A DNA stretch of 64,000 nucleotides from Malus domestica (taxonomy: Eukaryota; Streptophyta; Magnoliopsida; Rosales; Rosaceae). The notes beneath the pieces are model-generated. The model made no database searches. It saw only the letters and a program-made list of their open reading frames with translations, and was not told the DNA's origin. The stretch spans positions 8,754,501-8,818,500 of the forward strand of contig NC_091675.1 in the NCBI RefSeq assembly GCF_042453785.1. The letters are read 5' to 3'. The position numbers and the translations under genes are program-made. Shown piece after piece: positions 1 through 64,000 of the stretch. How positions within the stretch are numbered: position 1 is the first letter of the stretch; every line of letters begins with the position of its first letter.

Positions 1-330
1 GATTGGTATATCGTCTGGGCCTATTGCTTTTCTATGCTTCATCTTCTTCAAAGCTACAACCACTTCTTCCTTCCGGATTCGACGATAAAAAGAGTAGTTT
101 CTACACTCTTCTGAGTTACTCAACTCCCCTAAAGAAGCACTCCTTTCATGTCCTTCATTGAAAAGATTATGAAAATAACCTCTCCATCTGTCTTTAACCG
201 CGTTCTCTGTAGCAAGAACCTTTCCATCCTCATCCTTGATGCACCTCACTTGGTTTAGGTCCCTTGTCTTCTTTTCCCTTGCTCTAGCTAGTTTATAGAT
301 ATCCAACTCTCCTTCTTTGGTATCTAGTAA
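1..330 (-). mobile_element. LINE-type retrotransposon fragment, start of reverse transcriptase
   Basis: The minus strand is open from about 330 to the window edge. It reads as the linker and first block of a plant LINE-1-like reverse transcriptase: a basic stretch (KLARAREKKTRDLNQVRCIK), then WRGYFHNLFNE, then KMKHRKAIGPDDIPI at the very edge. The last motif is the classic entry block (G-P-D-x-I-P) of LINE reverse transcriptases. The rest of the domain would lie outside the window. No host gene context is visible. Domain identity is well supported; whether the element is intact cannot be judged. Confidence 0.8.
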
Positions 331-680
331 ACAACTTTGAGTGGAGTCGTTCGAAAAGAAGTTTCTATGGCCCCCTTGCTCATTTAACACTGCATCCGGG
401 TGCCGATGGAGATATAGCGACCCTTGCTCACTTATCATTGTGCTCAGGCCACACAGCGCGCCACTTACGGGTGACGCCCTAGCTTTAGCGCAATTTTGTT
501 CTGAATTCATTTTCATAAGGATTCGACGTGATCATGGAGTGCCGGCTGTCGACTACCTGACGCCCTCCCCCTCCTCCTTTATCCGGGCTTGGGACCGGCA
601 ATGTAAGTACATAGGCGGAGTTCCAGAAGGGAACACAAATGACACAATAAAATATTCCAGAATTTAGCCATCTCATCAGT
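331..680 (-). mobile_element. Probable upstream continuation of the LINE fragment, non-coding or decayed
   Basis: This stretch is GC-richer than the flanking DNA and runs directly into the reverse-transcriptase fragment. On the minus strand it has several stops and no recognisable domain. The base composition changes to AT-rich single-copy-like sequence near 680. I infer it is the decayed part of the same element; I see no gene in it. Confidence 0.4.
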
Positions 681-1029
681 CACTCATTAAATTGAACCGA
701 AGTGAACAAAAGTGAAGTGAAAAAAGATCATTAAGATACATGTCAACATACAGAAAAACCTAAAAATGAAGCATCAGATCAATCAAGATTTATGGTAATG
801 ACACTCTAGTAAACTGTAAAACTTCCTCCATTCTATTGAGACCATTTCAAACAACAACTTATTCTAATTCAAGATCAATCTGTAAGTTCCACATAAATTG
901 AGATTGTTAGAAACTCACCGGGGGTAAACAATCTCATAAACAAGGATAAGAAGTTGCAAGTTAAAATGCTATACAACCAATAGTTAATCCTTTCTGGGTA
1001 ACAGTCACCAAATTTCTTTCTCTTTTATA

Positions 1030-1990
1030 GGTAAAAGAAAAAGAAGTTTGGTGAGGCAAAGATGAACTAAGGTAACAACGCACTGAAGAAACTGAGGCAA
1101 CAATAAACCAAAGAAGCAATGTATTATGCCCATAATAAACTGTAGTAGCCATTAATCAAGGCAACAATATTATTCAAGAATAAAGTTAGGTAACCTTTAA
1201 CTGAAACAACCATGACGAGGCATCAATACACCTGAGGCACCCATAACCGAAACCAACAGTAAATCGAGGCATCAATACAACCGAGGCAGCCAAAACCAAA
1301 ACCAACAATAAACTGAGGCAACCGTAACCGAAACAAACAATAAACTGAGGCAACCACTAATCAAAGCATCAATACAACCAAGGCAACCATAAACGAAACC
1401 AACAATAAATCGAGTCAACCATAACCGAAACAAACAATAAACTGAGGCAAGCACTAATCGAGGCATCAATACAACCGAGACAACCATAACCGAAACCAAC
1501 AATAAACCGACGCAACCACTAATCGAGGCAACCATAACTGAAACCAACAACAAACCGAGGCAACCACTAATTGAGGCATCAATACAACAGAGGCAACCAT
1601 AACCGAAACAATAAACTGAGGCAAACACAACCAAAACCAACAACAAACTGAGGCATCAATACAAATGAGGAAACCATAACCGAAACCAACAATAAACCGA
1701 GACAACCATGGATGAGGCATCAAGATAATTGAGGCAACTATGAACTTCCACAAAAATATACTGACGCAACAATGATCAATGAAAACCATGAATTGTGGCA
1801 ACATATATTGAGCCAACACTGAATCCTGGTATCAGGATAACTGAGCAACAAAATATTGAGAAAAAAATTGCGAAAAATCAAAGGCAAGAATGTATTGAGG
1901 CAACAATAACCAAGAAAAACATTAAAGGTTAATAGTACACCGAGGTATCATGAATTAAGGCAACTATCAACCACAATCATGAAATGAAGC
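1030..1990. repeat. Degenerate minisatellite with GAGGCAAC / CATCAATACAACC modules
   Basis: For nearly 1 kb the plus strand alternates short modules: (A)ATAAACYGAGGCAACC, ACTAATCGAGGCATCAATACAACC and ATAACCGAAACCAACA. They recur in variable order with many point changes. The copies are most regular at 1200-1720 and fade toward both ends. Long minus-strand open frames rich in Val, Leu, Cys and Phe here are by-products of the repeat and not genes. Confidence 0.85.
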
Positions 1991-2273
1991 AACCAAAATC
2001 AAAGCCAGCATTTATCAATTCAAATTCCACACCTACAAATTGTATACGAAAACAAAATAAACAGAGGATACACACAACGCTACTCAACTTGTGAAAATTT
2101 GGTCAAAATAAAATACGAAGGGGCACTTTTCCACACAACCATGAAATAATGAAATCAAAACCCTAAAACTGATAAGCTTCCCAATGAAATCAAAACCCTC
2201 AATTGCACGACAAAAAAAAAAAAAACGAAATTGATAGGTTTCCCAATCAAATCAAAACCCTAGAATGGTTTAC

Positions 2274-2500
2274 CTGAGGTGATAGGCACAATCGATCTCG
2301 CAAAACCACCGGCCCGGTACCATGGAGAAAGACGCGCATCTTTCCAACTTCGTCTTCCTTCCAGATTGAAGACCTTCCACTTCGTCGTTGCTCTGCGTGC
2401 CGACTTTACGCGACCCACCCTAACGGTTGGAAATCAATATAAAGACACTCCCGGTCAAGTGCATCGTGCAAATTCAAATAAAGTCGGTGGCTCCCAATCA
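2274..2500 (-). other. Candidate orphan first exon with splice donor
   Basis: On the minus strand a GC-richer block ends in CACCTCAG followed by GTAAACC, a good splice donor, and then an intron-like AT-rich stretch with AGGGTTTTGATTTG motifs. Two overlapping short frames start with ATG inside the block (one at 2339 gives 22 codons to the donor). Downstream on this strand there is only minisatellite and LINE sequence, so the rest of a gene was not found. It may be a first or 5' UTR exon cut off from its gene, or coincidence. Confidence 0.25.
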
Positions 2501-2795
2501 CGTGATGGTCACGTGTCTTTAATTTCAATCATTAAATGAGACAAAATAATGATATTTTTTTGTTTTACAAATTATGGATAATTCATCTAATAATGTTTTT
2601 CCCCACTAGTTTGTGTGGATCACAAGTCGATACACATGTTATAATATAAGTGATTGATAAATTTGATATGTTTCACTTTAAAATATATTTTTTAGTATCG
2701 AAGGTTTGCATACAAGAAAAAACTCTGATTAACTTGAACTTCCACTACGGTCATATTTTAATAATATTACGATTTAAGAACTTAATTAGTTTTGT

Positions 2796-2798
<3 letters not shown>

Positions 2799-2837
<39 letters not shown>
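2799..2837. repeat. (AT)n microsatellite
   Basis: About 19 uninterrupted AT dinucleotides lie in AT-rich intergenic DNA. Confidence 0.95.
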
Positions 2838-2842
<5 letters not shown>

Positions 2843-3020
2843 GTTCATCAATTATCCAAACAAATGACATGTCAAAATTTAGTATTTGTGTTACCCTTTT
2901 ACTCATTTAGATCGCCTTAGCTCTACGTCATTCGGGTTCTTATTCATCTTTCCATGGATGCATCAATGAGACATGAAGTAAGAGTGCATGAACTCATTCG
3001 TCTTGCTTCTCCAACCTCTT

Positions 3021-3255
3021 ATGGATTCGTTTGGAAATACTTTTAAAATGACTGAAAGACGCTTTTAGATAAAATATTTTTTTATTCCAAAAGCATTTAA
3101 GATTTTTCTACAAGAAGCACCAGTTATGTGCTTCATGTACGAGACACTTCATGTGTTTTCCAAGATTCACTCACATTTTAACTAATGATTGGTTTCAAAA
3201 ACATTTTCACATAAAACACTTAAGCCGTTTTAAAAGCAATTCCAAATTGACCCTA
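3021..3255. mobile_element. MITE-like element, GTTTGG family (copy 1)
   Basis: The left end reads ATGGATTCGTTTGGAAATAC and the right end, reversed, reads TAGGGTCAATTTGGAATTGC. Both lead into CTTTTAAAA-type sequence, so the ends are imperfect inverted repeats. The interior carries 'aagcac' and 'cttcat' blocks shared with copies at 6132, 29256 and 57625. No coding capacity and no clean target duplication were seen. Confidence 0.55.
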
Positions 3256-3592
3256 CATGTGTTTATGCATGATATTTTATCTTACATTTTCTTCGATCCC
3301 CACAGATCCTTTGTTTGTTGTGCTTTAGGAACTGCTCCAAGCAAACTTATAATTCAAAACTATAATTCAAAACTATCTTTCTTGCAAACTTATAATCTCA
3401 TGTCTGTTTCCCAAATAAGATTACAAGGTTCATGTCAACCTACTGCCGAACATGTTTTGTGATGGTGGACCGTAGGCGGAAGGATTAACGAGCACCGGAG
3501 TGATGATCTACGAAGGTTCCATCAACGTAGTGCTGAAAGTATTTGCTGAACATTGATGCATCCTTGATTGTGATTCAGGGACACTTCGCTCA

Positions 3593-3733
3593 GTGTAGAA
3601 CTACAGATGACATGCTTGGTTGAGTTACTCTTTGCACACGTAAAAGCCCCACATACAAGCACCTTACAGCTTCAGAAAACCTCTTATCGATAAGTTCAAG
3701 TTGTTTATCTCGAATCCACAGAGTCCATGCCTC
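3593..3733 (-). pseudogene. Receptor-like kinase C-terminal exon remnant
   Basis: Read on the minus strand this encodes AWTLWIRDKQLELIDK, then RCLYVGLLRVQ, then PSMSSVVL. This is the kinase C-lobe end typical of the last exon of S-domain and cysteine-rich receptor-like kinases (compare [15 protein letters not shown] and [12 protein letters not shown] in the intact gene at 43598). The usual Cys-Val-Gln and Asp-Arg-Pro residues have changed and the frame stops soon after. It begins immediately after an AG, at the position of the real exon's acceptor. No other kinase exons are adjacent, so this is a fragment. It lies just downstream of the methyltransferase gene on the same strand. Confidence 0.7.
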
Positions 3734-3762
3734 ACATGTTAGAGTTCGCAGAGATATCCGGG

Positions 3763-3838
3763 AAGAGAAGTTTAAGCTTATTGGTTGATACAGTGAGCCA
3801 AAGAGAAGTTTAAGCTTATTGGTTGATATAGTGAGCCA
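3763..3838. repeat. 38-bp tandem duplication
   Basis: Two copies of a 38-bp unit beginning AAGAGAAGTTTAAGCTTATT differ at one or two bases. They lie between the kinase remnant and the stop codon of the DNMT2-type gene, probably in its 3' UTR. Confidence 0.9.
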
Positions 3839-3893
3839 AACGTATAGCTGAAGGTGAGAGCTGCAGTTACTAAATTGGGGTGTCTTAGAATAA

Positions 3894-4745
3894 TCATGAT
3901 GATCCGGCAAATAAGTATTTGAGTAAAGGAGCAACCACTGCTATACTCAAACTGTTCCCCAGTAATGCATAACTGCAGCATAAAATAAACGGACAGAAAA
4001 CGTCAGTCTTGCCGAACAACCACTGTCATGCTTAACTGTAGAATCCAACAAAATGAGAAGCTGAAGAGTTTGTATTTTTCACTTATTGACTTGACACACA
4101 GCGAATAATTTTCATCAAATAAAAGGCACGGCATTGTTTATTTTCTGCTAAAATACAAATCAAGCTGAACCAGTGGATAAAATAATGGCATACCGCTGCC
4201 TGAGGCTTATCTGTTGTGGAAACTGAAATTCTTCCGGGAGAGAATGCAAATTAGCAACCTAAGTAGGTCAAGGGAAAATTATCAATTGACACACCGAAAA
4301 CATGAAAACAAGAAACCAATAAATGGAGAAATCTACAAAAGATATGTATAATGATATCAGCATACCTCCCTTGGGGAAAAGTATCTAAGGTGCTGCTCCT
4401 TCAATGAAGATGTTTTATCCTTATTCTTTGGCTGCATATATGTCGCAATTTTGTAAATGTCAAGCAGCACAAAAGTCATTGGATATTGTTTCTTGATGAG
4501 TCATATTATGACCAGGAACAGAACTGTGAAGTACATGAACTCGAAATAGTGTTCCAACCTAATAAGTGCGGGAGTTCTTAAGTATCAAAACCTAACGTGT
4601 TCCAATAGTAATCCAAATGTGTAATCTTACCTGCAGAGTTGCCAAAAGGGAGCCTGTACCCTTCACATATCGATGGTAACTTTTTGTAAAACAACAACAT
4701 CGTTTTGAATCAGGATAGACAATATCTAAGCTGCATTAAGGATTG

Positions 4746-4785
<40 letters not shown>

Positions 4786-6788
4786 ATTCAATGAAAATAA
4801 CATAAAGAATTAGAGATTTTCCTTATTATAGCCTCATTGCATTAACATCCATTATGCATAAAATTTCTGATTTTTCACTCTTAGAGAGTTTCTTAAGGTG
4901 GACCCCCAGACTGACGATATTCATGCTAAGAATTTATCAATAACGAAAAAGGATACCCATGGCACTTCCCCACCTCTCTATCAAGCTTAATGGAACAATG
5001 TACTGATCAACGATGCCGCTACAATATCCATTCCCTTCATCTTTCTCCAATATTCCATCAGTATCTGTAGAACTAGTAGTGGTGTCCACAAAATTGGAAT
5101 CCGATTGGTCACTACAATTCTTGAATTCAAGAAAGCTTTCTATAGGCTCACAAGATTCAAGTAACTTATCCTGGCTCTTTTGTGGTTTATCAAGTTCACA
5201 GAGCACTGTCTCATCGGCATTTGTATCCCCAAATAATGGCCCTAGCGAGTGAAGAAGCTGATTATCGAAAACTTGATTATGAAAGGTTGAAGGTTTCCTC
5301 TTTGCCTGCAAGAAAAATGAATATATGTGTTAAAACTCAAGAGATTTCCAAGAGTTTCTGAATGACCTAGAGAACCAGTGAGAGAGGAGGGCTACCAGGC
5401 AAAAATAGCGTGGCCTGGAATACGGTACATCAAACTGTAACGGACTCAATATGAACTCCTGTGTAACAAAATTTGTTCTTCCCAATATCTCTATCATTTT
5501 TGTATGCGTATCAGATGTCTGCAGCCAGGAGATAAAACAAAGGAATTGGAATAAAAATAAATCAATATTTTACCTACAATTAAGCTAAAAATTCCAGAAC
5601 TAGACCTCAAATCCGACAACATTTTCCACAAATAACATCATTGGAGGTCGAGATGTGTGTGGTATCAACTCAAGAATGTTGAGAAATGAAAATGCCCGAG
5701 CATCACCGGATTGCTTCTGAAGACCTATCCATAAGTAGCTAGTGAAAATCTATGCAAATTAATGTCACGCATCTTTTTATAGAACAATGATGACAAACTT
5801 ACCTTGTCGAGTGTAAGGTTGGCAAGGAGGAGAAAGAAGCCATGCATCTGCCTGATAACGGTCGAGATCAGCAGCAGTAAGACTCTGAATATTACCCTAT
5901 AAAAACAAGAATATTCAAACTTCAGTACACGATGAGCTCAAGTAAAAATCATGTCTGAGCAGTTGAAAAGCCAAACACTAGTAATGGAACAAATATAAAA
6001 GCAGCTTAAAATAACACCGGAACAAATGGTATAAATTCAAAATGACCCAATACAGAACCACTTGAAAAGCAATTTACACCAAATACCTTAAACAAATTGT
6101 AAAGCATCCAAAACATACAGCATCTAAGAGATAAGGCGCCTTTTGGGAACTGCTTATGGAGCGACTGAACGTGATTTTTGATAACCAAAAGCGCTTCTAA
6201 CTACGTTTGGAAGAAAAGCTTTTACTGGGTCATAGAAGCGTGGGAAGCACTAAGCACTTGGATTTTCAATAACAATTTCAACGGATAAAAGCACTTCTAT
6301 AAAAAGTGCTTAATACAAAACGGGCCCTAAGTGCAAGAAACTCAAATTGGCTAGCCATAAATTTCAAACTTTTGATCGTCAAGTAATCAAGCAACAAAAT
6401 TTTGTACTTAGCTGTGCACAATGTACAAAATGGAGCTTGAATTTGGATAAAATTACAAAATTGAACTAAAAACTGGGAAGAACCTGATAGGGACGGTGGC
6501 CGAAATTGTGCTCGTAAACGTCATTGGCGGTGTCGTTGATGTCGAACGCTTCCACGACTTCGGCGTTCACTCCTGCCTTCATGAGCGAGTACCTCTGATA
6601 ATCGGAAAGATGCAAACTTGAGCAAAAAGCGTTGAAGAATTCAAAAACTGGAAGCAAAAACTGAAAGAAAAAAAATGGTGTATTTGGGGTATTGGGTTTT
6701 CTATTACCATGCCGCCAATGCCGCTGTAGAACTCGAGGACCCGCCATGGCTGCTCTTCCAGTTCCTGCTGCTCTAAACCCTTCGCCAT
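3894..6788 (-). CDS. DNMT2: DNMT2-type tRNA (cytosine-5) methyltransferase
   Basis: Ten exons on the minus strand splice in phase to 393 aa: 6788-6708, 6594-6484, 5896-5803, 5724-5606, 5518-5396, 5305-4957, 4725-4631, 4431-4366, 4258-4194 and 3972-3894. In order they carry motif I (EFYSGIGGM, residues 19-27), the catalytic PPCQ loop in exon 3, ENVVGFE in exon 4, the CFT signature special to the Dnmt2 family ([13 protein letters not shown]) in exon 7, and the terminal [13 protein letters not shown] motif in exon 10. Length matches the family (about 380-400 aa). Family knowledge says these enzymes methylate C38 of tRNA-Asp and related tRNAs using S-adenosylmethionine. All key residues I can see are intact. 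The exon 9 donor splits an Arg codon (CG|T). Introns carry a MITE (6132-6330) and a (GA)n tract. Confidence 0.95.
4749..4783. repeat. (GA)n microsatellite in a DNMT2 intron
   Basis: About 17 GA units lie in the intron between exons 6 and 7 of the methyltransferase gene. Confidence 0.95.
6132..6330. mobile_element. MITE-like element, GTTTGG family (copy 2), in DNMT2 intron 2
   Basis: The left end TAAGGCGCCTTTTGGGAACT pairs with the reversed right end TTAGGGCCCGTTTTGTATT. The interior contains repeated AAGCGCTTCT / AGCACTT blocks, as in the other copies of this family. It lies wholly inside the second intron of the methyltransferase gene. It has no coding capacity. Confidence 0.55.
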
Positions 6789-6908
6789 TAGCGTCGTCCT
6801 GCGGGTTGAAAGACCTCAACTGTTAATACGTTATAAGCTTTCAAGCGCAAACGACATGCCGTTTGTTCTCCGATGAGAATGTACAAGCAATGACGATTTT
6901 GTTTTGCG

Positions 6909-7307
6909 CAGGTTCTAAACGTTGCTAGGCGTAAATCTATCATATTTTAGGTAAATAAGTGTCTGCTTCTACTTAAAATATATATAATTTCATCATAAAT
7001 TACAAAATAGAATGCATATATATCATGAAGTATTGGAACATAATGAAAACATGTGAAATAAGGATATAATGTTTGTTCATTCAAGTATGCAACAAGTCTC
7101 TTACAATTTATTGGAAAAAAACAAAATGCAAAATGAAAGTTATGTATTTTCTGTCTAAGTGAGTTGCAACCGAAGCGAGTCTAAGCGGGTGCCTAGGCGG
7201 GCTAGGCGGGTGCCTAGGTGGTCTAGGTGGTGGGCTGGGGCCTAGGCATTAATCGGGACGGTGGGCTGGGACCTAGGCGGCGCTAGGCGGGGATTTTTAG
7301 AACAGTG
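6909..7307. mobile_element. hAT-like MITE with 8-bp target duplication
   Basis: The element starts CAGGTTCTAAACGTTGCTAG and ends, when reversed, CACTGTTCTAAAAATCCCCG. Both ends continue into GCCTAGG-rich sequence, with dense CTAGGCGG repeats at 7170-7285. Flanking octamers are GTTTTGCG (6901-6908) and GTTTTGCA (7308-7315), a 7/8 match, the length expected for hAT insertion. There is no transposase frame in 399 bp, so it is non-autonomous. It lies just upstream of the methyltransferase gene. Confidence 0.7.
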
Positions 7308-7315
7308 GTTTTGCA

Positions 7316-8223
7316 TTTGCTAGAGGCTGAATTACAAGTTGTAATTTACTCCAATTTTCACTTACGTTCTTCTAATTATAATTCTTTTTATATTTTCATC
7401 CTTGTAATTTCGTAATTTTTCACCTTAGTCCAATTTGGCGGCTAACTTTATTCTTTTTCTTAATTTTATGTAAACACATTCTCATTTGAAAATGTCGAAA
7501 TAAGTTTCGTCCCAAGTTAAAAAGTTGGACTAGTATTGTTGATGAAATACAACTACAAGTACAAAAATGAAGGAATAAAGTTACATGCACGAAAGTGAAA
7601 TTCCAAGCAAGCATAATGAGGTTTATGACCGATACACGAAACAATGTTGTCATCAAACGCACCGCAAGAGAGACGAAATCGGTGAAAACACCAACATATG
7701 AAGTAATGGTGAAAACACGATCTCCAACAATTTAAATAGGTATAATAGTGAATAAGAGAAGAACAAAAAGCAACTAAGCACGATGCATCAAACCCCTTCA
7801 AATGCAAGGTCTAACCAGATTTAAAGAAAATGAAAAATTTTACAATAAGGTTTATGAAAATGATTGATTGGTGAATTGACGAACAAAAAGCAATGTGAAA
7901 CTCATGTGTAAGAATGACTCAAACAAATCCTTATGTGTAGTGGTAAACCTACGCATAGTCATGAATCTGCAATTGATTGAAAGAAGAACCTTATGTAATT
8001 AATCTGATATTAACATTATGATCTAATGATAAGCTTAAGATATCAAGTTTGATATCAAATTATAGCTAACTCGTATTGCTAAATATATTTATTGACAAGG
8101 GACAAGACAACCGCAGGCACGAGGGGCAATATTGTCAAAATGCTTATTATCAAGAACAGAACGGGGACAGTCCAGTAATTTCACGCGTAGCAGAAGCAGC
8201 TAGAGCTAGGACTAGGCCCCCTC
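7316..8223. other. Intergenic AT-rich stretch, nothing recognised until the promoter
   Basis: I see no gene, RNA or transposon end here. Short open frames on the minus strand have no family resemblance. The last part is the upstream region shared between the DNMT2-type gene (leftward) and the cyclophilin gene (rightward). Confidence 0.5.
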
Positions 8224-8230
8224 TATATAT
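8224..8230 (+). promoter_or_regulatory. TATA box of the CYP95-like gene
   Basis: TATATAT follows a CCCCC tract and precedes a CT-rich leader (CTCACTCTCTCATCTCGTCTCC), a common plant core promoter layout. The spacing to the leader fits transcription starting near 8250-8260. Confidence 0.55.
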
Positions 8231-8253
8231 TTCTCCAGGAGGTTAGGTATTTG

Positions 8254-8315
8254 TCGACAGGCCTCACTCTCTCATCTCGTCTCCTCGCTTTTCTGTGGCT
8301 CTCTGCGTCTCTCAG
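8254..8315 (+). other. 5' UTR exon of the CYP95-like gene
   Basis: The CT-rich leader ends in TCTCTCAG followed by GTGAACTC, a good splice donor. The start codon is 700 bp further on at 9028, with intron-like T-rich sequence and several possible acceptors between (about 8958-8995). So the gene has a 5' UTR intron; its exact 3' end is not certain. Confidence 0.6.
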
Positions 8316-9027
8316 GTGAACTCTCTAGGGTTTCATCACCCTTCTTTTCTCAATTAGAAGCCTAATTTTTTGCCATTTATCGCATCATAAATTACTTGGT
8401 TGCAGACTTGCACTAGAAAATTCGGAGTATTTTTTTTTTTTTTTGTCTTTTCGTTAAATTTTTTTTGTTTATATAATTGAATTCATTAGTTGGAAAGTTT
8501 GATGAGAAATAAAGTTATATATGTTTTCAATTTAGTTCGATGATGTGGTTATCGTGTCTTGCGCATGCATTTGGGTTTAGGGTTTGTGGAAATTTCGATA
8601 GGGTTTAAGGATTCGGAGCTCGATTTGTTTATTGATTAGGATTAGGATTGCTTTTGCATTTTCTGATCTGGGTTTGCTTGTATTATATAGATGATAAGAT
8701 TTAATGTAATTAGTACTGGACTTGGAACTTAAAAATATGTCTGCCTGTTTAGATTCTTACATCTGTTAAGTGTTGCGGGTTTTGGGTGAAGCCGGGGCGG
8801 CTTCTGTGGTCAATATGATCGTTTTTCTGACTCCGGAAATACTTATTTACAGTTAGAACATATCATATTTGTACATGGGGTGATTGAGTAATAGTTGAGT
8901 AGATTTTTTTTCCACGTTTTTTATCGTTGAATTTACTAATATGGCTGTGGTTGGCTCAGTGAGGTGCAATTAGGTCCTTGTATCAGTGGTTATACTGGTT
9001 TGAGTTTTGTTTCTGGGAGACAAACAA

Positions 9028-12000
9028 ATGACGAAGAAGAAGAACCCTTTGGTTTTTATGGATGTGTCCGTCGATGGTGATCCTTACGAAAGAATGGTTT
9101 TTGAGGTACTTTTCATGAACAAATATATTCAGTCTTTATTTGTTGTTCGGTGTAAACTGTGTGATGAATGATGAGTTATTGTTGCTTGTCTCAGCTCCTG
9201 CTATGTGACTATTTATGCATTTCCTAATGAGCTTGACCTTTATAATTTCCTTGGTGATTGCTTTACAGCTTTTCTCTGATGTTGTTCCCAAGACTGCAGA
9301 AAATTTCCGTGCTCTATGCACAGGTAATATATATCATTTGGTTCAGAACTTATTTGTTATTCATATATACGGGATTCTGTAACAAACTTGTTTACATGAA
9401 TTGCTCTATGGAATTGAACAATTCGTATAATCAATTTCTAGTATTGCTTCTGAGATTGCACTTTTTCCCCTTCTTTGGGGATGCTATAATATAGTACCAG
9501 ACTAAAATCAGAAGGTTTGCTTTTCTCATGTATTTGTTGTTTTATTGAATACTTCAGGAGAGCAGGGAATCAGTCCAAAAAGTGGAAAACCACTGCACTA
9601 CAAAGGGTCCTTTTTCCATCGTATTATAAAAGGTTATATAGCACAGGTATGCCTCCTTATCTTACTTCTAGATTCGTCTTCCATAGGATTTTCTGGTTGA
9701 GCATGACTTAGCAGTGGTTTGTCTTGTAGTCAGTTACTCTTGTTTATGCTGTAGGATACAGGGCTGATGGTCACGACTGCTTTTCTTGTGATATAGTTTT
9801 AAGGTTGTACTTACTAAGTTGTATATCCTTGAAATTTACTAGCTTTGTCATGCCCACCCAGTTTTGCATACACATTTCCTTTATAACTTAGAGGGATTAA
9901 TGGATGTTGTCTGTTTTTCAGGGTGGCGATTTTGTCAAAAGAGATGGTAAGTATTATAATTATTTATTTCCTGCAGCTTTTGCATTTAATGTGCCACTCC
10001 AGCTTGCACATTAAACCTTGGCCAAATTCTTGTCTGAATTCAATGTTCTTTAATAAGAAAATCATTTATTTGGAGATGGACTGAGAAAAAAAAGTGTTGA
10101 TAAATGTTGGTTTAAATAAAAAGGCACATAATTTCAAGAAATTTTATGAGAATTAATGGGTTGTTTTGGGTATGCAATACTTATTTTCAAGCAGTGATGT
10201 TTATAGTAGTGTTTGAGCGTATGATTACCAAAATGAGATGGCATAATGCAGCCTGTTTAAGATAAATGCTGTAATGATAAACATAATTTCAATTAGGCTT
10301 CCCATACTGATATACTCTTGGCTTTGAATATACAGAGAATTATATTTATGTTTATTGATTTGGAAATTTATGTTGGAAAATAGAGATGCTGATTGGAGAT
10401 CAAGTTCTAAATGTTTTGCTATGTTTTAACTTTGATTTTTTTTTTTTTGGTTAAGTTCTGGAAAATTAGAAGGGTCTTGCTTGAGCTTAAAACGAAGGGG
10501 CATAAAACTAGGCAAAGAGAGATAATTGGAATAGGCTGTAAACACAATCAATTACAAAAGGCCTCTTCAATGGGATGGGGATCAATCCCTGGTGAGCTGA
10601 CCTAGAAGCATAAAGGGGATCTTGGCTGTACAGGCAGTAGTAGGCATTGTGATATATTTTTTTGTTGAAATCATTTATGGATAATCACACTGAAAACCAC
10701 AATTTTAAATTCCGGTGGAATAATTGATTTTGCTGTAGTATTATAAAAAACTACCAATGATGACCCTATTTTTGTAATGCTGCTCCCGAAATGCTGTTTA
10801 CTCTAGTGATACCAAGCATAGTGGAAGGTCCCTTTTAATGTGACTTGAGTCTGAGTTTGACTGTGGTTTTTTTGTTTGATCTGTAGGCACAGCTGGTGAA
10901 AGCATTTATGGTGAGAAGTTTCCAGGTAATCTACAGTATCTGCATCACTATCTCTCTGTCTCGCAATATTTCTACAAGCTCAATTAACAACTCATGTTTA
11001 TGAATAAACTATGATTGTAGCCCCTGTTCACTCTTTGTCTCTACTTTTTAAGTTTGTGATCATGTCTCACTGTCACAAGCTTCCTTCAGTAGGGATTGCA
11101 ATACTCATTGCTCAAGGGAAGTGTAGTCTATAAACTGAGTTGAATTATCTTGAAATTGCCAAGTGTTCAATTAGTATGTGTGTTTTCTGGTGTAGTTAAG
11201 TTATTATTTCAATGCTATTTAATTTGGGACTTGTGAGTATTAATACCGTTAGTTAACTTTTCTTCAGATGAGTCACCTGTGCTAAAACACTCTGGACCTG
11301 GCCTTCTATCTATGCCTGTTGCTGTTCGTGACTCTTTAGGTTCTCATTTCAACATCACTTTTGCAGCTAATCGTAGTTTTGACAGGTATGCTTTCATTTT
11401 CTCTTCTTTTTACTTCTCTTTTACTGTAGACCTGATTTTGTTCGCTTTTGTGTAAGTTCTCTTACTGTTTGCCATTTAGTAGGCAGTTTTATAAATTGGT
11501 GGTACATGATTTCCTCAGACTGTTCAATATCTGATGAGATGATGTGTATTCTTCAGTCTAATTACAGTTGTATATCATTGTACAGAAAGCATATAGTTTT
11601 TGGGAAGCTTGTACAAGGGCATGAGGTCCTGAAAAAGATTGAAAATGCGGGCGATGAAGATGGGAAACCAACTGTATTAGTTAAAGTGATCAATTGTGGT
11701 GATTATAATGAAGGTAATAATAATGGATAAACTACTTAGTTGTATCTTACCTAATTTCTCAGCAATATGAAAAACTATTGGTATTAAGGGTTATTATTTT
11801 TATTTGATTGTTTGTATGTGCAGACATAAAGAGAGCAAGTAAAGTGAAAGTTGGGAAGGATGCTTCTTCAGAAGCTAATAGTCATGAAGTGAGGCGAAGG
11901 GGAAAACAGAAAAAATCTTCAAAAGATAGAAAGAAGAGGAGGAGAAGGAGATATGATTCATCTGAATCCGATAGTTCCTCAGATTCTGAATCTGAATCAT

Positions 12001-15000
12001 CTGAGTCAGATAGTGAGTCTGACTCGGACTTGTCCTCATCATCTTATGCTAGTTCTTCAAGTGATGACAGGCGTAAGAAAAGAAAGAGGTCTTCTAAAAG
12101 AGACAAGCATAGACGTGGAAAAAGGCGGGATAAAAGGCGCGACAAAAAGCGAAAGCGTCATGATAAGAAATCTAAGATCAGATCAAAAAGGTTATATGCT
12201 TGATATTTATTTGTAATTCAAAAGTTATTTTATAGTTTCACCCTTATTGTTCTGACTTTTTCACGTGCAAATACTTTTTTTACTTGAGTAGTGTTATGTA
12301 CAGTACACCCACTAGTCCTTGTTGCTATGTCTCTGTGCTGTAAAGCCCTTTTAGTTGTTAAATTTCCCGCCTGATATGTTTTTATTTATAGGAAACCTTA
12401 TTTAGAAAATGGTTTAGGTATGACATCCGAATGTTTATAAGGACTTAAATTTCATACTTTGCTGATATTAAATTCTGTTCTCTAGGGCATCGGACGGTCT
12501 TACTGATTCTGAGAGTGAAAATAAAAGTGAAAGTAGCTGTGAAGATGATGGCCTGGATGCCAAAAGGAAGGATCAAAAGTCTAAGAAGGACATATCTGAA
12601 AAATCTGGTACTTAAACTAATTTTCTTGCTTTCATTCAGCATTCTTGAGTTGTGGTAAATCTGTTGTGATAATTGTTGTATCTCACCTTCTAGATGATAG
12701 TAGTTATTTGCTCGCAAGATTTTACTTGTGGTAAATCATTCTTGGTCAAGATTGTACTTGTTTACCTTTTCTTTTGCAACTTTGGTTTTTATAGTTAGGG
12801 GTTTTTTTTTTTGGTTTTGGGGGGGGGGGGGGGGGGGGAGTGATATTTGTTTTGGAGAAGTGAGCAAATATAGCTATTGGTGACTGGGTTTGCTATATGT
12901 TTGCTATATGTAGGGATCCCGTGGTTCAGCATCTTATTAGTGAATGGGTCAAAGCTATCCTTGAATTGTGTTTATTTATCATGTATGTGACCTGCATTTT
13001 TCAAGCTTCTTATATTTTTACTTTTGTCGGGTTGAACTTGAATATCTGTTTTGTTGCGACCTTGGATTGTTAATGTTGAACGTTGTGCTTAATGGAAAAA
13101 TGAATTTGAGCTAAGATGATTCAAGACGTTATTACAATGGGTCAATGCCCACAAGCAGACCCGAGACACTGTTTTTCACCGTCTTACTAATTGACACGTG
13201 TTTCATTCTCATAGTCTTCTGTAATTTATGCAGTTGGAAACCAACCACTTCTTGCAGATGAAGGCGATGCTTCAATCTACTCTAAAAAGATGGAGGAAGC
13301 AGAAGTGCTTGTGAAAGACGGTGTATATCCTAAGGAGAATGGAGAGCAGCGGAGCAATGGACTTGCAGGTGCTAAATATGACAAAAGTGCAGATAGACAG
13401 CCTGACATAGTTGATGATCACCCAGGGAAATCTAGGTCTTCTTTCCATTCTTGTCACACCTCAGTTATTCTTTATGCTTACCGATTCTTCCAGATCTGGT
13501 ATTTTATTAAAAGTTGATGAGCAGGAGCCGAAGCTTCAGCCCTAAGAGGGCCATGAGTAAGAGTATGAGTATCAGTCCCAGGAGGAGTCCGACCAAGAGC
13601 CCAAGTTTAAGTCACAAACGGAGTGAGAGCAGGAGTTCGAGTGTTAGTAGAAGCCCTCCTCCCCCTCAGAGGAGCAGGAGCATCAGCAGGAGTCCTGTTA
13701 GAAGCGATAGCAGTAGAAGCCCAGTCAGGGGTTTCAACAGAAGTCCAATGAGGGGCTGGAAGGGTAGGAGTCCAGTGAAAGGCCGGTCTCAAAGAAGCAT
13801 AAGCAGGAGTCCTGTAAGCAGGAGCCCACCATATAGCAGAAGCCCGGTAAAAGTTCCAAGAAGCGTAAGCCGAAGTCCACCAAGAAAATCATTGCGCAAG
13901 TCAATTAGTAGAAGCCCTGTTGGAGCTTCAAGAAGCAGAAGCCCAGTCATAGCTTCTCGAAGGAGAGCAAGCAGAAGCCCTGTAAGAGTCTCAAGAAGCA
14001 GAAGCCCAGTTAGATCTTATCGAAGGAGTGCAAGCAGAAGCCCTGTAAGAGTTTCAAGAAGCAGAAGCCCAGTTAGATCTTCTCGAAGGAGTGCAAGCAG
14101 AAGCCCTGTAAGAGTTTCAAGAAGCAGAAGCCCAGTTAGATCTTCTCGAAGGAGTGCAAGCAGAAGTTCAGGTAGGGTTCCTTCTAGGAAAACTGCTAGC
14201 CGCAGTCCATTGAGGGCCCCAAGCAGGAATAACCGTCGCAGCTATTCAAGGAGTCCTAGCCCAGTAGCGCGGAGGGTAAGGTCGCCTATATCACCAGATC
14301 GGGGGAGGAGCTTATCAAGAAGTGCTTCACCTGATGGCTCACCAAAGCGCATTAGAAGAGGGCGGGGTTTCAGTCAGCGGTACTCTTATGCACGGAGGTA
14401 CAGAACCCCTTCTTTGTCTCCTGTGAGATCTTATCGTTATGGTGGTGGTCGAAGTGATCGTGACAGGTAATTTGCAAGTCTTTGGGAAAGTTCTTTTACC
14501 ATCAGATGGTGTAAGATGATATGATGATTAACTGGCAGCTTTGTTTTTGCATTGCAATTGTACATAACGTGCATGCCCAATTTGTGTTTCTAGATATTCA
14601 AGTTATAGAAGGTCGAGGTACTCTCCAAGGCGCTATAGAAGCCCACCAAGAAGAACACCTCCTAGGTACGATGATCGCCCTCTTATAAGCTTCATCTATT
14701 GTGCATGACTAGTAATCAGGCTGCTTATGTTGAACTGCATGTCGGTGAAGAGTCCGAGTTTCCAAAAAAGATAAATGCATTTGAAATAAAACTTGGAGCC
14801 ATACGATTGTGTTCCCCCCTTAGTCGTTATATTTGTGGTTGGATCATATCATTTCACACATATCTGCAGATACAGAAGCAGAAGAAGCAGAAGTCCTGTA
14901 TCACGTAGCCCCCGTTATCGCGGCCGAAACTATAGTAGGAGCCGTAGCCCTGTCCGAAGTCGTAGCCCCATCCAGAGCCGCAGTCGTTCTCCAGTGGAGG

Positions 15001-15203
15001 TGTCTAGATCACGTGTCTCTCCTCGGGTTGAGAGGGCAAGATCTCCATCCAGAAGCAGGAGCCCATCAAGATCAAGATCAAGATCAAGGTCCTCTCTGGA
15101 TTCCAAATCTCCAATTCGGACCGGAAAAAGCAGGTCTAGGTCATCATCAGGAAGCCCAATAGGGAAGAAGGGGTTGGTTTCGTACGATGATGTTTCCCCC
15201 TAG
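9028..15203 (+). CDS. CYP95: SR-cyclophilin, CYP95-like peptidyl-prolyl isomerase
   Basis: Thirteen coding exons (9028-9105, 9269-9323, 9558-9646, 9922-9946, 10887-10925, 11268-11385, 11586-11713, 11824-12190, 12486-12607, 13234-13435, 13525-14466, 14594-14665, 14870-15203) join in phase to 856 aa. Residues 1-177 are a cyclophilin domain ([56 protein letters not shown]). Then come acidic Ser/Asp/Glu runs with Lys/Arg blocks (178-410) and a long RS/SP-dipeptide domain to the C-terminus. This is the layout of plant nuclear CYP63/CYP95 proteins, which associate with SR splicing factors in speckles. The length fits CYP95 (over 800 aa) better than CYP63 (about 570). Against human CypA the positions of Gln111, Phe113 and Trp121 appear changed (GSHFNI; RSFD), while Arg55 and His126 are kept, so isomerase activity may be weak. 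Confidence 0.93.
12819..12838. repeat. Poly-G tract (20 G) in a CYP95 intron
   Basis: Twenty consecutive G follow a T-rich run inside the intron between exons 9 and 10. Such a tract is prone to slippage and G-quadruplex formation, and to sequencing error. Confidence 0.9.
13910..14161 (+). repeat. 63-bp coding tandem repeat in the RS domain (four copies)
   Basis: Four in-frame 63-bp units (21 residues each, of the type [19 protein letters not shown]) start at 13910, 13973, 14036 and 14099. The last two are nearly identical and the first is more divergent, suggesting recent local expansion that keeps the frame. Confidence 0.9.
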
Positions 15204-15479
15204 CCGAGTTGAAGGTAGATGTTTTGTTCCACTTTTGGTGGAGTTGGCTATTGGTAGCCTTTACGGGTGTTATCAGACTAGCTTAGATTATAAATAATTG
15301 GATTGTTTAAGGATATATGTTGAGAAATAGTATTGCTTGGGGTACTATGAGTTTTAGGCACGCGATCCCGTTGATGCGGTTTTATTGCATGTGGAGTTTA
15401 CCCATGAGGATTTGTGGATCTTGTGCTGCTAGATGGTCATATTTTGGTGCCTTTTCTTAATTTGAGTTTGAGTTCGAGT
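15204..15479 (+). other. 3' UTR / downstream flank of the CYP95-like gene
   Basis: This is T-rich non-coding sequence after the stop codon, ending at the poly-T tracts that mark the LINE's 3' end. No other feature was seen. Confidence 0.5.
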
Positions 15480-17210
15480 TTTTTTTTTTTATTGTTATTT
15501 TTTTTTTTTGTTTTTGGTGCCTCATTGATTGAGTACCATTATGAGCCCAGTGATATCCAGATTTCACAGTAAACATCCCCTTCTTCTCGAAGGGCCATAC
15601 CAATCTGTCATTTAGTGTTGGCTCTCCGATTTGAGTCTCCAAGATAGCATCAAACTCCTCCTTAACCAAGAAAGGTTTTAAAAAGTCAATATTCCACTCC
15701 CCGCTCTCCGAGCAAATTAACGAGTTTACCTTTAGGCATGTAGTGATGGTTTGCCCTCAGGGATGGACGGGAGCCATCTGTCAATCCATACACGCATACG
15801 CTGACCATTCATAATTTGCCAGTGAGCTCCCCCCTTCAGAATATCTCGTCCAACAAGAAGTCTTGACCAAGCCCAAGAGGCTCGTCCGCCCCTCCTTGCA
15901 TCAAGGAAAGAGCAGTTAGGAAAGTATATAGCTTTAAGAAGCGAAGCCTACAGAGAATTCGGCTTCGTAATCAATCTCCAGCATTGCTTGGCCAGGAGGG
16001 CCTCATTAAACGCCTCAAAGTTCCTTAAGCCTAAGCCTCCCTCCTCCTTAGGTCGGCCCAACTTCTCACGAGAGACCCAGTGAATTCTATGCTCAACATT
16101 TTTTGTCCCTCCCCCCCCCCCCCAAAAAAAAATTTGGAAATCAAAGCATCCATTTGTGACGAAGGAAACTTAAATAGGTTCATAGGGTAAGCAGGAGTAG
16201 CTTACGCCACTGCCTTAATGAGAACTTTGCGGCCCGCTTGTGAGAGGGATGATTTCTTCCAACCTTGAAGTTTTTTCAATATCCTTCCTTTAACATAAGC
16301 AAGCCCACATTTTTTGGATCAACCCCATATAGCCGGCACACCTAGATAAAGGCCCGAATTCGCAACTCTCTCCATTCCAAGAATCAGCATCAACTTTTGA
16401 CAAAGTGCCTCTGGCACGTTAGCCTCGAAGAAGACACTGGATTTCGCCTTATTCACATGTTGCCTCGAGGCCAGACAGTAGTCATCAATCATCAACTTAA
16501 GCACCAGCAGTTCTCCTCCTCCGCCTTTAGGAAGATTAGAGTATTGTCGGCAAAGATGATATGGGAAATACTCGGACCTGAGAGGCTCATTTTCACACCA
16601 ATAATATTTCCCTGCTCACATTACTTCTGGATAAGGAGTGACAAGACCTCACTGACCAGTAGGAAAAGATACGAGGATAAAGGGTCTCCCTGCCGAAACC
16701 CCCGTGAAGGTGCAAATTTGGGTCAAGGTTGTCCATTCAGGATAATAGCAAAATTCACCGAGGATAGGCAACCCAAGATCAAACTTCTCCAACGCTCATC
16801 AAACCCCATCTTCTCCATCACAGCCAAAAGGAAATCCCATTTGACCTGGTCGTAGGCTTTGTGCATTTCCAATTTGACTCCCAACTCGAATTTAAATTTT
16901 GCTTTCCTTGTTTTTAGAAAATGGAATAGCTCATGTGCAATGCCAATATTGTCTTGAATTAATCTTCTCGCCACAAAAGCATTTTGTGTATGAGAGATAA
17001 GATTCGGAAGAATCAGCTTCAGACGGTTGGCTAAGACCTTTGAGAGCACCTTATAGTAGTAGTTGCACAAGCTGATGGGACGGAATTGCAAGACAGAATT
17101 CGGGTTTAGGACCTTTGGGATCAACACCAAGTGGGTATCGTTGATTTGCCTAGGATCCACAAACCCTAGCATCATCTCACTGATAATTTTGTTCACATCC
17201 ATCGCTAAGG
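15480..17210 (-). mobile_element. 5'-truncated, inactive LINE retrotransposon (reverse transcriptase and C-terminal region)
   Basis: Minus-strand frames in order read: NDTHLVLIPKV and FRPISLCNYYYKVLSKVLANRLK, then QNAFVARRLIQDNI and KAYDQVKWDFL (17202-16723), GFRQGDPLSSYLF, then HIIFADNTLIF, KSSVFF and YLGVPAIWG (to 16319), then KEEGGLGLRNFEAFNEALLAKQ and FTVKSGYHWA near 15550. This is the fingers-palm of a plant LINE reverse transcriptase plus the C-terminal zf-RVT-like region. The frame is broken in several places. The catalytic box reads FADN where active elements have FADD or YADD. Poly-T at 15480-15510 (poly-A on the element strand) marks the 3' end; the 5' part of ORF2 and all of ORF1 are missing. 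It sits just past the cyclophilin gene, in the opposite orientation. Confidence 0.9.
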
Positions 17211-17828
17211 TGTCCTAGTGATACTGGTAGAAAAGGGCGTTACAATGCTTTGTTATACTTCGGAATAAAAGGGCGTTACAAATGCATATGATGAATCCAA
17301 AAGGGTCCTTACAAATTATATTCGAATATATTACGAATGTGACATTGGGTTGAAACGCTCAAGATCTAAATATATACCTCAATATATTCCAGGGCTTTCA
17401 ATTTCAAACCAATATCAAAAGTGATAACTAGATCTAAAACTTCTTGTTAATTGTGTGAGGGTTAAAGGGTGACGACTATCACATCAACAATTAAACACCA
17501 ACTAAAGTAAACGGAAAGTAAAAAGAAGGAGATCAAGAATGATTTCAATACGATTACAGTTTTATATCTCATCTTTAAACCTTAAAAAAAATAAAAAAAA
17601 CAAATATAGAAAAGAGAAAGTTGATAAAATGATTCTTATATGGGAAATTTTCCTTTTTGTTTTGGTCCTATTCTTAATAGGATAACTAGTTTGATCGAAG
17701 CAAACACCGCCCGACCTTAAACTTGGCATCCAACTAAAAAAATCTTTTAGCTTAGTGGTAAAATGGTAATTACAGGATTAACCCGATACAAAATGATAAA
17801 ACTGACCCGACCCGACAAAACAAAAAGG
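17211..17828. other. Intergenic region, nothing recognised
   Basis: AT-rich sequence with a short GGGCGTTACAA-type repeat at 17235-17280 and A-rich tracts. No gene or transposon ends were identified. Confidence 0.5.
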
Positions 17829-17836
17829 TATAAAAG
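17829..17836 (+). promoter_or_regulatory. TATA box of the COX5b gene
   Basis: GGTATAAAAGGC lies 140 bp upstream of the start codon at 17969. It is the only good TATA motif in the proximal upstream region. Confidence 0.55.
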
Positions 17837-17968
17837 GCTGCAAAATCCTATGTGATTCAGCTTCTGAGTGACTCTCGCGCACAAAATTTGGCAATCGCTG
17901 AGTCCCGCACTCCGCAGAGGAGAAATAATCAAATACACCAAACAAATCCTCACCGAGACGCCGCTAAA

Positions 17969-19710
17969 ATGTGGAGGCGCGTGGCATCTACTTCCTCGGC
18001 TCAGCTCCAAAACCTCGCCGCCTCAGCCTCACGCAGATCCTCGTCTCTCAATCACACCCGTCGGTTCGTAATCCCCTCGGCGTCTTCCCCTTCGTCGACG
18101 CCGTTGGCCAAATCCGCGCCTCCCTCTTCCCCCCACATTGCCTCCGCTTCCACCTCCGGTGCGTCTCCATTTTCTTCCTTATTTATACGTTGTTCTGATC
18201 TCGATTAGGTTGTTGTTTTCTGTTTGGTTCCCTGGAAAATGTAGGCGCATTTATTTATTTTTCGGATTTTCAGAAATGAGAAAGCGGATAACCTGCTAAT
18301 GATTGTGATTAAATTATGGATCAAAAATTCAAAATTTCTCACATTGAAACCCTAATCCTCTGTGCGGTCTCATGAATTGGAGATTTTATATATAATGTGT
18401 TGATTTATATTCTTTTTGTGGTATATGAAGCTCTCAAGAAAAACCCTCAAGAAGTTCATCCGGCTGCTACCGGTCACGAGCTTGAGGAACTTGCTGCCGA
18501 GCTTGAGGTTGATAATTACGATTGTTGGTTTGCAATTTTATCGAAATGTTATGAAGATATGAGGTTTGCTTAATTACGCGCTACTCTTAGTGGTTGATCT
18601 CATTATATGCAGGGAAGGGACGTTCTTGAAATCAATTATCCGGTTGGTCCCTTCGGTACCAAGGTAGTATTTCTATTTGATCTCATGGATTTCATTTTTG
18701 TTATAGTTAGTCGGTAAATAGGAAGGAACTTCAAAAAATTTTGACATGTTCTTGTTGCATCATTCACAAGTATGCATCATAAATGTGATTTGCACCATGA
18801 TTGGAAATTTAATGTTACCAGATTTTGTGCTTCACTGTTCTATGGCATGGGCTTGCCATGGGCATCTAGCTTAACAAAAAAAAAAGGACTAATCATCTGT
18901 ATCTTCTTTTAACTGCCAAAGAGTGATGGACCGATGGTTGTCTTAGAAGTTGTGTAAACCAGTGCTTGTGGAAGTCTTTTAACTGTGTTCCTAATCTTCA
19001 AAATTCCTAATAATTGCGGGAGCTCCTGTCTTTTTAGTGAAAGAATACAACTTTGCTTGTCAATATCGAATCTCTTCGTGCACTCTACCTCTCATTTCCT
19101 TGCGTAAATGTCAAATGAATGCGGAAGTGTGTAAAACTGTGTACAACATCTTCCATTTAATTGGAATTATGTGGTGGTCTTCAATCAACATTCTCATGTA
19201 ACTGATCCTACTATACTTTCGGTCTTGTAGGAAGCACCTGCAATCGTCAAGTCTGTCTATGACAAAAGAATAGTTGGATGCCCTGGTATCGAGGGAGGAG
19301 GTAAAGTTCCCCATTTAGTTGCATAATATTTTTATCCCTGGTCAACTTAAGTCATTCTGAGGCTTCGGCTAACTGTAATTTCTGAATATGTCTGCAGAAG
19401 ATGAGCACGATGTCGTGTGGTTTTGGCTGGAGAAAGGAAAGATATATGAATGCCCTGTCTGTACTCAAGTTTTTAAGGTGACTTGCTTGAGTCTTATTCT
19501 TTCCTTTTTATTCTTTTCTTCTATCCCTCCTGGTGTTGAAAGTCGTTTCTTTCCGTGTATATTCACTACGGCATGGGTAGATTATTACGTTGTAGTCTCT
19601 GTTACATCTTTTGTAAATAGATGAACTTGTGCTTGAAATAATCGACTTCTCTAATCTGTTAACAGCTGGAAGTGGTAGGCAAAGGGGGTCCTCCAGATGG
19701 TCATCATTGA
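17969..19710 (+). CDS. COX5B: Cytochrome c oxidase subunit 5b, mitochondrial
   Basis: Six exons (17969-18158, 18431-18507, 18613-18663, 19231-19300, 19398-19477, 19666-19710) give 170 aa. Exon 1 encodes an Arg/Ser/Ala-rich mitochondrial presequence (MWRRVASTSSAQLQNLAASA and on). The mature part has GHELEELAAELEGRDVLEIN, then the conserved zinc-site region CPGIEGGEDEHDVVWFWL with KIYECPVCTQVFKLEVVG, ending in Gly-Pro-Pro-Asp-Gly-His-His. This is the nuclear-encoded zinc-binding subunit of respiratory complex IV in the inner mitochondrial membrane. Length and domain order match the plant family. A TATA box lies upstream at 17829. Nothing odd was seen. Confidence 0.96.
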
Positions 19711-20522
19711 TCCGCCCGACAAGTTTCTTGCACAAATAAAAATTTGATTTACGCGACGAGGAGGCAGTTTTTTATACTGTGTAGTTTCAATAATTCTTTT
19801 TTGGCTTGTTTAACGTAGTTCTTAAGAGATTGTGTCCGACGATGTTTCAGTCGGTGATAATTTTGGTTTCATGGTCTGTTCATTAGAACTGGATTCTTTT
19901 GAGTCGCTAATATTTTTGAATTGTGTCCGAAGATCAAAATAATCGTGAATACATTGTGTCCGAAGATCAAAACAATTTACATAATCGTCTTTTACTTTCC
20001 ACTTAATGGGAAAAGGCTTTGTTGTTGTTGTTGTCGTCTCTTACTTTCCATTTATCTATTGAAGGATGTTACGTGTTGTTCGAAATCGTCAATATTACAT
20101 TCCTCCTCTTTTTTTTCTTTTTTTTTTTTTGAAACTGAGAAGCGGTTACTGCACACCACTTTTCACCCCTGGCACACCCTTGATTTTTTTGGACTCTAGA
20201 GTGAAAAAATCAAAGAACAAATAAAGGGTAAAAGTAAACACGAGCGCGGAGAACGAGAAAATGTGCGTGCGGAAACCATTTCATTGTATTGAATATGGTT
20301 TTGAGGTCAAAGACAGTAAAAAATGATGGATAAAGCGGATAAATTGTTGGATGTTAGTGTCTTTTGCGTTTGGAATATCCTCTAATACTGCTTTTTATGG
20401 GACCCCAAGACCAAATATATTTGGAGGTTTTTTCCAAGAATTCGATGCAACAAAGCATTGGAATCATCGAATTTTTTGTCTCAAGTCTCAACTTTGTGTG
20501 ATCATTTTCTTGGTAAGTTTGT
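19711..20522. other. COX5b 3' flank and upstream region of the ARM gene
   Basis: Non-coding AT-rich DNA. An 18-bp direct repeat (TGTGTCCGAAGATCAAAA) occurs at about 19921 and 19957. There is a T-rich tract at 20100-20130. No further gene was seen. Confidence 0.5.
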
Positions 20523-21512
20523 ATGCAAGGCTTCAACCCTGAAGACTGCTTAAGCATGCCTGCCCCTGCTCTGAAACCAGTACTCCCAACAATGTCAGCT
20601 CCTCGGGTTCGCGAGGCAATCAGGCAGTATCTCTCGGAGGCTCAGTCGGATTCTCACGAAGTGCAGCAGAAAGCTCTCCAGACTTTAGTTTCCATCACCA
20701 AGGTGAGTCCCCAAAACAGGAGCTTGGTTTCACAGACAGAAGGAGCCATCCCCGCTTTACTTGCCCTCTCGAAATCTTCCTCCGACAGCATTCAGGTTCT
20801 CTCGCTGTCTGTCCTCTTCAACCTGTCCCTGAATCCGGATCTGAAGCAATCTCTTGCGGATATTAAAACCCTTAAACATCTGAATTCGATAATTGCCTCT
20901 TTGACCTCCGCGGAGTCCGGCAAGGTAGCTTCCTCTCTGGTTTGCAGTTTGGCAATGCTTGACAAGAACAAGGCCAAGTTTGGCGTAGCAGGCACCATCC
21001 AGTTACTAGTCAAGGTCATTTCCGGCCCTCGCGGTCCTGCCACCCATCACCTCCTCAGCTCTCTAGCTGAGCTTGTTCGGTTTCACGGGAACTGCACTTT
21101 GGCAGTGAGAGAAGGAGCTGTTCAAGCGCTCATCCAAGTGGTGGGGAGCAGTGACAGCGAGGATCTAGCCGGAACTTCTCTCCAGGTTCTTGGCCTTCTT
21201 GCTAGGTTTGATGAAGGACTGAATGCTTTGAGCAAAACCGACCAGATTGTGGGCTCAATGGTAGAAGTGTTAAAAGGGAGGTGCATGCTGAGTAAGGAAG
21301 GCGCGGCTGAAATCCTGCTGCTCCTGTTTGATGAAAGTGAGGGCTGCGTGAGAGACGCTTTGAGGCTGCCGAACTTCTCAACTTTGGTAGCTGATATTTC
21401 GGTCAGAGGATCACCGAGAGCCCGAGAGAAGGCGGCGTTGCTGATGAAGAAGATCATGGAGGATGACTTGGATTCTTATGTTGATGGAAACCCCATGTTT
21501 TCTCAGTGGTAA
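20523..21512 (+). CDS. ARM-repeat protein without U-box (intronless)
   Basis: A single open frame of 329 aa. From about residue 25 it is made of armadillo-type helical repeats of roughly 40 residues (for example EGAIPALLALSKSSSDSIQV, LSVLFNLSLNPDLKQSLADI, EGAVQALIQVVGSSDSEDLA, LSKEGAAEILLLLFDESEGC). These resemble the ARM half of plant PUB-type E3 ligases and their U-box-less relatives. No U-box, transmembrane or signal sequence is present. The first ATG is used here, but the weakly conserved first 24 residues leave room for a start at the later Met codons (MPAPALKP or MSAPRVRE). It is likely a protein-interaction adaptor; partner and pathway are unknown. Confidence 0.88.
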   Translation: MQGFNPEDCLSMPAPALKPVLPTMSAPRVREAIRQYLSEAQSDSHEVQQKALQTLVSITKVSPQNRSLVSQTEGAIPALLALSKSSSDSIQVLSLSVLFNLSLNPDLKQSLADIKTLKHLNSIIASLTSAESGKVASSLVCSLAMLDKNKAKFGVAGTIQLLVKVISGPRGPATHHLLSSLAELVRFHGNCTLAVREGAVQALIQVVGSSDSEDLAGTSLQVLGLLARFDEGLNALSKTDQIVGSMVEVLKGRCMLSKEGAAEILLLLFDESEGCVRDALRLPNFSTLVADISVRGSPRAREKAALLMKKIMEDDLDSYVDGNPMFSQW

Positions 21513-21524
21513 CTGGTTGTAGAG

Positions 21525-21615
21525 AGCGCAGGCCCGCAGGCTTAGATGTAGCCAAGTTAGCTACAAGTGTAATTGCCCCTTTGCCTCCAACCTCCAAGTT
21601 CAAATCCCTCTCTTC
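21525..21615 (+). repeat. SINE-like tRNA-derived sequence in the ARM gene 3' region
   Basis: TTAGATGTAGCCAAGTTAGC resembles a Pol III A box region, and 45 bp later CAAGTTCAAATCCC resembles a B box. The spacing fits a tRNA-derived SINE head. Ends and poly-A/T tail were not resolved. Confidence 0.3.
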
Positions 21616-22796
21616 GCAGTTAGATTAATTGAAATATCGAATAAAATAAAACTAAATTGATAGGAGGGAGCTCTTATTAATTTGAAGTTCTATGTTATTT
21701 GTGAAAACTTATAACTTGTTTTGTATAATTGTCAGTCATGACATGCCAACTTTATATGTGAAAGGCTTTTTAGGGTAAAAGTCGGACGCTTCCAATCATT
21801 TAAAAAATATTTCCAAATAAACGTTTTTAGATAACTAAAAAGATTTCATATAATATTGACAATTAAACAGTTTATTGTATCAAAATGGGGCTCAGTTCAT
21901 GTTTGTTTACCCACGCATGTTAGTGAACCTTATAACATGTTTGGCAGAGGGTACTAGTGGATGAATGATCTCTTGGAAAGTCTTTCGCGTGTTTGGGCGA
22001 GGGTGGTACTAGAAGTAGAATGAGTGACCTTTAAGATTTTCTTATGTGGTTATTTAACATTACAAATTTATATTTTAGTGATATTTCTCTCTATTTAAAA
22101 GTGAGAAATCTCATTAATTACAAGCTCAATACCAAATTATTAGAATTGTCTTATTGTGCGTCTAGCCAAATCTCCTACCTTTTGATGTAAGTATATCGTC
22201 GAAATAAAAAACCAACTACCATCCTACAATCATCTGGTGAAAGTAGATAATTTTCCTTTAATAAAATAATAAGGCCTAAAAAATATTGCACGGGGCCTAT
22301 GGAAATTCCATGGACCTGTCATAATATCTTTTTTTCTTTTTTTCTTTTTTTTTGCCAAAAAAAATATTTTGCGAGTCATATGTCCACGTTGGGCTCACCA
22401 TGCCACGATTCTGCATTATTGTTGTTCACGTGAGCTCCACGTCACTCATTAATAGAGATTTTAATGAAAAATTTAATATAAATATGAAAATATCCCATAA
22501 TCTTGATTTTGGTATGAGACTGAAATAAAAAAAAGTTGATGTATAAAAATTTGAAAACCAAAATACTGCCCGATAGTAAAGTAAGAATTACTCTTGAAAC
22601 TTTCCATCACGATTCAACTCATTCATGCTTGAAATTTGTACAACATTTTTATTTATTCCTTAAATCTATTGAGATCTATTGAGTTATCAGTCTAAATTCA
22701 ATCTCAAGTACCAAAAAAATCATCTAATGCGTGTAGTTTTTCTTTTAGTTGTGCAAACATTGACTGGCCAGGTTGAATGTATTCATAAGACTTATT
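21616..22796. other. Intergenic AT-rich region, nothing firm
   Basis: The region includes the polyadenylation signals GAATAAAATAAA (about 21640) of the ARM gene, and a fragment with AAGGCTTTTTAGGG / TCCAAATAAACG (21765-21830) that may be a decayed GTTTGG-family MITE. No gene was seen. Confidence 0.4.
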
Positions 22797-22955
22797 AAGG
22801 GAACTTTAACGAAAAACTTCTGGTACTATTCACTTTAACGAAAAATCATATTTTTATACTAAAAAATCAATCATGGTAATATTCACTTTACCTTTTATTT
22901 TGTCTTTATCTTTAAAACTCAAAGTTTTTAAGTTATTTTCATTAGTTTTTTTTTT
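22797..22955. mobile_element. MITE family with AAGGGAACTTTAACGAAAA ends (copy 1)
   Basis: It starts AAGGGAACTTTAACGAAAAA and contains GGTACTATTCACTTTAACG and TCAATCATGGTAATATTCAC, ending near CATTAGTTTTTTTTT. The same body occurs at 50505 and 57170. The right end is blurred by a T-run. No coding capacity. Confidence 0.7.
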
Positions 22956-23276
22956 ATAAAGTGATTATCAACAGAAACACTTCAAAAGAAAGTGACGTGT
23001 CTTGAAGCATTCTTTCATCTTTTCATACCTGAAATTATTTTATTCATCCGAAGCCACAAACCACACTGAATATAGTATATACAACACATATTCTTCCGGT
23101 ACATTTTAAAAGATTGAATAAAATACTTATTTGTATTTAATAAAAACATTATTTGACGGCCATTTATAAGTTACATAAAGAAATGTATTTAATATAATTA
23201 TTATTTAACCGTTGAATGATAATGCATTAATACATATAAGTATTACCCAAAATAAAACAAAATACATATGTTTATG

Positions 23277-23458
23277 GGACAAGGATTGTCTGCCCTTCCG
23301 TGCCCTTCTGTTTTTGTGGTCCATGTCAATATTTTATATTATTTTTTTTATAGAGATAATAAGACAAAAATGAATATTAATATAAAATGTTGACGTGACT
23401 TAACCGTGACCGCACAAACAGGAGGGCACGGAAGTGGGAGCGCAGACAATCCTTGTCC
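23277..23458. mobile_element. Foldback MITE with 9-bp target duplication (copy 1)
   Basis: The left arm GGACAAGGATTGTCTGCCCT is matched by the reversed right arm GGACAAGGATTGTCTGCGCT. Inner arms (GTCAATATTTTATATTA and its complement) also pair, making most of the 182 bp a hairpin. Flanking 9-mers are ATGTTTATG (23268-23276) and ATATTTATG (23459-23467), 8/9 identical, consistent with Mutator-type insertion. A second copy is at 30130. Confidence 0.75.
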
Positions 23459-23467
23459 ATATTTATG

Positions 23468-24200
23468 CTGTGCATTTTTATCCAAAATGTTCGCCAAAGT
23501 AAAAAAATTATCTTAATATGGATATTTGTCGATATTCAAGCCCTCAAATTTATAATGCCTATGATTCCAATTTGAACCCCTCCCCTCCCATTCTATTCTC
23601 TCTTCTTTCTTTTTTTCCCTGGTTTTGGTAATTCCTATAACCTTTGGAATTCTAGAACTTAATATTGCTTGTCTTCTAGTCTTATTTTGTCCACATAAAG
23701 GATATACACTATATAATAAAGACATGATATACGTGTGTTAGTGAATTTTATGTCTATTATAGAGATGATACAAATGTGATATAAAAATTATGATAAGTGT
23801 AACATTACTCTTAACCAATGTTTAAATCTTTTTTTCACCTCTTTGTATGGTGTTCTCTAGTCTATGACTGGGAGCGAGCTAAACGGCCGAGGCATCTATG
23901 AAGATACAGTTAAAACGGTTGGAATGCCCGCCAAATGTCCAAAACTACATGTAGCAGTCGGACACCTAATACACAAAAAAGGGGACACATTGTTTAGCAA
24001 CAACACAAATCAATCAAATAACACCAAAAATTGGACATCACAGTGACAGCTTTTTTCGTGAGAATCAAAACCCTAATCTCTACAATAAAAGCACTGCTTA
24101 GTTGCTGCTAAATCCACAAGTTCTCTACAAACTGCTTAAGCTTAAGCACTTTTGGAGTGCCTGTGTGCGACATTTTTTTGGGGTGTGATAAGGAAACAAA
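23468..24200. other. Upstream region of the ammonium transporter gene
   Basis: No gene was seen. A pyrimidine-rich stretch at 23575-23620 and a CAACACAAATCAATCAAATA tract precede the AMT start. There is no clear TATA box in the final 100 bp. Confidence 0.4.
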
Positions 24201-26281
24201 ATGAGCAACATCACATACGCTCCTTTGCCTATTAACCTCATACCGGATGAGGCCAGTCCGGCATGGATGAACAAAGGTGACAACGCGTGGCAGCTGACAG
24301 CCGCAACTTTGGTCGGCCTCCAGAGTGTCCCGGGGCTCATAATCCTATACGGTGGTGCGGTGAAGAAGAAATGGGCTGTGAACTCGGCTTTCATGGCACT
24401 CTATGCATTTGCTTGTGTTCTTATTTGTTGGGTTGGTTGGGGATACCAAATGTCATTTGGGGATGTCCTAATCAAGGGTCTTCGGTTTTGGGGGAAACCT
24501 GACGTGGCACTTAACCAGGAGTATCTCTTGGAGCAGGCATTTATGGGGAAAATACCAAATGCCACAATGGTTTATTTCCAATTTGTGTTTGCAGCAATTA
24601 CTTTGATTTTAATTGCTGGGGCGCTTTTGGGAAGGATGAACTTTTATGCTTGGATGTTGTTTGTGCCTTTATGGCTAACTTTTTCATACACCATTGGAGC
24701 TTTTAGTATTTGGAGCCCTAATGGTTTTCTTTCCAGGAGAGGACTCATTGATTATTCTGGTGGGTATGTGATCCATCTTTCTTCTGGTGTTGCTGGGTTC
24801 ACAGCTGCCTATTGGGTAGGAAAACCCTTCTTTTCATTCTTCTTTTTGTTCTTGCTCTTTCCGGTGTCTTCATAAATTAGTCCCTCGGAAATCTCTTTCA
24901 TAGTAGAAAACAATAAGCACCTTTTCGATGAAAAAAAAAAAATGGACTAAACTGTTATTGGACTCGAATATCATTGCATCGAACATTAATAGTTGTTAGG
25001 CGAGGTTTTTTTCTTTGTGTAGTTTGATTCGTTAAGTGTTTCTCACTAATATTAACAGTTACACTACGCTAGGTATCTTTTCAATTGCTAAACTTTAATG
25101 TGGAGCACATTTTGTAGCAAAATTACTTTCTCTTACCCCTTTGAAGTCTACTCTTTTCAAACACTTTTGCAATACATGTCTCAAAACCAGAAACTTCTTA
25201 AGAAATATGATTTGATTCGGGGTCTAATTCGCAATGCAGGTTGGTCCACGTTCGAAGAAAGACAGGGCAAGTTTTCCTCCCAACAACATTCTTCTTATGT
25301 TGACTGGTGCAGGACTTCTCTGGATGGGCTGGACAGGGTTTAATGGCGGAGACCCTTACGTGGTCAGTGTTGATGCCTCCTTGGCTGTGCTGAACACTCA
25401 TGTCTGCACTGCTACCAGTTTGCTCACTTGGCTTTTGCTTGACATCACTTTCTTCCGTAAACCTTCGGTCATCGGGGCAGTTCAGGGAATGATCACTGGT
25501 TTAGTTTGCATCACCCCTGCTGCTGGTAAGTTCACAAAATCTACAGTTTTGCATATCCGTCACATAAATTCTCTATGCAGGACATCCTGTCTTTAAGAGG
25601 CACGACGCTGTGATAAAATCTCACTTCTACTCAATTTTCTTCAAAGTTCAGTTTTAGGTTTGAAGTATCAAATTTCGGTACCAGATACTAATAGCCATTA
25701 TTGTTGCATTTTCAATCTCCTATATAGGTGTTGTGCAAGGCTGGGCAGCAATACTAATGGGGTTATTTTCTGGCTCAATCCCTTGGTTTACCATGATGGT
25801 TGTCCACAAGAGATCTTTGCTCCTTCAGAAAGTTGACGACACAATGGCCGTCTTCCACACTCATGCCATTGCCGGCGGCCTTGGTGGAATCCTCACCGGT
25901 CTCTTTGGCCACCCGCGGCTTAGCTTCTTGTTCTATAACACTTACGGAAACTATGTTGGCCTATTCTATGGTTTCCAGATGGGAGGTCCCAACGTGCACA
26001 CCGGCTTTCGTCAAGTGGGAATCCAACTGCTCGGGATCTTTTACATTGTGACACTAAATGTTGTGGTTACAAGCATTATATGTTTTCTGATTCGGTTCAT
26101 CGTGCCGCTACGGATGTCGGCGGAGGATATGGAGATTGGTGATGAAGCAGCTCATGGGGAAGAAGCTTATGCTATCTGGGGACAAGGCGAAAAGCTTGAC
26201 AATTCAAGGTTTGGAGGATATGATATTGAATCATCAGCTGCCAAAAGTAGAGCAGCTGCTGGACAAATTGAAATGGCTTAA
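24201..26281 (+). CDS. Ammonium transporter, AMT2/AMT3 clade
   Basis: Three exons (24201-24815, 25240-25525, 25728-26281) give 484 aa. The protein matches the plant AMT2-type layout: [20 protein letters not shown] near the N-terminus, about eleven hydrophobic segments, [18 protein letters not shown] with the conserved Asp and first pore His, [13 protein letters not shown], and [20 protein letters not shown] with the second pore His. The cytosolic tail has [19 protein letters not shown]. Intron positions fall after Trp205 and within Gly301, and exon phases close. Family knowledge: high-affinity plasma-membrane NH4+/NH3 transport, and many AMT3-type members respond to mycorrhiza. No broken residues were seen. 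The upstream region shows no recognisable nitrogen-response element by eye. Confidence 0.95.
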
Positions 26282-28228
26282 AATTCATAGATTTTGATGC
26301 TACAAATTGCTCAACGGATTCTTCAAAGGATAACAGCTTTGTAATGTTGAATTCTATCTGTACTAGAGAGATTTTCAGATTCTGATTTCTTACGGAAAAT
26401 TTCAATAAACTTAATAATATCACAAGTTTCGATATAATATCTAACGGCTAAAAAATCTCAAAGAATAGGGTACCTCGGAGCATACTGGAAAGCCGGAATA
26501 TCGAATTGATAGCATCTGCTGGCCAACTGAAAAGGAAACACAGCTGACCATGTAGCAATTACATATCTTATTTTCCACCACTATACAAAACTATTTGCAA
26601 TAACACCACTGTCAACAGCGGAGCTATCATAATCAGCTCTATTTTTTTTTTTTTTATAAATTTGATACATAAACTTGATAATAAAATTCATATATGTTAA
26701 AATACTTTTGAAGTTAAGTCGGAGATATCAATGATGGAATATTAACAAGGTATCTGATGATAAGCTAGTCTCATGCGTACATTAATACACACACACATAT
26801 ATATATATATATATTATGTTTTATTATTGGTAAATAGATAATGTAGCAACACCAAATAAAGGGACAAAAGGGAGAGCTCCCATGCAAAGAGCCAAATTAC
26901 AAAGCAGCAAGAAGAAACAAGCACCCAAAAAGCCTTAAAACCAACGGGTTGCAAAAGATGCAAAGGGAACAGACCAAGCAAGGAACAAAAGAAACTGCAA
27001 ACCAAGTAGAAAAGACTTGGAAGGAATCAAAAGTAGACCTCTAAATTTGGATCCATAACCTCATGAAATTAAAAACCAAAAATAAAAAAGGTTACTATCA
27101 AAGCAATATGTAAATGATGAGCTGTAACCCCATCATATAGGTGTAGCCCTACTATTTTCTATGAACCAACAAAGAAGTGCGGAATGAGAATCAAACTCAG
27201 GACCCCTTGCAAAGAAGGCTTTGAAATCTTGTTGAGTATGGACTAGATTCAAAAGTTTAAATTATCAAAGAATGAGCCAACAATATGTATCAAGCTTACA
27301 ATACCAAAACCATGTCTGAATCTGACACTACTGATAGAATTTAAAATCTTATCTCATCTTACACAATATTTTCGGAGCATCATATCAAGCCACAAAATCT
27401 CTTGTATGATTTCTTATCTAGAACTTGAAATTTATAAATTATTTTCTAAACCCCCTTTTTTTTTTAATTTCTGAAAAGACTCTGAAAATTTTATCTCATC
27501 GTATCCCCAATTTTGTGTGGCGCGTCATCTTATTTGATTTCTTACCTTCATTCATCTTATTCTCAGACAAACTCATTTCTGCACTTGAAAACCCATCACT
27601 TATATTTTTCCTCCTAACAAATGAGCCGAGCTGCTCATGACTGATGAGGGATTACTTCGCCCCACAAGGGGAGTTTTTCCCCAACAATTTTCTCAGGCAT
27701 GATCAAGGCCACACCCCTTCGAGTTCGACCATATACAACATGATGTTGTCACTCATTGCAATTATTTATAAATAAATAAATAAAATAAAAAACAAAATCG
27801 AAAAACCCAAAAATAATCCAGTAATTTGAGGCCCAGCAGCACAGCAGAAGTAGCTAGGTAGGCCCTATATACAACAAAAAGCACATTGAAACTTGCTTGT
27901 ATTTTATATATGCATATGATAGTGTTTGGACCCAAATTTACATCATCGGCCTGTATAATCAAGGCCGTTGAGTAAGCATAGTTCTCAACCGTCGGATGGA
28001 AAAGTGTGGATAATTTTTTGTTATTATCAAAGGATAATATTATGATATCATAATAATTATCTTTTAATTTGATCTTGGCATATTTTTAAACGTGATGAAT
28101 AGGATGTAGATTATATCCCCAAGCAAGCGGTACAATTCAATTTGAGTTGAGGTGTGTGTGGACGTGTGGATTGGATATGCTGCAAGTTGATATTAAAGAA
28201 AGGGGATCAGGATGCGTGCATGGATGGG
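26282..28228. other. Intergenic region with simple repeats only
   Basis: AATAAA at 26404-26409 probably serves the transporter gene. An (AC)n(AT)n tract lies at 26789-26814. Sequence GAGAATCAAACTCAGGACCC near 27187 resembles a reversed Pol III B box and may be SINE debris. No gene was found. Confidence 0.45.
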
Positions 28229-28353
28229 GGTGATGAGATAAGAAGCCTAGGTAGGCTTGGCCTTTAGTCATGATGTGATAATTCCATTAAAGGTGATGAG
28301 ATAGGAGGCTTAGGTAGGCTATGTCTTTGGTCATGATGTGATAATCTTGGATA
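28229..28353. repeat. 63-bp imperfect tandem duplication
   Basis: Two units beginning GGTGATGAGATA and containing TAGTCATGATGTGATAAT / TGGTCATGATGTGATAAT follow each other at 63-bp spacing, about 85 percent alike by eye. Confidence 0.8.
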
Positions 28354-28489
28354 TGTTTTTATTTATTTATTGAAAATTACGGATAGCCATCTGGAAGATA
28401 GGCTTTAGCCTATGTCAGTTTTTCATTCCACCAGTTAGAGTTGCAATTGGACTCTACTATCTGGCCGTGCCAAGTAGAAGACAGAATGA

Positions 28490-29059
28490 TATAAATACAA
28501 GATGCTCTGCGACGGAGAGAGCACCTCCAATTCAACACACAAACTGCCCTGCGCAAACCCTCACTCTACGCGAAACCTCTTAACAACCTTGAGATTTTTA
28601 TTTTCCTTTTTCGCCAACACATCTTCAGTTTGGATAAACAGCACTGTTGCCGTAGAATCAGCCGACAACAGAACCGACTGGTTATCTATCCAAGTCTCGG
28701 TCGAGAAGGATTTTCGAATCCTTATTGGCAGAGGTCATCTCATTAGCCTTTTTGGCGAAGTGAGGTGTTACAAGTTACTACATTCGGCGCATTGAAAGCT
28801 GGATTTGATATTGAATTTTGCAGAACTAGCAGCCTTGTCTTCAGGCTCTAGAACCCTAAGGCCGAGACGTGTTCCTTCCTCGGCCGCAGTCGCGAGATTC
28901 AGAAGTTAGCAGCGCACCCAACCTAACATCAACATATTTTACTTCTCGGCCAAGCTCGGCCGATGAGTTGGTATGCCCGCATACAACCGAATGACGTAGT
29001 TAGCTCATTAGTTACTCGGTCTGCGTGCCACGTAGGCTTAGTAGTTTTTAGGGTCAACA
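28490..29059 (+). mobile_element. Partial LTR related to the solo LTR at 48779
   Basis: The segment shares long blocks with 49100-49910: CCAATTCAACACACAA..CTGCCCTGCGCAAA, CTATCCAAGTCTCGGTCGAG, TCATCTCATTAGCC, GGCGAAGTGAGGTGTTACA, and the terminus GTAGTTTTTAGGGTCA. It ends ..TCAACA at 29059 like an LTR end. GATATAAATAC at 28489 matches the TATA region of the other copy. The U3-like 5' half is missing or too diverged, and no target duplication was found. It is probably a truncated LTR of a Ty3-gypsy-like element (superfamily inferred). Confidence 0.7.
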
Positions 29060-29255
29060 GATAGTCACAATACTCACAGGCACAACCTAGCATTTAGCAG
29101 ATGAATTTTGAAGTTTTGAACCCTAATTATTTATAAAATAATTAACAAGGCCTTGGAATCTGCAGGGTGGAGAACATGTGGAATGTGTTAATAATATAAA
29201 ATGTCAGAAAATTCTCCACAATCCGAAAATATTATTTGTTAAGCATCATTAGTTT

Positions 29256-29501
29256 TAGGGTTCATTTGGATGTGCTTTTAAAATAACAGAAATCACTTTT
29301 GGTGAAAATGTTTTTAACACCAATTCTTAGTAATAATCCAAATGAATCCTAGAAAAGCATTTTAAGTGCTTCCTGTAAGAATAACATATTTGATGCTTCT
29401 TCCAAAAAGCCAAAAAGCACTTAAAGTGCTTTTGGAACTTAAAATCAATTTACCCAAAAGCGCTTTCAGACATTTTAAAAGCACATCCAAACAAGCCCTT
29501 A
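29256..29501. mobile_element. MITE-like element, GTTTGG family (copy 3)
   Basis: Left end TAGGGTTCATTTGGATGTGC and reversed right end TAAGGGCTTGTTTGGATGTG form clear inverted repeats of about 30 bp, extending through CTTTTAAAAT. The interior has AAGTGCTT blocks. This is the best preserved of the four copies. Confidence 0.7.
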
Positions 29502-30129
29502 GTCTAATCTCCATTTTGAGCCATTCTTGGGCATTGATTTGGTATTTTGGTTACAATATTGAAGTGTTTACACTTTGATGCCAAACTATAAACAATCAAA
29601 TTATATTTTCAGTTTGGGGAAGTCTCAAAGGAATCAGAAAAGGGAAGTCATATTCACACATTTTTAGCCTCTTATTCATCATTGTTTAATCATAACTGTT
29701 GATTTCATTTGATTTATTCAATTTGGTGGCGATAAATACAAAGGATTGTGTAAGAAGCTAAATGGGTGTGTGGAAATCATAAGCTAAAAAGTGTATGTAA
29801 AAGGAGTAGGATTCTCTCTCCTTTTATTTCCATCTATTTCCCTCCCCTCCCCTCACACTCTCATTTTTGTCTTTTTCTTTCTATAAAAAATTCAAAATAA
29901 GATGTTGACATGGCCTAATAGTAATGGTTTAAATAGGAAGGGAGGGAAGGGGAGAGAGATTAGGAGGGTAGAGAATCATCTTCCGTGTAAAAATTGCTTC
30001 CTATTAGGAAATCAATAATTACTTGTAATATGGTCCAATAGTATTCGTTTTCACATATAATTTAGAGGTCTTATGTTCGATTTCCATGAATAGCGAGTTA
30101 AATACCTAATTATAATGTCTAACTCATGG

Positions 30130-30365
30130 GGACAAGGATTGTCTGCCCTCCCACTTCCGGTGCCCTCCGTGCCCTCCGTGCCCTCCGTGCCCTCCTGTTT
30201 GTGTGGTCACGGTTAAGCCACGTCAACATTTTATATTACTATTCATTTTTGTCTTATTATCTCTATAAAAAACAATATAAAATGTTGACGTGGCTTAACT
30301 GTGACCACACAAAACAAGAGGACACGGGAAGACACCGGAAGTGGGAGGGTAGACAATCCGTGTCC
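30130..30365. mobile_element. Foldback MITE with 9-bp target duplication (copy 2)
   Basis: Same arms as the element at 23277: GGACAAGGATTGTCTGCCCT left, and GGACACGGATTGTCTACCCT from the reversed right end. The inner arms GTGGTCACGGTTAAGCCACG and their complement pair around a short AT loop. It is longer than copy 1 because the left arm has an expanded CCGTGCCCT unit (about four copies at 30165-30192). Flanking 9-mers AACTCATGG (30121-30129) and AACTCAGGT (30366-30374) agree at 7 of 9 positions. Confidence 0.75.
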
Positions 30366-30374
30366 AACTCAGGT

Positions 30375-31705
30375 GTTAACAAATTGTAATCAATCACGTC
30401 TGATTAGGAACATCATATGTGATTTATAGGTTAAGTAAGGCTAAAAATCATAAGTGCGAGATCTGTCTGAGTCCTATCCCATGATTATTCCAAATGCAAA
30501 GAAGATTGCGACTCTCACTTTTGTATGTAAACCAAAGTTTTTCTTGCACAAATAGATAACTATGATTCTGATTTCAATAAGTGATAGTTGACAACTTAAA
30601 AGGGAAAACTAAATGTCACATAAAACAAAAGCACTAAAACTAAATGACTTTCTTTTGTCCTAAATTCCTCATAGAGACATGTAATTTAGCTGTATGATGA
30701 AGACATTTACCGTCTTTCTTTTTCTTTGTTTAAGCAAATATGTCTTTCAAAAATAGGATTAACTCAAGCGGAGAGGGAGAATACGTACTACTAGTAACTG
30801 AGTTAGGGTTTACGGTCAACTGAAAGTTCGACTTCAATTCATTTCAATGTAACCACAACAAAGTTGGAGCTTAGCAAATCAAAAGGAAAAATATCACTAA
30901 ATGTAAGAATTAGTAGTTAATGTTTAATAACTTTTGTATTGCATTTTAGAACAAGTAGCATGGAGGAGTGCCAATTTAGACGAGTATCTTCACAAATATA
31001 AGAGAGTTGGCCTCACCTATATTTCGACAGATGGAATGCCACTTTTGCTTGTGGTGAACATGTATGCCATCTGAGGAACAAACTCAAGGATACTAGGTGA
31101 ATTTACACACCAAAAAAGGCAGAAAAGATGAAGAATCTTAATGTACCACTTTATTGTCCCCATGAGTTGCATCTTGCATTGTTTCTCGGCGAGAGATATT
31201 AAAAAAAGGAAATGGAAGACAGAGATTTGAATTGAGATGTCTACACATGCAATGCATCTGGAGGGAGTTTTAAATAATGTTGGAATCCAAGTACTGTCTA
31301 ATAATATTTATGTCTATTTATAAGTAAAAGGTATCTCGCTCATCTCAATAACTCAATCCAATACAGGAAACATCTTCAATCTCCATTGAGGTATGTGGAG
31401 TTTAGTATTTTGAAAAAGAAGGTATTTATTGATTTTGGGTTTAGCATCTCACTAGTATTCTTCATCCTCAATCCACTTTGTTTCGGATTCAAAACTCTTT
31501 TAATTCCATTATGTGTAGATTAAATATTTTCAATCTTACGATTAGAAATAAAAGAGAAAATGTAACGGGATAAAAAAGAGTGAAAATCAATTTTTTTTTA
31601 TCTTTCTAACAGGATATTTGCAAAAATTACAAAAAAAGAAAGAAGAAAACTGTGGTAAATTATAAACAAGTGGTGGGACGTGGGAAGGGCATTTTGGTCT
31701 GGGCA
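30375..31705. other. Intergenic AT-rich region, nothing recognised
   Basis: I see no open frame with family resemblance and no repeat ends over this stretch. Confidence 0.5.
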
Positions 31706-31714
31706 TTTGGTAAA

Positions 31715-32181
31715 GAGTAAATTGTACAAATGGTCCCTCAACTTTAATCAAATTGGAGCAATGGTCCCTCAACTAAAAATCCATTACCATTGGTCCCTCA
31801 ACTTATCAAAATGTGTAGCTATAGTCATTTTCATCAATTTTGTCAAAATTTTGTCAAAATAAGCTATGTTGGAATGACCATTTATATAATTAGGGTCCCT
31901 TAACTCATCAAAGTGTATAATTATGGTTCTTTTCGTCAACTATGTCAAAAAATTTGTCAAAACGAGTTATATTGGAAGGACCATTGTTACAATTAGGTTA
32001 AAGTTAAATGACCATTTCTCCACTTGAATTAAAGTTCAGGGACCAATGGTAATGTATTTTTAGTTGAGGGACCATAGCTGCACGTTTTGATAAGTTGAGG
32101 GACCAAAGGTAATGGATTTTTAGTTGAGGGATCATTGCTCTAATTTGATTAAAGTTGAAAGACGATTTGTACAATTTACTC
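31715..32181. mobile_element. Mutator-like MITE with perfect 9-bp target duplication
   Basis: The left arm GAGTAAATTGTACAAATGGT is matched by the reversed right arm GAGTAAATTGTACAAATCGT. Pairing extends about 105 bp through repeated TGGTCCCTCAACT blocks. Both flanks are TTTGGTAAA (31706-31714 and 32182-32190), identical over 9 bp. Long arms plus a 9-bp duplication are the hallmark of MULE elements. The 467-bp body has no transposase, so it is non-autonomous. It lies about 850 bp upstream of the thioesterase start codon. Confidence 0.88.
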
Positions 32182-33036
32182 TTTGGTAAAAACCTGTAAG
32201 AAAATGAGTAGTTTTCTGACCCTGTAAATTTCACCGTCTGTGTTTGTAGGTGGTTTTTGAGGTATGATTGATTCGTATGAACAAACAAAAAAAAAAGAAA
32301 AAGGAAAAGGAGTGAGAACAGAGGCTGAGACTCTGAGAGAGAAAGTTGTGGGAAGCAAAGAAAAGCAAAACACAGAGAAGTAAGAAGAAAGAGAAAAAGC
32401 CCTTATTCTTTTGGGAACCAGGTTGGTACAAAATTAAAAAGCTCAAACCCCACTTTTCTTTCTCACTTGCAATATTTATTATTCAATATAATATATATAT
32501 CGCAGATCTTTTTCAGCACCTGCAATTTCATTACCTCGTTCAACTAGTGAAACATTTCAAACCTCTATTTTTATTTAATGGGTATCTTTCAAAATGTCAT
32601 TTTTTTAAATTTATTTGAAAAAAGAATGGAACTTTCTTTCTTATTTCAGAAAGAAAATCCATTTGTGGTTTTGTATTCTTGGGTTGCTGTAGCTGGAAGT
32701 GCTTTACTTTGCCTGCTGCCCACTAGCATTAGATTCTTTGCTTTCAATCTCTGTGAGCAATGAGCGTTGCACACTCCAAAAGACTTTGATAGTTCATTTT
32801 TCTGCATTTATGTGCTCATAAATCCTCCTAGCTTTTCCTGTCCCTTCTTCTTTTCTGGGTGCCTTTCGCTTTTTGATATTGTTGATTAGAACCATTGTTT
32901 AACTTGTCTGAGGACTTATGCAGATTCATGGGTTTTATTACATGTGCACCCCCTTACATTGGTATAAATAGATAAAGCCAATATTGAGTTTCTCAATTGT
33001 AGGAAGACTCTTCGGTGTGCATTTCGTGCAGAGAGA

Positions 33037-36000
33037 ATGAGCTACAATAGCTCCAACGCCGCTTCTGGTTAGTCATTTTTGTCTGCTGGTGTCTATTTCG
33101 TTTGTATACGGAGTAAAGTAGCTTGTTACAACTAGTTATCTTGGCTCTTGCCGATATTCTGATTATATTAGGCCTGCTGGTTTTATGTTGTGACAATTTG
33201 CTGCTGCAATATGTCAGGTAGTAGAACTGGTAGCAGGGCGTTTGAGTTTGGAAGGACCCATGTAGTGAGGCCTAAAGGGAGACACCAAGCAACTATAGTT
33301 TGGCTACATGGCCTTGGTGATAAGGGCTCAAGGTACTACGGCTATTCTTTTGCAGACTATCATATGTTCTTTTGTGATTTGAAAACACTCTTTGCATTTT
33401 GTTACAATTTGTCAACGCTTTAGGTGAAATTTAGTCCATGTAAACCGATCCATCAGTGGAACCTAATTTCTCATGCATGATCAAATTATAGCTTATCATG
33501 GATTGCGGACGTGCATGGATCAATAGTTATGATGTTAAGAATGCAGAGTTTTATAATTGTCATCTATGTGAGCCTGATATTCCTTCTTTATATGAAACTC
33601 TTGGTGTGAATGTGATTCCTTTTCCATATAAATGAGCATATTCTTGTAAGAGGATGGTGGACTTGTGTGTTCCACATAAAAGACAAAGGAGAGAAAGCCA
33701 GAGTATGTCAATGTCTTTGTCCTGATCTGCACAAGCCTGTTATTTAACTAATTCCTTGAACTCTGTTGCAATTAGAAGATTCTATTTCTAATTGATACCT
33801 GATACAATGTGATTAGTTGTCTTTTTCTTCCTTTTTGTTTCATTCTAAGTCCCGATGGAGAAGTCTTGAATCAAGTATTTGAATATTCCAATGCCAAGAA
33901 TAGGGGACCAATTTTCACTAGCTTAGTTGCCCTTTAAGCTGATAATCAAGTTGAAATATACTAATTAACAATTTACATAGTACTAATTCAGGACTAATTA
34001 ATCTCAAATATTCGTTTTAACGAAGGATGATTGGACCATTTTGAGCTAGGACATTTGAAAGCATCAGAATTCTACAATTATTGATTAGTTTTATGCTTAT
34101 GTTGATTATATGTGCTCCCAAAATTATATTTTATATGATTTTAAGTAGTGTTTCGTAAATTGTATTGTGTTGATTTTCAAGCTTTAAGTGTGCCACCAAC
34201 CTTCGTAGCTATTGGACTCAAAATATTATGTTATTCCAGCTCGGATTTTGCTCATTTGACGAGTTTGGTTAGTGAGTACTGAGTAGTGACTAAGTTGGAT
34301 TTTCCCACTTTGTGCTTTGTTTTGCAGTTGGTCCCAGCTCTTGGAAAGCCTTCCTCTTCCTAACGTAAGGATAGTAACTTTAAGTTTCGTTGTACCATTA
34401 TGCAACATTCATCACCAGCAGCCTTAAACCTTCTATTATTACAGAATATGCTGCCAAGTTTGGTTAATAGAATTTATTATCTGTATTTGTTGAACTTATT
34501 GTACAGATTAAGTGGATTTGCCCTACTGCTCCTTCTCGACCTGTAGCTCTATTTGGCGGATTCCCTTGCACTGCTTGTAAGATTGATTGTTTTAGTTTCC
34601 GTATTTATCAAGTTCAGGTTGGCTTTGAGCTTTATCACATGGACATTGATTGCCTAAAATATATGTAACGCATAGTCTAAAGTGTTCGAGTGATTTATTA
34701 CAGGGTTTGACATGGGAGAAATTTCAGAAGATGCTCCTGATGATATGGAGGGGTTAGATGCCTCAGCAGCGCATGTCGCAAATCTTTTGTCAACAGAGCC
34801 TGCTGATAGTAAGTTCTCTTGAAAGCTCCAACTCTAGTATTTAGTTATAGTTGTTAGAAACATGTACAGTTAAAGGATTTAACATAAGATATTTGGGCCG
34901 CTGATAAATCTTGGTAGACTTAAAAGAACAAAATGTAAAGAGTTCGGGGAATTGGGAAAATAGTCAAATTTCTCTGCAAATTCCATCCTCCACTGTTCTA
35001 TAGTGAACTTATTTGCCTTCTTGTTCATACAGCTCTCATGAGTCATGAGTTACCTGAGAAAAAGTATATATGATCAGTTCTCCTATTATCTCCTGCATTT
35101 TCTTCATCCAGTTTATTTAATTTTGTTTGTGCCATGGAACAAGTTCATTGCATAATTGATTTTTACCAATTGAATTGCATACTCTCACTTGATCTTCACC
35201 TTTGCTGTTGAAATATCTCTAACCTTATTTTTCAAGAAGGTTCTCGTGATTAGCAAATTTACTCAGTCGATGATATGGTAACTTTCAACAAAGAACTATT
35301 AGCGGAGGAAGTTGGTTGTTTAGCTATTACAACAAAAATCTACGGGGAGAATAACTAATGATGTTTTGTTAAGTTGGGAGTAGGATATTCTTATAAAATG
35401 ATTGACTGTAAAATGATGTGTTCTTGAGGTATTTTTTTTCTGATTGGAATTATGAATTCTTTGTATGACTCATGTTATTTTTTACTATCATGAACAGTAA
35501 AACTTGGTGTTGGTGGCTTCAGTATGGGTGCTGCAACTGCCCTCTACTCAGCCACGTGCCGTGTTTTAGGGCAATATGGGAATGGAAACCCGTACCCAGT
35601 AAACCTAAGTGCAATTGTTGGTTTAAGTGGCTGGCTTCCGTGTTCAAGGTTCGGCTTCTTTCGTATGCGCACTGACTTAAAATTGCTCATGTACAACACA
35701 TCAGCACAACCTACACATTCTATTATAAGCAGTCAGTTCATCCGTCTTTCTTTTTGTGTGGCAGAACTTTGAGGAACCGGATGGAAAGGTCACACGAGGC
35801 TGCAAGGCATGCAGCATTCTTGCCCATTTTGCTATGTCATGGCTTAGGTAAACATATTCTTCTCATATATGGTAGTATAGCTTAAGTTATTTGGTAGAAT
35901 CTCTTCCCCTACCTCCCCTTCCATAAGTAATATTGAAGAATTGCAAGTTTCCAGTTGCCTGCTCGTCTTAACTGGTTATAATTGCAACTTCTAAGGATGC

Positions 36001-36283
36001 CTTAATTCTTCATTGCAGGTGATGATGTGGTCGCATATGAACATGGAGAGAAATCTGCGCAGACCTTGAATTCAGCAGGATTTAGAAATCTCATGTTTAG
36101 AAAATACAACGGGTATGTCATTCGTCCTTAAGGACTTGTCTTGTTCTTTTCAGTATCAATTTCTTGAATGCTTACCTAGTTTGGCAGTGCAGGCTGGGTC
36201 ACTACACAATCCCTGAAGAGACGGATGACGTTTGTACTTGGCTAACTGCAAGTCTGGGGCTTGAGGGATCCCGATCTTACTAG
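33037..36283 (+). CDS. Acyl-protein thioesterase / carboxylesterase (alpha/beta hydrolase)
   Basis: Nine exons (33037-33067, 33218-33332, 34328-34364, 34507-34576, 34704-34808, 35498-35648, 35765-35847, 36019-36112, 36193-36283) give 258 aa. Core motifs are TIVWLHGLGDKGSSW (oxyanion region), KWICPTAPSRPVALFGG, the nucleophile elbow GGFSMGAAT with the catalytic Ser, CHGLGDDVVAYEHG with the Asp, and GLGHYTIPEE with the His, so the triad is complete. This is the plant acyl-protein thioesterase-2-like family (relatives include SOBER1/TIPSY1), which removes acyl groups from proteins or acts on small esters. AG at 33001-33002 suggests a 5' UTR intron, with a possible upstream exon ending at CCAG|GTTGG near 32421. 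An AATAAA signal lies at 36630. Confidence 0.93.
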
Positions 36284-37623
36284 CGGAAGATATCCGGGAA
36301 TGGTGAGTTATCGCAGGGAATACAAACGAGGAGATTATAAATAAAAAAAAAAAGAGGATTAGAAAGGGCATACTACATTAGATGGTGGTATGGGCATATA
36401 TACATGGTAGTGGCATTTCTTATAGCTACTAGTGCCTTATGATCTCCATTTCACTCTCCGTGTTACCCTCTTTTCCTTGCAATAACTTTCTAACCGAGGC
36501 TCGCTCTTGTACTCGAGTCCTGGTTGCCCGGTTGCTACGAGGTTTGCATCCGTGTTCTTCGGTTAGGGTAGGGGATGGGAGCTGGATGGAGTCTCTTCGT
36601 CCCCGTCCACAAAATTTTGTTGTTTTGATAATAAAAGTGATTCTGAATGTATCAGTATTTTGGAAATTTTATTAATGCATGTAAAATGGTAGAGAATGAT
36701 GCTTCTTAATGTATATTTTAGTGTTTAATATATACTTCATACTTCATAGCCTGATTTAGCCGTTGGATTTCCGCTGTGATTTAAAGCCTAGATTAGCATT
36801 CAAATTAACCGAGCCTGGGCCAATCCATTGGGCTTTTCAAATCCTATCCACAAATTTCACTCCCAGCCCACAAGCCCACAAACAAATTCTCTACTTTTTT
36901 ATTTCTTTTTATGCAAGCAATACAGAGGGAGCCAGAGTGGAGCATAGGACCTCGGGTTCTTCCATAAATGTCTTAACCACTTGAGCTCTAAAATCCTTGC
37001 CAATTCGCTTTCAGTTACGGAGTGGTATCACCAATCTGTGCATAATTGAATTTAATAAAAAAGAAAATACAAATTTTTTTAGCATCATATTTATCGAATA
37101 AATCGTTATCCCATAAGATTGAATTTAACTTATTTTTCGAAATTACAAAAAAATAGAAAAGGATAACAAAAATTATCAAGAACTGTGACTATCAGTAGTC
37201 ATTGCCTCTATCAATGTGGGAATATAATTTTAACAATTAATTGATAGCTAAGATCATGAGAAACAAAATGACAATGTTGCGTTTCCAATTTTCTGCAATA
37301 ACCTTTGCGAAATGCAGCCACTTTGGTACACTTACATACCAAATCGAATGATTGCTCATCACAAAATGGGGGGAAATTTTTTGTAAGATATCTGAAGATG
37401 TTTCCGCACTCGAGCCGGACAACCGAACCCACATAACAACGTCTGCAAATGTCTTCTGCTTCCAATTGCAAAAAATAAATACCAGAGACACCCCCGGAGT
37501 GAAAACTGAAACAAGAAACATGTAAAGGTAAGCATTTTGATGACAACTTCAGAACAATAATATGAGTAGCAAGCGGTGGAATGACGAGGTACTCACTGTG
37601 GACTCCATCAGTGTCACGGCCAT
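36284..37623. other. Convergent 3' regions of the thioesterase and CXC-protein genes
   Basis: The first part is the thioesterase 3' UTR (AATAAA at 36630-36635). 36745-36985 looks like decayed repeat DNA. 37210-37623 is probably the 3' UTR of the minus-strand CXC gene; it carries a longish minus-strand frame with no recognisable domain, possibly an alternative exon or chance. Confidence 0.45.
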
Positions 37624-40600
37624 TCATTTCTTTCTGCCCTTATCGTGAAGATTACTAGTGTTCTGAATGATATTACTACCTTCGGAATTGCTACAAGGGG
37701 TAAGGGGTGGGAACGAAGGGACAGCCTTCAATATGAACTTGCGGCCACTTCTCAAGCTCCCTGAAGAGCTTGCACCAAGCTCATGATTGTGGTTGTGAGG
37801 AGGAGAAACCCGTTTCTTATTGGGGGAACTAACTTTCACAGACTTAATAGGATTAGAACTGTCCTTCAGTATCTCAGGCGTTTCTTCTTGCAGAATGTCA
37901 TAAAGCCCGTTGTCAAAGTCAAGACCCTGAGAAGATTTCGTCCCACCTAACCGAGCCATTGGGGTGACTGGTGAACTACGCCAATGAAGAGAACTACTAG
38001 ATGACAGACCTTGAATTCCAGGACACAGCTGAGCTTGTGAAGCATTTTTCCAATCACTTCTTGATGATGTGGAAGAAGCAGAGGCCTTTGAGTAAAGATC
38101 TGATAATGGGGTAATATGGCATGTAGTGGGGGCAGCGTCGTATCTTGTTGAAAAAGTGTCCGCTACTCCAATGTTGTCATAGTCCTCTCGCCAGTGGTAA
38201 TAACCCATATCCGATAATTCTTTACTTGTCTCCAGAAGAATGCCACCTGTCTCTGAATTTCTCAGAGGGGATCTTGTTGATTTTTCATAAGATGATATGA
38301 TGGTAAGATCAGATTCAGGTGATCGAAGGTAACTTGCAGGAAGGCACGGGGATTTTGGTATATTATTTGCATGACTAGACAAACAAGAAAATAAACAATC
38401 AAAATTAATTAGAATAACATTATGATGTAGCATTTCAGGATAATTGTGACTTCAAAATCAATGATTCTTACTCTGAGCAGTGAAATGATGGCGTCAATGG
38501 AGTGTGGTTGTGAGAATCATACAAATCAGTAGACAAAATATCTTTCTTTGTTGCCACCATTTCCAGCTTCTCATCAAATGTTTCCTTACCGGCTTTGTCA
38601 CTAATCGTGTCTTTAAGCACACCATGTTCTATTGGAACATAATCTATAGAAAACGAGATTGAAGTGCAGTATTAAGACAAACAGAGTCCAACTGATCAAC
38701 TTTTCTGACAAACAAATACTTGTGTGTAGTTCCAGATATCTTTCAGCAAAGCAACAATTCTTTCTAGTTTACTTTCACAAGCCTATTCTTTTAGGCATTA
38801 TGCTTTAGATAAAAGTAACTTCTGATGAATACACTAAAATTATGTAATATTCTATGATCTATTTGTCAGGTGATTTCTTAATTCTGTTTCTAGGTTGTCT
38901 ATCAAGACCATTGATATGTGAAATCATGTTTCAACAAGTAGACAACACAACATACTAGACTATATGGCATGAATACACTATTCTATAAATATGAAGGGGA
39001 CATTCTTTGTTATCCATAGTAAAACAAGTACACTACAAATGTTATCACATGGAATTGGGAAACACTGTTTCTTGGTTTAGAGGCTTACCTCCCTTTCTGC
39101 CATAAACATTTTTACATCCATCACACCGGCATCCACTGGAGCATCCAACATTGGCCTTTGAGATGAAGCAATTCATAAATGTAAGATGAACTGAAAAGAA
39201 AAGATAACAAACACTGTGGCATGGAAATATAGATAGTATTCAAGACCTGATAGCATTCACAATATTTTTTCAGACACATTGACTTTTTGCAATTGCATCC
39301 CCTTTTGTGTCTTGCTGAGGCTGGTGTAAATTGAATTTCTTCTTCCTGTCACAAGCAAATACAATCGTTCAGTTTACAAGATTAAGGCATACCATCAGTA
39401 ACTGAAAAGGGTTTAGTACCACAATTTTGTTGGAAACTCACTAGCTGTACAATCTTAGGAGCAAATGCAAGTGGATTACGGGCTTCAATTTGTTGTCTCG
39501 TCTCAAGAACCGTATCTTCATAATCGGGTATATTAAAGCATCCTTGGCAAGCACAAGTTTCGGCACAATAGACTCCAGCAGCAAAACAATCGCAATAACT
39601 GCAAAGAAATGTATTAAAATGTGACAAACAAATATGCACTTATAATATTTAACAAAAAGTAGATCAACTTACAGTTTCAAGCACTTGGACTTCTTACAGT
39701 TGCAGCGCTTGCACCCGTCACTATCTTTAGAGCTTGGTGTTTTTTTCCTGGAGGGTCATACACAAACACGTATTTGAACTGCAGACAGATATGATGAATG
39801 AATCTTACCACACTACATAAAAGACCATGCCTCTGACCTTTTCTTTTGTGAGCTAGATTGGTTCAACTCCAGATAACTATCAAGATTCTGAGAATCTAAT
39901 TTGCTCTTCTCGGGTGGAGATCCATGACGCTCAAATTCCACAGTATGGGGAGACTGGGTGATGGAGGAGCTTGTGGCAATAGAATTCTCAGTTTCATCCC
40001 TCACATTCTCAGGTAAATGGTGGTTCACAACAGATGATGATTTCATAACTTGCACACCAATGTAGTGATCTGCTAATTTTATGGTTGTTGCACCACGAAC
40101 AACGGGTGCAGCATTGACTATGCTATTTAGATGCAAGCCAATACCTGATGGTTTGGGAACAGTTAAAGGAGAGCTTCCACCATACCGAGGTGGCAATGAG
40201 GCTCCCATCTGTCTCTTGGAAGTTGCTGCATAAGGTACTTGCACAATCTCCAATTCTGCTGTGCTGGCAGGTGGTTCTGAATTGTTAACTTTCTCTACAG
40301 AAGAGCTGTCTCCTTTTCCAGTCGCACAAGGAGGTGCCTCTTCAAACTGAAGGCAACGTCTATGCATGCCACCTTGGTCATTTTTGGCCTACAATAATCT
40401 TGCAGTTATTATACGAGAAAAAATTAATTATATCCTAGCAGCATACAGTAACTAAAAACTCAGATGAAATGGCATACCTTATTAGGAGCATGCAATATCA
40501 TGTTTCCAATCATTCCCTTTGAGGTTCCACCAACCTTCTCTGTACAATCCTCATACACCTGACCAATCTGCAAACGTCCAGGAGGAGATGGAGGGTTATG

Positions 40601-41998
40601 ATCACAATCATCCTGGTGTCTACCTCCGATACCCTGTAACTTAAAATTTGGATCAATTGTAAGAACATGTGGAACAATCACATCCCTTGTAATCAAATGT
40701 CCTAGTCCTTTTCTTTATAATGTAAAGCCAAGAATCTGAAGTTACCTGATTATGAAAACCTTGGTGATACTCCCCATTGAAAGCATTATCGATGGATAAG
40801 CCGGATCCAACCTTTGGGCACTCAGAAGATGGCAACTCACCATCACTATGCTCTTTATTTTTCACAGGTTTTGCATCAAATTGCTTTCCGTCAAGGTCCT
40901 CTTTAGCCTTCTCTGGTGGTGCCTCAGATTCAGATGCATTGATAGATTCTTTCAAACATGGATTGACTGATTGACAAGAATTCGTACTGTCCATCTCCAT
41001 GGGATCAGCTAAGTATTCATCGACACCCTCCGAGGAACTGTTGGTCTCACAGTCCTGAGTATCAGTAATCAATCCCATCTGCAGTTGGGTGATATGTTTC
41101 CTGGAATCAACTGTACCATCAACAAACTTCCTGGCTTCATCATGTGATTTCGTTTTTTCTACACTGGATAATCGCGGGTATTGAGGCCTGGTAAAAATAA
41201 TGAAACTGTCAAAGTGAGCAAATACGGAAACAACAAAGAGACTGCCCAAGAAAAAAACAATTGGAACTAGAATTTAATGTATACAGGACCTTTTCAGGAA
41301 ACTTGTTTCCCGGAGTGTATTTATGCGTGGTGACGTGAACACAAGAGGAGGAGAGCTAAGTCCCGGGAACCCTTGCACTGCATGTGAAGCCTTCACAGGC
41401 TGTATTGGTGATAAATTGCTTATGTAACTGAAGACTGGTGACTCCTGAATTAGAGGAAACATATATGAATAAAAGATTCAATTTCCTACCAACATTGCCA
41501 ATACTCAATTCAGAAACAGAAATGACAAACTACTAACGCCTCGACTCAACGTTTGATCATCAATTACTAGCAGAAAACCGATTGCATTGCACATTGAGAA
41601 AGACCCCAAAATCACAAATTCAACTTCTCCAACAAAACACCACTAAACCCTCAAATTCCAAATGTCCAAAACCCTAACTTTGACTACCCCTACAAAGCAC
41701 CAACCCCACCAACCTCAACCCACAAAAATTAAACCAAAACCCACATCCACAAATCACCCATTTCACAAAAATAGACAATAATTTTACTAAAAAATCACAA
41801 CAAAAAGGAGGTATAAATAAAGGGTAAAGATATACCTATAGATTAAAAAATTATCACAAATAAGGAAGTAAAAAAAATCCCTAATCCAAAAACAGAAAGA
41901 TTGAAATTTGGCAGTAAAAACAAATTTACTTGAACTGGAGGAGAATCTGAGGAAGGTGAAGTGTTGTCTTTGATTTTGGGAATTTCAGGTGAATCCAT
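37624..41998 (-). CDS. TSO1/TCX-type CXC-domain (CRC) DNA-binding protein
   Basis: Eleven exons on the minus strand (41998-41930, 41444-41290, 41187-40746, 40633-40478, 40388-39838, 39747-39673, 39598-39442, 39345-39247, 39155-39089, 38643-38472, 38374-37624) join in phase to 897 aa. The diagnostic tesmin/TSO1 CRC domain spans exons 6-9: a first Cys-rich block ([32 protein letters not shown]), a linker ([22 protein letters not shown]), and a second block ([30 protein letters not shown]). The N-terminus has the family's [18 protein letters not shown] motif, and [12 protein letters not shown] precedes the CRC domain. Family members bind DNA and regulate cell division and floral development (TSO1) or act in DREAM-type complexes. 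All paired cysteines I expected are present. Start ATG lies in the first exon and the upstream leader is short. Confidence 0.94.
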
Positions 41999-41999
41999 G

Positions 42000-42762
42000 G
42001 TGTGAACTCGGAAGCTTAATCGAAACCCTAACCCTACAATTCTCCGCCTGCATTTTCCCCACTTTACTAACCTCTGGTGAGAAAATGTGAAAGTCTGAGA
42101 GAAAATGTGAGTTTTTACATTTTTCTTTTAATTTATTTTCTCGCTTAAAAAGAAAAATAAAAGAGAGCGGGATTTTAAAAACCAAGCGGGAATTGTAATT
42201 TAATGTTGATGTGGGCTGGTCTTAATGGGCTTGGTTTTAAATAATGGGCCGGATCCAAGCACTAAATTTGATATTTTTGAAACTCTGTTGGATATGCGCC
42301 TACAACTTAGGGCTTGGACATTATCATTATCAAATCTAATATCTTTCTATTAACAAGGTTCACTATATTTGCGTTGAGTTGATTAACCAAAGGGAAGCTC
42401 AACTTTGACCAGAATTTTGTTGATAAAATCTGGCCAGGATTTTCGATAAATGTAAGGACTCTTTTGAAAGTTGGACTCTGCATTGATGCTTTAATTCATA
42501 TTTTTTACATAATATTTTATAATATTAGTATGAAAACTAATGTTAAACTGTGAGGTAGCAGCATCTAAAAAAAATCCCACTTTGAGAATCTCATCAGCAT
42601 TTCTGAAAGAAAGTTTGATATTGTCAAAGTCAATACACCCACCTCTGTGGTCATCGTCCATTCTTTATGCCAAAGAAGAAAAAAAAGTAAACAATTTTTT
42701 TATGTCGGAAAATAGGATATAGTAATGTTCTTATGCCAGAATCGCATATTTGGTTTTTTAAT
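42000..42762. other. Upstream region of the CXC gene
   Basis: The leader shows AACCCTAACCCTACAATTCT and GGGCCGGAT / TGGGCTTGG motifs like those near plant cell-cycle and translation-gene promoters (GGCCCA elements). No coding sequence was seen. Confidence 0.4.
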
Positions 42763-42919
42763 AGAAGGGAATATTTTTGTTCATTATTCTCAAGTGATAG
42801 TGATGTTCATCATCCTATTTATCATTAGATGATCTCAAAACTTAAACTATGTAACAATGATAAATAGAGTGATGAGCATTACTACCACTTGAAGGTGACG
42901 AGCAAAAACGCACCCTTCA
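42763..42919. mobile_element. Small foldback MITE
   Basis: The left arm AGAAGGGAATATTTTTGTTC pairs with the reversed right arm TGAAGGGTGCGTTTTTGCTC. Arms continue with TTCTCAAGTGATAGTGATGT against CTTCAAGTGGTAGTAATGCT and CTATTTATCATT on both sides, about 65 bp per arm around a short loop. No clean target duplication was found. Confidence 0.6.
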
Positions 42920-43597
42920 TAAAATGGCGTTTTACTGTAATGGCAGAAAACAACTATGTTTATGCACTATCGTACGAGTACTATACCTACCTATTCTCCT
43001 CTCCCAACAACTAACTATTTAACCTACTAGTATTATAACTTTACTCAAAAGTATATGCAGTAGTACTAGAGCTATACTCTTTTGAGTTTTAATTTTATTA
43101 TTTAGTCGTACAGGGATTGAAAGATAAGAATTTTCTTAATTTGGTGAAAGTTAAGAATTATTCAATGTCTAAAGTTTAAGATGACTTTGAAAACATGTAG
43201 TTGTCAGTTTGTCACTATGTGAAGCGAATTATGTGTTCGATTCTTTGGCATGCAATTCTGTTGGATTCTATGTATCTTTAATATTTTTATCTTAAAAAAA
43301 AAAAAAAAAAAAACTGTAATTTTTTGGGTCAACTGGTTTGTACAAAACTGTAAGCCGGTTTTGTGGGTAATTTATTGACCAATATACATAAATATATATG
43401 TATTTCTAGTTCAATCTGGCTCAGAATATAGACAACCTCAAACAGTTGACAATGAAAATTATGAGGCTTCAGCTAGCTAAGCGTCTAGCTGGGTTTTCAT
43501 TGTTGGATAGATCATAGCTGGATCTTCACCTAGATCTCTCTACTCTCTAGTTTCAAATAATCCATGATCAGATCTGCACCTTAATCTCTGTAAATTA
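42920..43597. other. Upstream region of the receptor kinase gene
   Basis: AT-rich, with a poly-A run near 43293-43312 and an AATATATATGTATTT tract. No TATA box could be assigned with confidence. A GTGTTCGATTCTTTGGC motif at 43231 resembles SINE B-box debris. Confidence 0.4.
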
Positions 43598-46500
43598 ATG
43601 GCCATGTTTCTTCCTCTTACAATTTTCTTGATCTCTTTCTCTTCCTTCTCTTCATCTCCATCTCTTGCAAAAGACACACTCACACCTGCAGACATGCTGA
43701 CAGACAACCAAACCCTAGTCTCAGCCGGTGGAATTTTCGAGCTTGGCTTCTTCACCGAAACTATTTCGGGATATCACTACCTGGGAATTTGGTTCAAAGC
43801 TGATGCCACCAAGGTTGTCTGGGTTGGTAACCGCGATGTTGCTATATTGGATTCCTCCGGTGTGCTACAAATCCGGTCTGGGAATCTGCTTCTCTCTGAC
43901 CGTCGACTAGTGCAAGTCATAGTCAACGCAGCAAATGTTGCCTCCTCACCCAACACAACTGCAACGCTTCTGGACACGGGAAATTTTGTGCTTAAAGAAG
44001 CAGATACAGGCACGGTCTGAGATTTTGATAGTATATCATTTCTATTTCCCCAATATTCCCCTTTTTAACATGTAGCCCTATTAGATACAACATTTGTTTT
44101 CATAGTATATCTCTTTCTTTTTATTGATCAACTGTTATTAACTTTAGTACTTTTATATGCCAAAATTCTATATATAATATTTTCAGACATTTTTGTGTTT
44201 TCAGACCCTCAGAGATTTTTGTTCGCATATCTAATACGTCGGATTTCTATCCGTAGGTACTGTTATATGGCAAAGTTTTGATGTACCAAGTGATACATAT
44301 CTTCCTGGGATGGAACTAGGGTTGTTTGAACTAAACACAACCCAGCCAAGCTATAACATCCTTGTTTCTTGGGCAAGCCCCCAAAACCCAGCTCGCGGTC
44401 CCTTCACTTTAACCATGGACCGGATCAACTTCACAAAGCTTACTGTTTGGAGAGGAGATGGACGCCAGATGGATATCGCGTTCTGGGATGGACAACACCT
44501 AAGGTTTATTTTTGACAACACAACTGAAAATAATGACTACACTTTTAGGTACCAAACCATTGATGAAGAAGCTGCCTACTACACTTTTAGCAACAATAAG
44601 AAGTACGACCTCATATGGTTTGTCATGTCTTCAACTGGAAATTTGGACCAGTTTTTTTTGGCGAACGGGAATATTTGGTCTGTGAGTCATGGTTTGTGTG
44701 AGGACTCGAGCGGGGGTAATACTGGAAAATGTTTGGCGACTTTACCATCTATGTGTGACCATGGCGATGATTTTTCTGTGATGAATGGTTCGTTGCCATC
44801 TACGTCTAATAATGGATCCATTTATATGGGTACTAGTGATTGTGAAACTTTGTGCAAGAGCAATTGTTCTTGCACTGCATTTGTTGCGGTTCAGGATGGT
44901 CAACCAGTTTGTCAACTTTATTATCAGAGTAAGAAGGATCTTTTGAAGATTGTTGATGAGAAGGGCACTGGGATTATTTACATTCGTGGTGGTAGTACTT
45001 CTTCAAGTGGTAAGTAGAACTATTAATGTCTTAAATTTAACTGACCAAACCAAAAATCCCTTCTGTTTTGATTCGAGAGAGAGGTTGAGGGTTTTGACTC
45101 ATTCCTTGTTCCGAAAAGAGAAGTGATTTCCACGTACATATTTTCTTCCTCGATATAGCTGTATTTATTTTCAGCCTTCTAAATTGAATAAATAAATAAA
45201 AATTTAGGAATAGGAACAAAATAAGGGTGTGCAAGATACAATCAAAAGTTTGGTTTTTTTTATTATATGATCTGTCATGTTATATTATTAGATTATCCCA
45301 GATTAATTATTCACATTAGTATAATAATAACAAGACAACTACTTTAAGTACAACAGGACATTCCTATACGTAGTATATGCTAGTTTGCAATAATTAATAA
45401 GGTAACATAAAAAAAATATATTAGTATATGCTTGGATCATGGTGACAACCAAATAGCGAATTTATATTCTTATCTTGGTGCATTGTTTAATCAACATGTA
45501 GTTTTATTCAGAAACGTATTAAGTACTTTGGAATTCTTTAGTTTTCTTGTTCGACTTTATGTAATTAATCAATGTATTTTAATGAAAAAAATATGCGAGA
45601 CGACTATATATATCGATCATAATCACAATATATAACTTATATATTATTCTGAAAAGATATTCTTGTTCGATAGCGTATAGCTGCAGTTAAAGGTTGTAAC
45701 TTGCATATAATATACACCTTCAAACAAAAATTTGTACATAATAATATACGCATGAAACGATTCCAGTATTATAAACAGACTTTGGAGGTAAATTATATCC
45801 TGCAAAATAGAAAGGTCTATTGGAGAGATCTCAAACTCGGTCAAGAAGACATTGATTTCAAAGGGTTTAGGAGACTAGTTGGTTAAGACAGTGTGTCAAC
45901 CCGCTTGCACTCAAGTTCAAATCTCTCTCTTAGTAGATGGTGGGATTTAAGCAAATTTTTTTATTCCTTCAATTTTGTAACTTTTGTTAGTGTAATTTAA
46001 CACTTACTAGCAAAATGTTGGCATTGTCTTTCACTTTTCAGATGGTAAAAAATTGAAACTCTGGCTGGCTATCGCAGTTCCTTTGGCTTTCCTCTTGATT
46101 CTTATGCCAATATCATTATGCTGCTATCTGCATTATGGAAATAGACTTCAAGGTTTGATCAGTTTATGTGATTGTAATTAGCTAGGTTGCATTGCTCAAT
46201 GTCCGTAATGATTGACACTATTTTCCTACTTAATGTAAGCAGGAGATGAAGCAAGGAAACAAGAAGAGATTATCAATTCGGATCAAGTGAGATTAGTCCA
46301 AATTGGTTCCACCAACGTGTCACCAATTCAATATAACGAAGATAGAATTGTGAATATGATGGAATTAGGCAGGCAAAAGGATCAAGAACTACCCTTGTTT
46401 AGTTTTTCTACCATACAAACTGCGACCAATGACTTTGCCAAGGCTAATAAACTGGGTGAAGGTGGATTTGGCCCTGTTTATAAGGCAAGCCGTCAGTTAA

Positions 46501-47848
46501 TACACAGCTTTACATAGCTAATCATAATTGTATTCGTCTTTGTCAAGATTAATTTTTTGAAACCTTCAGCGTGCTTGATTTTTATATAATGAAAATTATC
46601 AATTGCAGGGTTTGCTAGTGGATGGGAGGGAAATTGCAGTGAAAAGGTTGTCCGAAATTTCGAGGCAAGGTTTGGAGGAGTTCAAAAACGAAGTGTTAGT
46701 TATTTGTAAGCTTCAGCACAGGAATTTGGTTAGGCTTTTGGGATGCTGCATTGAAGGAGAAGAAAGTATATTAATTTATGAGTATATGCCCAACAAAAGC
46801 CTGGATTCTTTCATTTTTGGTTTGTGCAGTTTGATCTTTTAGCTATTTACATGTTCTATATATGTTTAATGTTGGTGTTATAATTTTTTCCGTATTTTCT
46901 CATTGATTTTGTTCGATTGAGTGCAGATTCAACCAAACGGAAGCTTTTGGATTGGAGAAAGCGCATGAACATTATTGAAGGGATTGCTCAAGGCATCCTG
47001 TATCTTCACAAATACTCAAGATTAAGGATCATTCACCGCGATTTAAAGACAAGCAATATTCTCTTGGATAGTGACATGAACCCTAAAATATCGGATTTTG
47101 GCATGGCAAGAATTTTCGCAGACAGTGACACTAAAGGAAAAACAAGCCGGGTTGTTGGTACATTGTAAGTTAAAGGTTTTGCTGCATGTTATTTTCCCAG
47201 AATTAACATAATGCTCATACACCACTATTGGTCTTGATATAAATGGTCTCTGTACCTTTTTCTTTAATTAATTCAGTTCCTAATGCATTTAACCTCTGAT
47301 TTTAGTGGTTATATGTCTCCTGAGTATGCCATGGGCGGCCTCTTTTCCGAAAAATCAGATGTGTTTAGCTTTGGAGTGATCTTATTAGAGATCATAAGTG
47401 GCAAGAAGAACATTGCCTTCTTTGAGGCTGATGATCCATTAAACTTACTAGGCAATGTAAGTAAATTCTGTAAATGTGGCAATGTGTGTACTAATTTTTT
47501 TTTTATTTACAATTTTTGAAATTAGGCTGTGTATTTTAGGCCTGGAGCTTGTGGAAAGAAGGCAAGAGCAAGGAATTGATGGATTCGACATTGTCTGGTT
47601 CTTGTTCGAGTAATGAAGTTACCAGATGCATTCAGGTGGGTCTTTTGTGTGTGCAAGAAAGAGCTATGGATCGACCAAACATGTCGGATGTTGTTTCGAT
47701 GCTAAGCAACGAAACATTTGCTCTGCCTCTTCCTAAAGAACCTGCATCTTGGAGTCAGCTAAGTTCCGCTGATGCAGATTCATCTTCAAGTAGGCAAAGA
47801 CATCAATCTACAATAGATGTGACGACTTCAACAATACATGCTAGGTAG
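43598..47848 (+). CDS. G-type lectin S-receptor-like serine/threonine protein kinase
   Basis: Eight exons (43598-44009, 44257-45009, 46042-46152, 46243-46484, 46609-46819, 46927-47164, 47306-47456, 47540-47848) give 808 aa. Order: signal peptide (1-24), B-lectin domain ([27 protein letters not shown]), a divergent middle without a clear EGF repeat, PAN-like region (about 300-385, [15 protein letters not shown]), transmembrane segment in exon 3 (about 394-419), then kinase with [13 protein letters not shown] Lys near 518, HRDLKTSN (613-620), DFGMAR (633) and SPEYA. It is predicted to be an active RD-type plasma-membrane receptor kinase; ligand unknown. Two introns appear to begin with GC: CAG|GCACGG (44010) and AAG|GCAAGC (46485). 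The second fits GC-AG consensus well. The first is weaker, and if not spliced the frame stops at once. Confidence 0.9.
45850..45975 (+). mobile_element. SINE-like insertion in receptor kinase intron 2
   Basis: AGACTAGTTGGTTAAGACAG resembles a tRNA-type A box, and CAAGTTCAAATCTC about 35 bp later resembles a B box. A T-rich tail (AATTTTTTTATTCC) follows. This is the structure of a plant tRNA-derived SINE. Exact ends and target duplication were not resolved. Confidence 0.45.
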
Positions 47849-48347
47849 CAAAGGCTGCTGTTTGTTGTAGAGTTTAGTTCACTTGTATCAATGTTGTAAT
47901 ATATCATATACATATATGTTTATCAACATCCCGCCATGTTCGGGTGTCCATTGGTAGACAAATCCAATTGAGTGGAGACTGCATCTTTGCAGGCCAAAAA
48001 TAAATTTATTTGATTGCTTTTTTTGAAGATTTTAGATAGACCGCCCAACGACTCTCTAATACCATATCGGTATTATCTTATTGTACAACTTGTACAGCAT
48101 ACATCAGTGCATGTGTGAGGGTTTAATCATAGTGCCATTAGAAGTGGAACATTTGCTAGATTGACATGTACATCTTATCACCTGCATAGTAGCGCATGTG
48201 TGAAATTTTGTCACGAAAGATTTCTACGCCATTTTGAAGTGGAATCATTTAATATTATGTAAAAAAAATTCACATTCAGATCATTGCAGGTGTAGACCAT
48301 AACTTTACCACAAAAGGCTTTGGTGTCATTAAAAATGTAATCATTTA
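47849..48347. repeat. Receptor kinase 3' flank with degenerate about-120-bp repeats
   Basis: Three related blocks carry GCATGTGTGA..., ...GCCATTTTGAAGTGGAATCA and variants (48105-48160, 48188-48255, 48285-48345). They look like a decayed tandem or nested repeat. No coding sequence was seen. Confidence 0.4.
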
Positions 48348-48551
48348 TCTATACTATTATTAGGAAAACCCTCTTTGACAATCAAAAAATGTAAAATTTC
48401 CTTTATGCCCTTATCAATCTTGATAAATTGAATAATAAACATAAAAATTAAGGATAATATAGTAATTATACCAACTATTTTTAATCTGATTTTTTATATA
48501 AATTTTTTTATTTCTTATATTTACACAACGTTGCGTGTTGACTCCATCTAG
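48348..48551 (+). mobile_element. Probable non-autonomous Helitron
   Basis: It starts TCTATACTATTATTAGGAAA directly after an A and ends CTAG directly before a T, the A|TC...CTAG|T boundary expected of Helitrons. Near the 3' end, CAACGTTGCGTGTTG can form a short hairpin about 8 bp before CTAG. No inverted repeats or target duplication flank it. At 204 bp it has no helicase. The hairpin is weak, so this call is tentative. Confidence 0.5.
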
Positions 48552-48778
48552 TTATATGTATTGTAATTTTTTTTTGTCCATTTTCCAATTTGAGATTCTT
48601 GTATTCTTCAACATGACCTCTCACGCGAGACCATTGCATAGTTGCACACATGTGCAACTTATTCTACGTTGGTCATTTAAGTGCAACAGTAAGACAAGGT
48701 AGTAAACTCCATAGTTTCAGCAAGTCAAAGTAAATACTCAATTTGGATGCAGTCAATTAACATGCTTTGATATCATAT

Positions 48779-49910
48779 TGTTTGGGCCCAAAATATCAGT
48801 TTGGGCCGAGTATAGAATTATTCTCGGCCCAGAAGGCCTTTTGACAGGGTTAGCAGGGATCGTTTAGTTCTGGATCGGTTAGGTCATGGGCTTCCAAACC
48901 TGGGTCGGTTAAGTCATGCTGCATGACGAATCCTGGTGCAATGAGGAGTCTCAGCAAGATTCATAACCCGGAAGTGAATCCAGCTCAATAAAGGACTAGG
49001 TTCACAATTATAGTGAAAATAGGACTGGTCGAGTTAGTGTTTGATCAGGAGAAGAAGTCCTAATCCGAGTAGGTTTTTAACTCAACCTTGAAGGTATCCA
49101 GTGCTATAAATAGAGGAGGATGTACATCGTTCGAGGCCCTTCCAATTCAACACACAACTGCCCTGCGCAAATTCTCTCAACAACTTTGAGATTTTTGTTT
49201 TCTCTTTTTGCTGACACATCTTCCGTTGGCATTAACAGCACTGTGAAAGCAACCGGTGATATCTTAAGTTGGCATAGATAGCTCTGTCGCCGTAGAATTA
49301 GCCGATCTCGCAGCATCTTCCGTTAACATCAACAACACTGCGGCGATGACGGTTGGTTACCTATCCAAGTCTCGGTCGAGAAGGATTTCCGAATCCTTAT
49401 TGATTGAGGTCATCTCATTAGCCTTCTTGGCGAAGTGAGGTGTTACAGTTTACTGAGTTCGGCGCATTGCACGCCGAGTTATTTTATGATTGGATACTCT
49501 CAAGTGGGATTTAGAGTTTGACATTCAGACGGCCGAACCACGTTCACTATTAAGACTTATATTCGCTTTGAGTATTTGTGCCCTTACACTTTGGTGTCGA
49601 TTCGGCGTGAGTTTACTCTGACGAATAACATCACTGTGACCGAATCCGACGATGACGATTCGTGAACTTCGTAAAAATAGTAGCCTTGTCTTCAGGTTCG
49701 AGAACCCAAGAGGCCGAGACGTCTTCATTCCTCGGTCGCAATCGTAAGACGCAGAAGTCAACCGCACACCCAACGCAACATCAACAAATTTACTCCTCGG
49801 CCGAGCTCGGCCAACGAGTTGGCACGCCCCGCATTCATCGAATGATGTAGTTAGCTTATAGATTACTCGGCCTGCGTGCCGCGTACGCTTGGTAGTTTTT
49901 AGGGTCAGCA
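48779..49910 (+). mobile_element. Solo LTR with 5-bp target duplication
   Basis: It begins TGTTTGGGCCCAAAATATCA and ends TTTTTAGGGTCAGCA, the TG...CA rule of LTRs. It is flanked on both sides by CATAT (48774-48778 and 49911-49915). Total 1132 bp with no internal coding region. A TATA box (GCTATAAATAGAGG, 49105-49111) lies mid-LTR as expected for U3/R. A truncated relative lies at 28490-29059. It lies between the receptor kinase and its broken duplicate. The superfamily (probably Ty3-gypsy) is inferred. Confidence 0.88.
49105..49111 (+). promoter_or_regulatory. LTR TATA box
   Basis: TATAAAT within GTGCTATAAATAGAGGAGG is the probable Pol II core promoter of the solo LTR. It could drive read-through toward the kinase pseudogene at 50961. 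Confidence 0.5.
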
Positions 49911-50504
49911 CATATATATCAAGATTTCACATAAATAGAATGTAATTTTTTTTACGATGGAATCAAGATTACAAACATTCACAAAAGTAAAATCTAGGCC
50001 GATGGCCGAGCTATGTAACTTGAAATCTAAATTAACTGGAAACGGAAAGAAAGTAGTAAAACTCTAGCAATGTTTAGGCCATGAAGGGCAAAATAATGCT
50101 ACAAAAAGTCCATTGAGATCACTGAAGTTAGATTGAACTTAGTATAAAATATGTGCCATAGAGAGGAAATTAGGGTAGTTGAAATTGCACATCAACCGAA
50201 TCATAGGCAGTTTTTGCTCCAAATGAAGACTTTGAAATTGTAGCTAAAGTGTAAGAAGACTTTGCTAAAGAGCAATTGAGTTTGTGTTGAAAAGCAGTTT
50301 AAGAATCACTCAAGATTTTGTTTAATCGTAGAAATTCAATTTCACAATAAAAGCTACGTAGAGCTCCTATATATGGCTGGTGTCTTCATCGAGACCTCTA
50401 AGTTCTAAGCTTCAATTTATTCATTATCATTGCACCAATTAGAGGTGACAAAACAGAGAGAATTTACGTAGCTTTGTGAGTTTAATGTCCCTCCTTTTTT
50501 TTTT

Positions 50505-50650
50505 GGAAGTTTTAACAAAACACTCCCGGTACTGTTCACTTTTAACGAAAAACCACATTTATACATTTCCTTGGTACTATTCACTATACCTTTAAAAATG
50601 GCTTTTCATTAAAAAGAATTTTTTTTTGGACTTTTCGTTAGTTTTCCTTA
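50505..50650. mobile_element. MITE, AAGGGAACTTTAACGAAAA family (copy 2, degraded)
   Basis: The body reads CTCCCGGTACTGTTCACTTTTAACG, then ACTATTCACTATACC, ending TTCGTTAGTTTTCCTTA. It clearly matches copies at 22797 and 57170, with a damaged left end (GGAAGTTTTAACAAAA). Confidence 0.65.
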
Positions 50651-50960
50651 TTTTTTTGTTTTGTGTATTTTTTTTTTCTTGAGAGGTAAGGTTTATGTAG
50701 CCACTTGACTAGGTGTAACTTATTGTCAAAAATGAATCCCACATTGATGAGAGGAGGGATCTTGCATGGTTATAAGTAAATTTGGCTATACTCTCCATAT
50801 TACCAATCGGTTTTATAGTGTAACCTCAACTTTCTTCACTTTTTATATTATATTTCAATAAATTTCACTATCGCACCTTGAGGTTAATTTCTTCCAAAAA
50901 AATTATGTAGCTTGTTGAGTATTAACTCCTTTGATTGTTAGTACGTGTTTCGTGTTTTCA

Positions 50961-51476
50961 GAGCATGCCATGGATGGTCTTTTTCTGAAAAACCTGATCT
51001 GTTCATTTTTGCAGTGATCTCATTAGAGATAATAAGTGGCAAGAATAATACAGCTTTCTTTGAGATAGATCATTCTCTAAACTTACTTGGCAGAGTAAGC
51101 TAAATAAACCCCTCAACTCCATCTATATTTCCAATTACTTTCTATATATGTCAATGTATTTGTTGCTAATTAATTAGATTTGTGAAATTGATTGTTTTAG
51201 GCTGGGAGTTTTTGGAAAGAAGGCAAGAGCATGGAGTTGATGGATCCAACACTGGTTGCTTCTTGTTCAATTAGTGAAGTCATGAGAGAAATTCTGATGG
51301 GACTTTTGTGCGTGCAAGAAAGAGCCGTGGATCGACCAAGCATGTCCGATGTTGTTTTAATGCTAAGCATGAAACAATTGCTCTTCTCTTCCTAGAGAAC
51401 CTGCATTTATGCAAATTCATCTTCAACCAGGCAACGACACAAGGCTAGAAATTTCAGAAGTAGACGGTAGTTAGGT
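50961..51476 (+). pseudogene. Partial duplicate of the last two receptor kinase exons
   Basis: 50961-51094 matches exon 7 of the kinase gene at 43598 (GAGCATGCCATGGATGG; SLEIISGKNNTAFFEIDHSLNLLG) and 51201 onward matches exon 8 ([35 protein letters not shown]). The intervening intron is also kept, so this is a genomic duplication, not a processed copy. Frameshifts occur within exon 7 (FSEKSDVF became broken) and after LMLS in exon 8. All upstream kinase and extracellular exons are absent. It is a dead fragment on the same strand, 3 kb downstream of the intact gene. Confidence 0.88.
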
Positions 51477-52689
51477 AGCAATACTAGCAAATTCTAAGTA
51501 TAGTTATTCTCATAACCAAAGTTCATTTACAACTGTCACTGTTGAGTGTTTTCTATCTTCGAGTTTATTTACCCTTAAAGCAAAAGAAAATGCACATTCT
51601 TTTTTTCTGGTGGGTTGAAATTCACCATGCAACATTCACATTTGACAAATTTATTGTGGAGAGGCAAATCCAAAGAGAAAATCCAACACTGGTTGCTTCT
51701 TTTCAAACATATTGTTAGAGAGGCAAATTTCACGACAGATGTGTTGACTTCTCTTGATCACTCCCTACAAATTAAATTTTTTTCATGTTTGGGACGCTGA
51801 CTTCTCTTTCAACCTTCAATTTTTTGTTGTTTAGGTTTAGTTGTGATCGGAGTTTTGTATTGTAATTTCCTTTTTCTTAACGGAAAAGAAAAGATAACTA
51901 ACACCATTAACACATCCTTGCCATTTTTCAAAAAGAAATTAACTTGGTAATACTTGGACTAAGGTTACTAAGGTTTTTCGAGAGCCTGTTAGCTTGGGTT
52001 AGAGTTTACATAATAATTGATCAGTCGTGAATTTGCAGTTTGGCAACACAGTTCCACTACAGTCCGTTGAATACTGAATTCATGATCATATTCTCCACTC
52101 TCAATGATATCTCCCACATTCCTATGATCAGTCTATCTGGTTTGGAAAATAGGACCAGACTAAAGAGGAAATTTTTGGTAGAAAATTTGGGGGATTTTGT
52201 ATTTTGTTGTGTAACTAAATGTCCAAAGGCTTCTCTGTAGCAAAAGATGAAAGATATATGCAGATGGGCAAGGGTGGAAAACCGTGCAAAAGAAAGATGA
52301 AAGAGATGGACATTTAGGGGAGTCTAAGAGCATAATGTAAAAGATATTGGAGGACGAAAAAGTAAAAGAAAAGAGGTAACTTTTATCATTGTGTGAGAAT
52401 GTCACACTCATCTCTACCACCTCACGTGCATGCAACCAAACACGCATTACGTAGACATATAAGATAAAAACAAATAAATATATTTTGTGGTATTATCGCT
52501 GTTATTTGAAGATAATGAATACTATAAGCAAGGTATAATCTGTAATGTACATGAATCAGTATATGTCTGCATGTAGTTCGGTAATTCCCAATTTCTCCCG
52601 TTTTAGTTGCATGCATGTCATATGTTAAAATTTGTACATCAATTCAGATAATTAGAAGGTTCGAAAATCTTATATTAACCAAGATAAGT
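51477..52689. other. Intergenic region, nothing firm
   Basis: A few short open frames without family resemblance. A phrase near 51675 (AAATCCAACACTGGTTGCTTCTT) echoes the kinase exon 8 copy at 51249 and may reflect patchy duplication. No complete gene was seen. Confidence 0.4.
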
Positions 52690-52920
52690 TTGTCAAGAAG
52701 AAAACTTATGCTGATGGTCCGTGCCAATTTCAATACAAAATTCTACCAGTGTCAATGGCAATGCAAAATTTCATTTGTCAGTGCTAGTGCAACATTCTAA
52801 TGTTAGTGTCAATATCAATTCAAGATTTCAATCCTAATATCAATGACAATGCAAAATTTCAATGTTAATCCACTGCCAATGCAAACTTCCAAGCAAACAG
52901 ACAAACTGCTAATGCCAACT
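52690..52920. repeat. Degenerate tandem repeat, TGTCAATGGCAATGCAAAATTTC units
   Basis: Units of about 30-40 bp combining (T)GCCAATGCAAAATTTC and AATGTTAGTGTCAAT recur six or so times with many changes. Confidence 0.7.
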
Positions 52921-53358
52921 TCAAACAAACTTATCGCAATTAAAGGTGACATGAAGCATAAATAGCCATTATTTGTCCCAAACCAAACACCAACTTCAGT
53001 TTTGTGGTCAACAACCATCCTCGACCAGCATGAGCTTCTCATGTTTGTCCAACCAATTTTTCTTTTCTCCCTTCACAACTACTGCTCGAGAACTCCGTCA
53101 CAGAAGAGTAACGACGAAGGCAATTAAGAAAACAAGAATTCATAATTTCAGCAAAAGAACACTAACATAAATAGTATACCAACCAACCCGTAAGAAAAAA
53201 AAAAGAACACCTAAGAAAACAAAACAAATGAAAATCTGACAAAAACGAACCACAAGAAAACTAACAACTATCAAACAAAATGAGAAGTGGAAGGGATGTG
53301 AGCGATACCAAACAATTGCAAGAGCAGATTGAACCCAAAGAGGATCAAGATTGAGCTC

Positions 53359-53370
53359 GCTCTAATACCA
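53359..53370 (-). mobile_element. Retrotransposon primer-binding-site remnant (minus strand)
   Basis: Reversed, the sequence reads TGGTATTAGAGC directly after ..GTTATCA. This is an initiator-Met tRNA primer site one base from the usual TGGTATCAGAGC, next to an LTR-like CA end. No full LTR or internal domain could be delimited around it. Confidence 0.35.
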
Positions 53371-53639
53371 TGATAACAAATCAAAGAACTAGAAAAGAAA
53401 AAAAAAAGAGAAATCAGGTTTCCATCCCTCTTTTTTCAACTCCATTGATTGAAACCTTATTTCTTTTCAATTTTTAATCAAGGTCCCTTGGTTTTAATAA
53501 ACATCATTAATTATTTCAATAATAAAATATTTTACATATCAAGATAATTAAATTTTATTTCTAAATTATTCATTTAGAGCTAGAAACATTACATTTGATA
53601 TATTTATATTTATGACTAAATTTTTTATCATATATTTTT

Positions 53640-54030
53640 ATTTTTAGTTTGTACCCATTTTAATTTGCAACTTTTTTTTTTCCCAAATTGTGCCAATTTT
53701 CTATTCAGTTTTAGTTTGTACCCATATATTAATTTCTTTTTGTGTCCATATTTTTCAAACTTTTATTTTTACTCATAGTTTTTTACCTTTTATTTGTACC
53801 CATTTGTCTTTAAAAATGTACCACTTTGTTATATGCAAAATTTACCCCTTTTTTTTTTTTGTAAGTACCATCTCTTTTTTGCAAAATGTACCCATTGTTT
53901 TTTTTTTAAATATGAAATGTACCCATTATATAAAACGTATCACTTTTTTTTGTATAAAATGCACCAACTTTTTGTATGTAAAATGTATCGTATAAAAATT
54001 ACCAATTTTTTGTATGTAAAATGTCATTAA
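53640..54030. repeat. T-rich degenerate tandem repeat with GTACCCATTTT core
   Basis: About ten units of the type TTTGTACCCATTTT / AAAATGTACCCATTTTTT recur at 25-45 bp spacing. Long Phe/Cys/His-rich frames here come from the repeat and are not genes. Confidence 0.75.
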
Positions 54031-57000
54031 TATAAGTAATGACAAATCATGGGTTTTATTTAAGTATAATTTTTTTTATAAATATTTTCAATAAATTATA
54101 GATTTTATTTAAAATCTCATAAATATAAATAACTACAAATATCAAATTTTAATTTAAAAATTATAATAACCTACATAGAAATGCATTATTGCATTAATTT
54201 CAGAGACTTCAATCAAAAATCGAAAACCAACAAGGTTCTAATTAAAGAATGTTGATAAATAGGGACCGCATCCAAAGTCATCCAAAAAAAAATGGAAACT
54301 CTGAATCTTATTGTATGGACAAAAATAAAATGAAAAACACTACAAAATTGCCAAGATGACTATATATATATCCTAAAAAAAACTACATCTTGCAAGATTT
54401 AATTCCTACAAAGTTTCAAGAAGTGTACGTATTTATGGAGACTTAATCCTAAACCAGAAAGGAGAAACCAATCACAATCCTTATTATATTAGAAAATATA
54501 ATACCTAAAATATCAATTCACCTTAACATATATAATAATAATATACCAAAATTGCTAACTTTTCCAACAGTTAGAAAATCTCTCATTTTGGCAATTATGG
54601 TGCATGATGCTAAGTCAATCAAGTGCGAGTCGAATCCAAAATTTGCCGACTTGCATAATCCTCTAATCTTTATATATAAAAAGAAATTTTTAGCTTGCAT
54701 GCATGTGAAAGTTAGAAACTGGTCCAAAGTTATGGTTGCATCCATCACTTTTTTCTCCGTTGGCAGATAAGGGAAGAAGACAAAACTCAAAATGTATGAA
54801 CTACTTGGACACAAACATCTTAACATGGCTTTGAATTGTTTACATTTTATTTAATTTAAAAGATTAAAAAGAGAAAGCGAAAAGAATATACGTTTGGGTG
54901 TATTGCATTGGGCTTGGCTTGGTCATGGTCATGCATGGAGGCATTTCCCAATGAGAGAATCGAATCAGTCCCCTCCTCCTTTCTTTTTGCTTTTTCACAG
55001 TTTGCTACAGCCTTCTTTACCATTCCCCAAGAAAAATGCCATGGTGAGTAATCTTGAATACTAATTCCATTTTATTTTTATTTCAATCCCCTTAATTATT
55101 CAAAGATTCAAAACAAAGATTGTGAGAGGAAAAGGAAAAAATGACAGTGAAAAAGCCATGCATATCAGTACTACTAGTGAGAAAAGAAAAAGAAAAGGAT
55201 TAAAAGATGGTCAAATTTGAACCTCGAAGACTCCTCTTCCATCATCATCCATCAGCTTCGTCTATCTTTATCGAAACTCTTACCAATTAATTTCTCCTTT
55301 CTTTCTTTCTTTGATTTTGATCCTCCACTACTCCACGTTCTCTCAATTATTTATTAAAATTTGGACGTTCATCGTTTGAAGCTCCTTAGCCATGCAACAG
55401 CTTTTATGTTTGGCTTTGGTTATGTGCCTAGCTATGTCTTGGGCAACGGTGACATATCTTCTCTAATTTAGCGAAGCAGCTGACATGCACGAGTGTGATC
55501 ATATTTTATGCATAAGAAGATTAGATCTAGTGATGAGTGAGGGTGATTCATGCGATACATGGATATAATATCCTGACTAATTTGTATGGAATATAATATT
55601 CTTTGTTATACAATTTTATTTTGATACTTTAAAAACGGAATATTATTAAGTGGAAGCCATGCAGATTTTATTTTGAAATATCCCAGACGGCTTAAGAAAC
55701 CTATGAAACCCATGCCCAATCCTAATCCTAAAAATACCAATGAGTCAAGTAGTTAATATGTTGGTTAACTATATTCTAAAATACAAAAAAAAGCGTTATT
55801 GACGCATGTAAAGAATCATTGACATACAAAAGGAAATTCTGTAACTTCTTATGACCTAGGATAATGAGCTCATAAACTTAATTACTATTAGTACCGTATG
55901 ATGAGGTCCATAAGGAGGATTCATCCGTTGGCTGGTAATTAGCTTATAACCCCATCATCTCACTAGCTTAGCTTATATATTTAGAGTTTGCCACGATTTG
56001 ATTCCGATCACATGATCGTAATGAAGTAGTGGTCTTTGAGTAGATGCTACGTACACTAGCCCTAAGACATTAACCTTCTAACCAGAAAAGTAACTACTAG
56101 AACTTGAGAAGCTTCTGACCTTGTGTAGGTGAGTAATCCAAAAATACAAGACAAAATAATAGGCATCTCAATCAAAATTGGGTAAAATATACCCCAGAAA
56201 AAATAGAAGGGGGATCACATTTTATGATCACTGCATTTATATTTATACTAATTGATGTCTTAACAGATAACTTGTCCCTTTAATATCTAGGAAATTCAGC
56301 TTAGGTCACATACCTAAATTTACTCTTCATTTATCTCTAAATTGAAAATGACTTAATCCTAAAATATATAAATAAAAAATTGGCCTCAAGTGAAATATCC
56401 CTTTAATATTTGGGAGTAGGCCGTAGGGAGAAGAGAAAATATGTGGTAGTGTACCCTTTTGACATGGAGGAATAAAATTCGGTTTTTAAGTACAACGAAA
56501 GAATATTCAGAAAATATTGAAAAGCAACCACCATTTTTCCTTGTATAGTGACACCCTTAGGAAGATGGCGTGTTCTCAATTACATATATAAAAGCAGACT
56601 TGACCACTCCTTAGTTATGAATTGTGAGATAAGAATGAGAGTAGTGGGGTCGTTTCTCGCCCTAAGGTTTTTCGACGTGTGGGGGAATATTCATTTTCTC
56701 TGGCAAGAATACAATGAATTTTGTTCTTGCTTGTCCAATCCTGACTCAACAAGATTGTTGGCTTTGTTTGCTAATGAAGGTCCTAAATATATGAAATATA
56801 TGGTCAAAAGAATTTTTTGTGGTTCATACAATAATTTTATGATATTGGCTGCACTGCTATGCTGTGTTTAGAGCTTACAATGCATACTATTTGCTTTTTG
56901 TGGGGACCTGACCTCTATATATATATATATATATGGTACAGCTAACTTAACAAAGTCAAATCAACAAATTTTTCCTTGCTCAATATGCTTTATAATTACA

Positions 57001-57169
57001 TAACATTACAATTATACTTAAGTTTTTATAATATGTATGCTTAGATCTATGGCCTCTGAATGATTTAATTTAGTTAGTAGATGTAAACACACAATAATGA
57101 TGGAGTTTTACTCTTAAGTTTCATCTCAATTCTCTAGACTTTGCATCTTATGGTTCCGTCGATAGATTT
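54031..57169. other. Long AT-rich intergenic region, no gene established
   Basis: I looked for exons, miRNA-like hairpins and tRNA. ATG near 55392 opens a short hydrophobic, signal-like peptide (MQQLLCLALVMCLAMSWA) that stops after 24 codons or could splice at ACG|GTGACA; no partner exon was found. A 107-codon frame at 56548-56871 starts with GTG and resembles nothing I know. An (AT)n tract lies near 56919-56934. Nothing here is supported as a gene. Confidence 0.4.
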
Positions 57170-57326
57170 AAGGGAACTTTAACGAAAAGCACCCGGTACT
57201 GTTCACTTTAACGAAAAATCATATTTTTACACTAAAAAGTCAATCATGTTACTATTCACTTTACCCTTTATTTTGTCCTTATCATTAAAACTCAAAGTTT
57301 TCAAGCCTTTTTCATTAGTTTTCCTT
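57170..57326. mobile_element. MITE, AAGGGAACTTTAACGAAAA family (copy 3)
   Basis: Start AAGGGAACTTTAACGAAAAG and reversed end AAGGAAAACTAATGAAAAAG are imperfect terminal inverted repeats. AGATTT flanks both sides (57164-57169 and 57327-57332), a probable 6-bp target duplication. Length 157 bp. This is the cleanest of the three copies. Confidence 0.75.
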
Positions 57327-57624
57327 AGATTTAATATACCGATTCACCACTCATCATTCCGGATTCACTAAAGGGGTTAGTTATTCTTTGATTATATATT
57401 TTAATACGGGTGGACAAATATATTATCATAGTAAATAATAAGGCGACATTTAAGCAGTAATCAATCTGATAGCTTATAGAGATTCATCATATCTCATATT
57501 GTTTTGCTAATTGACACTAAAACTATGTTGCTTATGGGCATGTTTGAAATGTGTTTCTCGCAATGTTTGACAAAAAAAGTTAAAAATGCTTCTGTGTTGC
57601 AAGAAAAACCTATTATGTGCTTCC

Positions 57625-57926
57625 TAAGAACTCGTTTGGGAAGCCTTTTTGAATGACTTAAAATGTTTTTAGAAAAAATGTTTCTAAAATCAATTGCTAG
57701 TAAAAATACAAGTTAATCTAGGAAAAACACTTGAAGTCCTTCTTGCAAGAAGCACATAACTGATACTTTTAGCTTGAAGCACTTTAAGAGTGCTTTTAGA
57801 ACCCAATAACATTTTTTTTTAAAGCATTTTCATTCATTTAAAAACACTTCTTAAACAAGAACAAGTTGTTTCAAGAAATACTTGCATTTTAATAAATAAA
57901 AAAATTGTGTTTCCAAACGGACCCTA
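57625..57926. mobile_element. MITE-like element, GTTTGG family (copy 4)
   Basis: The left end TAAGAACTCGTTTGGGAAGC pairs with the reversed right end TAGGGTCCGTTTGGAAACAC. Interior AAGCACTT / AAGTGCTT blocks match the other copies. It lies about 650 bp upstream of the zinc-finger gene's TATA box. Confidence 0.65.
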
Positions 57927-58273
57927 CAGCTATGGGAATACAAAGTGGTTGGACAAAGAAGGGCAATTATGGAACTAACGAAAGAAATTTATAATGGATA
58001 TGTTCCTGCATTTGCAACCTCTAGAAAGTAGAAACCCTAAAAAAACAGTAGTTAGAGCTTTGTCATCAAATTTAAAATTTTCTCTCTTTAGTATATTTAG
58101 AATCCCATTTCAATTTCTCTTTATCTCTTTTTTCTAATTTTAGTTTATTTTGTGTTATATTCCATTGTTCAAGGAAGGCAAAGTGATGAAGAGAATATCA
58201 AAAAAGAAAAACCACATACCTAAACCTCTACTGGGTGCAATCCACCACTCGGTTCTCGAGGCCCTTAAGCAAG

Positions 58274-58281
58274 TATAAAAA
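58274..58281 (+). promoter_or_regulatory. TATA box of the RanBP2-type zinc finger gene
   Basis: AAGTATAAAAACCTCCCC is a strong TATA context. A leader exon follows and ends at TTCTTAAG|GTGAGG (donor after 58371). The intron runs to about 58566 (ATCTAG), 18 bp before the start codon at 58585. Confidence 0.7.
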
Positions 58282-58584
58282 CCTCCCCAACCCCATCACT
58301 TTAATCACCAAATTCCTCCATCACTAGTCTCATCTTCTTCAGGCATTTCTATTCAACTTTGTTTTCTTAAGGTGAGGCTTTTTTCAAATTTCAAGTTTAC
58401 TCCTGGGCATTTGTAGGTTAGGTTACCGTGTCTATCATTTTGATAAATGATTTTTTTTAAGGAACCTGCTCGACACAATGAGTATATTTTATTGATATGA
58501 AAAATTGATACATGAAGTATTTCAGTTAACTAATACATTATTGTTTTGATCATGTCTGAAATCTAGAAGATCAAATAGAGAAAG

Positions 58585-59325
58585 ATGAGCAGGCCAGGAG
58601 ATTGGAACTGTAGGTCATGCAACCATCTCAACTTCCAAAGGAGGGACTCGTGCCACAGGTGTGGGGATCCAAAAAGTGGGGAGAGAGTTGAGTATGGAAG
58701 TTTTGGTGGTGGAAGAGGTGGAGGTGGCGGTGGCTCGTTTGGATTCACCACTGGTCCAGATGTCCGCCCCGGTGACTGGTACTGCACCATTGGCAACTGT
58801 GGAGCTCACAACTTTGCCAGCCGCTCCAGTTGCTTCAAGTGTGGTGCGTCTAAGGACGAATTGTCAAGTGGCGGGGGCGGTGGTTTTGAGGGCGACATGC
58901 CTAGGTCACTGAGAGGGTTTGGCTTTGGCAGCAGTGGAAGTAGCTCTGGTCGCTCCGGATGGAAATCTGGAGACTGGATTTGCACAAGGTAAATTTGCAA
59001 ATTTTATCGTTATATTTTACTTATCAAAATCGCTCACAAAATATTGTTGGCTGAAAAGTTGGGTATTGGCCCAACGGTTGCTTCTCTTCGAGTGAAGCAT
59101 TGCAGCTATTAGGTTCAATAATATATAATAACATGTACGTGCAGCAATATTACGCCCATATATTTTTTCGTGTTTGACACCACTTTACCATGTCATGAAA
59201 ATAATGGTAATTGTTCAATTAAATGACACAGGTCAGGGTGCAATGAGCACAACTTCGCTAGCAGAACAGAATGTTTCAGATGCAATGCTCCAAGAGACTC
59301 CAACGATGACAAGTCTCCATTTTAA
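58585..59325 (+). CDS. Protein with three RanBP2-type (NZF-like) zinc fingers
   Basis: Two coding exons (58585-58988 and 59232-59325) give 165 aa, plus a 5' UTR exon ending at 58371. Three fingers of the W-x-C-x(2-4)-C-x(3)-N-x(6)-C-x2-C type are at residues 5-27 (GDWNCRSCNHLNF, CHRC), 63-86 (GDWYCTIGNCGAHNF, CFKC) and 129-155 (GDWICTRSGCNEHNF, CFRC). The first two are separated by a Gly-rich linker and the last two by a Gly/Ser-rich one. The intron splits the third finger. This is the small plant RanBP2/ZRANB2-like family, whose fingers generally bind single-stranded RNA or ubiquitin; an RNA-binding role is more likely given NF/R spacing and Gly-rich linkers. All zinc ligands are present. 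Confidence 0.93.
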
Positions 59326-60645
59326 TTCCTCCCAGAATTTTCATGCTTTACGGTGAGTATATATGCACATACCTGAATGTATATGTTATCTTTTAAGTAA
59401 AATAGATGACTAAGCAATATTAGCTTGTATATGTTATTTTTTAAGTAAAATAAATGACTAAGTGATATTAGCTCTTTGAAGTAGAATACCGCAAGAAACA
59501 GAGCGTTCCTCCTCGAACCCGAAAGCAAATCATTCTGCACTCTGTTGGGAGCTATTAATAACTTTTTTTAACCAATATATAAATGTGTGATTCTCATCTT
59601 GTTCAGGCACTGCTGTACTTTGCTGAAGGAACTGAGAGAAGAAACATGATTCCCATATGATGACTTGAACTACCTAGCTAGCCCCTATTGTGTGCCAGAT
59701 GATCACCCTCTATATTTTTTTTCCTCTTTCAATTCCCTTTTCCTTCCCCCACATTTCTTTCCATTGTCTGGATATTTATCCTTTTTAGGGAGCTTAAGTT
59801 GAATTATGATGTACTTTAACTAAGCTAAATCATGTGGCATTTTGTGAGCTTTCTTATGATATGATACGCATGTAGTTTTCTGGTACTATTAATCTAATTA
59901 ATTGTCTCTTGTTATCTTGGAGGACTGAAGTATCACTGCTCAAGATATTTTTTAGTGTGTCCGGAAACATGGGATGGTACATCTAGAAATACTTGTATTA
60001 AAAAATTAGCAACTTAAAAAAAAAATTCTTCTACTTATATAATAACACGTAGTGTACTACCACTGTGTTCTAGGCACTGTGAAACATTCTCTCTCTACTC
60101 GCTGCAAGTATTTGATTGATTAATTACTTTCAGATATTGATTTACACAGAGAGAGACAGAGAGAGAGAGAGAGAGGATACATATGCAGATTGAAGGAAGA
60201 CGCTCCATCCCGAGTATCAAGAATGCTTTTATCTTAAGAGTGGTCCAAGGAATATTTGAGAACTTAAAGAATTGTAAACGAGTATCCAGAACATGCATAC
60301 ATATATCTGCAAAGGCAAGCAAATTAATATAACCAAAGGACCCAAAAAAAAAAAAGAAAAGAAAGCAAGCAAATATATATGTACCGAAGGAACTGTTCAC
60401 ATCGTGCATGGACGGATGGACCATAAATAATCTTATCTTTTGGTGAAACCAACGCTCCGACGCGAGTGATTCCATATCTTCTATAGAAACCCTAATTAAG
60501 GGATTATTAGGGGTGCAAGTTGAACGCATCATTTTGTGCCACACGTGTATAGAAACCCTATAATTAAGGGATTATTAGTTGAAAGCGTCATTCAAACTCC
60601 ATTTCTTTCTTTTATCTAAAATCATCGTGCATGCGTGTTTTGATA
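59326..60645. other. Zinc finger gene 3' region and intergenic DNA
   Basis: A 57-bp duplicated phrase (TGTATATGTTATCTTTTAAG / TGTATATGTTATTTTTTAAG) occurs at 59380-59470, and a (GA)n tract at 60147-60175. No further gene was seen; a possible third non-coding exon after 59606 cannot be excluded. Confidence 0.4.
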
Positions 60646-60658
60646 CACTACAAGAAAC
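60646..60658 (+). mobile_element. CACTA-type transposon terminus
   Basis: CACTACAAGAAAC is the canonical CACTA (En/Spm-like) terminal inverted repeat. The matching TTTCTTGTAGTG end was not found to the window edge, so only one terminus, possibly of a non-autonomous or truncated element, is seen. Confidence 0.55.
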
Positions 60659-61228
60659 ATGAGCAACAATTACCTAGTTATTTGGTTGCGATTGCTGGAT
60701 TAAAAATGATGTACAAATGAAAACATGGTGACAAAGGCTAAAAAATATATGGTGTAATACATTAATCACCATTATGGTGTAGTCATCGATGAAAGTTGAA
60801 TGCATCATTTTGTGCCTAACACATACATATATATAGAAACCCTAATTAAGGGGTTTTTAAGTTTAGGGATCACTTATTGCAAATTAAGGTGAAGGTTAAA
60901 GGAATAATTCTATATTTTTACTCCACATGTAGCTGATTGATTAATCAGTCCGAGCTCTTAATTACCACTCATAAAGTTCATATATAGGGCCCTGGTGAAC
61001 CAGTGAACTCCGGTTTCAGGGTTGCCTCTTAAAGTACTCATGTAACAAAACAAGCAAGGACTTGACCATCTTCAATTTAATCATTAATTATGTGCGTGAC
61101 TCAATAACATTTAGTAGTTTTGCAGTTAGCATTTTATATTGTACCATGAGATTAAACTCATGCAAGATACCAGGGTAATTTTATTTTGTTAGCTTGATAT
61201 ACATTTGAGACATAGTAGTTGTTTAACA

Positions 61229-61241
61229 CGGTATTAGAACC
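61229..61241 (+). mobile_element. Retrotransposon primer-binding-site-like remnant
   Basis: CGGTATTAGAACC directly follows ..GTTTAACA, resembling an LTR CA end next to a Met-tRNA primer site. No LTR pair was found. Confidence 0.3.
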
Positions 61242-61268
61242 AAAGTCTAGTTCTAGAATTTAGGGTTT

Positions 61269-61463
61269 GAAACCCCCAATAGGCCCCATCTCCCATACAT
61301 ATTTTATGTTACGTAAGTTTCCATGCATATATTTATCGCTCCTTTGAAACCCCCAATAGGCCCCCAATAGGCCTATTGGGGTTTAAAACCCCCAATAGGC
61401 CCCATCTCCCATACATATTTTATGTTACATAAGTTTCCATGCATATATTTATCGCTCCTTTGA
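61269..61463. repeat. Direct duplication of about 78 bp around a 20-bp perfect palindrome
   Basis: The block GAAACCCCCAATAGGCCCCA ... CGCTCCTTTGA occurs at 61269-61347 and again at 61385-61463, nearly identical. Between them CCCCAATAGGCCTATTGGGG (61362-61381) is a perfect palindrome built from the same motif. Confidence 0.85.
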
Positions 61464-62744
61464 GGAAAGATGTTAGCTTGATATTCATTGTCAACTCATT
61501 CTCTAAAAACCATTTGAATTTTGAAACATAATTATGAGGTAGCGGGTGGTGTTAGAGTGACCACATCTTTTAAAACCATATTTTGTATACCACACAATGT
61601 AGGGGTAAATGATTGTATTCATTCTTTAAATTATCAAATTAATGAATCCAATCGTCAACTAAAACATCATGTGGTTTACATAAGATTTAAAACAATGATC
61701 CCTTTAGCATTTTCCTTAGCAATAAAAAAAAATAATTCAGGAGCTTCTAGTTTCAGCGACAAACCATATTATTACAGTCAAATTTTAATTGTGAGCATTA
61801 TAATGCTAATAACCCAGTTGAGATAATATTCTATGATGGCCATGTTTGGTCCTTGCAATCATTCTGGGTGAGTTTGAGACATATGTGTGATGAAATAAAA
61901 GATGACCAATAGTAAGTCCGCTGAGTTCATAACAAAATATCAATATAATGAAATAATCATTCGGTTCTTTGATTAACGGGTGGGGTTAACTTTGACAATA
62001 TCTAATGAACTTCCGAAACAAAGATGTATCTAAATCAACATATCTCTATATTTTAATTTAAAGCATATATAACTCACATAGGATTCCAAAACTTTTTAGC
62101 AAACACCTTTCATGGGTTCCTTCATTGACCTCATGGGAGAAGTGCAAAAAATGCAAGTTTTATTGGTCAAAAAGTAACCACACATTGATTAATGTCTGCT
62201 ACTACACTCCATGATTTAGCTTTTAGCAAGATTCTTTGTTTCACTTTAAGATCAGCTTTATGTTACTTCATATATATGCTTTGTTGATTTTAGTGAACTA
62301 GTCATGAAGTACCTCCTTGCATGCATATTCAATCATATCAACTACGCGGTCCATATTGCTTATTGAGGCTTTCCTGCATGCCGTTCTCAGTAAGTATGTT
62401 CCATCATAGTTTTGGGTACTTTGTCTTATTATATATGTATATATGTATAGTATACAATATATTTTTTTATCACGGATCATATGACATACATGAATTTTTA
62501 CAAAAGGAGAAAATATACGAATTAATATATAGAAGAGAGATGACCAACTATAATAAAGTACTTAACAAAATCACCCATTAAATTGTCATATAAGGTTGTT
62601 GAATATCATTACAATATATTTGATCGCTAGTAAGTGATTATACTAAGTACATAAATGTATTGTGACCAAATCCAATAAATGAAAGTATTTTTTGCACGTA
62701 TTCAACCTTGCATGTATCTTTCTTTTTTATTTCAAAATAGTCAC

Positions 62745-63476
62745 TGTAACATCCCACATCGACCAACAGAGAGGGGGTGATGTGCCTTATATGTACATGC
62801 TCCCCTCCCTATAGCACGAGGCCTTTTGGAACTCACTAGCTTCGGATTCCATCGGAACTCCGAAGTTAAGTGAGTTTGGGCGAGAGTAATCCTAGGATGG
62901 GTGACCCATTGGGAAGTTCTCGTGTGGGTTCCCAGAGACAAAATCGTGAGGGTGTGGCCGGGGCCCAAAGCGGACAATATCGTGCTACGGCGGAGTCAAG
63001 TCTGGGATGTAACATAATGGTATTAGAGCCACTTTGCCGTGTGGTGCGAGTGTGCCAACAAGGACGTCGGACCCTTAAGGGGGTGGATTGTAACATCCCA
63101 CATCGACCAACAGAGGGGGGATGATGTGCCTTATATGTACATGCTCCCCTTCCTATAGCACGAGACCTTTTGGGAACTCACTGGCTTCGGGTTCCATCGG
63201 AACTCCGAAGTTAAGCAAGTTCGAGCGAGAGCATTCCTATTTTGGGAACTCACTGGCTTCGTGGCATTCCTAGGATGGATGACCCATTGGGAAGTTTTCG
63301 TGTGAGTTCCCAGAAACAAAATCGTGAGGGCATGGCCGGTCTCAAAGTGGACAATATCATGCTACAGCGAAGCCGATTTGGCTAGTGAGTTCCCAAAAGA
63401 CCTCGTGCTATAGGAGGTGGGCATGTACATATAAGACACATCACCCCCTCTCCGTTGGTCGATGTAGGATGTTACA
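62745..63476 (+). mobile_element. Rearranged Cassandra-type TRIM retrotransposon with 5S-like LTRs
   Basis: LTR 1 (62745-63014) runs TGTAACATCCCACATCGACC to GGGATGTAACA. It contains a 5S rRNA-like block (62844-62936: TCCATCGGAACTCCGAAGTT, GGGCGAGAGTAATCCTAGGA, TGGGTGACC), the signature of Cassandra elements. A primer site TGGTATTAGAGCC (63018-63030) and a purine tract AAGGGGGTGGA (ending 63087) frame a 74-bp internal region. LTR 2 starts at 63089; its 5S block is interrupted by a second copy of TTTTGGGAACTCACTGGCTT, and it breaks near 63372. From about 63384 to 63476 the 5' end of an LTR follows in inverted orientation, ending GGATGTTACA. The whole unit is flanked by GTCAC (62740-62744 and 63477-63481). 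Confidence 0.92.
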
Positions 63477-63481
63477 GTCAC

Positions 63482-64000
63482 AGTTATTTATGTCCATCTT
63501 TTTCATGTATTTTTATATTTTAAGTTCTTTTTAATTGGAGAGATAAGATTTATGCTCTCGTTAACTATGTGTGTGGATGCAAATTTCTTCCTCATTCTTC
63601 TTGGACAAAATTGCACCTACAAAACAATCAACACCTTAGGGTTAAGGTCAAGAGCCTCATGCGCCCACAATGAATAGAGGGCCTTGGCCGAAGAACCTCT
63701 GATGCCAAAGTTAGAATTTAGAGAGAAAAGTGTTTAGAGAGTTTTTGGAGTTTTGCCAGAGTGTTGGAAGTGAATTTTGGAGAAGAAAATGAGGTTTTTA
63801 TAGGAGAGGGTGGCCGGTCCCCTTTGGAGAAAAGGTGCCCGGCCCTTGGATGTTTTTTAGGGTGTAACTTATGGTTTAATGTGTGATTTAATGGATTAAT
63901 AAGGCAATTAATCCATTAATTGGTTAATCAACACATTTTTGGAATAAATATTTTGGGGGTTATGTGATTTATGTGGAATATTTTGTAAGTTATGGAATGA
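63482..64000. other. Right edge, nothing recognised with confidence
   Basis: AT-rich, with a block at 63700-63850 (AGAGAGTTTTTGGAGTTTTG, GGTGGCCGGTCCCC) that has the feel of high-copy LTR sequence. No ends or coding motifs are visible before the window stops. Confidence 0.35.

What the first reader, a model, noticed from the sequence alone, without database searches (positions are those of the whole stretch)
62745..63476. Cassandra TRIM whose second LTR is rearranged and capped by an inverted LTR end, inside one target duplication
A normal TRIM has two direct LTRs. Here the outer right end is the inverted left end of an LTR, yet both outer ends (TGTAACATCC and GGATGTTACA) are flanked by the same GTCAC. 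That suggests the composite integrated as a single product with two 5'-type ends, or that a later inversion or nested event recreated the boundary exactly. It could record aberrant reverse transcription or strand transfer before integration.
Basis: partly seen in the sequence, partly recalled or inferred. Interest (0 to 1): 0.72.

Follow-up and report, generated by a model that had tools for sequence, protein, structure and literature searches.

The report
Two-headed Cassandra miniature retrotransposon insertion
A tiny plant jumping element carries its own starting end, flipped, at its finish, and seems to have entered the chromosome that way; a second site in the same genome has the same layout, so this looks like a recurring copying mistake rather than a one-off or an assembly error.

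Summary
Window 62745-63476 is a Cassandra TRIM (LTR1, internal region, LTR2). LTR2 lacks its last ~10 bp; an inverted copy of LTR positions 1-96 stands there instead. Both outer ends abut GTCAC. Of 61 other copies parsed, 27 keep a perfect 5-bp duplication, against 8 of 3660 mispaired flanks.

It is not unique. A junction pattern matches two places genome-wide, the window and C11 (L032), with different flanks and joins 2 bp apart. L093, L085 and L049 are other inverted composites; L049 is an inverted pair inside one CATGG duplication.

All three caps end in the U3-type base T, seen in 1 of 146 ordinary right ends. So the cap was copied out to the LTR's very start, and integrase probably used two U3 ends. 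Best mechanism, inferred: an inverted template switch in cDNA synthesis before integration. Post-integration repair is the main rival; L032's duplication is unclean and L093 has none.

A maize TRIM with two inverted units in one duplication is published (PMC4717578), so this is a new variant of a known kind. Reads and empty sites could not be checked.

The parts
62740..62744 (+). left target-site duplication GTCAC
   Evidence: chance level
62745..63014 (+). LTR1, ordinary Cassandra LTR with 5S rRNA-like core (Rfam match 62818-62933)
63015..63088 (+). internal region: PBS-like TGGTATTAGAGC near its start, purine-rich tract before LTR2
   Evidence: same layout in ordinary copies. PBS and PPT labels are recalled from knowledge of LTR retrotransposons
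63089..63380 (+). LTR2, sense part, ends about 10 bp short of a normal LTR end (by comparison with other copies, by eye)
63231..63272 (+). templated direct insertion in LTR2: GCATTCCTA, 22-nt U3 copy (63240-63261), TG, GCATTCCTA
   Evidence: family D4
63381..63476 (-). inverted cap: reverse complement of LTR positions 1-96, ending at the U3 terminus (GGATGTTACA)
63477..63481 (+). right target-site duplication GTCAC
   Evidence: chance level

Best explanation
A Cassandra TRIM cDNA was mis-made before integration. While the strand ending in U5 of the right LTR was being finished, synthesis jumped in inverted sense to a plus-sense Cassandra DNA strand at about LTR position 96-98, beside the strong 5S hairpin. 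It copied that strand out to its 5' end, the U3 start. The linear product had a U3 terminus at both ends. The helper element's integrase accepted both and inserted the product once, making the GTCAC duplication. Shown: anatomy, flank match, U3-type terminal base, second locus with nearly the same junction, other inverted composites. Inferred: timing (before integration), strand-switch route, hairpin role, helper integrase.
For: Perfect GTCAC at both outer ends: mispaired flanks match in 8 of 3660, true pairs in 27 of 61. Fourth base from the end is T in 3 of 3 caps (window, L032, L093), but among 146 ordinary right ends it is G in 141, A in 4 and T in 1 (first motif match per segment taken; 43 further segments without the motif, the capped copies' among them, were left out). 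Ordinary LTR starts have A at the matching fourth base in 155 of 163 (caps included). L032 carries the same kind of U5-to-inverted-U3 junction at another locus; flank hits there are no better than E 0.11. L049: two inverted TRIMs, both outer ends U5-type, both abutting CATGG. L085: tail-to-tail composite switching five bases past the U5 end into inverted U3. A hairpin begins within about 2 nt of the cap's inner edge in both window LTRs: -10.1 and -14.1 kcal/mol, z -3.45 and -5.73. LTR2 has another jump-type insertion of U3 sequence ending at about the same U3 place. Published precedent: maize inverted TRIM pair in one TSD (PMC4717578, section 8 with Fig. 2 legend read).
Against: No reads, no empty site, no cDNA. 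L032's duplication is not clean: CATGT matches only if one end lost a dinucleotide, and its flanks also form an inverted repeat of about 8 bp, which a DNA-level inverted copy could explain. L093 shows no duplication, and L085's left end is too unclear to test. L032's LTR1 segment folds weakly (z -1.78). The cap is slightly closer to U3s of another class than to the element's own LTRs, so the template may have been another copy; that is allowed but adds a step. An old insertion (LTR1/LTR2 K2P 0.114) leaves time for later conversion.
Confidence: 0.6

Rival explanations
1. Post-integration repair or gene conversion. An ordinary element with GTCAC flanks suffered a break near its right end. The outer 10-bp terminal repeat (inverse of the LTR start) invaded a Cassandra U3, copied about 86 nt, and was rejoined to LTR2.
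For: Explains the retained duplication without unusual integration. By eye, no U5 base before the terminal 10 bp is lost in the window or L032. L032's flanks form an inverted repeat next to the ends. Templated insertion also occurs inside LTR2, and L055 has an inverted copy inside its LTR2.
Against: The outermost 10-mer should then stay U5-type. It is U3-type in 3 of 3 caps, against 1 of 146 ordinary ends with that base, so copying must have run to within 3 nt of the flank each time.
Confidence: 0.25
2. Two separate insertions in opposite orientation next to each other, followed by a deletion that fused them; GTCAC matches by chance.
For: Cassandra is abundant here (145 matching pieces from the 40 scored of 4608 candidates), and opposite-oriented pieces lie side by side at several loci.
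Against: Needs a 5/5 flank match by chance (0.00215 by composition; 8 of 3660 mispaired) and nearly the same deletion breakpoints twice (window and L032).
Confidence: 0.08
3. A capped element arose once and then moved as a unit with long terminal inverted repeats, so the window and L032 are relatives.
For: Junctions within 2 bp, different flanks; both caps carry the rare CATCCTACATC (4 of 166 U3 segments, the two caps included).
Against: Ordinary reverse transcription makes both LTRs alike and would erase a cap found only on LTR2 (recalled mechanism). LTR2 bodies are not close (L032's LTR2 is 129th nearest of 175 to window LTR2), and each cap has nearer neighbours than the other cap. The junction pattern finds only 2 copies.
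Confidence: 0.05
4. Assembly or sequencing artefact at the inverted junction.
For: Inverted repeats of ~100 bp can be misassembled; no reads were available.
Against: Nearly the same architecture at an unrelated locus, sequence divergence between cap and own LTRs (K2P 0.067 and 0.116), and matching flanks on both sides.
Confidence: 0.02

Closest known systems
Cassandra TRIM (5S-carrying non-autonomous LTR retrotransposon)
   Same: LTR length and 5S-like core, short internal region, TG...CA ends, 5-bp duplication, many ordinary copies in this genome
   Different: LTR2 ends in an inverted U3, so both outer ends are U3-type and the element has terminal inverted as well as direct repeats
[quoted passage not shown] 2016, PMC4717578 Fig. 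2C; section 8 with legend read)
   Same: inverted TRIM material inside a single 5-bp duplication; the authors report PCR and sequencing of their tandem-array TRIMs
   Different: two inverted TRIMs there; here one unit plus a 96-bp inverted LTR start. L049 in this genome is the nearer match
Tandem LTR-retrotransposon insertions within one TSD (PMC11899658; passages read)
   Same: complex structure linked to a single insertion with one duplication
   Different: direct arrays sharing LTRs; no inverted end in the passages read
HIV-1 proviruses with asymmetric LTRs (PMC9278108; abstract and outline read)
   Same: the two LTRs of one integrated copy differ in structure
   Different: commonly major 3' deletions there; no inverted U3 end is mentioned in the abstract

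Membership tests
Cassandra TRIM | 5S rRNA-like sequence inside the LTR | tested here: met
   Rfam RF00001 62818-62933, 51.4 bits against gathering 38; only LTR1 passes, LTR2's 5S part is interrupted
Cassandra TRIM | two direct LTRs around a short non-coding internal region with PBS and PPT | tested here: met
   LTR1 and LTR2 starts 344 bp apart, 74-bp internal region, same layout as ordinary copies. LTR2 lacks its last ~10 bp
Cassandra TRIM | right outer end is a U5 end (3' end of the LTR) | tested here: not met
   right end is an inverted U3 end with a U3-type terminal base; hence a rearranged derivative, not a standard member
Cassandra TRIM | 5-bp target-site duplication | tested here: met
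   GTCAC on both sides, baseline; empty site not seen
Inverted TRIM composite within one TSD (maize type) | opposite-oriented TRIM sequence inside one duplication | tested here: met
Inverted TRIM composite within one TSD (maize type) | two complete units in inverted order | tested here: not met
   only 96 bp are inverted in the window; L049 has two units in inverted order
Foldback or MITE DNA transposon | terminal inverted repeats with a transposase-type duplication, multiplying as a unit | tested here: inconclusive
   terminal inverted repeats of ~96 bp and a 5-bp duplication, but the junction pattern finds only two copies

The most novel reading that the evidence does not exclude
Cassandra cDNAs recurrently switch templates in inverted sense at one preferred place, the LTR terminal repeat on one side and the base of the 5S hairpin on the other. 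This yields linear molecules with two U3 ends that the helper integrase inserts normally, so integration does not need one U3 and one U5 end. The 5S sequence would thus shape the element's own structural variants.
Probability: 0.3. Interest if true: 0.65.

Novelty: new variant of a known kind. Interest (0 to 1): 0.42.

Why it matters
If true, it is natural evidence that an LTR-retrotransposon integrase can insert a molecule with two U3 ends (window) and, in L049, with two U5 ends, and that inverted strand switching of TRIM cDNA leaves heritable structures. It also warns annotators that such copies can look like foldback elements or nested insertions.

Tried and rejected
Shared descent of the two capped copies: LTR2 bodies are not close and the caps are not nearest neighbours; one rare shared substitution (4 of 166 segments, the two caps included) speaks for it, so it was kept as a minor rival. 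Segmental duplication: flanks of window and L032 give no hit better than E 0.11. Wider search for caps: a looser pattern gave 18 hits, of which by eye only window, L032 and L093 read as sense U5 into inverted U3. The widest pattern gave 57 hits against 50 for the backward control, and letters were shown for only a few, so no count of further caps is possible. The reading that the right terminal repeat is the element's old U5 end, with inverted U3 inserted before it, was set aside because the terminal base is U3-type.

Not done: three searches were asked and never answered: the flank search for an empty site, a search with the cap as query, and a search for a capped LTR followed by a PBS. Papers not held: pear Cassandra (Yin 2014), Kalendar 2008 and the maize dRemp paper, so inverted Cassandra forms may be in print there.

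Full report
What is there. The window lies at G000:C15:8754501-8818500 of a 651-Mb, 19-contig assembly. That size and about seventeen chromosome-sized contigs suggest apple; this is inferred, as no name is given. At 62745-63476 there is a Cassandra TRIM: LTR1 62745-63014, internal region 63015-63088, LTR2 from 63089. LTR1 contains a 5S rRNA-like core. LTR2 stays in sense orientation to 63380, about 10 bp short of a normal LTR end. Then comes an inverted copy of LTR positions 1-96 (63381-63476), ending GGATGTTACA. Both outer ends abut GTCAC.

Is the duplication real? I parsed 61 other Cassandra copies with recognisable ends from the fetched loci; copies without a recognisable start or end were dropped, the window and L032 among them. 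Of the 61, 27 have a perfect 5-bp duplication and 44 match at 4 or more bases. Mispaired flanks match perfectly in 8 of 3660. Local base composition gives 0.00215. So GTCAC is far more likely a duplication than chance, though no empty site was seen.

It is not unique. A pattern for sense U5 followed within 30 bases by inverted U3 matched twice in the genome, with 0 in the control: the window and C11:24156948-24156984. The C11 element (L032, C11:24156866-24157546, minus strand) has LTR1, internal region, a truncated LTR2 and the same kind of cap. Its flanks do not align to the window's beyond chance (best E 0.11). The joins differ by 2 bp: the window cap covers LTR 1-96, L032's 1-98. A third, L093 (C4:6782110-6782515), is a solo LTR capped by an inverted LTR start reaching into the 5S part. 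Its flanks show no duplication. L032's flanks give CATGT on both sides only if one end lost a dinucleotide; they also form an inverted repeat. LTR retrotransposons show a weak preference for palindromic targets (PMC6911290, passages read), so both readings stay open.

Other inverted composites turned up among loci fetched by similarity. L049 has two TRIMs head to head; both outer ends are U5-type and both abut CATGG. L085 runs sense internal-LTR, five bases past the LTR end, and then switches into inverted LTR(1-104)-internal-LTR; its left end is too unclear to test for a duplication. L010, L055/L056 and L063 show further inverted pieces, without a clear duplication for L055. All these loci were fetched by similarity to the window or to L032's junction, or by a junction pattern, so no frequency can be taken from them.

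Which end does the cap have? Ordinary right LTR ends have G at the fourth base from the end in 141 of 146, A in 4 and T in 1. The script took the first motif match per segment; 43 more segments had none and were left out, the capped copies among them. LTR starts have A at the fourth base in 155 of 163 (caps included), so an inverted start would end in T at that place. All three caps do. The cap was therefore copied to within 3 bases of the outer edge or completely, and in the window the flank duplication follows at once. That is hard to get from a repair event that kept the old right end. It is what a copy running to the 5' end of a plus-sense DNA strand would give.

Where did the strand switch? 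In both window LTRs a hairpin of the 5S core begins within about 2 nt of the cap's inner edge (-10.1 and -14.1 kcal/mol, z -3.45 and -5.73). The L032 counterpart, taken from its LTR1, is weaker (-7.8 kcal/mol, z -1.78). The insertion inside LTR2 (63240-63261) is a copy of U3 sequence ending at about the same U3 place, between two copies of GCATTCCTA. L085 switches at LTR position ~104 and L093 at ~129. The clustering is suggestive only. The cap resembles U3s with GCCCACCT, while the element's own LTRs have GCTCCCCT, so the template may have been another Cassandra copy. The margin is small: the nearest other U3s differ from the cap by 0.052 with gaps counted, and the cap and LTR1 differ by 6 substitutions and 2 gap columns over 95 aligned bases.

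Age. LTR1 and LTR2 differ by 24 transitions and 2 transversions over 254 aligned bases (K2P 0.114, 33-bp insertion left out). Six ordinary pairs I chose by hand give 0.087-0.182. The insertion is old.

Mechanism. I favour an inverted template switch while the right LTR was being completed in cDNA synthesis. It would give a linear molecule with two U3 ends, inserted once by the helper integrase. The steps of LTR-retrotransposon reverse transcription used here are recalled knowledge. Ordinary reverse transcription makes both LTRs alike, so a cap present only on LTR2 should not survive a further round. The two copies with nearly the same junction are then best seen as two events at a favoured place, or as one copied into the other by conversion. 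Distances do not link them closely, and the short-segment tree has mostly weak support. The main rival is repair after integration using the 10-bp terminal repeat.

Known or new. An inverted TRIM pair in a single duplication is published for maize (PMC4717578, Fig. 2C legend). Tandem Cassandra arrays are published too (PMC7215508, passages). In the listings of the searches made here I saw no paper on an LTR capped by its own inverted start inside one duplication. I opened only a few of the papers listed, and the library lacks the pear Cassandra paper and others, so I do not claim it is unreported. I file it as a new variant of a known kind.

Limits. The whole-genome dna searches score only the best 40 candidates, so counts are lower bounds; the patterns allow no mismatch in their fixed bases, so diverged caps could be missed.

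Noticed in passing
L049:453-1725 (C17, 21091556-21092828): Two Cassandra TRIMs head to head, U5-type outer ends, both flanked by CATGG; between them 15 bp of inverted internal end plus about 30 bp of other sequence holding AAATTTCG..CGAAATTT.
   Followed up: partly
L085:about 920-1755 (C10): Tail-to-tail composite: sense internal-LTR, switch five bases past the LTR end into inverted LTR(1-104)-internal-LTR; left outer end unclear.
   Followed up: partly
L055:1661-1742 (C13): Inside LTR2 an inverted copy of U5 and 5S sequence lies between sense 5S parts, like a double template switch.
   Followed up: no
window 63231-63272: Templated insertion of 22 nt of U3 sequence inside LTR2, flanked by 9-bp GCATTCCTA copies 33 bp apart.
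   Followed up: partly
L032:2079-2132: The left LTR of the C11 capped element carries a duplication of its own first 54 bp.
   Followed up: no
L010:720-842 (C3): A Cassandra array begins with inverted internal and U5 sequence joined to sense U3 at position 28.
   Followed up: no
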